Source: an uncultured Colwellia sp.
GTDB lineage: Bacteria; Pseudomonadota; Gammaproteobacteria; Enterobacterales; Alteromonadaceae
Direction of reading: 5' to 3'
Length of the DNA: 41,922 bases
Assembly: GCA_913061475.1 (NCBI GenBank)
Contig: CAJXUN010000039.1
Location: forward strand, 1 to 41,922
Shown: one piece after another, positions 1 through 41,922 of the stretch
How the letters are laid out: each line of letters starts with the position of its first letter
Position numbering within the stretch: position 1 is the first letter of the stretch
Made by a program: the position numbers and the translations under genes
The notes under the pieces: model-generated
The model's database searches: none
Seen by the model: only the letters and a program-made list of their open reading frames with translations
What the model was told of the DNA's origin: nothing

Positions 1-67
1 GTAGACGCGCTGGATTTAGGTTCCAGTATCGCAAGATGTGAGAGTTCAAGTCTCTCCTTCCGCACCA
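1..67 (+). tRNA. tRNA-Leu (anticodon UAG), 5' end outside the window
   Basis: Only the 3' part is present, beginning in the D-arm (GTAGACGCG). The anticodon stem CTGGA/TCCAG encloses the loop TTTAGGT, so the anticodon is UAG and the tRNA reads CUA leucine codons. A short variable arm (TATCGCAAGATG), a T-arm with the GTTCAAGTC loop, and an encoded CCA end at base 67 follow. A leucine tRNA of the same type (leuW) lies next to ubiF in E. coli, which supports the assignment by position. The acceptor 5' half and most of the D-arm are upstream of the window. Confidence 0.93.
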
Positions 68-206
68 TTTCAAAATGAAAACACCAACATATCTTTTTTT
101 AAATTAACCAATACTTCTCGATAACGACACCATCACCCATGCAGTCTATATGTTAATCCCCCTTTTATTCTAATATTGCCACTGCGGTTCACAATAGAAA
201 CACTCC
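68..206. other. Intergenic between tRNA-Leu and ubiF, no clear feature
   Basis: This stretch separates the 3' end of the tRNA gene from the stop codon of the convergent ubiF gene. I see no coding sequence and no convincing hairpin followed by a T-run. It must contain the 3' processing region of the tRNA transcript and the end of the ubiF transcript. Confidence 0.4.
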
Positions 207-1373
207 CTAAATACCACACGCATAAGCTAATGCTTTGTTTTTAATGCTTGGCAACTTATTAACCATCATTAAGCCAGCGTTACGAGCGAACTTTGCTAGT
301 GGCGACACATGCCCGAATGACAAATACAAAGCGTCCATCGTTGTCATCATTAATAAATTATCTGTACGCCTTTTCTGCTGATAGCGTGCTAGTACTTCAG
401 CCTGATGCCATGCCTCTCCGCTACCAATTGCCTTTGCAATCACATGCTGAAGCGCTTTTACATCTTTAAAGCCCAAATTAACGCCTTGCCCTGCCATCGG
501 GTTTATCGTGTGCGCGGCATCGCCAACGAGTAAAACTCGATCTTTATGGTACTGATTGGCGTGACGACGTGTTAATGGAAATGCCGCTTTATTTATCACT
601 CTAACTTTTCCTAACTTATCTGGAAACTGCTGCATAACTTCCTGTTCTAGCTGGGCATTTGATAATGCGGATAAGCGCTTTATTTCATCTTTATTATGAT
701 ACCAAACCAAAGATGCATTGTTTCCTGGCATAGGCAGCATGGCAAGTGGCCCCGTTTGAAAGAACTGTTGCCAAGTAATATCTTGCTGTGGGTTATCGGT
801 ACAAACATTAATTAACATGGCTGACTGAGCGTAGTCCCAACCTGTAGTACCAATATTCGCCAATTTTCGCACGTATGAATTAGCACCATCAGCGCCAATG
901 ACTACTTTTGCACGTAGTATTTGCGTCGATAATGTCAATTCAACCTCAGCTGAGCTTTGTTCAAGTTTAATTAATGTTTCGGGACAAAATAAGGTGATAT
1001 TGCTGTGTTGCTGTACTTTTTGCCATAACGAAAGTTGTATCAATCTATTTTCTATAATATGGCCTAAGTGGCTTTGACTAATATCTTGGGCATCAAACTC
1101 AGTGTAACTTTGCTCGCTTTCCGAAACACCTAGGCGTTTGTATGGGCACATTCGCCACTGTTGCAATTGTTGCCAAGCACCTAGTTGTTTCAATAACTGC
1201 TCAGAGGCCAACGATATTGCAGAAACACGTAAATCAAAGGCTTGCTCCGGAGAAAAAGTTAACGGTGCACTTTTTTCAATAATAGCAACAGTTAAGCCTA
1301 ACTCAGCCAGTGCTAAAGCACTTGCGGCCCCGACCATTCCACCACCAACAACAACACAATCAAATTGATTCAT
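207..1373 (-). CDS. ubiF: UbiF-type FAD-dependent ubiquinone-biosynthesis hydroxylase
   Basis: A flavoprotein monooxygenase of the UbiH/UbiF/VisC family, 388 residues, the usual length. It is expected to add the last ring hydroxyl (C6) during ubiquinone synthesis, giving the quinol that UbiG then methylates, in the membrane-associated Ubi complex. The N-terminus has the Rossmann dinucleotide motif VVVGGGMVGAA (about residues 8-18). The second FAD-binding motif GDAAHTINPMAGQGVNLG lies at 284-301. Stretches such as ENRLIQLSLWQ, KVVIGADGANSYVRKLA and FPLTRRHANQY follow E. coli UbiF closely as I recall it, which favours UbiF over UbiH or UbiI. The gene lies 30 bases downstream of the 2OG oxygenase gene on the same strand, so the two are probably co-transcribed. 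The placement beside a tRNA-Leu and miaB copies the enterobacterial order. Confidence 0.9.
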   Translation of the reverse strand: MNQFDCVVVGGGMVGAASALALAELGLTVAIIEKSAPLTFSPEQAFDLRVSAISLASEQLLKQLGAWQQLQQWRMCPYKRLGVSESEQSYTEFDAQDISQSHLGHIIENRLIQLSLWQKVQQHSNITLFCPETLIKLEQSSAEVELTLSTQILRAKVVIGADGANSYVRKLANIGTTGWDYAQSAMLINVCTDNPQQDITWQQFFQTGPLAMLPMPGNNASLVWYHNKDEIKRLSALSNAQLEQEVMQQFPDKLGKVRVINKAAFPLTRRHANQYHKDRVLLVGDAAHTINPMAGQGVNLGFKDVKALQHVIAKAIGSGEAWHQAEVLARYQQKRRTDNLLMMTTMDALYLSFGHVSPLAKFARNAGLMMVNKLPSIKNKALAYACGI

Positions 1374-1403
1374 AATGCGCTTTATAACTTTACTGACATA
1401 AGC

Positions 1404-2057
1404 TTATTCTACCCAACCTGATATGGTAATTCGATGTTTATATGTAGGATTATTTAGCAACCTGACGCTATGAGGCATTGGGTGCGATAACTTTAAAATC
1501 GTTAGCGTGTTGAACTTTGGCATTAGAATACGCTTAAAAAACTTAATTTTTTTCGGATAAAGCTCTAACTGACCACCAAACTTTTGTTGCCAGCCCGCTG
1601 ATAGCTGATAAATAAAAGCATATTTACCGGCACTGCCATCGGTATGATAACTGATAAATTGACCTTTTTTATAGGCTGCAAAAAATGAGTCTTGTAACTC
1701 CCCTTTAGCTAATGAATTGTCAGAAAGTAAGACACTCACCTTTCCACCTACGTCTTGGTGTAATTGCGCTTGTTGATGTTGTTTTGCATGCTTATTACTA
1801 GAACGATAGAACGAAAAAGAAAATTGGCGACGTTTAAAGGCTTTAACCGCTTGAACATGCCTACGCTTATCAATAACCTTGGTTGATATGTTATCTTTAA
1901 TCGCCATTAATGGACGGTAAGGCGTGGTTAATAAATTCCATTTCTTAAAATGATTATGACTAATAATTTTTTGGCTTAGTTGCTGCGCCTCGTGGCTAGG
2001 TAAGAAATTATCTATTTGTACAAAACCTTGTTTTTCTAATCGCTCAATCCATTGCAT
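1404..2057 (-). CDS. 2OG-Fe(II) oxygenase (prolyl-hydroxylase-like)
   Basis: A 217-residue protein with the double-stranded beta-helix signature of 2-oxoglutarate/Fe(II) oxygenases. The HxD iron-binding pair is in YHTDGSAGKYAF (about residues 137-148). A GGQLELYP strand follows, and the distal iron His sits in MPHSVRLL. The 2OG-binding Arg lies in HRITISGW at the C-terminus. There is no signal peptide, so it should be cytoplasmic. The overall pattern fits the prolyl 4-hydroxylase-like family (PF13640 type). Its substrate, whether a protein residue or a small molecule, cannot be told from sequence. It is the first gene of a probable two-gene unit with ubiF. The O2-dependent chemistry of both is suggestive but does not prove a shared pathway. 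Confidence 0.8.
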   Translation of the reverse strand: MQWIERLEKQGFVQIDNFLPSHEAQQLSQKIISHNHFKKWNLLTTPYRPLMAIKDNISTKVIDKRRHVQAVKAFKRRQFSFSFYRSSNKHAKQHQQAQLHQDVGGKVSVLLSDNSLAKGELQDSFFAAYKKGQFISYHTDGSAGKYAFIYQLSAGWQQKFGGQLELYPKKIKFFKRILMPKFNTLTILKLSHPMPHSVRLLNNPTYKHRITISGWVE

Positions 2058-2173
2058 TCATCTTGCTCCTAAAGCTACTTCATTAACACTATCATAAAGA
2101 TTTTATTTGGCTATAATCAAAAAACTAAAAAATTGTAGTTAACGATAAATACCAATAACTAAAGGCAAGCATT

Positions 2174-2623
2174 ATGTCAGCATTAAGAAAAGAAAAACGC
2201 ATTACTAAGGATATTAACTTAGTTTACGATCTCTCGGAAAAACCTAATTTAAGCCAACTTAAAGCGCAAGAAGATCGTGCAGTCATTGCCAAAATAAAAG
2301 CTGACTTAGTGCTACCTAGCAATAAGATTTTAACGGTTGATATAGATTTTGATAGCACAAGTGGCTACCATGATAACGCCATCATGGTGATGGACGATTT
2401 TGGTGTCGAAATGGTCGCCACAGCATTTGAAGTAAAATATGGAAAAGAGCATGCAGAAAAGGTGCGTGAGGCATGGGCAAATAAACAACACGATAGCTCA
2501 CCTCGAAAGCCGACATATCTTTTGGTACAAAAGCCTGATCTTAATGGCAAAGTACCCAATGTTTATGCTGTATGTGGTGATGTCCGTCATCCGCCTAAGG
2601 AAGCGCCAGCAAGTATTACCTAG
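2174..2623 (+). CDS. Unrecognised 149-residue cytoplasmic protein
   Basis: An intact ORF beginning ATG TCA GCA TTA with AAAGGCAAGC just upstream as a weak ribosome-binding site. I do not recognise the family. The protein is charged and soluble, with no signal peptide or membrane segment. It has a basic N-terminus (MSALRKEKRITKD), an acidic middle (LTVDIDFDSTSGYHDNAIMV), a likely helix around EVKYGKEHAEKVREAWANKQ, and a Pro-rich tail. Its last 44 bases overlap the predicted start of the downstream sensor gene in another frame, so the two are probably translationally coupled. That pairing is the only hint to its role. Confidence 0.7.
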   Translation: MSALRKEKRITKDINLVYDLSEKPNLSQLKAQEDRAVIAKIKADLVLPSNKILTVDIDFDSTSGYHDNAIMVMDDFGVEMVATAFEVKYGKEHAEKVREAWANKQHDSSPRKPTYLLVQKPDLNGKVPNVYAVCGDVRHPPKEAPASIT

Positions 2624-5438
2624 GTTTATTTCTAACGCTGTTAAGCGAAAAAAAACGCAGTGGTGCATAATTGCGCCACTGTTATTAGTAAGTACTCTCT
2701 CCTCTCAAGTATTAGCAAACAACTTAAAAAATCAATTTATTCATAGCCGAGCCATAAGCCAAGATAATAAGGGCTTTATTTGGTTAGCGGCAACAAATGG
2801 CCTGATCAGACATGATAGTGAACATAATATCGTTATCAATAGTAATAATAAAAATTGGCCATTACCCTTTAATTGGATAAATGACATTGAACTTACCCAA
2901 AATGGTAAATTACTTTTAGCAACAGAAACGCATAAATTATGGTTATTTGACACATCAACAGGCACAGCGGAACCCGTAGTCGCTGATATTCACCACAATA
3001 GTGTCTATCAAGTTATTGAACATCAAAGCATATATTACGCCTATGCGCCGAATAAACTGTATAAAATAAATCCCGCATCACAAGAAACTCAACTATTAGC
3101 CAGCAATGTCTCAATTAATAGCCTAGAGCACACTAAAAACAATGTTTATGTGTCGACACCGAGCGGCGTATTCAAAGTTATCGATAAAGCGTTACAGCAA
3201 ATTGAAGTAGGTCCCATATCAGCAATGGCAGCTTTTGGAACGTCATTAGTGATAGCTAAAGGTAATGAATTAACTATTCTGTCTGATAACAACGACAAAA
3301 AAAGTATCACGGTCACTTCACCGATCACCGCTTTAACGCATTCACATGATGAACAGACCATCTTTGCTATCAATAAAATGGGTGAAGTTAAACAATATCA
3401 ATTAACTACCTTAACTGCACTTACCCATAGTTATCCTGATATTAAACCGGTGATTATTACCCAGCTTTACCATGATGACACGGGAGTTTTATGGATTTTA
3501 TCCAATCATGGTGTCAATAAAATTATGCCTTCCGTAGCTAAAAACATTGCTAAAGTATTTGATGTATCTATTAATGCTATGGTGCTAACCGTGCATAAAA
3601 ATCAATTAGTGCTTGGCAGTTACGGCAAAGGTTTAGGTTTATTATCTGAAAATAAAAACTTTTTACCCAAAAAAATTAACGATAGCTTACCGGCTAGTGC
3701 AAAAGTCATTAGCGACCTTTACTCCTATGGCGATAGCATTTACTTGGCAACATTTGATGGCCTATGGCAATTTAATACGGTAAACCAAACTATCGAGCGA
3801 GTAGATTTCCCTAGTAATAATCTACTGTTACTTACCATGACTTATAAGGACGATGCGCTTTATTTGGCAACCAATACTCATGGCATAATAAAATATGATT
3901 TGTTGACTGAAAAAATTGCTTATCATATTCAAGGTTCAAAACTCAGCTCAGCCGAGGTTATTGATGTTTTACCATTAAACAATAATACATTGTGGGCCGC
4001 AACGCCGGTTGGCATTGATATTATCGACATCAAAAAGCAAACAGTCGAAAAAATCAATGATTTTGGCGAAAATAAGGTTATTGCCTTACTTGAATACAAA
4101 AATAAAATTTTTGTTTCCACCAAAGGCGATGGCTTTTTTATTTTCAACTTGCAGGGGCAGTTGCTCTCGCACTTTGCGAAAAATATTATTTTTGGTTACA
4201 TGAGTTTTATTAATGGCGAAATTTGGATTTCAGGTCGTCCGGGTTTGTATAGACTCAACCCTGAAACCTATCAATTAAATATGGTGGCAAATACAGAAAA
4301 ATTCACCTTTAATAAAAAGCCTGCTTTACTGAATAACAAGGTATATGCCAGTCATTATGGCGGTGTATTAGAAGTGCCACTAACCATTGAAGATACAATA
4401 CAGGCAAAAATATACATCAGCAAAACTATAGCATCAGGAAAAGCCGAGCTTTTAAGTCGCACGATTAACATCGATTCATCCAACGACGTTGTTACCTTCG
4501 AACTCGCCAGTATCGACTTTAGGCCTGGACAAGAAAAGCAATTCAAGTATCAGATTAATGGTGGCGATTGGCATGATATTAACGGGGGTCAGCTAACGTT
4601 AACCGGACTGTCTTCAGGTAATTATCATATTGAGATTATGGGCACTAATAGTTTGGGCCAATGGAGTAACTTTAAAGCTTACACTGACATCAATGTTTCA
4701 TACCCTTGGTATTGGCACCCCAATAGCCGCATCATTTATGCTGTACTGATTATCGCAACAATTTTGTTCATTTTTTGGTTGATGTATTTGCGCTCTCGCT
4801 CCATTAGCCACATTCATCGACTACTCAATGAAGAAATAAGCACAAATAGTCAATCAACCGCGATTATTCGCCGAAAGTTAATTGAAATACAGTATTGTAT
4901 TGAACCTAAGGAAATACATCAGCAAGAAATTACTAGCGATAATGACATCACACATGCCGAGATTAAACCCCTTATAAACGCATGTTTAGCTGAGTTATCA
5001 ACAAATAAAAATCACACCGCTCCTAGCAGTTTATCAGGTAGTTCGTTAACCGTTGCCTTACCTTACTTAGCTGACTACTTTCATCAGCAATATCACGTGC
5101 TAATTACCTTACAACTCGATATCGAAGTGAGTAAAGTGGACTATGCTGTGCAGTCCGCAATTTATCGCATTGTTTATGAAGCCATTCTCGCGGCGATTAC
5201 TAATGGTAATGGCGGTGTTTTCGCGATTCATATCAACGAAGCAAATGAAAAAATCTGGTTGAAAATAACCGATAATGAACAAAGTTTTGCACAATTTAAT
5301 AGTAAAATTAATTTCGATATGGCGATGTATTACATCCGCCAAGTAGCAAATAAATTTAATGCCACGTTTCATACCTATGATAATCAAGAACACGGCAGCG
5401 AAATCATACTATCAATCCCTTTAATGAAAATGTCCTAA
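2580..5438 (+). CDS. Membrane sensor: beta-propeller, Y_Y_Y domain, TM, degenerate histidine-kinase ATPase domain
   Basis: About 952 residues with ATG at 2580. The frame is open further upstream, but that part lies inside the previous gene. From this ATG the protein has a basic n-region and a signal sequence ending ...SSQVLA. Next come many propeller blades (GFIWLAATNGLIRHD, GVLWILSNHGVNKI, NTLWAATPVGIDII). These resemble two-component-regulator propeller repeats and should be periplasmic. A Y_Y_Y-like domain (FRPGQEKQFKYQINGG...LSSGNYHIEIMGTNSLGQWS) precedes a single TM helix near residue 720. The cytoplasmic part resembles a NarL-class HATPase (IYRIVYEAILAAITNGNGG), but the N-box Asn is Ala and the G1 box DNGxGF reads DNEQSF. 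No phosphoacceptor-type His box is visible. It is probably a pseudokinase or ligand-driven scaffold; the ligand is unknown. Confidence 0.75.
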   Translation: MSVIRLRKRQQVLPRFISNAVKRKKTQWCIIAPLLLVSTLSSQVLANNLKNQFIHSRAISQDNKGFIWLAATNGLIRHDSEHNIVINSNNKNWPLPFNWINDIELTQNGKLLLATETHKLWLFDTSTGTAEPVVADIHHNSVYQVIEHQSIYYAYAPNKLYKINPASQETQLLASNVSINSLEHTKNNVYVSTPSGVFKVIDKALQQIEVGPISAMAAFGTSLVIAKGNELTILSDNNDKKSITVTSPITALTHSHDEQTIFAINKMGEVKQYQLTTLTALTHSYPDIKPVIITQLYHDDTGVLWILSNHGVNKIMPSVAKNIAKVFDVSINAMVLTVHKNQLVLGSYGKGLGLLSENKNFLPKKINDSLPASAKVISDLYSYGDSIYLATFDGLWQFNTVNQTIERVDFPSNNLLLLTMTYKDDALYLATNTHGIIKYDLLTEKIAYHIQGSKLSSAEVIDVLPLNNNTLWAATPVGIDIIDIKKQTVEKINDFGENKVIALLEYKNKIFVSTKGDGFFIFNLQGQLLSHFAKNIIFGYMSFINGEIWISGRPGLYRLNPETYQLNMVANTEKFTFNKKPALLNNKVYASHYGGVLEVPLTIEDTIQAKIYISKTIASGKAELLSRTINIDSSNDVVTFELASIDFRPGQEKQFKYQINGGDWHDINGGQLTLTGLSSGNYHIEIMGTNSLGQWSNFKAYTDINVSYPWYWHPNSRIIYAVLIIATILFIFWLMYLRSRSISHIHRLLNEEISTNSQSTAIIRRKLIEIQYCIEPKEIHQQEITSDNDITHAEIKPLINACLAELSTNKNHTAPSSLSGSSLTVALPYLADYFHQQYHVLITLQLDIEVSKVDYAVQSAIYRIVYEAILAAITNGNGGVFAIHINEANEKIWLKITDNEQSFAQFNSKINFDMAMYYIRQVANKFNATFHTYDNQEHGSEIILSIPLMKMS

Positions 5439-5569
5439 TAACAAAAAACCATTTTTTTAACAGCACACTTCTAAACTAGCATCATAAGCAAAGAAAGAGT
5501 AAAATATGCGTCCTTAAATTCTCTAGCAAAAACTAGAATCAATTTCATGAAAAGATTAGGCGCGAATAA

Positions 5570-7012
5570 ATGAGTAAAAAGCTATACATCAAAACTTGGG
5601 GCTGTCAAATGAACGAGTATGACTCGCAGAAAATGGCAGAACTTTTAGATTCCACCCACGGATTTGTGTTGGCTGAAGAAGCCGAAGATGCCGATGTGAT
5701 CTTGCTAAACACTTGTTCAATTCGTGAAAAAGCCCAAGAAAAAGTATTTCACCAGTTAGGTCGCTGGAAAAACCTAAAAGTTAACAAGCCCGAACTTGTT
5801 ATCGGTGTGGGTGGTTGCGTTGCCTCTCAAGAAGGCGAGGCTATTCGTAAACGTGCTCCTTATGTTGATATGGTCTTTGGCCCTCAAACCTTGCACCGTT
5901 TACCTGAAATGATCCAGCAAGTAACCGGGAATAAAGGCTCGGTCGTTGATGTTAGCTTCCCAGAAATTGAGAAGTTTGACCGTTTACCAGAGCCAAAAGC
6001 AGATGGCGCTACCGCGTTTGTGTCAATTATGGAAGGTTGCAGTAAATATTGTACTTTCTGTGTAGTACCTTACACACGTGGTGAAGAAGTTAGCCGCCCG
6101 CTTGATGATGTATTATATGAAATTGCTCAATTAGCCGAACAAGGTGTTCGCGAAGTTAACTTATTGGGACAAAACGTTAATGGTTACCGTGGAGATTCGC
6201 ATGACGGCAGTATTTGTCGTTTCTCAGAATTATTACGTTTAATTGCCACTATTGATGGTATTGACCGTATTCGTTACACCACGTCTCATCCGATTGAATT
6301 TACTGACGACATTATTGATGTTTATGCTGATGTGCCTGAGCTAGTCAGCCATTTACACTTACCTGTACAGAGTGGTTCTGATCGTATTTTAACACAAATG
6401 AAACGTGGTCATACGGCTATAGAATACAAATCTCAAATTCGTAAATTAAAAAAAGTACGTCCTGATATTTGTATGTCATCTGATTTTATTATTGGTTTTC
6501 CAGGTGAAACTGATGCCGATTTTGAAGCAACAATGAACTTGATCAAGGCAGTAGATTTTGATTTAAGTTTTAGCTTTATTTACAGCGCTCGTCCTGGTAC
6601 GCCGGCAGCAGATATGATTGATGATATTAGTGATGATGTTAAAAAACAGCGTTTACAAATATTACAAGACCGTATCAGCCAACAAGCATTACATATTGCT
6701 CGTCAGATGCTTAATACCGAACAACGTATTTTAGTTGAAGGGCCATCGAAAAAGAATCCGATGGAATTACGTGGTCGCACTGAAAATAACCGCATCGTAA
6801 ACTTTGTTGCTCCCCACACAGTAATTGGTCAATTTGTTGATGTAAAAATCACCGATGTATATGCCAATTCACTGCGTGGTGAGTTAGTTCGCCAAGAAAA
6901 TGAAATGGGCTTGCGTATCGCGCATTCGCCAGCTGACATTCTTGCGAATAGTCATCACCAAGTAAACGAAAATTCAGCTAATGATCTTGGCGTAGCAACT
7001 TACACTCCATAA
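5570..7012 (+). CDS. miaB: MiaB, tRNA-2-methylthio-N6-isopentenyladenosine synthase
   Basis: A radical-SAM methylthiotransferase, 480 residues. It adds the 2-methylthio group to i6A37 of tRNAs reading UNN codons. The N-terminal domain has the three cluster cysteines (GCQMN at residue 12, NTCSIR near 49, GGCVAS near 83). The radical-SAM motif CSKYCTFC lies near 157-164, followed by the family motif [13 protein letters not shown]-terminal TRAM region ([20 protein letters not shown]) follows. The start [15 protein letters not shown] is the standard MiaB N-terminus. It heads the conserved run miaB-ybeZ-ybeY-corC-lnt. A weak hairpin between miaB and ybeZ may lower read-through. Confidence 0.97.
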
Positions 7013-7039
7013 GTTAATCACTCGCTAAATGAGTTGTAT

Positions 7040-7074
7040 AAATGGCAAGTAAGTAATTAGTTGCCATTTTCCCT
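7040..7074 (+). terminator. Weak hairpin between miaB and ybeZ, possible attenuating terminator
   Basis: AAATGGCAA (7040-7048) pairs perfectly with TTGCCATTT (7061-7069) around a 12-base loop, and the downstream side ends in only four T before CCC. The stem is AT-rich and the T-run short, so it is likely to be a partial terminator or an mRNA processing/stability structure inside the operon. Confidence 0.4.
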
Positions 7075-7101
7075 AACGTTTCAAACACTCAGGATAATAA
7101 A

Positions 7102-8178
7102 TTGAGCAAAAACATCAGCATAAACTTCGAATTATCTCCCGCCGATAACAATCGTCTGGCCAATTTATGTGGCGCTATCGATGATAATCTCAAAACTATC
7201 GAGCGTCGTATGGGCGTTGAAATCAGCTATAGAAGTCATGAGTTTAAAATTACCGGTAAAAATTTACATTGTCAGGCGGTGAAAAAAATCTTAATCGATT
7301 TATACCTTGAAACAGAAACTGTTAAAGGTAAAGCCATTAGTATATCTCCCGAAATGGTACATTTAGCCATCGTCGATGCGGGTGTACTAGAAGTTTCAGC
7401 AAGTAAGATTGACGCTAAATACGATGATATGGTGACGATAAAAACCAAACGCGGCATCATAAAACCTCGTAACGAAAACCAACAAAGCTACGTGCAAAAT
7501 GTCCTTACCAATGATATAAGTTTTGGTGTGGGTGTTGCTGGTACTGGAAAAACTTACCTAGCTGTAGCCTGCGCCGTTGACGCTTTAGAGCGTCAAGAGA
7601 TTAGACGTATATTACTTACGCGTCCGGCGGTAGAAGCTGGTGAAAAATTAGGTTTTTTGCCGGGTGATTTATCACAAAAAGTCGACCCTTATCTACGCCC
7701 ACTATACGATGCCTTATTTGAGATGCTTGGCTTTGAGAAAGTTGAGAAACTGATCGAACGTAATGTTATTGAAGTGGCACCATTAGCCTATATGCGTGGT
7801 AGAACACTCAACGATGCCTTTATTATTCTTGATGAAAGTCAAAATACGACCGTAGAACAAATGAAAATGTTCTTAACCCGTATCGGCTTTAACTCACGCG
7901 CCGTGATCACCGGTGATATAACACAGGTAGATTTGCCGCGTGGGCAAAAGTCTGGCTTACGCCATGCTATTGAAGTATTAGTGGATATTCCAGGCGTTAG
8001 CTTTAACTTTTTTCAAGCAAAAGATGTTGTACGACACCCTGTTGTTGCCCACATTGTCGAAGCGTACGAAGCATTTGAACAAAAAGAAAGTCGTATAAAA
8101 AAAGAAAAACAACAACAGCGTGAGCAGCAACAAGCACAACTGATAATTCAATCAAGCGAAAATAAAAATGAGCAATAA
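7102..8178 (+). CDS. ybeZ: YbeZ, PhoH-like ATPase
   Basis: A PhoH-family P-loop protein, 358 residues. It starts at TTG (7102) with AGGA at 7091 as ribosome-binding site; the usual family N-terminus begins right there. The N-terminal KH-like region (1-115) precedes the PhoH ATPase. Walker A is GVAGTGKT at 144-151 and Walker B is IILDESQN at 241-248. The tail from about 330 is a Gln/Glu/Lys-rich charged extension. The PhoH-like YbeZ protein partners YbeY in RNA metabolism and ribosome quality control. The gene overlaps ybeY by 11 bases, so the two are translationally coupled. Confidence 0.93.
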
Positions 8179-8638
8179 CGGTCCTACTATTATCCTTGAT
8201 TTGCAATTAGCCTGTGGTGATAAAGCGGTACCTAGCAGTGAGGATTTTCAACGCTGGGTCGAAGCGGTACTCAGCCCTTATAAAAAGTCTTTTGAACTGA
8301 CGATTAGATTAGTCAATTGCGATGAAGGCCGTCAGCTTAATCACCAATATCGCAATAAAGATAAAGCCACAAATGTATTATCGTTTCCATTTGAAGTCCC
8401 TGATGGTATTGAACTTGATTTGTTGGGTGATTTAGTTATTTGCGTTGAAGTTGTTGAGCAAGAAGCCATTGAACAAAACAAAACACCTCAAGCACATTGG
8501 GCACATATGGTTATTCACGGATGCTTACATTTATTAGGTTTTGATCATATTGAAGATGACGAAGCAGAAGAAATGGAAGCACTAGAAACAAAATTAATAA
8601 CTGCTTTAGGGTTTGCTGCACCTTATGATGTCAATTAG
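8168..8638 (+). CDS. ybeY: YbeY, endoribonuclease / rRNA maturation factor
   Basis: A 156-residue zinc-dependent UPF0054 protein. The hallmark [11 protein letters not shown] motif gives metal ligands His117, His121 and His127. The family motif TNVLSFPFE lies at 68-76 (the E. coli protein has TNVLSFPFE-like sequence too). YbeY takes part in 16S rRNA 3' end maturation and 70S quality control. The ATG at 8168 lies inside the end of ybeZ. The following 167 bases before corC contain a nested inverted repeat (AGATCA...TGATCT inside CGGTAA...TTACCG, 8639-8697) without a T-run. Confidence 0.96.
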
Positions 8639-8805
8639 CGGTAAATATGTATATCATCCAGATCATTATTTGATCTACTTCAGTAAAATGCTTACCGAAG
8701 AGAGTAAACAATAATTTAGTACTTGAAATTAGCCCTGATCGGCTACAAACTAACCAAATAGTTAAGCAAGACTAAATTAAACTAACAAGGAATTAAAAAG
8801 GCTCT

Positions 8806-9684
8806 ATGAGCGACGACCAACCCCACTCTAGTAACGGTTCTTCAAATAAGTCAATCTTGGATAAAATTATGCAAGTATTTACCGGAGAACCGAGAAGCAC
8901 AGACCAACTCGCTGATGCATTGAATGATGCTGAAGACCGTGAGCTTATTAATCCTGAAATTAAGCAAATGATCGAAGGTGTGCTTGAAGTCTCTGATATG
9001 CGAGTACGCGATATCATGATCCCTCGCTCACAAATGGTCACTCTAGATATTAACGACCCGTTAGAGAAGTCTCTTGCAGTCATCGTAGATTCAGGGCATT
9101 CAAGATTTCCAGTTATTAATGATGATATTGACGATGTCGAAGGAATTTTACTGGCGAAAGATTTACTAGCTTATGGCTTTAACCAAGTCGAAGAAGCATT
9201 CACTATTTCACAAGTGATTCGTCCCGCTATTATTGTACCTGAAAGTAAGAAAGTCGATCCGCTGTTAAAAGAATTTCGCCAGCAACGCTATCACATGGCG
9301 GTAGTTGTAGATGAATATGGTGGCGTTTCCGGCGTTGTTACCATTGAAGATATTCTAGAGCTTATCGTTGGTGAAATTGAAGACGAAACCGATGATGCTA
9401 TGGAAGAAGACATTAAATACCTTGCCGGCCAAGTTTACCAGGTAAAGGCGCTGACAGATCTTGGTGACTTTAACAGTTACTTTAATTTTGCATTTAATGA
9501 AAGTGATGCCGATACCATAGGCGGCATTGTGATACAGCACTTTGGTCATATGCCGAAAAAAGGTGAGAAAATAACCATTAACAAAGTTGTTTTTAAAGTA
9601 ACCGCTGCCGATAGTCGCCGTATCCAAACCTTACAAATTACCTTACCTAAAGAACATGTTGTTCCAGGTAAAGTAACTGACTAA
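8806..9684 (+). CDS. corC: CorC/YbeX, CBS-pair protein
   Basis: A 292-residue soluble protein of the CorC/HlyC family. The linker RVRDIMIPRSQMVTLD near residues 66-81 is the standard entry to the first CBS domain. A second CBS domain ends in VVVDEYGGVSGVVTIEDILELIVGEIEDE (a run typical of the family, about 165-195). The C-terminal CorC_HlyC domain covers about 205-285 (DADTIGGIVIQHFGHMPKKGE). The family is linked to magnesium/cobalt efflux and, in E. coli, to ribosome-related functions of ybeX in this same operon. lnt follows after six bases, so the two are co-transcribed. Confidence 0.93.
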   Translation: MSDDQPHSSNGSSNKSILDKIMQVFTGEPRSTDQLADALNDAEDRELINPEIKQMIEGVLEVSDMRVRDIMIPRSQMVTLDINDPLEKSLAVIVDSGHSRFPVINDDIDDVEGILLAKDLLAYGFNQVEEAFTISQVIRPAIIVPESKKVDPLLKEFRQQRYHMAVVVDEYGGVSGVVTIEDILELIVGEIEDETDDAMEEDIKYLAGQVYQVKALTDLGDFNSYFNFAFNESDADTIGGIVIQHFGHMPKKGEKITINKVVFKVTAADSRRIQTLQITLPKEHVVPGKVTD

Positions 9685-9690
9685 GTCATT

Positions 9691-11277
9691 ATGCTAAACA
9701 ATCTTTTTAAGCGAATTCAACGCAATATCAGCAATAAAGATAATGCGCTTAGCTTCTTCTTAGGGCTAGCATTAGTTCTCTGCTATGCACCTTTTTCTTA
9801 CTACTGGTTGTTGGCTGTAATATTACCGACTTGGTTGTATTCGTTGCAGGGCAAGTCAACCAAAGATGCCACTAAGCAAGGTTTTATTTTTGCCTTGGGT
9901 TGGTTTTCTGCTGGCATCAGTTGGGTACATGTCAGTATCGACCAATTTGGCGGCCTACCACTGGTAATATCAATATTGTTAATGCTATTACTGTGCCTAT
10001 ATTTAGCCTTGTTTCTTGCGCTCGCGTGTAATTTGGCGGCTCGTTTTTCTCATCAACAGCAGTTAAATCTATGGCTTTTATTACCTTTTTGGTTGTTGGC
10101 TGAGTTTTTACGCGGCGTATTCCTAACAGGTTTCCCATGGCTAACCTTAGGTTATAGTCAAATCGACGGGCCTTTAGCTGCCTTTGCACCTATTATTGGC
10201 GAAAAAGGCCTTAGCGCTCTCGTCCTGATCATCAGCATCGCCGTGGTTTATCTTATTAAACGGCGTAAAACCTTTCTTAACATTGCCTTACTCATCACAA
10301 TTAGCATCACGAGTGCAGCCTTACAGAATACAACTTGGATTTCCCCAACCGGTAAATCAATTCAAACGGTATTGGTTCAAGGCAATATAAAGCAAGCAAT
10401 GAAATGGGCGCCTGAGTTAACTTGGCCAAGCATGCTAAAGTACTTAGACCTGACTCGACAACATTATCCTGCTGATATTGTTATTTGGCCAGAATCAGCT
10501 ATTACTGCAGTAGAGCCAAGTACACAAGCACAAGATTTTTTGCAACTAGCACAAAGCTCAGCCTTGTTAAACAATAGCGCCATCGTTTCCGGAATTATTG
10601 ATTACAACATTAATACCAAAAACTATTACAATAATTTAGTAGTACTGGGTAAACACAGCGTTGATGATGAGCAAGGTAGCTATCACTACAACAATAAAAA
10701 CCGCTACGCAAAACATCACTTACTGCCGATAGGTGAATTTGTGCCGTTTGCAGACTGGTTAAGGCCCATTGCCCCTATTTTTAATTTACCGATGTCAGCT
10801 TTTAGTCGTGGTGAATATGTGCAAAAAAACCTGATCGCTAATGGCTATCATTTATTACCTTTGATCTGCTTTGAAGTGGCTTTTGCTGAACAGCTTAGTG
10901 CTAATTTCTCCAATAAAACCGATTTGTTATTAACCGTAAGTAACGACGCATGGTTTGGTGATTCACATGGACCACATCAGCATTTGGACATTGTCAGAAT
11001 GCGCGCGCTTGAGTTTGGTCGACCTTTTCTACGGGCAACCAATAACGGCATAACAGCGGCAGTTAATCATCACGGTGAGATCATAAAGCAAATACCACAA
11101 TTTGAAGAAGCCGTGCTCAGCGTTAGTGTGCAACTCGTTACTGGATTAACACCTTATGCTCGCTACACGCGTATTATCGACTTTAGCATTCCTTTATTAT
11201 TATTAGCCTTCGCGCTAATGAGGCAATTGTTTTATAGAAAGCATGAAACTAGCAAGAATAACACTCCCATTACATAA
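9691..11277 (+). CDS. lnt: Lnt, apolipoprotein N-acyltransferase
   Basis: A 528-residue inner-membrane enzyme that transfers an acyl chain from phospholipid to the N-terminal cysteine of lipoproteins, needed for their sorting by Lol. Several TM helices occupy residues 20-210 and a C-terminal helix lies near 500. Between them is the periplasmic nitrilase-like domain. The catalytic triad is visible: Glu268 (VIWPESAI), Lys341 (YAKHHLLPIGEF) and Cys393 (LLPLICFEVAF). It is the last gene of the miaB-to-lnt run. Confidence 0.96.
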   Translation: MLNNLFKRIQRNISNKDNALSFFLGLALVLCYAPFSYYWLLAVILPTWLYSLQGKSTKDATKQGFIFALGWFSAGISWVHVSIDQFGGLPLVISILLMLLLCLYLALFLALACNLAARFSHQQQLNLWLLLPFWLLAEFLRGVFLTGFPWLTLGYSQIDGPLAAFAPIIGEKGLSALVLIISIAVVYLIKRRKTFLNIALLITISITSAALQNTTWISPTGKSIQTVLVQGNIKQAMKWAPELTWPSMLKYLDLTRQHYPADIVIWPESAITAVEPSTQAQDFLQLAQSSALLNNSAIVSGIIDYNINTKNYYNNLVVLGKHSVDDEQGSYHYNNKNRYAKHHLLPIGEFVPFADWLRPIAPIFNLPMSAFSRGEYVQKNLIANGYHLLPLICFEVAFAEQLSANFSNKTDLLLTVSNDAWFGDSHGPHQHLDIVRMRALEFGRPFLRATNNGITAAVNHHGEIIKQIPQFEEAVLSVSVQLVTGLTPYARYTRIIDFSIPLLLLAFALMRQLFYRKHETSKNNTPIT

Positions 11278-11442
11278 CATTTTCTCTCATTATCTTTGCT
11301 CGCTTTTTATCACAACTTGCACCCGTAAAATTTATATTCACTACTTTTAAACCTTTTTCATTCTCCCAGCGACTTAGTTTATATCAGTGCACTTTAGCAA
11401 AAGGTTTTGCGACGCGCTGATTTGACATTCGGGGGAAAAGTC

Positions 11443-12720
11443 ATGTCGATTAAAGACACCAGTGCACAAGACAGTAAAGTACTAACAAAAACATCATCAA
11501 AAGCTCGCTGGGTAACCATCACATTAGTGATAATCATAGCGGCTTGCGTTATCTGGCAAGTAGCTCCTTCAGCATCTCGTTGGAGTAAGGCAGAGCAATC
11601 CATCGCATTAGATAGGGTTCGCCTTGCAACAATTTCACTAGGTGACTTCACTCGAGACATTTCGGTATTAGGCCGAGTCGTCGCCGCAGTAAGTCCAACG
11701 GTTTATAGTCCTGCCGATGGCACAATCACCTTAATGATCGAAGCAGGCCATGAAGTAAAACAAGGACAGATCATCGCAAAACTTGAAAGCCCAGAGCTTA
11801 ATAGTCGCTTGTTTCAGCAGCAAGCAACACTAGAAGGTTTGCAATCAAGTTTTGACCGTCAAAAAATTCAAGCAAAAAAACAAAGCTTGATTGATCAAAA
11901 GGCGGTCGATTTAGCCAACGTAAAATTGATCACCGCTAACAGAGAAAAACGTCGCGCTGATTTAGGTTATGAAAAAAGTGCCATTAGCCAAATTGACTTT
12001 GAAAAAGCACAAGACGAGCTAGAACAAGCAAACCTGCAACATAAGCATGCGGTGCAAGATGCGGCCTTGAATACCGAAAGTTTGGACTTTGATAGTCAAT
12101 CATTACTGTTAGATATCAGACGCCAAACCTTATTGGTGAAAGAGTTACAACGCCAGGTTGATGGCTTGAATATCGCTTCACCAGTCAAAGGTATTGTCGG
12201 CAATTTAAGTGCTGATAACAAAACTTTTTTAACTAAAAACCAAGCCATTTTAACCATTGTCGATTTATCGCAGTTTGAAGTTGAAATTGAAATACCCGAA
12301 AGTTACGCAGACGATCTAGCGATTGGTATGGACGTAAACATTCAATTTGAACAGCAGCCCTTTCGTGCTCGTTTGGTCACAATTTCCCCCGAAATACTGA
12401 ATAATCAGGTGACTGGGCGAGTGCGTTTCACTAACGATATTCCAAAAAAACTACGTCAAAATCAACGTTTAAATACCCAGATTATCCTTGAGCACAAAGA
12501 AAACGTCTTACAAGTTCAACGTGGGCAATTCCTTGAAAGTAGTGGCGGTCGATTTGCTTATAAAGTGCTAAACGGCTTAGCGGAAAAAACCGCGATTACC
12601 ACAGGTGCGCGTAGCTTAAGCCATATTGAGATATTACAAGGGCTAAAAGCAGGCGACCAAATTATTATTTCAGGTACCGACACCTTTAACGCCGCAGAGC
12701 AAGTCTTGCTTAGTGAATAG
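11443..12720 (+). CDS. Periplasmic adaptor (HlyD/MacA-like) of an ABC exporter
   Basis: About 425 residues from ATG 11443, chosen because GGGGG at 11431-11435 sits seven bases upstream; the frame is open back to a TTG at 11407, which lacks such a site. A short cytoplasmic tail is followed by one TM helix (WVTITLVIIIAACVIWQVA). A lipoyl/biotinyl-like half motif (GTITLMIEAGHEVKQGQIIAKLESPEL) comes next. A long coiled-coil hairpin lies at about 125-230. After it come the second lipoyl half (ASPVKGIVGNLSADN) and beta-barrel regions. This is the layout of membrane-fusion proteins that link an inner-membrane transporter to an outer-membrane channel. It heads an operon with an ATPase and two permeases; no TolC-like gene is in the window. 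Confidence 0.87.
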   Translation: MSIKDTSAQDSKVLTKTSSKARWVTITLVIIIAACVIWQVAPSASRWSKAEQSIALDRVRLATISLGDFTRDISVLGRVVAAVSPTVYSPADGTITLMIEAGHEVKQGQIIAKLESPELNSRLFQQQATLEGLQSSFDRQKIQAKKQSLIDQKAVDLANVKLITANREKRRADLGYEKSAISQIDFEKAQDELEQANLQHKHAVQDAALNTESLDFDSQSLLLDIRRQTLLVKELQRQVDGLNIASPVKGIVGNLSADNKTFLTKNQAILTIVDLSQFEVEIEIPESYADDLAIGMDVNIQFEQQPFRARLVTISPEILNNQVTGRVRFTNDIPKKLRQNQRLNTQIILEHKENVLQVQRGQFLESSGGRFAYKVLNGLAEKTAITTGARSLSHIEILQGLKAGDQIIISGTDTFNAAEQVLLSE

Positions 12721-12819
12721 TTGACTAATACGAAATACAAAATTAAAGCAGCTTCATTTGCACAATGAAAGCATAACAGCAGAACAAAAAACTGTTCGTA
12801 ATATACAAGGGAATTCAAC

Positions 12820-13521
12820 ATGCTAGTAATGAAAAACATCAATAAAATATTTCAAACTGCAGATATTCAAACTCATGCGCTACGTGACTTTTGCTTACAG
12901 GTAAATGAAGGAGATTTTGTTAGTGTTACCGGCCCATCAGGCTCAGGAAAAACCACTTTTTTGAACATTGCTGGGCTACTTGAAACCTATAGTAATGGTG
13001 AGTTTTTATTGGATGGTGAAGACGTTGGTAAATTGAATGACAATGGCCGCTCACGCATGCGAAATCAAAAAATTGGTTTTATCTTTCAAGGCTTTAATTT
13101 AATTCCTGATCTCAATCTCTACGACAATGTTGACGTACCACTGCGCTACCGTGGTTTTAATGGCAAAGAACGTAAACGTCGAATAGAAGAGAATCTCGAG
13201 CGGGTTGGGCTTGCATCTCGTATGAAACATTTACCTAGCCAACTTTCTGGCGGACAACAGCAGCGCGTTGCCATTGCGCGGGCGCTAGCTACCGACCCAA
13301 GATTTCTTTTAGCTGATGAACCAACCGGCAATTTAGATTCTGAAATGGCGCAAAGTGTCATGAGCTTGCTAGAAGATATTAATCAGCAAGGTACCACCAT
13401 TATTATGGTAACTCATGACGCACAATTAGCGCAGCGAGCTAAACGTACCATACAGGTCAAAGATGGCAGAGTCAGTGAGCTAGCTATCGTTACACCACAC
13501 CTTAATCAAGCGATTGCTTAA
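12820..13521 (+). CDS. ABC transporter ATPase, MacB/LolD type
   Basis: A 233-residue stand-alone nucleotide-binding protein. Walker A GPSGSGKT is at 38-45, the Q-loop [13 protein letters not shown] near 88-99, the signature LSGGQQQR at 142-149, Walker B FLLADEP at 162-168, and the H-loop MVTHD near 191. It belongs to the group that powers mechanotransmission exporters with FtsX-type permeases (MacB, LolCDE, YtrE). AAGGGAATT precedes the ATG. It is the second gene of the exporter operon, 99 bases after the adaptor gene and 39 bases before the first permease gene. Confidence 0.93.
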
Positions 13522-13560
13522 GGTATTCAAGCGTCAACACCTGCAAAACAAGGAAACACT

Positions 13561-14871
13561 ATGTTTAGTTATTATTTACGACTGGCTTGGATAAGCATTC
13601 TAAGGCATTGGGGCTTGAGCCTATTAATGGTCTGTGCTATCGGCCTGGGTATTGGCGCCGCCATGACCACCGTTACCGTGAACTATTTGATGTCAGCGGA
13701 CCCTATTCCCGAAAAAAGTCAGCAATTATACTATGTTCAACTCGACAGCTGGGATGTTAACGATCCATTTGATGACGGTTTAAATCCGCCCGATCAGCTA
13801 ACATTTACCGATTCAAGCAACTTAATGCGGGCTAAAAAAGCCTTTAGACAAAACGTTCAAGCACAAGCTTTTGGCGTAATTGAACCTAATGATCCCGAAA
13901 TGCTGCCACTAATTGTTAATGGCAGAGCCAATTCAGCCGATTTTTTTCCTATGTTCAACGTGCCTTTTATCTACGGCAGTGGTTGGTCAAATGAAAGCGA
14001 TGAAAGCAAAGAGTTTGTTGTCGTCCTCAGTAAAGAAACCAATGACAAGCTTTTTGGCGGCGAAAACTCGGTAGGTAAAGCAATTAAACTTGAAGGTAAT
14101 ATGTTCCGTGTAGTCGGCGTTATTGACACCTGGCAACCTAAACCTCGATTCTACGATATTAGCACCGGCGCATTTAACGACTCTGAAGATATTTTTGTGC
14201 CCTTTCATTTAATTGCTGACGAAAAAATATCTCGTTCAGGCAATACCAATTGTTGGAAACCCAGCGGTGATGGCTTTAAAGCCTTTTTAGCGTCTGAATG
14301 TATTTGGACGCAGTTTTGGGTGGAATTAAAAACCGAACAAGATAAAGCCGATTATCAACAGTTTCTCAATGCCTATGTGCAGGAGCAAAAGCAGTTCGGC
14401 CGTTTCCAACGCCCACTTGATAACCGCTTAAGTAATGTTATGCAATGGTTAGAGTCTCAAGAAGTGGTTGCTGATGACGCGCAAATGATGATGGCGATGT
14501 CATTTATGTTTCTTATTGTTTGCTTACTCAATACGGTTGGTTTATTACTGGCCAAATTTTTAGGTAAAGCCCCTGAAATTGGTTTAAGACAAGCCCTAGG
14601 TGCGAGTAAAAGCACCTTATTTAGCCAGTACATTATTGAGTCGGCATGCATAGGCATATTAGGTGGCGTGCTGGGTTTAATACTCGCTTACCTTGGTTTA
14701 AAAGGCGTTGAAGGTCTTTATGGTGATTACATGAAAGGCTTAGCAAGTTTAGACGCTAACATGGCGATATTCGCCGTACTACTAGCGCTTATTTCAACCA
14801 TACTCGCTGGCTTATACCCGACGTGGCGCGCTTGTAATATTCAGCCCGCTCAACAACTTAAAAACCAATAA
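13561..14871 (+). CDS. ABC exporter permease 1 (MacB_PCD plus FtsX domains)
   Basis: A 436-residue permease with one N-terminal TM helix (about 17-40). A large periplasmic MacB_PCD-type domain follows. Three C-terminal TM helices of the FtsX fold (about 315-335, 365-390, 400-422) contain the family stretch EIGLRQALGASKSTLFSQYIIE. The periplasmic domain has a pair of Cys (TNCWKPSG and ASECIWTQ) that could form a disulfide. AAGGAAAC stands just before the ATG. It pairs with the next gene as a heterodimer, unlike MacB, which is a fused homodimer. Confidence 0.87.
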   Translation: MFSYYLRLAWISILRHWGLSLLMVCAIGLGIGAAMTTVTVNYLMSADPIPEKSQQLYYVQLDSWDVNDPFDDGLNPPDQLTFTDSSNLMRAKKAFRQNVQAQAFGVIEPNDPEMLPLIVNGRANSADFFPMFNVPFIYGSGWSNESDESKEFVVVLSKETNDKLFGGENSVGKAIKLEGNMFRVVGVIDTWQPKPRFYDISTGAFNDSEDIFVPFHLIADEKISRSGNTNCWKPSGDGFKAFLASECIWTQFWVELKTEQDKADYQQFLNAYVQEQKQFGRFQRPLDNRLSNVMQWLESQEVVADDAQMMMAMSFMFLIVCLLNTVGLLLAKFLGKAPEIGLRQALGASKSTLFSQYIIESACIGILGGVLGLILAYLGLKGVEGLYGDYMKGLASLDANMAIFAVLLALISTILAGLYPTWRACNIQPAQQLKNQ

Positions 14872-14898
14872 GCCCAGCAGATAAAGTAGGAAATACTT

Positions 14899-16113
14899 AT
14901 GTTAGAAACAGGATTGATACTGCGTGCATTGGCGCGTAATAAAGTAGGGGCTTTGCTGATAGCGCTGCAAATAGCCTTAACCATGACCATTATGGTCAAC
15001 GCTATTTTTATGATCCAAGATCGCCAGCAACAGATGCAAAGAGACAGTGGCTTAGATGAAGCAAATACTTTTTATTTAACCAATACAGTTTTTGCTCAAG
15101 ACTATAATATACAAGCGCACTTACAAACCGACCTTCATACCATTCGTAACACACCGGGCGTTATTGATGCGGTTCAAATTAATGCCATACCATTAAGCAG
15201 CAGTGGCTGGTCAATGGCTTTACAACACGAATCAGGGGAAGATAAAGATGCAATTGGCTCTGCCATTTACATGGTGGATGAACATGCGATTAACAGTATG
15301 GGATTAGAGTTAATCGCGGGCTCTAACTTTAGCCAGGCCGATATTGAATTACGTAAAGATGGACAATCAACTTGGCCGGCAAAAACTATTATTACCAAGG
15401 CTTTCGCTGAAAACTTGTATCCTGATGACTGGCAATCTGCGATTGGTAAAACGGTCTATATTTCACAAACTCAACCCATGCAAATTATTGGCGTGATAAA
15501 AGCATTACAAGCACCGTGGAATGGTTGGGATGGTGTTGAACGCAGTATGCTAGTGCCTTTCCAACGAGAATCTAAAGGCAGTTATTACTTTATTCGCACA
15601 GAGGCGGGTCGTCGTGATGAGTTAATGCCTATTATTGAAAAAGTTTTAGCAGAAAGTGATAAACAGCGCATCATTCGTCGTGTAACCACGGTTGAAGATA
15701 CTAGACTGCGCAGCTACCGACAACATAACGCCACTAACAAAATTTTATCCACTGTGATAATAACATTAACCCTGATCACTGGCTTTGGCATCGTTGGCTT
15801 GGCTATTTTCAGTATTAATCGTCGTACCAAGCAAATTGGCACACGGCGCGCACTTGGCGCAACGAAAGGGCAAATTATGCGTTATTTTATGATGGAGAAT
15901 TTTATTATTTCAGCCTTTGGTAATATGATTGGCTGCCTAGGCGCTGTCGCACTTAATATGTGGCTAGTGCATACCTTTAGCTTATCGCCTATCAGTTTTG
16001 AGCTAATAGCGTTTGGTGTTGTTACCCTCTTTATTGTCGGGCAATTGGCGGTTCTTTATCCGGCTAGAAAAGCCGCGATGATAGCACCAGCAACAGCAAC
16101 TCGTACCATGTAA
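14899..16113 (+). CDS. ABC exporter permease 2 (MacB_PCD plus FtsX domains)
   Basis: A 404-residue permease with the same layout as its neighbour: an N-terminal TM helix (ALLIALQIALTMTIMVNAIF), a periplasmic domain, and three C-terminal TM helices. The FtsX signature is RRTKQIGTRRALGATKGQIMRYFMME (split by family convention around RRALGATKG). The two permeases differ widely in their periplasmic domains, so the complex is probably asymmetric. It is the last gene of the operon; a clear terminator follows at 16297. The transported compound cannot be deduced, though relatives export peptides, lipopeptides or lipoproteins. Confidence 0.87.
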   Translation: MLETGLILRALARNKVGALLIALQIALTMTIMVNAIFMIQDRQQQMQRDSGLDEANTFYLTNTVFAQDYNIQAHLQTDLHTIRNTPGVIDAVQINAIPLSSSGWSMALQHESGEDKDAIGSAIYMVDEHAINSMGLELIAGSNFSQADIELRKDGQSTWPAKTIITKAFAENLYPDDWQSAIGKTVYISQTQPMQIIGVIKALQAPWNGWDGVERSMLVPFQRESKGSYYFIRTEAGRRDELMPIIEKVLAESDKQRIIRRVTTVEDTRLRSYRQHNATNKILSTVIITLTLITGFGIVGLAIFSINRRTKQIGTRRALGATKGQIMRYFMMENFIISAFGNMIGCLGAVALNMWLVHTFSLSPISFELIAFGVVTLFIVGQLAVLYPARKAAMIAPATATRTM

Positions 16114-16296
16114 CCTGAGATCGGGATAAGCTAAGTCCGTCAATGCGACTATTTTCATAAAAGCTGACTAAAGTGATAGTAAACATTGCACTATATTAAC
16201 TTGTTCGCACATCCGCTATCCCAAACGCAGGTTATGTAGTTACCATCACTTTAAACTTTAAACTTGTAAACTGGGTTATCGTTATTACATTTAATT

Positions 16297-16321
16297 AAAG
16301 AGCCTTAAGGCTCTTTTCTTG
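16297..16321 (+). terminator. Rho-independent terminator of the ABC exporter operon
   Basis: AAAGAGCC (16297-16304), loop TTAA and GGCTCTTT (16309-16316) form a perfect hairpin followed by TCTTGTTT. It lies 184 bases after the second permease gene and ahead of the amidohydrolase gene. The preceding 180 bases hold no gene. Confidence 0.8.
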
Positions 16322-16404
16322 TTTCATATCGTTAACTTTTTGTTCTTTAAAATAGCAAGCATGATAATTTTTCATGCTAATATTGAAAAAAATAACAAGG
16401 AAGC

Positions 16405-18069
16405 ATGACGATGGGTTTATCAAAAACAGTCAAATTGGCATTACTTTTAGCAGCATTTAGCCCTGCACTGGTATTGGCAAAAAGCACGCTAATTACCAAT
16501 ATTGATGGCTATACCATAGCAAATAATGAGCTTACACGGTTCACCGCCATTGCATTCACCGATGATAAAATAGATAAACTTTATTTCGTCAACGATAAGC
16601 TGCCGACAACAAAAAGCATCACCATCATTGATGGCCAAGGAAAAACTTTAATTCCGGGTCTAATTGATGCCCATGGCCATATTTTAAACTACGGTTTAAG
16701 CTTATTACGAGCAGATTTAGTTAATAGCAGTTCTGAACAAGATGCTATCACTAAAACCTTAACATACGCCAAAGCCAATAGTGGCTTAACATGGATACAA
16801 GGCCGAGGTTGGAACCAAACGCAATGGCCGAGTAATGCGTTTCCCAGTACAAAAAGTCTAGATAAACACTTCCCAGATCAGCCAGTATGGCTTAAACGTG
16901 TCGATGGTCACGCGGGTTGGGCCAACTCAAAAGCCATGGCTTTAGCCGGTATTACAAAAGCAACAAAATCACCGGAAGGTGGCGATATTATTCGAGACAA
17001 AAATGGTATGCCAACTGGCGTTTTTATCGATAATGCCATGGCGCTGATTGACAACAGTATTGCGCCATTAACCATCAAACAGCAAAAAGCAGTGTTAGTA
17101 AAAGCAATGGACGCTTTAGCTAGCTTTGGCTTAACCAGTGTTCATGATGCTGGCATAGACACTGATAACATAGTGGCTTTTAAAGAACTAAGTCAAGAAA
17201 ATGCCATGAGCATTCGCGTCAATGCCATGCTATATCTACCTTCTGAGAAATGGCAACAAACGTTGGCGGATGGACAATATCAAAGCAAAGATGACATGTT
17301 CACTTTTAATAGTGTAAAAATTCAGGCCGATGGCGCACTCGGTAGCCGAGGCGCTGCGCTCATTGCTGATTATTCTGACCATCCTGGCCAACGCGGCTTA
17401 CTGCTTAATACACCTGATGAGTTTGATCATCTCGTACACACAGCGATGAGCAAAGGCTTTCAAGTCAATAGCCATGCGATTGGTGACCATGCTAATAAAC
17501 TCGTGCTTGATACTTATGAAAAGCATATTAAAGCAACAAAAACAAAAGCCTTACGTCATCGGGTCGAGCATGCTCAAGTGTTACGTCTCGATGATATCCC
17601 TCGATTTGCTGAACTCGATATCATTGCGTCTATGCAAGCAACTCACGCCACTAGCGATAAAAACATGGCGCAAGATAGACTTGGCGCGAGTAGAATCTTA
17701 GGCGCTTATGCGTGGAGAAAATTACTTAATGCCAACGCTGTTATTGCTGCAGGTTCTGACTTTCCGGTTGAATCGCCCAATCCTTTTTTTGGCTTACATG
17801 CGTCAATCACTCGTCAAGATCATAACAATAGTCCTCAAGGTGGATGGTTTGCTGATGAAAAAATGACGCCACTAGAAGCGTTTAGAAGCTTCACTTTAGA
17901 TGCTGCTTATTCCGGCCACCAAGAAAAAATAATAGGTAGTCTCGCCGAAGGTAAAAAAGCAGACTTTGTCTTACTTGAGCAAAACTTGTTTACCATACCT
18001 GAGCAGGATATTTGGAAAATTACCGTCAGTAAAACTTGGGTAAATGGCAAATTGGTCTATAAAAAATAA
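16405..18069 (+). CDS. Exported YtcJ-type metal-dependent amidohydrolase
   Basis: A 554-residue Amidohydro_3 family enzyme with a signal peptide (KLALLLAAFSPALVLA), so it should act in the periplasm. Metal-site and family motifs are in order: LIDAHGHIL near residue 88, VDGHAGWANSKAM, ADGALGSRGAAL, VNSHAIGDHANKL, RVEHAQVL, and AAGSDFPVESPNPFFGLH, then a C-terminal beta strand domain typical of composite-fold amidohydrolases. Substrates of this family are poorly defined. Two in-frame ATGs exist. AAGGA ends only three bases before 16405 but nine before 16411, so the second ATG may be the real start; both keep the signal peptide. The VanZ-like gene begins two bases after the stop. Confidence 0.88.
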   Translation: MTMGLSKTVKLALLLAAFSPALVLAKSTLITNIDGYTIANNELTRFTAIAFTDDKIDKLYFVNDKLPTTKSITIIDGQGKTLIPGLIDAHGHILNYGLSLLRADLVNSSSEQDAITKTLTYAKANSGLTWIQGRGWNQTQWPSNAFPSTKSLDKHFPDQPVWLKRVDGHAGWANSKAMALAGITKATKSPEGGDIIRDKNGMPTGVFIDNAMALIDNSIAPLTIKQQKAVLVKAMDALASFGLTSVHDAGIDTDNIVAFKELSQENAMSIRVNAMLYLPSEKWQQTLADGQYQSKDDMFTFNSVKIQADGALGSRGAALIADYSDHPGQRGLLLNTPDEFDHLVHTAMSKGFQVNSHAIGDHANKLVLDTYEKHIKATKTKALRHRVEHAQVLRLDDIPRFAELDIIASMQATHATSDKNMAQDRLGASRILGAYAWRKLLNANAVIAAGSDFPVESPNPFFGLHASITRQDHNNSPQGGWFADEKMTPLEAFRSFTLDAAYSGHQEKIIGSLAEGKKADFVLLEQNLFTIPEQDIWKITVSKTWVNGKLVYKK

Positions 18070-18071
18070 TC

Positions 18072-18449
18072 ATGATACTTTCAATAACAAACTTTATTAA
18101 ACGATTTTGGCAAGCTATAACGGTGATTATTTTATTATTAATCACCGTAGGTTCATTATCTCCGGCAGAACATCTGCCGGCAGCTCCCGGAAGCGACAAA
18201 ACACACCACTTTATTGCCTATTGCGCATTAATGCTACCCGCTGCGTTACGTCGCCCTAAATACTGGTTAGCATTTGCCTTGTTTTTTATCCTATGGAGCG
18301 GATTAATCGAATTAGTTCAGCCCTACGTTAATCGCTATGGTGAATGGTTAGATATGTTGGCAAATACTGGGGGGGTATTTATAGCGATAATAATAGCGCA
18401 AGGAATGCTTTGGTTAACGTTAAGACGCGAAGCTGACCAGCGACAATAA
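18072..18449 (+). CDS. VanZ-like small membrane protein
   Basis: A 125-residue integral membrane protein with about four hydrophobic segments. The VanZ-family pattern is visible: an early SLSPAEHLPAAPGSDKTHHFIAYC motif (pattern SL.P.......DK..HF.AY), then a central LFFILWSGLIELVQPYVNRYGEWLDMLANTGG region (E-x-x-Q...R.G...D...N..G). The second segment is a feature of bacterial VanZ homologues with unknown physiological role. It starts two bases after the amidohydrolase stop, so the pair forms an operon. A strong terminator follows at 18481. Confidence 0.82.
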   Translation: MILSITNFIKRFWQAITVIILLLITVGSLSPAEHLPAAPGSDKTHHFIAYCALMLPAALRRPKYWLAFALFFILWSGLIELVQPYVNRYGEWLDMLANTGGVFIAIIIAQGMLWLTLRREADQRQ

Positions 18450-18480
18450 ACTATTGTCATTAGTGCGAAACTTTGGTGCC

Positions 18481-18519
18481 CGTCATAAAAAAAAGCCCAT
18501 TTGGGCTTTTCTTATGACG
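18481..18519. terminator. Bidirectional terminator between vanZ-like and GGEEF genes
   Basis: AAAAGCCC (18491-18498), loop ATTT... and GGGCTTTT (18503-18510) form the core, with outer arms CGTCATAA and TTATGACG. A-rich and T-rich flanks give a U-tract on both strands, so it can end the plus-strand vanZ-like transcript and the minus-strand diguanylate cyclase transcript that converge here. Confidence 0.88.
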
Positions 18520-18534
18520 ATATTCGCTTCACCA

Positions 18535-19494
18535 TCATTTTTTATAAACCGTGACTTTATTACGGCCACTTTCTTTTGACTGATACAGGGCTTCGTCAAC
18601 ATGTTCGAGCCAATGTGAAACCGTACTAAAAGAAGGCTCAACTTCGGCAATACCCAAACTAATGGTATATTTAATTTCAATATCGTTATAAATAACCACA
18701 GACTCTTCTACGGCTGTGCGTAAACGCTCGGCAAAGGTAACGGCATCATCAAGATGAGTATCCGCTAACAGAACGACAAATTCTTCACCACCATAGCGCC
18801 CTGAAATATCGGTTTCTCGACCTTGCTCACGAATAAGTTTTGCTAAATGACGTATAACATCATCACCCACTAAATGACCGTAGCTATCGTTGATTTTCTT
18901 AAAGTTATCAATATCCAACATCACTAAACTGCTAGAATGTTGACTACGATTATAACGCTTAAATTCAGCTTCGATACAATGCTGCCAATGATTGCGATTA
19001 AACAATTTAGTTAAGCCATCGGTTTGGCTTAGAATAGCTAAATCGGCATTAACTTTTTCTAGCTGTTTTTTATGAGTGGCATTATCTGTAACATCATAAA
19101 CCAACAAACATAAATGAGACACTTCACCAGTAGTCGACATTAACGGAATAAATGTGGTGTTTTGGTACATAAAGTCAGCGGTACCGGTAATGGGACGATA
19201 ATTATTAAACTTAAACACATAAGGCCGCTGCTCCCAAATAGTAAAAGCTTTATTTTTTAATAGAAATACCGACTCTGCTTTGCGACGAAACCAGTCTTCA
19301 GGTATTTCATCAAAAAGGTCAAACAGCACCTTTCCTTTCGCTTCTCGTGGCAACAATCCACTATGATTTTCCATAAAACCATTCCAGATTTGCACACTGT
19401 AATCACGATCAAGCACCACTAAGCCAACATCAATGGTATGAAGCATTTCCATCAACCAATGTAATTCATTTAACTGTTCTGTTTGCACTGACAT
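18535..19494 (-). CDS. PAS-GGEEF diguanylate cyclase
   Basis: A 319-residue cytoplasmic enzyme predicted to make cyclic-di-GMP. An N-terminal PAS fold covers about 8-125 (GLVVLDRDYSVQIWNGFMENHSG, with later FIPLMSTTGEVSHLCLLVYDVTD). After a short helix, the GGDEF domain begins at LSQTDGLTKLFNRNHW. The active site is GGEEF, and the inhibitory I-site RETD lies exactly five residues before it, so product inhibition is expected. It has no membrane segment. The ATG is two bases after the stop of the REC-CheC gene, so the enzyme is made from the same message and is likely to act downstream of that regulator. Confidence 0.93.
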   Translation of the reverse strand: MSVQTEQLNELHWLMEMLHTIDVGLVVLDRDYSVQIWNGFMENHSGLLPREAKGKVLFDLFDEIPEDWFRRKAESVFLLKNKAFTIWEQRPYVFKFNNYRPITGTADFMYQNTTFIPLMSTTGEVSHLCLLVYDVTDNATHKKQLEKVNADLAILSQTDGLTKLFNRNHWQHCIEAEFKRYNRSQHSSSLVMLDIDNFKKINDSYGHLVGDDVIRHLAKLIREQGRETDISGRYGGEEFVVLLADTHLDDAVTFAERLRTAVEESVVIYNDIEIKYTISLGIAEVEPSFSTVSHWLEHVDEALYQSKESGRNKVTVYKK

Positions 19495-19496
19495 AA

Positions 19497-20615
19497 TTAA
19501 TCCAACAAGTAAGAAATTTTATTATTAAGCGTAGTGACTGACTCTTCAGTAAAGAGTAACAGCAAATCGCATTTTATTGGGTAATTTTCAATACTGTAAC
19601 TAATTTCTATAGCGAGAGTTTTCTTCCACTTTTTAGTATTAGTGGCGATCAACTCAGAGATTTTTCGGTGTTGTCCTAATACTACAGGGTGCCCTTGACT
19701 AAACGACATATCAAGCTGCTCAGAAATACCACTCAAACAGGCACCAATGAGTAAATTCGCCATGTCCATTAACAGCTCTAATTCTACACTTTTATCAAGT
19801 TCATGGTGATATTTCATCAAGGTAGCAACGTCTTTGAAGCTTGAATCGTTGAGAATTAACAGTGCTTCTCCTGAGATCCCTGCGCCAATAAAACCTTGGC
19901 AGATACCCGATGTTTTATCTTTGCTTTCAACGTCTGAAAGCGCCATGGTTAGCTCGCTAACTTCAATTAAATTTACGTTAGGAATCGGTAAAACCACAAA
20001 AACATCAAGTAAGCGCGCCAATAAATCACCTGCGCGCCCCATTGCCACATTAGCAATTTCTTGGTAACAATCTCGCATGTCACTGTCGATTTCAATGGTC
20101 GACTGAGGTGGCGAGGGTATTTCATCAGTGGTAACAGGTAACGCTTCAAAAACTGGCGAAGGTGCAATATTACCAGCTTTTTCTGGGATATGCTTATCGG
20201 TTGTAATGGGAACGGGTGTTGGGGCTTCATGCTTAATAAGGTCATTTGCACTAAAGACGCCATAAGCACTTAGTATTTCAGTAAGCTTACTTTTATCAAC
20301 TGGCTTTTTGATAAAATCTAACGCACCTAAGCTTTTAACGCGCTGATGTGCTTCTGGTTGAATGTCACCTGATATGACAATAACTAATGTCGGTAAATCT
20401 TGTTTTAATATTGCTTCAAGCACTTGATATCCGTCCATTTCTGGCATGTTTAAATCAAGTAACAATACATCTCCTTTACCTTCTTTAATTGCCGCTATGC
20501 CTTCAACGCCATTAGTAGCAAAAGTTATATCGACATCCCAGCCATCAGGAAGCGAGCGCGCGACTTGTTTTCGCGCCATATTAGAATCATCACAAATAAG
20601 TAAAGCTGTTGGCAT
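19497..20615 (-). CDS. Response regulator with C-terminal CheC-like phosphatase domain
   Basis: A 372-residue protein. The receiver domain (1-120) has the acidic pair DD at 9-10, phosphoacceptor Asp54 (LLLDLNMPEMDGYQ), the switch Ser in VIVISGD, and Lys in DFIKKPVD. A Pro-rich linker (about 125-180) leads to a CheC/CheX/FliY-type domain. CheC phosphatase motifs are present twice: DCYQEIANV with a Pro about 21 residues later, and ELLMDMANLLIG, where the usual Glu is Asp. CheC proteins dephosphorylate CheY-P, so this protein may remove phosphate from its own or another receiver. It is the first gene of a two-gene operon with a diguanylate cyclase; no histidine kinase is adjacent. Confidence 0.87.
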   Translation of the reverse strand: MPTALLICDDSNMARKQVARSLPDGWDVDITFATNGVEGIAAIKEGKGDVLLLDLNMPEMDGYQVLEAILKQDLPTLVIVISGDIQPEAHQRVKSLGALDFIKKPVDKSKLTEILSAYGVFSANDLIKHEAPTPVPITTDKHIPEKAGNIAPSPVFEALPVTTDEIPSPPQSTIEIDSDMRDCYQEIANVAMGRAGDLLARLLDVFVVLPIPNVNLIEVSELTMALSDVESKDKTSGICQGFIGAGISGEALLILNDSSFKDVATLMKYHHELDKSVELELLMDMANLLIGACLSGISEQLDMSFSQGHPVVLGQHRKISELIATNTKKWKKTLAIEISYSIENYPIKCDLLLLFTEESVTTLNNKISYLLD

Positions 20616-20821
20616 AAAGGAAAAAGACCTCGGTTGCTATATCAAAAGACTGCCCAATCAGATTGCTCAGCAATATATATTCGACAATACATATTGCTAG
20701 ATAAATACTGACACTACTATAGTAAACAATAGTTTGCTTTTAAAAATAAACACGTTTTATTCGCATTTTTTCTTACACAAAGGTAAGCTTGAACAATATT
20801 TTACCTTAAGTAAATAAGCTA

Positions 20822-21469
20822 ATGATGAATATTTTAAAACTATCTGCAATAACATTGCTTGGCTCACTATTTGCGTTTTCAGCCAATGCTGAAATTGCTG
20901 CTGAAGAATTAACTGAAACCACCAATTTAGTGATGGCTGGCAATAAATACGTCACCTTACTTGGCAATCAAGTAAACCTAGGAGATAACGCTCCAGACTT
21001 TAAAGTAGTAACTGAGACATTCTCCCCGATAACGCTATCAGAATTTAAAGATAAGTCAGTACTAATTTCGGTCGTTCCGAGCTTAGATACAGGTGTTTGC
21101 TCGATTCAAACTAAACGTTTTAATGAAGAAGTAGCAAACTTACCTGCGGATGTTGTAATGTTAACCATTAGTAACGATCTTCCTTTTGCTCAAAAGCGCT
21201 TTTGTAAAACTGAAAAGGTAGATAATATGAAAATATTGTCTGATGCTGTTTGGCGTGATTTTGGTCAAAGCTACGGTTTACTTATTAAAGATATGGGCTT
21301 GCTAACACGTGCCATTTTTATCATAGATATGGACGGAAAAATAGTTTACAAAGAATTGGTGGGTAATATTTCTCAACACCCCGATTACGATACGGCATTA
21401 GCAAAACTAAAATCATTAAGTCAACTAACCGTACCGGTTGAAACTGCAACTGATAAATCTGCAGATTAG
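20822..21469 (+). CDS. tpx: Thiol peroxidase (Tpx/peroxiredoxin) with a signal peptide
   Basis: An atypical 2-Cys peroxiredoxin that reduces hydroperoxides. The core from about residue 40 is a full Tpx domain. The peroxidatic cysteine is Cys93 in VPSLDTGVCSIQTKRFN, and the resolving cysteine is Cys128 in LPFAQKRFC. The 215-residue length exceeds the usual roughly 165. The extra N-terminus is a typical signal peptide, MNILKLSAITLLGSLFAFSANA followed by EIA, which predicts export to the periplasm. Two adjacent ATGs (20822, 20825) could start it. The gene is divergent from the REC-CheC operon. A 13-bp perfect inverted repeat follows the stop. Confidence 0.92.
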   Translation: MMNILKLSAITLLGSLFAFSANAEIAAEELTETTNLVMAGNKYVTLLGNQVNLGDNAPDFKVVTETFSPITLSEFKDKSVLISVVPSLDTGVCSIQTKRFNEEVANLPADVVMLTISNDLPFAQKRFCKTEKVDNMKILSDAVWRDFGQSYGLLIKDMGLLTRAIFIIDMDGKIVYKELVGNISQHPDYDTALAKLKSLSQLTVPVETATDKSAD

Positions 21470-21489
21470 TCTTTAAAACTCAATGTTCT

Positions 21490-21520
21490 TTTCAGAGCTA
21501 ATAAAACATTAGCTCTGAAA
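21490..21520. repeat. 13-bp inverted repeat downstream of tpx
   Basis: TTTCAGAGCTAAT (21490-21502), loop AAAAC, and ATTAGCTCTGAAA (21508-21520) are perfectly complementary. It is not followed by a T-run on either strand, so it is not a standard intrinsic terminator. It may be a 3'-end stabilising hairpin of the tpx message. A smaller GTCT/AGAC hairpin follows at once. Confidence 0.7.
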
Positions 21521-21604
21521 GTCTAACAAGACTTATAAAAAATTAAATTAAAACATTATTAGACAATGACTTGTAAAAAAATTAACTTTTTTTTCACTCA
21601 TCCT

Positions 21605-21632
21605 CTTGAATTTATATCCATCAATCCCATCT
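21605..21632 (+). promoter_or_regulatory. Sigma-32 (heat-shock) type promoter for the Hsp20 gene
   Basis: CTTGAA (21605-21610) and CCCATCT (21626-21632) are separated by 15 bases, matching the RpoH pattern CTTGAAA / CCCCATNT closely. Transcription would start near 21640, giving an untranslated leader of about 165 bases before the Hsp20 start codon. Confidence 0.72.
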
Positions 21633-21639
21633 TTAATAA

Positions 21640-21807
21640 TGTAGTCGCCAATAGGGTCTACATTAACCGCCTGTTCAATATTGAAAGGCACAATTAAACT
21701 CTACAATACTAAATTTCAGATGTAATAATTCGCGGCTTATGCTGGTTTTAGCATCGGAAAACATTGATAGAGACAACATATTGCTAAACTTAAATAGGAT
21801 ATGAATT
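21640..21807 (+). promoter_or_regulatory. 5' leader with ROSE-type RNA thermometer masking the Hsp20 ribosome-binding site
   Basis: The last leader hairpin pairs CATATTGCT (21777-21785) with AGGATATG (21796-21803) around a 10-base loop. The match is complete except for one unpaired G inside TTGCT. This is the ROSE layout: a UUGCU box opposite AGGA, the ribosome-binding site, with a bulged G. A second hairpin, ATGCT (21739-21743) with AGCAT (21750-21754), lies upstream, as multi-hairpin ROSE leaders have. At low temperature the site would be hidden; warming would open it. ROSE elements are known upstream of ibpA-type genes in proteobacteria. Confidence 0.7.
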
Positions 21808-22275
21808 ATGCGTACAGCTACAGATTTCAGCCCACTTTACCGCTCATTTATCGGATTCGATCACTTAGCCGGATTAATTGATAAAGCTTCAAGAGCAGAC
21901 AAACAATCTTCGTACCCTCCGTATAACGTTGAGTTACTTGCGGACGACAAATATCGCATTACTATGGCAATTGCCGGTTTTGCTGAAGAAGAACTCGACA
22001 TTGAATCAAAAGAAAGTACTTTAGTTGTTACAGGCACAAAAGCCGCTAGCGCTAGCAAAATTGAACGTAAGTTTTTACATCAAGGCATTGCAGAACGTAA
22101 TTTTGAGCGTAAATTTCAATTAGGCGACCATGTAAAAGTTATCGCTGCTTTTATGGAACACGGCCTGTTACATATCGATTTAGAGCGAGAAATACCAGAA
22201 GCCTTAAAACCAAGAAAAATTGCTATCAATGGTAAAAGCTTATTAGAAAAAACTACTCTAGAGGCAGAAAGTTAA
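21808..22275 (+). CDS. ibpA: IbpA-type small heat-shock protein (Hsp20)
   Basis: A 155-residue alpha-crystallin-fold chaperone. The start MRTATDFSPLYRSFIGFDHL is the IbpA/IbpB N-terminus. The alpha-crystallin domain covers about 35-130 (PPYNVELLADDKYRITMAIAG, ESTLVVTG, FERKFQLGDHVKV, GLLHIDLEREIPE). The C-terminus carries the IxI-like anchor KIAING. It holds unfolded proteins during heat stress. The promoter and leader indicate both sigma-32 and RNA-thermometer control. A strong terminator follows. Confidence 0.93.
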   Translation: MRTATDFSPLYRSFIGFDHLAGLIDKASRADKQSSYPPYNVELLADDKYRITMAIAGFAEEELDIESKESTLVVTGTKAASASKIERKFLHQGIAERNFERKFQLGDHVKVIAAFMEHGLLHIDLEREIPEALKPRKIAINGKSLLEKTTLEAES

Positions 22276-22312
22276 AAGCGATAGTTGATTAACTCCTCTC
22301 TTGGTTATTTTT

Positions 22313-22337
22313 GCCCAGTCATTGACTGGGCTTTTTT
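22313..22337 (+). terminator. Rho-independent terminator of the Hsp20 gene
   Basis: GCCCAGTC (22313-22320), loop ATT and GACTGGGC (22324-22331) form a GC-rich hairpin followed by six T. It lies 37 bases past the Hsp20 stop. Confidence 0.93.
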
Positions 22338-22553
22338 ATGTCTTAATTTCAAAATAATCGACTTAAGTTAAGCTTTTACTAATGCCTAAAACCGCAACGA
22401 ATATTAGCACTGGTACCATTCAGGCTTGTTTTCAGCTAAAGTAGTACGAATTATCTACGTATTTTTTATGATAACTGAAGTTTATCCGCCGTATGACGCG
22501 GAAAATAATCGTTGTCAAAACCTAAGATCAAAGGTTCATGCTTGAGCAGAGAA

Positions 22554-23318
22554 ATGAATAAGGCGCTAATCAAAGGAATTTTTTTATCAACAATATTATT
22601 TTGTAGTAGCACCATTGGCGCAAAAATAAATATTGTTACCGAGCATTTAGCCCCCTTTCAAATCGTAGCAGATAAAACTATTGGCGGCTTATCAACAGAA
22701 ATAATTGAAACAACATTAAAAGAAACAAATATTCGCTATAATCTAGAGGCTCATGCTTGGTCGCTTTCATACAATAGAGCCTTGCATAAGGAAAACACCT
22801 GTATCTACTCCCTAGCCTACATTCCTGAGCGAAAGCCATTATTTCAATGGATAGGCAATATCACTGCTAGTAGTATTTCTCTTTATGCTTTAAGCAAAAA
22901 TAAGATAAAAATAACCAGTTTATCTCAAGCGTTAAATTATAAAATTGCCGTAATAAAAGATGACGTAACTCATCACTTTCTGCTGTCAAAAGGTTTTGTG
23001 GAAAATGAAAACCTTTATGTTATGAATAATTATGATTCCTTACTACAACTATTGGAAATACCAAGCCGTCAAATTGACTTGGTTGTACTCAACGACGACT
23101 TACTTAATAATCGCGTTAAAAACTCTAACGAGGCGACAAAATATAAAAGTGTTTTCTTATTGCAAGACCTTACGCTAGATTTTTATTTTGCTTGTAGCTT
23201 GAAAACTGAAAGAGCTATTATCGATTCACTTCGTAAAACCATGAAAAAATTAGAACAACAAGGGGTATATTCGACGATTAGAAATCGATGGCGCCAATCT
23301 ATGGTTAATTTAATCTAA
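22554..23318 (+). CDS. Periplasmic solute-binding-like protein (SBP_bac_3 family)
   Basis: About 254 residues from ATG 22554, chosen because it begins a proper signal peptide (MNKALIKGIFLSTILFCSSTIGA). The frame is open to TTG codons at 22512 and 22542, which would put charged residues in front of it. The mature part has the family-3 solute-binding pattern: ITEHLAPFQI-like first strand with GGLSTEIIE, RKPLFQWIG, and a C-terminal LRKTMKKLEQQGVYSTIRNRW. Stand-alone copies like this are common in marine Alteromonadales and are not tied to a transporter here. The ligand is unknown. It has no signalling domain. Confidence 0.78.
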   Translation: MNKALIKGIFLSTILFCSSTIGAKINIVTEHLAPFQIVADKTIGGLSTEIIETTLKETNIRYNLEAHAWSLSYNRALHKENTCIYSLAYIPERKPLFQWIGNITASSISLYALSKNKIKITSLSQALNYKIAVIKDDVTHHFLLSKGFVENENLYVMNNYDSLLQLLEIPSRQIDLVVLNDDLLNNRVKNSNEATKYKSVFLLQDLTLDFYFACSLKTERAIIDSLRKTMKKLEQQGVYSTIRNRWRQSMVNLI

Positions 23319-23350
23319 GAGCTAATATTCGTTCAAAATAAACAAAACAC

Positions 23351-23386
23351 AAAAAAAGTAACAATATTGTATTGTTACTTTTTTTT
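23351..23386. terminator. Bidirectional terminator between convergent genes
   Basis: GTAACAATA (23358-23366), loop TTG and TATTGTTAC (23370-23378) form a perfect stem, with seven A before it and eight T after it. It serves both the plus-strand solute-binding-like gene and the minus-strand M20 gene. Confidence 0.9.
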
Positions 23387-23439
23387 CGCGAATTTTCTGC
23401 TGCCAGAAAATTCACATTTTACGAATGCTACTTCACTAC

Positions 23440-24777
23440 TTACTTTGCCATTACATCCAATAAAGCATGAACCGTGGCTTCAACACCCGACTTAATCGCA
23501 GGCTCAGGTGTAATTTTAAATTGTGGACTATGGTGACTTGGCACCGCCGCACCTCCGGCCGCAGCACGTTCAAAATCTGCTTTTGGTGTGCCACCAACTT
23601 TAAAGTAAACGCTAGGAATATAAGGGTCAGAGGTGAAAAAGCCAAAGTCTTCCGCCCCCATGCCGGTTTCAGCTGGCTCTAGTAAAGCATCAGCCCCCAT
23701 TTTTTCACTCAGCACACCTTTTAAACGCTTAGCGAGTTTTTGATCATTAAACGTCGGAGGAAAAGAAAACTCACTTACCACCACCTCTGGCAAATTATCT
23801 TCAGCTATACCCGCCGTACGAGCAGTGCCAATGGCAACGCGCTTTATCGCTGATAATAGCTGTTCACGCACTTCTGGCGTTAAACTCCGTACCGTTAGCT
23901 GTAATTTAGCTTCATCTGAAATAATATTATGCTTAGTACCTGCATGAAATGCGCCTACGGTAATAACACCGGCATAGCGTGGTGCTAATTCGCGGCTAAT
24001 AATAGTTTGCAGGTTATTAACAATTTGCGCGCCGATCACGATAGGATCCTTACCTTGATGCGGTGATGCACCATGCGCACCAATACCATGCACCGTTATA
24101 TCAACAGTATCTGCTCCAGCATAAGGCGAGCCTTCATCAACAATAATTTTACCTGCTTCTGAATTCGCACTTACATGAAAAGCAAAAGCGTAATCAGGTT
24201 GGCCAAAGCGTTGCCAAATGTTGTCAGCCATCATTGCCGAAGCTCCGGGACCTTTTTCTTCAGCAGGCTGCCCTATTAGCATTAAAGTGCCTGACCATTT
24301 ATCTTTGTTTTCAGCCATATAACGAGCTGTTCCTACAAGGCTGGTAATATGAACATCATGACCACACGCATGCATAACACCAACGGTTTCGCCATTCCAA
24401 TCTTGCATTTTAACTTTTGAAGCATTTGCTAATCCTGATTGCTCAACAACCGGTAAGCCGTCCATGTCAGCTCGCACCATCACCATAGGACCAGCGCCGT
24501 TTTTCATTATTGCCACAACACCGGTACCGCCAACACCATGAGTAACATCAAAACCAACCGCTGCTAGTTCTTGGCCTAAGCGTTTTGCCGTTTTAGTTTC
24601 CATTAAAGATAATTCAGGGTTGCGATGAAAATGATCCCATAATGGCGCTAAATGCTGCTGATAATCTTTAGCGATGTAGTCAGTTGTCGCTTGTTCAAAT
24701 GCTAAAACGGTAGTCGGGATAAACGATGAAATTGCCAACGTTGAGGCAATTAAAACAGAAAGTGCTTTACGATTCAT
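23440..24777 (-). CDS. Exported M20-family amidohydrolase (aminoacylase/hippurate-hydrolase type)
   Basis: A 445-residue metallohydrolase of the M20D branch, which cleaves N-acyl or amide bonds of amino-acid conjugates. A signal peptide (ALSVLIASTLAISSFIPTTVLA) predicts the periplasm. Motifs are in order: WDHFHRNPELS, VRADMDGLPV, the metal site HACGHDVHITSL, the catalytic Glu pair QPAEEKGPGA, the dimerisation-domain HGIGAHGASPHQGKDPI, and the C-terminal metal His in VPSHHSPQFK. The substrate is unknown. It is divergent from the tryptophan-degradation cluster across a 497-base gap, and an N-acyl amino-acid supply role is possible but not shown. Confidence 0.91.
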   Translation of the reverse strand: MNRKALSVLIASTLAISSFIPTTVLAFEQATTDYIAKDYQQHLAPLWDHFHRNPELSLMETKTAKRLGQELAAVGFDVTHGVGGTGVVAIMKNGAGPMVMVRADMDGLPVVEQSGLANASKVKMQDWNGETVGVMHACGHDVHITSLVGTARYMAENKDKWSGTLMLIGQPAEEKGPGASAMMADNIWQRFGQPDYAFAFHVSANSEAGKIIVDEGSPYAGADTVDITVHGIGAHGASPHQGKDPIVIGAQIVNNLQTIISRELAPRYAGVITVGAFHAGTKHNIISDEAKLQLTVRSLTPEVREQLLSAIKRVAIGTARTAGIAEDNLPEVVVSEFSFPPTFNDQKLAKRLKGVLSEKMGADALLEPAETGMGAEDFGFFTSDPYIPSVYFKVGGTPKADFERAAAGGAAVPSHHSPQFKITPEPAIKSGVEATVHALLDVMAK

Positions 24778-25274
24778 TTCAGGCTTCTTATGTGGTTTAT
24801 TATTGTGAACTTAATGTACCTAGCCTGACCGTTAATGTCTTGTTGTTTTCGTTAGTCTGTATGCATTCAACGATAAGTGACCGTTAATTATTCATCACTT
24901 TTTGTTGAATTTTCACGATATACCTGCTGATAATTAGTACGATTATTCACCGTATAATGCTTCATCAAATAGTACGTACAACAGCCATTTCGCCTATTGA
25001 ATATGCGACTACAGTACTATTTGCTTACTTATTGATTTATGAATCTCGGGGATAAGATTTTTTTTGCAACAAATAAAGCTCAATAAATTAGCGGCAATTA
25101 AAGCTGACAACAACGGAGATTATGAGCCTAATTTTTGTCAAAATTTTACTGACATTAAATTTTTTATTGTGCTAAAAAAGTGCTATTAAAATAATTACAC
25201 TTTAATTTTCAAGCTTATATTTTTTATAATATATGATAAAAATTTGACGAAAAAATACAACAACAAGGTCAATC
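24778..25274. other. 497-base divergent intergenic region with direct repeats and a possible promoter
   Basis: This AT-rich gap separates the minus-strand M20 gene from the plus-strand SDR gene that heads the tryptophan cluster. An 11-base sequence, TGACCGTTAAT, occurs twice in the same orientation (24826-24836 and 24878-24888), 52 bases apart, about five helical turns. A TATAAT lies at 25225-25230 with TTAATT 17 bases upstream, a weak candidate promoter for the SDR gene. A 17-codon hydrophobic ORF (25122-25175, MSLIFVKILLTLNFLLC) has GGAG close to its ATG, but nothing else supports it. Confidence 0.5.
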
Positions 25275-26063
25275 ATGGATATCAATTTAGCCTCTAAAAG
25301 AGCATTAGTTTGTGGTAGCAGTCAAGGTATTGGGCGCGCTTGCGCAATAGAACTTGCCAATTTGGGCGCCAGTGTGACGTTATTTTCACGTAATAAAGAA
25401 AAACTTGAGTTGGTCAAAAATGAACTTAGTACCGCTCAAGCGCAAAATCACCAAGTGCTGATTGCAGATTTTTCTCAGCCAACAGAAGTTAATCGCGTGA
25501 TTCTTGATGATGTTGCGACAAATGGTGGTTATGACATTTTAATCAACAATACTGGCGGTCCAGCGCCCGGTCCAGCAAGCACAACCGATGTTAGCGCCTT
25601 TATCGAAGCATTTAATTTACACCTCGTTACCAATCATCATCTCGTACAAGCATTGTTGCCAGCAATGAAGCAAAAACAGTATGGTCGTATCATTAACGTT
25701 ATTTCTACTTCTGTGAAACAGCCTATTCCAGGCTTAGGAGTGTCAAATACTATTCGTGGTGCAGTGGCGAGTTGGTCAAAAACTCTGGCCAATGAGCTTG
25801 GCGCTTTTGGTATCACGGTCAACAATGTATTACCAGGGGCAACCGCAACCGCAAGATTAGACGCCATTATTGCCGGTAAAGCGAAAAAACAAGATATCTC
25901 CATTGAACAAGCAACCATAAATGAGAAAAAACAGATCCCAATGCGCCGTTTTGCAGCGCCTGAAGAATTTGCTGCTGCAGCTGCATTTTTAGCCTCGCCA
26001 GCAGCCGGTTATATTACCGGAATTAACTTACCTGTTGATGGCGGTCGCACGAGTTGCTTGTAG
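25275..26063 (+). CDS. SDR-fold protein lacking the usual YxxxK catalytic pair
   Basis: A 262-residue short-chain dehydrogenase/reductase fold. The cofactor motif is CGSSQGIG near residue 13-20, and the NNTGG (NNAG-type) motif lies near 91-95. The active-site Ser region ISTS is present. Where YxxxK is expected, the sequence reads GVSNTIRGAVASW, with Ser and Arg in place of Tyr and Lys. The C-terminal substrate loop and SPAAGYITGINLPVDGG end are standard. It may have altered or no redox activity. It starts the tryptophan-degradation cluster, 11 bases before the aldehyde dehydrogenase gene, so its substrate is probably an intermediate near 2-aminomuconate. That link is inference from position. 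Confidence 0.82.
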   Translation: MDINLASKRALVCGSSQGIGRACAIELANLGASVTLFSRNKEKLELVKNELSTAQAQNHQVLIADFSQPTEVNRVILDDVATNGGYDILINNTGGPAPGPASTTDVSAFIEAFNLHLVTNHHLVQALLPAMKQKQYGRIINVISTSVKQPIPGLGVSNTIRGAVASWSKTLANELGAFGITVNNVLPGATATARLDAIIAGKAKKQDISIEQATINEKKQIPMRRFAAPEEFAAAAAFLASPAAGYITGINLPVDGGRTSCL

Positions 26064-26074
26064 AGGAGTAATCG

Positions 26075-27517
26075 ATGGATATCATTGCAAATTTTATTGA
26101 TGGTCAATATCAAGCGCCATGTCAGCAGCAATATATTGATAATATCGAGCCTGCAACGGGGCAAGTGTACGGGCAAATTCCTGACAGCGGAGATGACGAT
26201 GTTGAGCTCGCGGTTACTGCTGCAAGAAAAGCCTTACCCGCATGGCAATTGATGCCATTAGAACAAAGAGCTGACTATTTAATCGCTATTGCGCGTGAAA
26301 TTGAGCAGCGTATCGATGAGTTAGCAATGGCTGAAGCCACTGATAACGGAAAACCAATTTCTTTAGCGCGCGAAGTTGATATACCACGTGCCGCCAGTAA
26401 TTTTAAGTTTTTTGCCCACGCCTGTTCACAGTTTGCCAGCGAATCTCACGCTATAGCTGGTAGCGCGATAAATTATACCCTCAGACCACCGGTGGGTATA
26501 GTAGGTTGTATTTCACCATGGAACTTACCGCTGTACCTTTTTACTTGGAAAATTGCGCCGGCTTTAGCCGCCGGTAACTGTGTCATTGCCAAGCCTTCTG
26601 AGGTCACGCCAAAAACAGCAGCTTTACTCGGTGAAATTTGCCAAAAGGTTGGTTTACCCAATGGGGTACTAAATATTTTGCATGGCACTGGCGCAAAGGT
26701 CGGTCAGGCTATTTGCCAACATAATGAAGTAAAAGCTATTTCTTTTACTGGAGGTACCAGTACTGGCGCTGCTATTGCACAACTTTTAGCACCAAAATTC
26801 AAAAAACTATCTTTAGAGCTTGGCGGAAAAAATCCAGCGTTAATTTTTGCTGATTGTGATTTTGACAGCACCGTTGAACAAGTATTTCGCGCCAGCTTTG
26901 CTAATCAAGGGCAAATTTGTTTATGTGCGTCACGCCTTTATATAGAACGCCCGATTTATGAAAAGTTTAAACAGGCATTAATCGCTAAAGCACAAGCTTT
27001 GCAACCAAGTGACCCTTTATTGGAAAAGAGTAAAATGGGCGCATTAGTATCTAAGGCACACTTACAAAAAGTACTAAGCTTTATAGCAGATGCGAAAAGC
27101 CAAGGCGGTATAATTCTCGCCGGTGGTGAACAAGTGCAACTTAGCGGCCGCTGTCAACAAGGCTACTTTTTGCAAGCAACCATTATCGAAAATTTAGCCA
27201 ACAGCGCTCGTTGTAATCAAGAAGAAATTTTTGGCCCAGTGATTACCCTTCAACCCTTTGATAGCGACCAAGAAGCACTAGCACTAGCCAACGACAGTCA
27301 ATACGGCTTGGCCGCAACAGTATGGACTAATCATTTAGCACGCGCGCATCATTTAGCTGAAAATCTAAACACCGGCATTGTTTGGATAAATTGTTGGCTG
27401 CTCAGAGATTTACGCACGCCATTTGGCGGTATGAATCATTCGGGTCTTGGCCGTGAAGGTGGCGTAGAAGCGATGCGATTTTTTACCGAAAGTAAAAATG
27501 TTTGCGTTAAATACTAA
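26075..27517 (+). CDS. 2-aminomuconate 6-semialdehyde dehydrogenase
   Basis: A 480-residue NAD-dependent aldehyde dehydrogenase. The substrate-binding Asn is in ISPWNLPLYLFTWK, the NAD loop in SFTGGTSTGAAIA, the general-base Glu in LELGGKNPALIF, and the catalytic Cys in FANQGQICLCASRLY. The C-terminal GIVWINCWLLRDLRTPFGG is the form typical of 2-aminomuconic and 2-hydroxymuconic semialdehyde dehydrogenases. Because ACMSD and 2-aminomuconate deaminase genes follow, the aminomuconate substrate is much more likely. AGAGGAG lies just ahead of the ATG. Confidence 0.88.
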   Translation: MDIIANFIDGQYQAPCQQQYIDNIEPATGQVYGQIPDSGDDDVELAVTAARKALPAWQLMPLEQRADYLIAIAREIEQRIDELAMAEATDNGKPISLAREVDIPRAASNFKFFAHACSQFASESHAIAGSAINYTLRPPVGIVGCISPWNLPLYLFTWKIAPALAAGNCVIAKPSEVTPKTAALLGEICQKVGLPNGVLNILHGTGAKVGQAICQHNEVKAISFTGGTSTGAAIAQLLAPKFKKLSLELGGKNPALIFADCDFDSTVEQVFRASFANQGQICLCASRLYIERPIYEKFKQALIAKAQALQPSDPLLEKSKMGALVSKAHLQKVLSFIADAKSQGGIILAGGEQVQLSGRCQQGYFLQATIIENLANSARCNQEEIFGPVITLQPFDSDQEALALANDSQYGLAATVWTNHLARAHHLAENLNTGIVWINCWLLRDLRTPFGGMNHSGLGREGGVEAMRFFTESKNVCVKY

Positions 27518-27553
27518 CAGTCACGATAAAAAGGCACTTAAGCTGAGCATTTT

Positions 27554-27634
27554 ATGAATCAAACATGTACTAAATTTAAATCATCAGGAGCAATATTTGC
27601 CAGCGCATTAGGCTGCAAATGGACCTTGATCTGA
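27554..27634 (+). CDS. Possible 26-residue leader peptide with a Trp codon
   Basis: ATG at 27554 opens a 26-codon frame ending TGA: MNQTCTKFKSSG..., finishing GCKWTLI. A GAG triplet six bases upstream is the only ribosome-binding hint. Its interest is the Trp codon four codons before the stop, ahead of tryptophan-catabolism genes. It may be a chance ORF. Confidence 0.22.
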   Translation: MNQTCTKFKSSGAIFASALGCKWTLI

Positions 27635-27653
27635 CCCTCCCCTGCCTCGATGT

Positions 27654-27674
27654 AAACTTAGATGCTAAGTTTTT
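27654..27674 (+). terminator. Weak terminator-like hairpin after the aldehyde dehydrogenase gene
   Basis: AAACTTAG (27654-27661), loop ATG, CTAAGTTT (27665-27672), with five T at 27670-27674. The stem is AT-rich with a tight loop, so termination would be partial. Confidence 0.4.
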
Positions 27675-27791
27675 CGCGATTAAACTGTTTTAGCCGACAA
27701 AGTGACTAACCTTAAGGCTAACAGCCCCCGTTTAGCGTTAAAAGTTAACCAGCGAAAAAAAACAAATAACTAAAACAAAAAAACACTTTAA

Positions 27792-28244
27792 ATGGATAAC
27801 ATTATGTCAGAATTTTTTAATGCCGATCAGGCCCCTAAACCGGTAGGTTTATACCCACACGCACGACAAGTGGGTAATTTATTATTCTTATCAGGTGTTG
27901 GCCCACGTCAAGCCGGCAGCTCAGATATTCCGGGAGTTGAACTCGATGCTGAGGGTGAAATCATCCACTATGACATCGAAGCACAGTGTCACAGCGTTTT
28001 TCAAAATGTCAGTACCATATTAGCTTCAGCTGGCGCTGATTGGATGGACTTGGTTGATGTCACTGTGTTCCTCACCAATATGAAAGATGACTTTGCCACC
28101 TACAACCGTATTTACGCCGAGTATTTTGCTGAAAATATGCCTTGTCGCACGACGGTTGAAGTTAATAAATTGCCAACACCCATTGCGATTGAATTAAAAT
28201 GCATCGCAGCCCTTCCAGAGAAATCGGCTAAACAAGGAGCATAA
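27792..28244 (+). CDS. 2-aminomuconate deaminase (RidA/YjgF fold)
   Basis: A 150-residue RidA-superfamily protein. The body carries family features: KPVGLYPHARQVGNLLFLSGVGP, a QCHSVFQNVSTILASAGADWMDL helix region, VTVFLTNMKDDFATYN, and MPCRTTVEVNKLPTPIAIELKCIAAL with the conserved Arg. RidA-fold 2-aminomuconate deaminases (AmnD/NbaF) convert 2-aminomuconate to 4-oxalocrotonate (2-hydroxymuconate keto form) plus ammonia. The position directly before the 3-hydroxyanthranilate dioxygenase gene, with the semialdehyde dehydrogenase upstream, supports this specific role over general RidA imine hydrolysis. The next gene starts three bases after its stop. Confidence 0.85.
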   Translation: MDNIMSEFFNADQAPKPVGLYPHARQVGNLLFLSGVGPRQAGSSDIPGVELDAEGEIIHYDIEAQCHSVFQNVSTILASAGADWMDLVDVTVFLTNMKDDFATYNRIYAEYFAENMPCRTTVEVNKLPTPIAIELKCIAALPEKSAKQGA

Positions 28245-28247
28245 ATC

Positions 28248-28796
28248 ATGGCAAAATTTTCCATGCCCTTTAACTTGCAACAATGGATTGATGAACATCG
28301 CGAGCTTTTAAAACCGCCGGTGTGCAACAAACAAATATTTCAGCAAGACGATTATATTGTCATGGTGGTTGGTGGGCCAAATAATCGTCGCGACTATCAT
28401 TACAACGAAACCCCTGAGTTATTCTATCAACTTGAAGGTGAAATGGTGCTCAGTGTAGTCAACGAAGAATATGCTAGCGAGCCTGAAAATAACCAAGCAC
28501 CAACCTTTAGTGATATCGCGATTAAAGCCGGCGAAATATTTTTACTACCGCCAAAAGTACTGCACTCTCCGCAACGTTTTGAGAATAGTGTCGGCCTTGT
28601 CGTTGAACAAAAACGGGATCATGGCCAAAAAGACGCACTTTTTTGGTTTTGTCAGCAATGCAAAAACCCGCTATACACCGAACAGTTTTGCTTAGAGAAC
28701 ATCGAAACTGACTTGCCAAAAGTGTTCAATAACTTTTATAACGATAATGCCAACTGCCAATGTAAAAAGTGTGGTTTTACCGCAGATAAAACTTAG
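28248..28796 (+). CDS. nbaC: 3-hydroxyanthranilate 3,4-dioxygenase
   Basis: A 182-residue cupin that opens the ring of 3-hydroxyanthranilate to 2-amino-3-carboxymuconate semialdehyde. Iron ligands His51, Glu57 and His106 are in [15 protein letters not shown] and [13 protein letters not shown]. The C-terminus carries the bacterial rubredoxin-like second metal site, with CxxC at 135/138 and 172/175. Length and motifs match the bacterial enzyme. AAGGAGC stands before the ATG, and the ACMSD gene follows after six bases. Confidence 0.96.
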
Positions 28797-28802
28797 GGAG
28801 CC

Positions 28803-29816
28803 ATGATGCTAAAAATAGATATTCATACCCATATTTTGCCAAAAACTTGGCCAAATTTACGTGAGAAATATGGCTATGGCGGTTTTGTTAGTTTAGATCA
28901 CCATAAATGTGGCTGTGCGCGAATGATGGTTGACGAAAAGTTTTTCCGCGAAATAGATCACAATTGCTGGGATCCGAAAGTACGTTTAAAAGATTGTCAG
29001 CAACATAATGTCAATGTACAAGTACTGTCCACTGTACCGGTAATGTTTAATTACTGGGCAAAACCCAAAGATACCTTAGACTTATCAAAGTATTTAAATG
29101 ACCACATCGCCGGCATTGTAAACGACTACCCTAAACGCTTTGTCGGTTTAGGCACTTTACCCATGCAAGCACCTGATTTAGCCATAAAAGAGCTAGAGCG
29201 TTGTGTAAAAGACATTGGCTTAGCCGGTGTCCAAATTGGCTCGCATATTAATGATTGGAACTTAGATCATGAGCAACTATTTCCAATTTTTGAAGCGGCC
29301 CAAGATCTTGGCGCCGCGGTGTTCGTTCATCCATGGGACATGATGGCAAAAGAAAAAATGCCTAAATACTGGTTACCTTGGTTAGTGGGCATGCCGGCAG
29401 AATCTAGCTTAGCTATTTGTTCAATGATTTTTGGCGGCGTGTTACAACGCTTACCTGATCTTAAAGTGGCTTTCGCACATGGCGGTGGTTCATTTCCAGC
29501 GACGATTGGCCGAATAGAACATGGTTTTAATGTTCGCCCCGACTTATGTGCGGTTGATTGCCCAATAAACCCACGCGACTTTCTCAAGCAAATTTATCTC
29601 GACTCATTAGTACATGACCCCTTAGCGCTGAAATACTTAGTCGATTTAATGGGACCAAACAATATTGCTCTTGGCACAGATTATCCCTTCCCTTTAGGTG
29701 AACTTAGCCCTGGCAAATTGATTGAAGATAGCCACTTTGACGATGATATTAAAGCCAAGTTATTGCATGGCAGTGCCCTTAATTGGCTCGGCTTAAGCAA
29801 AGAGCAATTTCTATGA
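28803..29816 (+). CDS. nbaD: 2-amino-3-carboxymuconate-6-semialdehyde decarboxylase (ACMSD)
   Basis: A 337-residue amidohydrolase-superfamily decarboxylase that turns ACMS into 2-aminomuconate semialdehyde, diverting carbon from quinolinate/NAD. Zinc ligands appear in the N-terminal IDIHTHILP, in FVHPWDMM (His near 177), in [10 protein letters not shown], and as the Asp in [11 protein letters not shown]. These are the ACMSD signature sites. GGGAGCC precedes ATGATG; either of the first two ATGs (28803, 28806) could be used. Confidence 0.95.
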
Positions 29817-29856
29817 TGACAAGCATGACTGAAACAAGCTTCAGCTGGGAGACATA

Positions 29857-30699
29857 ATGAAAGTAACTATTGACCTAGGCGAGCAACAATACAATGTTAA
29901 TACTGACTTTGGCTACTCGTTGGCCATCGCACTAGACTTTGAGCACAGTGAGAATCAGCCAAATCATTTTGGCGCTGCCCCCGCATTAGCTAAGCCGATG
30001 CAAGCTGGTGGTTTTATAGGTGATACCACTCAAGGCGGCAGTTGCAATGTTTTTGAATTAAGCTTCAATCCACATTGTAATGGCACGCATACCGAAACTA
30101 TTGGCCACATTTGCGATCAAGATAATGCCTTAGCACAAACGATTTCAGCACTGACATTACCCCTCCTCATGCCGTGCACGTTAATTTCAATTACCCCATT
30201 CAAGGCAAGCGAAACCCCTGACCAATATCAGCCAAATTTTAGCGTGCACGACAAGGTGATCAGTCGCCAGCAGCTTGAGCAAGCGTTAGCGCCTTACCCT
30301 GATATTCAATTGCAAAGCTTAGTGGTAAGAACCTTGCCCAATAACGCTAATAAATGTCAGGCAAGTTATAACGAGGCGAATCAACCGGCATTTTTCACTA
30401 GTGATGCTGTGCTATATCTTAACGAACGTGGGGTTGAGCACTTAGTACTCGACTTACCTTCGTTAGATAGACTTAATGACGATGGTCTACTGACGTGCCA
30501 CCATATTTTTTGGCAAGTGATGGCAGGGACTCATCAACCGAGCCCCAATAGCTTGGTCAATAAAACCATCACTGAAATGGCCTATATCGACAACAACCTA
30601 GATGATGGTTTCTATTTTCTGAACTTACAAACACCGGCATTTGTAAATGACGCTGCACCAAGTCGGCCGATGTTATATCAGGCAGAACGACTAAGTTAG
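29857..30699 (+). CDS. kynB: Kynurenine formamidase (cyclase-family, KynB-like)
   Basis: A 280-residue protein of the metal-dependent cyclase/formamidase family (PF04199 type). The metal motif is NPHCNGTHTETIGHI; the usual HxGTHxDxPxH pattern is changed, with Cys-Asn before GTH and Glu for Asp. A C-terminal VLDLPSLDR and TEMAYIDN match the family. It should hydrolyse N-formylkynurenine to kynurenine and formate. All other steps down to 2-aminomuconate are encoded in the same cluster, so this gene fills the only missing step. Its divergence from classical KynB makes the assignment partly contextual. Confidence 0.82.
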   Translation: MKVTIDLGEQQYNVNTDFGYSLAIALDFEHSENQPNHFGAAPALAKPMQAGGFIGDTTQGGSCNVFELSFNPHCNGTHTETIGHICDQDNALAQTISALTLPLLMPCTLISITPFKASETPDQYQPNFSVHDKVISRQQLEQALAPYPDIQLQSLVVRTLPNNANKCQASYNEANQPAFFTSDAVLYLNERGVEHLVLDLPSLDRLNDDGLLTCHHIFWQVMAGTHQPSPNSLVNKTITEMAYIDNNLDDGFYFLNLQTPAFVNDAAPSRPMLYQAERLS

Positions 30700-30764
30700 C
30701 AACAGAGTTTGAAGTACTGAAATGACTAAAAAATCGATGCAATAATAATTAAAATGAGTACAAG

Positions 30765-32096
30765 ATGAGCAACGACATTAATTCAACACCACATACTGAT
30801 ATGAACACTGAAATAAGCACTGAGACAAATATGTTTTCTTTAGCTTACGCGCAAAATTTAGATCAAAACGATCCACTTGCCGCCATGCGTGAGCACTTTT
30901 CGATCCCTAAACAAGCGGATGGCTCCAATGAATACTATTTCACTGGCAACTCGTTAGGCTTACAACCAAAACTGGCTCGCGCCGCAGTTATTGAACTGCT
31001 TGATGCTTGGCAAGCACGCGGCGTAAAAGGCCATTTTGAAGGCGAATTTCCTTGGCTGCCTTACCATGAGTTTTTAACTGAACAAGCGGCTGAAATCGTC
31101 GGCGCTTTGCCAAAAGAAGTGGTGATGATGAATTCACTCACCGCCAACTTACATTTTATGATGGCCAGTTTTTATCAACCAACGACCAAGCGCTCGAAAA
31201 TATTAATTGAGCACCATGCCTTTCCCTCAGATCATTATGCGGTGGAGTCGCAATTAAAACATCACGGTAAAAGTGTCGACGACAATTTACTATTATGGAC
31301 ACCAAGAGCAGATGAAGAGTTACTAAACTATCAAGATCTTTGGCAATTGATCGAGCAACATGGTGATGAAATTGCCTTAATATTATTACCTGGCGTTCAA
31401 TATTATACTGGCCAAGTACTCGACATGCAGCGCATTACCGAAGTTGCGCATGCTAGGGGCATTAAAGTTGGCTTCGACCTTGCGCATGCCGCTGGCAATA
31501 TAGAATTATCGTTGCACCAATGGCAAGTCGACTTTGCTTGTTGGTGTAGCTATAAATACCTTAACAGCGGTGCCGGCTCTGTCGCCGGCTGTTTTGTTCA
31601 CCAAAAACATGTTGAAAATACCGAACTTAATCGCTTTGCCGGTTGGTGGGGACACGACAAATCGAGTCGCTTTAAAATGGAAAATACCTTTAAGCCCATC
31701 CCTAGTGCAGAAGGTTGGCAATTATCCAATCCGCCAGTGCTTTCACTTGCTGCTGTACGCGGATCGTTTGACACCATTAGTATTGCCGGAGGCATGCCTG
31801 CACTGCGCAAAAAATCTTTGTTATTAACCGATTACATGATGAGATTAATCAAAACTGAGCTTGGCAACAAAATTCGTATTATCACCCCACAAGCGCCAAC
31901 AGAACGTGGCTGCCAATTATCATTAATGGTTAACGTCGACGGACTTGACGGCAAAGCTATGTTTAATGCCTTAGAAAAAAATGGCGTAACCACCGATTGG
32001 CGCGAGCCTAATGTTATTCGAGTTGCGCCAGTACCTTTATACAATAATTTTCAAGATGTTTATCATTTTGTCAGAATATTAAAGGAGTGCCTGTAA
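30765..32096 (+). CDS. kynU: Kynureninase
   Basis: A 443-residue fold-type I PLP enzyme that cleaves 3-hydroxykynurenine to 3-hydroxyanthranilate and alanine. Schiff-base Lys264 is in CWCSYKYLNSG, and the PLP-binding Asp near 238 is in KVGFDLAHAAGN. Other family stretches are EYYFTGNSLGL, FPWLPYHEF, LIEHHAFPSDHYA and FAGWWGHD. The first 22 residues are a Ser/Thr-rich tail without homology that I recognise, so an internal ATG at about residue 13 or 23 could be the real start. The stop codon overlaps the start of kmo (TAATG). Confidence 0.96.
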   Translation: MSNDINSTPHTDMNTEISTETNMFSLAYAQNLDQNDPLAAMREHFSIPKQADGSNEYYFTGNSLGLQPKLARAAVIELLDAWQARGVKGHFEGEFPWLPYHEFLTEQAAEIVGALPKEVVMMNSLTANLHFMMASFYQPTTKRSKILIEHHAFPSDHYAVESQLKHHGKSVDDNLLLWTPRADEELLNYQDLWQLIEQHGDEIALILLPGVQYYTGQVLDMQRITEVAHARGIKVGFDLAHAAGNIELSLHQWQVDFACWCSYKYLNSGAGSVAGCFVHQKHVENTELNRFAGWWGHDKSSRFKMENTFKPIPSAEGWQLSNPPVLSLAAVRGSFDTISIAGGMPALRKKSLLLTDYMMRLIKTELGNKIRIITPQAPTERGCQLSLMVNVDGLDGKAMFNALEKNGVTTDWREPNVIRVAPVPLYNNFQDVYHFVRILKECL

Positions 32097-33505
32097 TGTC
32101 GCCTAGAGAAAAAATAACTATTGCCGGCGCAGGGCCTGTTGGCACCTTGCTAGCCGTTATTTTAGCCAGACATGGTCATCGTATTAACTTGTTTGAATCG
32201 CGCCCTGACTCACGGGTAAAAAGCATTTACCAAGGTAAATCCATTAACATTGCCCTGTCAGACAGGGGTTGGTTGGCGTTAGCATCGGTCGGTCTCGAGC
32301 AACAGGTAAAACAGCAAGCCATTGCCATGCATAAACGTGTCATGCACGCTATTGACGGCAGCATTACCGAACAAGCATATGGCACACAAGAGCAGGCGAT
32401 TTGGTCAGTTTCTCGTGCCGGCATTAACGAACAATTACTCGACTTAGCGGAGCAAGAGCCATTAATCGCAATCAAATTTGACCAGCGCTTAGTCGACGTT
32501 GATTTTGACAGCGCCAGTGCAGACTTTATGCACGAGCATACTATTGAAAAAGTATCCGCCGATATTTTATTTGGTGCCGATGGCGCGTATTCAAAAGTGC
32601 GGCGCTTAGCGCAAGAAACACCGCGCTTTAGTTACAGTCAAGCATATATGCCACAAAGCTATATTGAACTGCACATTCCAGCCAATGAAGATGGTTCATT
32701 TAAAATGGCCAAAGACGCTCTGCATATCTGGCCGCGTAAAAAGTTCATGCTGATCGCCCTGCCTAATCCTGATGGTTCATTTACCTGTACGTTATTTCTC
32801 GACTTTCAAGGTGATGTGTCATTTTCATCACTCACTCAGCGTACTGACGTTGAACAGTTTTTCCAAACTAATTTTGCCGATGCCATGGCATTACTGGAGA
32901 ATCCTGTTGATGAATTTCTCGCTAAAACCGCCAACCCACTGTTTCTGCTCAAGGTTGATCCTTGGGTGATCAATGACAAAGTCGCCCTAATTGGCGATGC
33001 TGCTCACGCTATGGTGCCATTTTATGGTCAAGGTATGAACTGCGGTTTTGAAGACTGTCGAGAACTAGGTGAATTGATTACGTTACATAAGCACGATTGG
33101 TCAAAAATATTTCCCGGCTACCAAGCGGCGAGAAAAATAAATGCCGACGCTATCACAGAATTAGCCAAGCGTAACTTTGTTGAAATGAGTGAGCTTTCAG
33201 GGCAAGCCAAATTCTTATTACAAAAGCAGATCGAAGCCGAGTTTCACAAACGCCACCCGACACTTTGGACTCCGTTGTACTCTATGGTGACTTTTTCGCC
33301 AAACCTGCCCTATTCACAAGCCTTAGCTATTGGTGATATCCAACAAAAAATTATGCAGGAAATTATGCAAATCTCCAATATTGAAAACTGTTGGCAAGAA
33401 GACTTCGTTTATGAAAAATTACAAGAATTAGCACAAGTATCTGTTAGCGCTAATCACAGTCATTACACTACTGATAGCAAAACGGGGGAGCAAAAAAATG
33501 ACTAA
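32096..33505 (+). CDS. kmo: Kynurenine 3-monooxygenase
   Basis: About 469 residues from ATG 32096, chosen because AAAGGAG (32081-32087) sits eight bases upstream and the ATG overlaps the kynU stop. A GTG at 32087 would lie within that ribosome-binding site. It is an FAD-dependent aromatic hydroxylase, with ITIAGAGPVGTLLAVILARHG at the N-terminus, LFGADGAYSKVRR in the middle, and the FAD motif ALIGDAAHAMVPFYGQGMNCGFED near residue 300-320. It makes 3-hydroxykynurenine. The KMO-specific start (SIYQGKSINIALSDRG) and a hydrophobic-poor C-terminal tail fit bacterial KMO. It overlaps kynA by eight bases. Confidence 0.96.
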   Translation: MSPREKITIAGAGPVGTLLAVILARHGHRINLFESRPDSRVKSIYQGKSINIALSDRGWLALASVGLEQQVKQQAIAMHKRVMHAIDGSITEQAYGTQEQAIWSVSRAGINEQLLDLAEQEPLIAIKFDQRLVDVDFDSASADFMHEHTIEKVSADILFGADGAYSKVRRLAQETPRFSYSQAYMPQSYIELHIPANEDGSFKMAKDALHIWPRKKFMLIALPNPDGSFTCTLFLDFQGDVSFSSLTQRTDVEQFFQTNFADAMALLENPVDEFLAKTANPLFLLKVDPWVINDKVALIGDAAHAMVPFYGQGMNCGFEDCRELGELITLHKHDWSKIFPGYQAARKINADAITELAKRNFVEMSELSGQAKFLLQKQIEAEFHKRHPTLWTPLYSMVTFSPNLPYSQALAIGDIQQKIMQEIMQISNIENCWQEDFVYEKLQELAQVSVSANHSHYTTDSKTGEQKND

Positions 33506-34445
33506 AGCCAACGACAGTAAAGCTAAGTCGCCAAAGTTTGATTCAACAAATACCACTGACAATCAAGGCAATACAACTGGCTGCCCTTTTCATCAACAAG
33601 CACCGAATGTTGATGAAAACTTTCGAACGCTAGAGCAAGGTATTCACCAGGATTTCAATAATGAAATGTCTTATGGTGATTACTTGCAACTAGGGCAAAT
33701 ATTATCAGCACAGAAGCCGTTAAGCGGTGAACATGATGAAATGCTCTTTATTATTATTCATCAAACCAGTGAATTATGGCTAAAGCTAGCCGGCCACGAG
33801 TTGCAAAGTGCAATAGCTTACATTAAGGCTGAAGATTTTGGCCCTGCATTTAAAGTTATTGCCCGGGTAAAACAAATATTTATGCAATTGACACAGTCTT
33901 GGAATATTTTGTCTACCCTTACACCTAGTGATTACCTAAAGTTTCGTGATGACTTAGGTCGCTCCTCTGGTTTTCAGTCATGTGGCTATAGAAAACTGGA
34001 GTTTTTACTTGGCAATAAAAATGCCGAAATGCTTAAAGTTCACCAAGCAAACAGCACAGCCTACCAAGAATTAGATACGCTACTAAAACAAAATAGCTTA
34101 TATGATGAAGTGATTATTGCCTTAGCAAAAGCGGGTTTTGACATTTCTTTTGACGTCAAAGAGCGTGATGTTACACAGCCCTATCAACGTAATGACAGCG
34201 TATTAACTGCTTGGCTTAATGTCTATCAACAGCCAGAAACCTATTTTGAACTCTATGAGTTAGCGGAAAAATTAGTCGACATAGAAGATGCTTTCCAGCA
34301 ATGGCGCTTCAAGCATATGTATACCGTACAACGCATCATAGGTTATAAAAAAGGTACCGGTGGTTCGTCTGGTGTTGGTTTTTTGAAAAAGGCATTGGAT
34401 GTCAGCTTTTTTCCAGAACTTTTTGAAGTACGAACGCATTTATAA
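33498..34445 (+). CDS. kynA: Tryptophan 2,3-dioxygenase
   Basis: A 315-residue heme enzyme that oxidises L-tryptophan to N-formylkynurenine, the entry step of the pathway. The TDO signatures are MSYGDYLQLGQIL, FIIIHQTSELWLKLAGHEL (substrate-pocket His), FRDDLGRSSGFQSCGYRKLEF and FQQWRFKHMYTVQRIIGYKKGTGG (heme-proximal His; GTGGSSG loop). The first 35 residues are a low-complexity Asn/Lys/Thr tail ahead of the catalytic domain. GGGGGAG lies just upstream of the ATG. It is the last gene of the cluster although it acts first. Confidence 0.97.
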   Translation: MTKANDSKAKSPKFDSTNTTDNQGNTTGCPFHQQAPNVDENFRTLEQGIHQDFNNEMSYGDYLQLGQILSAQKPLSGEHDEMLFIIIHQTSELWLKLAGHELQSAIAYIKAEDFGPAFKVIARVKQIFMQLTQSWNILSTLTPSDYLKFRDDLGRSSGFQSCGYRKLEFLLGNKNAEMLKVHQANSTAYQELDTLLKQNSLYDEVIIALAKAGFDISFDVKERDVTQPYQRNDSVLTAWLNVYQQPETYFELYELAEKLVDIEDAFQQWRFKHMYTVQRIIGYKKGTGGSSGVGFLKKALDVSFFPELFEVRTHL

Positions 34446-34477
34446 ATAGCGCGATACGGCTAGTTTCGCAATAAGCA

Positions 34478-34870
34478 TCAATGCTCTAAAACAAAGAGTA
34501 ATTCTGCTAGATCAGGTTGCCATTGAAAAGTTTTTAGTTTGATACGTGCGCCAATAACCACGACTTGTTCATCTTGCAGCAAGTCTCGTTGGCGCTGAAA
34601 GTTTTCTGTGTCTGGGGCAAATGAAATTTTTCCCTGAGAATTAACCACTCGATACCAAGGCACCGCTTGCCCACACCAGCCGGTTTTTGGCACAGCAGCT
34701 AACGCTTTCCCCACTAAGCGGGCGCGTCCAGGTAAGCCGGCAAGATCGGCAATTTGACCATAGCAGGCGACTTTCCCCAACGGAATAGCCTGCACAGTTT
34801 GCCAAATTTTTACATGTTTATTATTAACTGGCTTAGCGGTGCTTGACACAATATTGCTAATTATTACCAA
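34478..34870 (-). CDS. Alkyltransferase-like protein (ATL, MGMT fold without the active Cys)
   Basis: A 130-residue protein of the O6-alkylguanine-DNA alkyltransferase C-terminal fold. It has GKVACYGQIADLAGLPGRARLVG (helix-turn-helix region with the arginine finger). The alkyl-acceptor motif PCHRV is PWYRVV, with Trp72 replacing Cys. ATL proteins such as E. coli YbaZ bind O6-alkylguanine lesions and flag them for nucleotide excision repair rather than repairing them directly. Its start overlaps the end of the SDR gene by seven bases, so the pair is co-transcribed. It converges on kynA. Confidence 0.9.
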   Translation of the reverse strand: MVIISNIVSSTAKPVNNKHVKIWQTVQAIPLGKVACYGQIADLAGLPGRARLVGKALAAVPKTGWCGQAVPWYRVVNSQGKISFAPDTENFQRQRDLLQDEQVVVIGARIKLKTFQWQPDLAELLFVLEH

Positions 34871-35532
34871 GGTAATATACTGCCATTGGAGTGTTTAAAA
34901 ACGCCACTTTCAGCTAAGGTCAGTTGATTAATTAATTGCACTAACTTATTGGCTGAATCGTTGGCACTGATATCTCCGCCATAATTAACCATATCGGTTT
35001 GCACATAACCCGGGTGATAGATCCCCACCGCAACATCTCTGCTCGCAAGATCATGACTTAACGACATGGCCGCAGCATTCAACGCCGCTTTTGACATTCG
35101 ATAACCATAACGACCGCCTGAAGTATTGTCAGCTATAGAGCCCATTCTTGAGGTGATAAGTGCTACTTTCGCCCCGAGCGTCAATTGTTTTTGTAAGCGT
35201 TCAACAACTCTCAATGGTGCTAAGGCATTGACTTCAAATTGAGCACGTATAGTGCTGATATCTAAAGCATCTAGGCTTTCATCCCGTAAGATACCGGCGT
35301 TACAAACCAGTACATCAATGTCAATATGGCTTAATGCTGAGACCATAGCGCGAATACCAAAGTCAGTTGCGACATCGATATTCTCAATGATGTTTACATC
35401 AAGTGCTGCTAGCTCAGCAGAAGACTTTCGACATAAGGCAAAAACTCGATCTCCTTGTGCTTTAAACTCTGCGCATAGCGCTAAACCAATACCACGATTG
35501 GCGCCGGTAATTACAATATTATTACTCATCAA
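34864..35532 (-). CDS. SDR-family oxidoreductase
   Basis: A 222-residue short-chain dehydrogenase/reductase with all standard motifs: TGANRGIG near the N-terminus, CNAG (LVCNAGILRD), the active-site Ser in LITSRMGSIAD, and the Tyr/Lys pair in YGYRMSKAALN. It resembles the small C-factor/sniffer-like SDRs (short C-terminus, VGIYHPGYVQTDM). The substrate is unknown. It is transcribed with the ATL gene. Confidence 0.9.
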   Translation of the reverse strand: MMSNNIVITGANRGIGLALCAEFKAQGDRVFALCRKSSAELAALDVNIIENIDVATDFGIRAMVSALSHIDIDVLVCNAGILRDESLDALDISTIRAQFEVNALAPLRVVERLQKQLTLGAKVALITSRMGSIADNTSGGRYGYRMSKAALNAAAMSLSHDLASRDVAVGIYHPGYVQTDMVNYGGDISANDSANKLVQLINQLTLAESGVFKHSNGSILPW

Positions 35533-35577
35533 AATACCTATAATTTAGTCTTTTATGCTTTCGCTATCATTAAAACT

Positions 35578-35607
35578 AAAAAACCACTTCAAGTGAAGTG
35601 GTTTTTA
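35578..35607. terminator. Bidirectional-looking terminator, mainly for the Cys-rich repeat protein gene
   Basis: ACCACTTC (35583-35590), loop AAGT and GAAGTGGT (35595-35602) form a perfect stem, with A-run on the left and TTTTT on the right. It ends the minus-strand message of the Cys-rich protein gene 42 bases past its stop and insulates the SDR gene. Confidence 0.88.
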
Positions 35608-35648
35608 TATACTCTCAAGCAACAAAGCTTAATTGTTATGTGTTGGCC

Positions 35649-36077
35649 TTATTCGCCACACTTACCTTCAGTTGCTTTTTTAGCTTTACCTTCGCCACAT
35701 TTACCTTCACCACACTTACCTTTGGCTTTAGCTTTCATTTTGCTTTCACCACATTTACCTTCGCCACATTTACCTTTGGCTTTAGCTTTCATTTTGCTTT
35801 CACCACATTTACCTTCGCCACACTTACCTTTGGCTTCAGCTTTCATTTTACTTTCGCCACACTTGCCTTCACCACACTTACCTTTGGCTTTAGCTTTACC
35901 TTCACCACATTTGCCTTCACCACACTTGCCTTTCTCATGGTCGTCAGCAGCAACTACGGTCATAACATTTTGTGCAGCAAATGGGTTAGTTTCTGCCTTT
36001 ACTGGCATTGTTGCCGCAACAGTTAATGCAAATAAGCCTAATAAAGCTGCAATTGAAGATTTTTTAATTAATTTCAT
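35649..36077 (-). CDS. Secreted Cys-rich repeat protein, HvfA-like RiPP metallophore precursor candidate
   Basis: A 142-residue low-complexity protein. A signal peptide (SIAALLGLFALTVAATMPVKA, residues 8-28) is followed by ETNPFAAQN and a short acidic linker. From residue 50 on it is made of GKCGEGKCGE units joined by Lys/Ala/Met spacers. There are eleven Cys, each in KCG; six are in EGKCG. NPF plus EGKCG repeats match what I know of HvfA-type precursors, whose EGKCG cysteines become copper-binding oxazolone/thioamide groups through HvfB (MNIO, DUF692) and HvfC. Neither partner gene is in the window. AAGGAAAA stands seven bases before the ATG. Whether it is modified in trans or works as an unmodified thiol-rich metal buffer is open. 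Confidence 0.8.
   Translation of the reverse strand: MKLIKKSSIAALLGLFALTVAATMPVKAETNPFAAQNVMTVVAADDHEKGKCGEGKCGEGKAKAKGKCGEGKCGESKMKAEAKGKCGEGKCGESKMKAKAKGKCGEGKCGESKMKAKAKGKCGEGKCGEGKAKKATEGKCGE
35721..35882 (-). repeat. Three 54-bp in-frame tandem repeats in the Cys-rich protein gene
   Basis: Three 18-codon copies (residues 66-83, 84-101, 102-119) read GKCGEGKCGESKMKAKAK, with one Ala-to-Glu change in the first. They are flanked by shorter variants (residues 50-65 and 120-142). Codon differences between copies are few, which suggests recent duplication. Confidence 0.92.
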
Positions 36078-36398
36078 ACTGTTTTCCTTTTAATTTTTCA
36101 ATTTGACACTACATCTATAAGTATAGCTATTTACAAAGACCATACAGGGTGTAAATAAATTTCAAACGCTGTAAATTTTTATACATCATTTTAAAGCCAT
36201 TCTATTCATTTACCTATATCAGCCTAGCTTTATCACCATAAAACCTCAAGTAAAAAAATTTTCACTATTTTCCGTCCGGTGTTGTTGCCCATAAGGTTAA
36301 TCGTTTTCATTATTTGCCGATAGAACAATAACTTGTTAACATCTTTGTAACATAACATTTCAATAACTTAACTAATGAATAAAACAGGGAATTTAATA
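36078..36398. promoter_or_regulatory. Divergent regulatory region between the Cys-rich protein gene and the S9 peptidase gene
   Basis: On the minus strand a TATACT -10 box (36125-36120) would start transcription near 36113 with only a weak -35 (CCTGTA). Just upstream lies an inverted repeat ATTTACA-N14-TGTAAAT (36129-36135 and 36150-36156), and a third TGTAAAT at 36170-36176, 20 bases from the second. This looks like an activator or repressor site. I see no clear promoter for the peptidase side. Confidence 0.45.
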
Positions 36399-38324
36399 AT
36401 GAAAGCGTTGTATTTTGCTCTCGTATTACTGCTAAGTAGCGTTTCAGCAAATGCTGGAGATTGGGAACATTTATTTCAAAATCCAAAATATCAAGCAGTA
36501 AAAATATCTCCAGACGGCAAGCATCTTGCTGTAGCAATGGATTCAGATGGTAAGCGCGCACTAATTTTTATCGAACGCAAGACAATGAAAATGGTTGGCG
36601 CGACTAAATTACCGGGCAAAAATGAAGTTGGTAGTTATTATTGGGCTAATAACGAGCGTGTAGTTATTGAAATTAATCAAAGTCAACCATGGTCGGAACA
36701 GCTGGGTTTTTATGGCGAACTATTTGCGGTTAACTTTGACGGCAGTGCTAGCGAGCTTATTTATGGGTATCGTAACGTCGATAGAGATTTAGGTCATCGC
36801 CTTAAAAAGAAAAAGAAAATAGATGGTTGGGCCGAAATCATTGATATGCTACCTGATGATGAAAAGCATATTTTAATTAGTTCAACCCCATGGGGCAGCA
36901 CAATTTCAGGACTACATAAACTTAATATTTATAATGGTAAAACCAAGAAATTAGTTATCGGTGCACCTGTACCTTATGCAACTTATATCACTGATGAACA
37001 TGGTGAAGTTAAAGCCCTAACGGGTATTAATGATCAAGATCGTGTAGCAGTATATGTACGTAAGGGTGATGAATGGCAACAATTGCCAACAGAAAAGCAT
37101 GGTTCTAAATTTAGAGCACTCGTAGTTGACAACTCAGGTGAAAATTTATTTGTTTTAGATAACTTTAAACAAGATAAAACGGGACTGTTTAAATTAAACT
37201 TACAAAGTGGAGAGATGACCCCTATTATCTCGGATGATAAAGGTGATATTACTCGGGTAAAATTAACCAGTGATGAAAAAAACATTTACTCAGTCGGCAC
37301 ATATAATGGTTTTCCTAATTATTATTTAATTAATCCAGAGCTAACAGAAAGCCAAGTTTTTAAACAATTAGTCGCAACGTTTCCAGACCAATCTATTGAT
37401 ATTACAAGCCGCACGGAAAATGGCGATATATATATTGTTCGGGTATCTTCTGATATTGAAGCTGGACGCTTTTTCATATACGACCATGCTAATAATAAGC
37501 TATCAAGTTTATTCAAATACTATCCAGAAATTGATGCTAAGCAGCTAGCTTACACAGACCCTTTTGAATTTACTTCTTCTGATGGTTTAACTATCAGTGG
37601 TTATATTACTCAAGCAAAAAAACAGATTAAGGGCGAAATACCGCCATTAGTTGTTTTGGTTCACGGTGGACCACATGCGCGTGACTATTGGCGATATTCG
37701 GAAAAAGTGCAGTATCTTGCTTTAAATGGCTATTCAGTGCTACAAGTCAATTTTCGCGGTTCAACCGGTTACGGCGCAAGTTTTGAAGCTGCTGGTTTCA
37801 AAAACTGGGGCACCTTAATACAACAAGATATTTATGAGGCTTATCAGTGGGCTATTAGCGCAGGTCTTGCTGCTAAAGATAAAGCTTGTATCATGGGGGC
37901 AAGTTTTGGGGGCTATTCAGCCATACAAAGTGCTATTAAATATCCAAAATCGTACCGCTGTGCAATCGCCTATGCTGGTGTTTATGATCTAAATTTAATG
38001 CTCGATGAAGGTAATATTAAAAACCTTCGCTTTGGTAAGTCTTACTTAAATAAAACATTAGGCAGCGATGACGTCTTCCGTGCAACTATGTCGCCGGTAC
38101 ATCATGTGGAAAACATCGAAATACCGCTAATGATTGCTCACGGTGAGCAAGATACCCAAGTACCTTTTGAGCATGCGGTGCGATTAAGAGCGTCACTAGA
38201 CAAAGCAAACAAACCTTACACTTGGTATAAGTTCAGCACCGAAACTCATGGTTTTTATAATCCTGAAAACCAAACTAAATATATGAAAGATGTGTTGAAT
38301 TTTTTAAATCAAAATATGTTGTAA
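36399..38324 (+). CDS. Exported S9-family peptidase (prolyl oligopeptidase / acylaminoacyl-peptidase type)
   Basis: About 641 residues from ATG 36399, preferred because AGGGA (36386-36390) lies eight bases upstream and the signal peptide MKALYFALVLLLSSVSANA starts there; ATG 36375 is also in frame. The N-terminal half is a beta-propeller-like region (YQAVKISPDGKHLAVAMDSDGKR). The C-terminal alpha/beta hydrolase has LVVLVHGGPHARD, the nucleophile Ser in MGASFGGYSAIQSA, Asp in AHGEQDTQVPFEHA, and His in ETHGFYNPENQ. It should cleave oligopeptides in the periplasm. This group is expanded in marine Alteromonadales. A terminator follows. Confidence 0.93.
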   Translation: MKALYFALVLLLSSVSANAGDWEHLFQNPKYQAVKISPDGKHLAVAMDSDGKRALIFIERKTMKMVGATKLPGKNEVGSYYWANNERVVIEINQSQPWSEQLGFYGELFAVNFDGSASELIYGYRNVDRDLGHRLKKKKKIDGWAEIIDMLPDDEKHILISSTPWGSTISGLHKLNIYNGKTKKLVIGAPVPYATYITDEHGEVKALTGINDQDRVAVYVRKGDEWQQLPTEKHGSKFRALVVDNSGENLFVLDNFKQDKTGLFKLNLQSGEMTPIISDDKGDITRVKLTSDEKNIYSVGTYNGFPNYYLINPELTESQVFKQLVATFPDQSIDITSRTENGDIYIVRVSSDIEAGRFFIYDHANNKLSSLFKYYPEIDAKQLAYTDPFEFTSSDGLTISGYITQAKKQIKGEIPPLVVLVHGGPHARDYWRYSEKVQYLALNGYSVLQVNFRGSTGYGASFEAAGFKNWGTLIQQDIYEAYQWAISAGLAAKDKACIMGASFGGYSAIQSAIKYPKSYRCAIAYAGVYDLNLMLDEGNIKNLRFGKSYLNKTLGSDDVFRATMSPVHHVENIEIPLMIAHGEQDTQVPFEHAVRLRASLDKANKPYTWYKFSTETHGFYNPENQTKYMKDVLNFLNQNML

Positions 38325-38341
38325 TTAACTCAATATGGCTT

Positions 38342-38383
38342 AAAAGTAGGAGAATTAAGCGCAAGCTTTTTCTCTTACTTTTT
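38342..38383 (+). terminator. Terminator after the S9 peptidase gene
   Basis: AAAAGTAGGAGAA (38342-38354) pairs with TTCTCTTACTTTT (38370-38382) with one G-U pair, around a 15-base loop, ending in five T. It lies 17 bases past the stop codon. Confidence 0.75.
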
Positions 38384-38544
38384 ATCATCAGCTTATTATT
38401 GCTACTCGTGCAGCAATAGTTGATAATCCTCACCAGAAAAAGCAAGTCTGCTATATTTAGTTAAAATATAGCCCCTAGCATTAGACAGTTAAACGTTAAA
38501 TTAAATCATATCTCAATTGCCTCAAACTATATAACTAGCGAAGT

Positions 38545-39510
38545 ATGCATACTTTAGTAAAACCCCAAGTAAAAAAAATAATTTTGGCACCTATGGAAGG
38601 TGTAGCTGACGAGTTAATGCGCCAGTTACTCACCTCATTAAACAGCTACGACTTTTGTATTACCGAGTTTGTTCGTATTGTTGATGCCTTATTGCCTAAG
38701 CATGTTTTTCAACGGATGTGCCCTGAGCTTGATAATGGCTGCCGAACCCAAAGTGGCACTCCGCTGCGCATGCAGCTACTTGGACAAGAGCCGAAATGGA
38801 TGGCAGAAAATGCGGTTAGAGCACTTGAGATGGGGTCACACGGTATAGATATTAACTTTGGCTGCCCGGCAAAAGCGGTCAATAAGAGTAAAGGTGGTGC
38901 GGTACTATTAAACGAACCCGAAAAAATTTATCAAATATTGGCTAGCATCAGAGCGGCAATTGGTGAAAATGCTATTTTATCGGCAAAAATTAGGCTGGGC
39001 TTTAACGACGCCTCCAAGTTAGATGAAATTGTTAGTGCTGTGGTGTCGGCAAATACGAATCAATTAACTATTCATGCTCGCACAAAACAAGATGGTTACC
39101 GCCCACCAGCCTATTGGCATTTCATTGCTGAAGTGAAAAAAAAATATGACATTGAAATATTTGCCAATGGTGAAATATGGAATAAAGCAGATGCAGACAA
39201 CTGTATTACACAAAGCCAAACTTCAAACTTAATGCTAGGTCGCGGTGCACTCGCCACACCTAATTTAGCCAATGTAATTAAATTAAGTGAAGCGCCTATG
39301 CCTTGGCGTGAGTTAAGCTCACTGTTAAAGTACTATAGTGATTTAGAATTACAAGGCGATAAAAGCTACTATTTTTCAAGCCGTTTAAAACAATGGCTAC
39401 GTTATTTAAAGTTACAATATCCACAGGCTGAGACACTTTTTAATGCTATTAAGGTATTAAAAAATAAAGATCAGATCCTCCATCAAATCGACTTAATCGC
39501 CAATACCTAA
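38545..39510 (+). CDS. dusC: DusC, tRNA-dihydrouridine(16) synthase
   Basis: A 321-residue FMN enzyme that reduces U16 of tRNA to dihydrouridine. The start ILAPMEGVADELMRQLL is the Dus signature; YDFCITEFVRI, GSHGIDINFGCPAKAVNKSKGGAVLL (FMN site and catalytic Cys region), LTIHARTKQDGYRPPAYW and LMLGRGALATPNL follow. The DusC-specific GYRPPAYWHFIAE and the length separate it from DusA and DusB. It is a single-gene unit, with 220 bases upstream and 165 downstream. Confidence 0.94.
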   Translation: MHTLVKPQVKKIILAPMEGVADELMRQLLTSLNSYDFCITEFVRIVDALLPKHVFQRMCPELDNGCRTQSGTPLRMQLLGQEPKWMAENAVRALEMGSHGIDINFGCPAKAVNKSKGGAVLLNEPEKIYQILASIRAAIGENAILSAKIRLGFNDASKLDEIVSAVVSANTNQLTIHARTKQDGYRPPAYWHFIAEVKKKYDIEIFANGEIWNKADADNCITQSQTSNLMLGRGALATPNLANVIKLSEAPMPWRELSSLLKYYSDLELQGDKSYYFSSRLKQWLRYLKLQYPQAETLFNAIKVLKNKDQILHQIDLIANT

Positions 39511-39675
39511 CAAAACCCTTCGCATTACCTTATATCCAGCAATATTTTTTCATCTTCAATCGAGGCATAATGTAGAGAAAATTATTATTAGGTAGGCGCA
39601 GATTTTTACTAAACAACAAGGTAAGATAATTGTTAATAGAAACAGTAATTTTAACCTAGATAAGAAGTAACTACA

Positions 39676-40653
39676 GTGAATAACGGTTCAGAGTTAAGAG
39701 CACGATATAATGACGTAAATCGTGGGGTCTATTTTATCGGTACTACCCCTCCAAAAAGCGATACTCCTATTGAACAAGTTTCAGCAATCGCCGATAAACT
39801 GCTTGAACGTGTTAGTGACATCGACTTTGACGGTTTAATTGTTTATGACATTCAAGATGAAGATTCTCGCACGTCTCAGCCCCGCCCATTTCCTTTTAAA
39901 TCAACCCATGATCCTCGACTCTACTCGTCACTTTTAAATCAAAAATCAACTCGGCCGGTGATCACTTATAAGAGTGTTGTGCAGTCAAATGATGATGATT
40001 TCGAGCAATGGGCTAATGAGGCTTGGCATGAATATGGCGTTCGCGATATTGTGTTGGTGGGTAGCCCGTCACAGCAAAATAATATTAGCTTACCTTTGGG
40101 CGATGCCTATAAAACCTTAGTGGCGAATAACAATGACTTTTTCATTGGCGGTATTACTATCGCGGAACGTCACGCCAATAAAGGTAACGAGCATACAAAG
40201 TTAATTGAAAAGCACCAACAAGGTTGTGAGTTTTTTATTTCACAAGCCATCTATAACGCTCAAGCAACAATTGACATGTTGACCAGATACGCTATTGAAT
40301 GTCAGCAGCAAGGTTTGAAACCACAGCGCATTATTTTAACTTTCTCACCTTGTGGTAGTGAGAAGACCTTAGCGTTTATTGAATGGCTTGGTGTTAGTGT
40401 TCCTGAAGCAACCAGTTTACGCATTTTAAATGCTGAACGACCACTGTACGAATCAATTAGAATTTGCAGCAATACTTTAGTGCAAATACTTGATGCAGTA
40501 TTACCGTATAAATTACCTTTAGGGCTTAATATTGAGAGCCTAACAAACCGTAAAGAAGAAATAGATGGCTCAATTTTACTCTATAAACTATTACGCTCAA
40601 CAATGGATAATTATTTAGCTAAACAAGAGCTCAATGGCTTGTTCATAGACTAA
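39676..40653 (+). CDS. MetF-like (methylenetetrahydrofolate reductase superfamily) TIM-barrel protein
   Basis: A 325-residue protein starting at GTG with only a weak ribosome-binding site. The layout resembles 5,10-methylenetetrahydrofolate reductase. It begins GVYFIGTTPPKSD, then FDGLIVYDIQDE, EYGVRDIVLVGSP (compare the GIRHIVALRGD strand of MetF) and FIGGITIAERHANKGNEHTKLIEKHQQGCEFFISQAIYNA (compare the Y.E.H.......L..K...GA....TQ.F.. region). The sequence is clearly distant from E. coli MetF, so it is probably a paralogue of altered substrate range. The FAD-binding pattern is plausible but not certain. Confidence 0.62.
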   Translation: MNNGSELRARYNDVNRGVYFIGTTPPKSDTPIEQVSAIADKLLERVSDIDFDGLIVYDIQDEDSRTSQPRPFPFKSTHDPRLYSSLLNQKSTRPVITYKSVVQSNDDDFEQWANEAWHEYGVRDIVLVGSPSQQNNISLPLGDAYKTLVANNNDFFIGGITIAERHANKGNEHTKLIEKHQQGCEFFISQAIYNAQATIDMLTRYAIECQQQGLKPQRIILTFSPCGSEKTLAFIEWLGVSVPEATSLRILNAERPLYESIRICSNTLVQILDAVLPYKLPLGLNIESLTNRKEEIDGSILLYKLLRSTMDNYLAKQELNGLFID

Positions 40654-40718
40654 CTAACGGCAAAAATATACACTATAATTCATGTCAATAATGTTATACA
40701 AAATAAAGGATTTAATAT

Positions 40719-40961
40719 ATGTCGGGTACAGCAATGGTTGTGGCAATCGTGTTTATTTCGGTTGGTTTTGGCGTCATTTTCGATATGTACAAAAAGCACT
40801 TGGAGTTTAAAGAGAAAACCCTCAACCACAATAGCCAAAATAATGAGCAATTCATCACGATGAAGAAGCAAGTACAAACACTTGAAGAACGTATGCAAGT
40901 ATTAGAAAAAATTGTCACGGATGAGGGGTACAACGTACAAAAAGAAATCAATAAGTTATAA
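40719..40961 (+). CDS. PspB-like small membrane protein
   Basis: 80 residues: an N-terminal TM helix (MVVAIVFISVGFGVIFDMY), a polar linker, and a C-terminal coiled-coil (VQTLEERMQVLEKIVTDEGYNVQKEINKL). The ERMQVLEKIVTDEGY end is the form found in phage-shock-protein-B-like proteins. AAAGGA stands before the ATG. No pspA, pspC or pspF is adjacent, so it is an orphan copy of unclear role. A TATAAT lies at 40674-40679 upstream, with no good -35. Confidence 0.72.
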   Translation: MSGTAMVVAIVFISVGFGVIFDMYKKHLEFKEKTLNHNSQNNEQFITMKKQVQTLEERMQVLEKIVTDEGYNVQKEINKL

Positions 40962-41007
40962 CTACAACTCGTGTCTATTCATATGTCCATTATGACTAAG
41001 TGTTAAG

Positions 41008-41211
41008 ATGAAATTAATCATGAGATCTGAGTTTGATAATTTACGAATGAATCCATTTCATGATTATCAAAGCGATGTTAATGGCGATAAACAAGTTGTA
41101 AAAATATTTCGAAATAACCACCTTATCGCTAAAAAAATCACCTTAAAAAAGTCTATTCGCTACTTTGCCGTCAAGGGCTTTCAGCAGTTCCTTGTTGATG
41201 AAATAGATTAA
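41008..41211 (+). CDS. Unrecognised 67-residue protein
   Basis: A short ORF with AAG upstream of ATG 41008; a second ATG at 41020 is possible. The product is mildly basic (FDNLRMNPFHDYQ, QVVKIFRNNHLIAKKITLKKSIRYFAVKGF) with no membrane segment. The length and coding-like composition favour a real gene, but I know no family for it. Confidence 0.5.
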   Translation: MKLIMRSEFDNLRMNPFHDYQSDVNGDKQVVKIFRNNHLIAKKITLKKSIRYFAVKGFQQFLVDEID

Positions 41212-41421
41212 GATAACCCCTGCTCAACGTTTCAGGCGAATACAAGTTTTTACTGGTGCTAATTTTTACATTAGTGCTTCTATCATCTACTGATTAAAAT
41301 GAAGTAAATTGACTTACAATCAATCTAACTTTATTGACAAATTTCGTAACATTTAGCTAATGATTTTACTCGTTCAATACCACGCGGTTTGCTAAGCTAG
41401 GAATCAATAAGGGGACAAACA
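41212..41421 (+). promoter_or_regulatory. Intergenic with a possible promoter for the following small gene
   Basis: TTGACA at 41334-41339 is followed 18 bases later by TAATGA (41358-41363), a moderate sigma-70-type match, about 60 bases before ATG 41422. The rest of the gap shows no gene. Confidence 0.35.
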
Positions 41422-41661
41422 ATGAACAAAGAACTTCAAGGCTTATTTCTTTGCATAGCCGCGTTAGGTTTTGCTTATACAGTACTGATGCTATTACTGA
41501 TGTTGGTATCTGGCATTAAACTTTTCAAAACAGTGAGCTTAGTATTTGCACTTTCGACACTATTTTTCACCCTCGGCTTATCAAAACAAGTCAAGTTGCG
41601 TATGAGACACAAGTTAAGACAATTACTGCCTTTTCATACCGAACGATACCCTGCTTCATAA
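41422..41661 (+). CDS. Small two-TM membrane protein, unknown function
   Basis: 79 residues: two hydrophobic helices (LFLCIAALGFAYTVLMLLLMLVSGI and VSLVFALSTLFFTLGLS in outline) followed by a basic tail (KQVKLRMRHKLRQLLPFHTERY). AAGGGGACAA precedes the ATG. I recognise no family; the basic C-terminus is likely to be cytoplasmic. Confidence 0.65.
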   Translation: MNKELQGLFLCIAALGFAYTVLMLLLMLVSGIKLFKTVSLVFALSTLFFTLGLSKQVKLRMRHKLRQLLPFHTERYPAS

Positions 41662-41677
41662 TATAAACAGAAGCATA

Positions 41678-41717
41678 ATCAGTGCTTAACCTACAATATT
41701 TATAGTTAAGCCCTGAT
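41678..41717. terminator. Inverted repeat between convergent genes, terminator-like
   Basis: ATCAG-T-GCTTAAC pairs with GTTAAGC-C-CTGAT, with one internal mismatch and a 14-base loop. There is no good T-run on either strand, so its role as terminator is a guess from position. Confidence 0.4.
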
Positions 41718-41725
41718 AAATAAAA

Positions 41726-41922
41726 CTAGTCTTCAAAAGGATCTGTTAAAGAAGCGAGGGTTTTTCCATGCGGAATAGGTTGCTTAGTTTCAGGGTCAAC
41801 TTGTACGAAAACAATATCATCCGCTAAGCAGATAGTTTTTTTAGTTACCTTGTTACGCATGATACAAGTAATGGTAATTGAGGTTTTTCCTACCGCTTTG
41901 GTTGTTAAACCAAATTCAACCA
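41726..41922 (-). CDS. Hotdog-fold acyl-CoA thioesterase, C-terminal part only
   Basis: The last 64 codons of a minus-strand gene whose start lies beyond the window; the stop is at 41726-41728. The frame reads VEFGLTTKAVGKTSITITC, then DDIVFVQVDPETKQPIPHGKT, ending LTDPFED. This strand pattern fits the second half of a 4HBT/YbgC-like acyl-CoA thioesterase. The catalytic N-terminal half is not visible, so substrate preference cannot be stated. Confidence 0.72.
   Translation of the reverse strand, partial: VEFGLTTKAVGKTSITITCIMRNKVTKKTICLADDIVFVQVDPETKQPIPHGKTLASLTDPFED

Follow-up and report, generated by a model that had tools for sequence, protein, structure and literature searches.

An hvfA-type KCG-repeat gene standing without hvfB and hvfC in Colwellia and its relatives, and its probable role as an unmodified periplasmic buffer

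We identified, in DNA from an uncultured Colwellia sp., a gene for a probably secreted KCG-repeat protein that appears from its gene neighbourhood to be the positional orthologue of hvfA and that stands without hvfB and hvfC. The gene lies in a stretch of 41,922 nucleotides, hereafter called the window. It is probable that hvfBC, encoding an MNIO (DUF692) enzyme and its DUF2063 partner, was lost in the Colwellia/Thalassotalea lineage and that the retained hvfA works unmodified as a periplasmic thiol/Cu(I) buffer or scavenger. We lean slightly towards a fuller account, in which hvfBC was deleted in place, the precursor now serves as an unmodified sacrificial thiol/copper buffer under its ancestral ECF promoter, and the loss of a leader GY together with a change of charge reflects release from the enzyme.

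The KCG-repeat protein and its surroundings

Translation of the gene bore out what the first-pass annotation had read from the letters, namely a Sec-like N-terminus (by inspection), an NPF motif and eleven KCG motifs, six of them within EGKCG (Table 1). The other five are KGKCG; all 11 cysteines lie within KCG, and their spacing of 5 residues alternates with one of 11–13. When the mature part was shuffled 20,000 times, no shuffle contained more than seven KCG motifs. The kinship with HvfA also held. The protein scored 117.2 bits, over five stretches, against NF050137 (the NCBIfam HvfA-family KCGExKCG repeat domain, cut-off 19.5) and 76 bits against the HvfA equivalog NF050188, under its cut-off of 95. 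Pfam gave no match up to E 0.1, and the BufA2 and DUF2282 domains were absent from the protein (NCBIfam/Pfam), indicating that it is not a bufferin by domain. A protein search for HvfA paralogues, a check suggested earlier, revealed no second HvfA-like locus in the genome; the other match was a stop-containing frame inside the same stretch.

In an alignment of 24 sequences, A28 of the signal region is invariant and K27 almost invariant. The AlphaFold2 model built from an alignment of this size was disordered (mean pLDDT 42, pTM 0.17), and it placed, at low confidence, a helix at residues 3–23. In PMC12452194, another EGKCG protein is modelled as a beta-helix, unlike the disordered model obtained here. 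One terminator-like hairpin was found 3′ of the gene, against a mean of 0.3 in shuffled sequences. A long antisense ORF (35593–36093, plus strand) was considered as a gene and rejected; because the minus-strand frame has a low dN/dS, the ORF was attributed to the repeat codons themselves.

Table 1 Features at and around the KCG-repeat gene, in window coordinates
Feature	Position	Strand	Basis
Putative hvfA orthologue without enzyme genes, probably secreted KCG-repeat protein, 142 aa	35649..36077	(-)	translation, NCBIfam, repeat dN/dS
Sec-type signal peptide, residues 1-28, likely cut after VKA	35994..36077	(-)	by inspection
NPF motif, residues 31-33; no GY after NPF here	35979..35987	(-)	invariant, alignment of 24
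Repeat region, residues 49-142; five KGKCGEGKCG runs and one EGKCG	35652..35933	(-)	
ECF-type promoter element TGAAATTT-N15-GGTCT, 60 nt 5′ of start codon	36137..36164	(-)	
Intrinsic-terminator-like hairpin, 12-pair stem then T-rich tail	35579..35606	(-)	
SDR-like gene, downstream	34864-35532	(-)	name by inspection
S9-type peptidase gene	36375-38324	(+)	name by inspection
dusC-like gene	38545..39510	(+)	best NCBIfam match DusC, 367 bits, under its 395 cut-off

The gene had been called an orphan, flanked by an SDR gene and a divergent S9 peptidase gene, with no DUF692 or HvfC gene in the window. Its orphan status stands, as neither hvfB nor hvfC adjoins it, and the neighbours lie where they were placed, their names being by inspection. 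No DUF692 or HvfC (DUF2063) gene was found within the window; genome-wide, PF05114 and DUF2063 each matched twice, on contigs C16 and C30. For comparison, 37 relatives were collected with peptide patterns from the window protein, a search that favours its own type; their records are named Colwellia, Cognaticolwellia, Thalassotalea and relatives of these. The SDR gene lies downstream in nine of the 37, all from the Colwellia/Cognaticolwellia branch (L005, L006, L008–L014). A dusC gene is the divergent neighbour of the orphan gene in 22 of them; in the window the S9 peptidase gene intervenes. This peptidase gene occupies the same place in only two relatives (L005 and L012), and since it so rarely adjoins the orphan gene, a functional role for it was judged unlikely. 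Elsewhere in the window (30765–34445), three overlapping genes are kynureninase-, kynurenine monooxygenase- and tryptophan 2,3-dioxygenase-like by inspection.

The hvf site and the distribution of the enzymes

The surroundings of the 37 orphan genes were set against 14-kb stretches at 20 operonic hvf loci, hand-picked after shared neighbours had appeared for some of them among the loci listed. The order KCG-MNIO-DUF2063 is found in 19 of the 20; L275 is the exception in the drawn order, though the MNIO profile search places an MNIO there. Downstream, apt and/or dnaX follow at 18/20 operonic and 16/37 orphan loci; upstream, TPR/tonB or dusC occur at 11/20 and 31/37, respectively. No MNIO or DUF2063 gene was detected within the stretches examined at the 37 orphan loci. 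One pair of loci makes the relation plain: the operonic L285 reads exbB exbB exbD tonB TPR dusC KCG MNIO DUF2063 REC apt dnaX and the orphan L016 reads exbB exbB exbD tonB TPR dusC KCG REC apt dnaX, the two enzyme genes being the only difference in the stretch. The branch to which the window belongs differs: the gene stands elsewhere, with dusC and the SDR gene, and dusC is all of the old site that remains near it.

The comparison of homologues and neighbours, proposed in the first-pass annotation, thus led to the same site as that of operonic hvfA, with the enzymes absent there. Judged by this shared neighbourhood, the window gene is best described as a positional orthologue of hvfA. Because the same site holds hvfA-hvfB-hvfC in other genera and hvfA alone in this lineage, the likeliest course is a loss of hvfBC in place. 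Since KCG and MNIO genes adjoin outside the family as well (e.g. in G218 and G334), loss would be the simpler direction.

The absence of any DUF692 protein from the genome had been named as an outcome that would count against the first reading; the genome-wide search with PF05114 instead recovered two MNIO genes, on contigs C16 and C30, partnered there by the two DUF2063 matches. The C16 cluster (14670–15452, L001) comprises a BufA2 with 13 cysteines (148 bits, cut-off 60), the MNIO, the DUF2063 protein and HvfX/DoxX. The C30 cluster (27544–28398, L002) comprises a DUF2282 precursor (PF10048), the MNIO and the DUF2063 protein; thioredoxin-like and DoxX-like genes were also seen there by inspection. 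Both MNIOs matched best as BufB, at 390 bits (over the cut-off of 310) and 297 bits (under it), and both fell under the HvfB cut-off of 360, at 275 and 181 bits. By these profile scores, a dedicated HvfB appears to be missing from the genome.

The BufBC enzymes encoded elsewhere might modify the orphan precursor in trans, giving thiooxazole copper ligands. Besides the two MNIO-DUF2063 pairs, the close relationship of HvfB and BufB favours such action, as do the bufferin precursors unlinked to MNIO genes that are described in PMC12452194. In G034, a KCG gene with operonic hallmarks (L165) lies ~59 kb from its MNIO, which makes trans action plausible in that genome.

The wider distribution argues against this alternative. 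We surveyed 118 genomes of the family, each at least 90% complete, and found the KCG domain in 88, MNIO in 87 and DUF2063 in 88; 71 carried both KCG and MNIO, 17 KCG without MNIO, 16 MNIO without KCG, and 14 neither. The orphan type of protein thus occurs without a detected MNIO in 17 of 88 sampled genomes, which span ten genera and include seven single-contig assemblies. DUF2063 was found in none of these 17, and a search for MNIO at E up to 10 returned nothing in 15 and sub-cut-off matches in two (E 0.09 and 0.13). None of the 17 had a protein over the NF050188 cut-off, a count limited to the MNIO-free genomes of the family. MNIO was also undetected in 24 of the 37 close relatives, several of these genomes being MAGs of unstated completeness; Thalassotalea loyana and Colwellia polaris are among those with none, whereas Cognaticolwellia aestuarii has two MNIO matches. 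In the 13 MNIO-positive relatives, 18 of 20 MNIO matches adjoin a Cys-rich protein fitting the bufferin pattern, as defined by a regular expression rather than a family search; the remaining two are fragments in one genome, G143. These fragments (L130 and L136, on G143:C63) belong to one interrupted MNIO gene; G143 is a Thalassotalea genome that carries an orphan KCG gene, and MNIO decay is possibly under way there. In G121, the MNIO (L131) adjoins a 207-aa protein with 15 cysteines, unlike the usual 4-, 6- or 12-Cys bufferins.

At the level of the order, KCG proteins were present in 112 of 397 genomes, and MNIO accompanied them in 80 of 82 KCG-positive genomes outside the family and 25 of 30 inside. 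The MNIO-free genomes are related and therefore do not count as independent events; they may reflect one loss. Two genomes of a single genus outside the family (G373 and G443) also have KCG proteins with no MNIO detected, a possible second, independent loss. In the parts of the literature that our search covered, we found no description of EGKCG proteins in MNIO-free genomes; stand-alone precursor genes are described for bufferins and in the Fig. 3 legend of PMC12452194.

The first-pass annotation had offered two choices, a distant HvfBC acting in trans or an unmodified secreted buffer. Because many relatives' genomes show no MNIO, the latter is better supported for the lineage, and a distant HvfBC is unlikely in the MNIO-free relatives. 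For the window's own genome the first choice is conceivable in altered form, with two bufferin-type MNIOs present and the HvfB type absent. Its account of copper-binding groups made by HvfB/HvfC likewise survives in part: the relation to HvfA stands, whereas PMC13419390 and PMC12668002 revise the modification of HvfA, replacing oxazolone/thioamide by 5-thiooxazole.

Sequence hallmarks and selection on the repeats

We compared 55 orphan proteins (from the window, the 37 relatives and the 17 MNIO-free genomes), reduced to 49 by removing duplicates, with 51 operonic proteins, L165 included, that were kept from 58 loci after seven without a KCG ORF had been dropped. From the operonic sequences we derived a leader motif, (L/M)xxGY, located after the signal and before the core. 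It is our own definition from these 51 and not a published criterion; the window protein is without it. GY precedes the first cysteine in 50/51 operonic proteins (the 51st is masked) versus 0/49 orphans (one partly masked). The residue that opens a run of GKCG-type 5-mers differs as sharply: in orphans it is Lys in 186 of 202 runs, Glu in eight and another residue in eight, and in operonic proteins Lys in none of 282, Glu in 276 and Asp in six. An xPF motif is present in 48/49 orphan versus 35/51 operonic proteins. The orphan set contains 499 GKCG cores and no [EK][GA]K[non-C]GE.

Because the 37 relatives came from peptide patterns of the window protein, we recounted on the 11 proteins from MNIO-free genomes that are not identical to any of theirs, and obtained GY in 0/11, with Lys first in 39 of 46 runs and Glu in two. 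Moreover, orphans are alike in genomes with MNIO (13) and without it (24), GY being found in 0/13 and 0/24 and Lys first in 57/57 and 85/94 runs, respectively. The distant KCG gene of G034 keeps GY and the operonic hallmarks. The uniformity of the orphans speaks against bufferin enzymes acting on them in trans, and together with the MNIO-free relatives and the bufferin partners that adjoin most MNIOs it leaves us regarding such action as unlikely.

It had also been proposed that the alternation of KGKCG and EGKCG means that every second cysteine is modified. This idea found no support, as Lys in first position marks the whole orphan lineage and is absent from the operonic set. The loss of GY and the change from Glu to Lys suggest, at the level of sequence comparison, release from the enzyme. 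They are no proof that the protein cannot be modified, because the GKCG core is intact, some orphans keep Glu in first position, and the FonBC enzyme of another species is tolerant: the mutagenesis reported in PMC12668002 shows that FonBC accepts in vitro Ala at every pre-core position, E1A and most position-1 changes, but not a precursor in which both repeats carry Arg at position 1. The strict retention of GKCG in the orphan set could also point to another, unrecognised enzyme that modifies the protein across the lineage. We hold this to be quite improbable, since no conserved enzyme gene of such a kind adjoins the orphan gene; the genes that repeatedly flank it are dusC, TonB-system genes, a receiver-domain gene, apt and dnaX, or the SDR gene with an MGMT-like gene.

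In 11 pairs with relatives, the repeat region gave dN/dS of 0.03–0.14, ratios that are rough because the repeat alignment is ambiguous. Among 119 aligned cysteines in the 11 relatives, 118 are kept and one is lost. The cysteine codons switch between TGT and TGC, and 46 of 48 genes use both. By these measures the repeats appear to be under purifying selection. With the enzymes gone and the number of cysteines ranging from 3 to 19, the gene might be viewed as a decaying, functionless relic. The low dN/dS with retained cysteines, the conservation of the promoter and its spacing, and the persistence of the gene in MNIO-free genomes of ten genera make this highly improbable.

The promoter element, a candidate regulon and known systems

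An upstream alignment of 11 sequences revealed a conserved block 5′ of the KCG gene. From these upstream regions we read off a two-part element, TGAAATTT-N15-GGTC, which we take to be like ECF sigma promoters in form, and then scored it out of 12 with the spacer fixed at 15. A score of at least 10/12 was reached in 45/49 orphans, 41/51 operonic hvfA and 2/596 other ORF upstream regions. Among bufferin-like genes, 7/24 upstream regions scored 10/12 and none reached 11/12 or more; some bufferin genes perhaps belong to the same regulon. A sigma-70 promoter scan upstream of the orphan gene found nothing, and a strict form of the pattern stands ahead of the KCG gene in 6/6 genomes of the genus.

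The pattern TGAAATWW-N15-GGTCT had 98 matches in 40 genomes versus 32 for the reversed control, and therefore about a third of the matches may be due to chance. Non-KCG sites from the scans of the genus and of the 40 genomes were pooled, and representatives of the genes downstream of them were checked by Pfam or NCBIfam. They include AhpC/TSA-type lipoproteins (7 sites, 5 genera), thioredoxin-like proteins (5 sites, 5 genera) and glutathione-reductase-like genes (5 sites, three of them inside the upstream ORF). DUF417 proteins, ECF sigma factors and a protein with no Pfam match, presumably DinB-like, each follow four sites; the DUF417 protein scored far under the RclC equivalog. CutA, DsbD, HvfX/DoxX and an unnamed short ORF follow two sites each, an RpoH-like gene follows three, all in one genus, and 20 genes occur once. 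DsbC and MsrP belong to these single cases, most of the others being without a clear redox role. Element-bearing loci of the AhpC/TSA, thioredoxin-like, DsbD, CutA, MsrP and ECF sigma types include L196, L212, L222, L231, L235, L257 and L264. The ECF sigma gene of G007 has its site partly within what may be a start codon. Collectively, the downstream genes suggest an envelope thiol/methionine redox regulon across the family, as predicted from the TGAAATTT-N15-GGTC element, that would include the hvf operons. Autoregulation of the ECF sigma factor is a tentative proposal drawn from 4/40 genomes.

The element also precedes a TonB receptor gene in five genomes of two genera, four of them from the window's own genus. 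L187, L188, L189 and L191 are TonB-dependent receptor genes with the element, in four genomes of that genus. Together with exbB-exbD-tonB-TPR at the old hvfA site, the receptor sites raise a possible link of the peptide to outer-membrane uptake. In Cupriavidus metallidurans, according to PMC10304878, the gigPABT operon, whose GigB carries a DUF2063 domain, has rpoQ, an ECF gene, as its neighbour; copper and gold induce the operon, control by RpoQ not being demonstrated.

We propose the following course for the unmodified buffer. The MNIO gene hvfB and the DUF2063 gene hvfC would have been lost from the site, with hvfA, its promoter and the Cys repeats kept. An ECF sigma factor would switch on orphan HvfA when needed, along with enzymes of thiol and methionine repair; the protein would be exported by Sec and left with its cysteines unmodified. 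In the periplasm, the paired cysteines in a flexible Lys/Glu-rich chain may buffer thiol/Cu(I) or scavenge oxidants, and co-regulated Dsb/thioredoxin proteins could recharge them. The buffer role is inferred from composition and co-regulation.

The usual view of RiPP precursors is that they work only once modified by their enzymes. Here, nature seems to have removed the enzymes as an experimenter would, with the precursor retained across several genera. The system makes testable what role unmodified Cys repeats have, whether GY and Glu at position 1 serve the enzyme only, and what the family as a whole did ancestrally. The promoter common to both forms links them to what looks like an envelope regulon of thiol/methionine repair, which bears on the physiological role of EGKCG peptides.

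Among known systems, the HvfA/oxazolin precursor of Haemophilus influenzae and the other EGKCG captophorin precursors, FonA, NgoA and MmrA, have paired GKCG and the NF050137 domain in common with the window protein, besides a Sec signal, which the window protein shows by inspection; operonic hvfA of related genera has the same site and promoter element. The orphan differs from HvfA-type precursors in being without GY and without hvfB/hvfC beside it, often with neither enzyme detected in the whole genome, in having mostly Lys in first position and in scoring below the NF050188 cut-off. The bufferins BufA1/BufA2 are Cys-rich precursors too, exported by Sec as is predicted for the orphan; this genome also encodes such precursors, alongside MNIO and DUF2063 genes, but they belong to different sequence families and their genes keep the enzymes here. 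Metallothioneins are small, Cys-rich, unmodified metal/thiol buffers and embody the working principle proposed for orphan HvfA; unlike them, the orphan would be exported and has GKCG spacing, and the likeness is drawn in principle. A functional analogy is offered by MrpX-YedY1 of Azospira suillum, described in PMC5748585, in which a scavenging peptide is placed under a sigma factor (SigF/NrsF) together with a methionine sulfoxide reductase. MrpX is methionine-rich and orphan HvfA Cys-rich; the two are likened by function.
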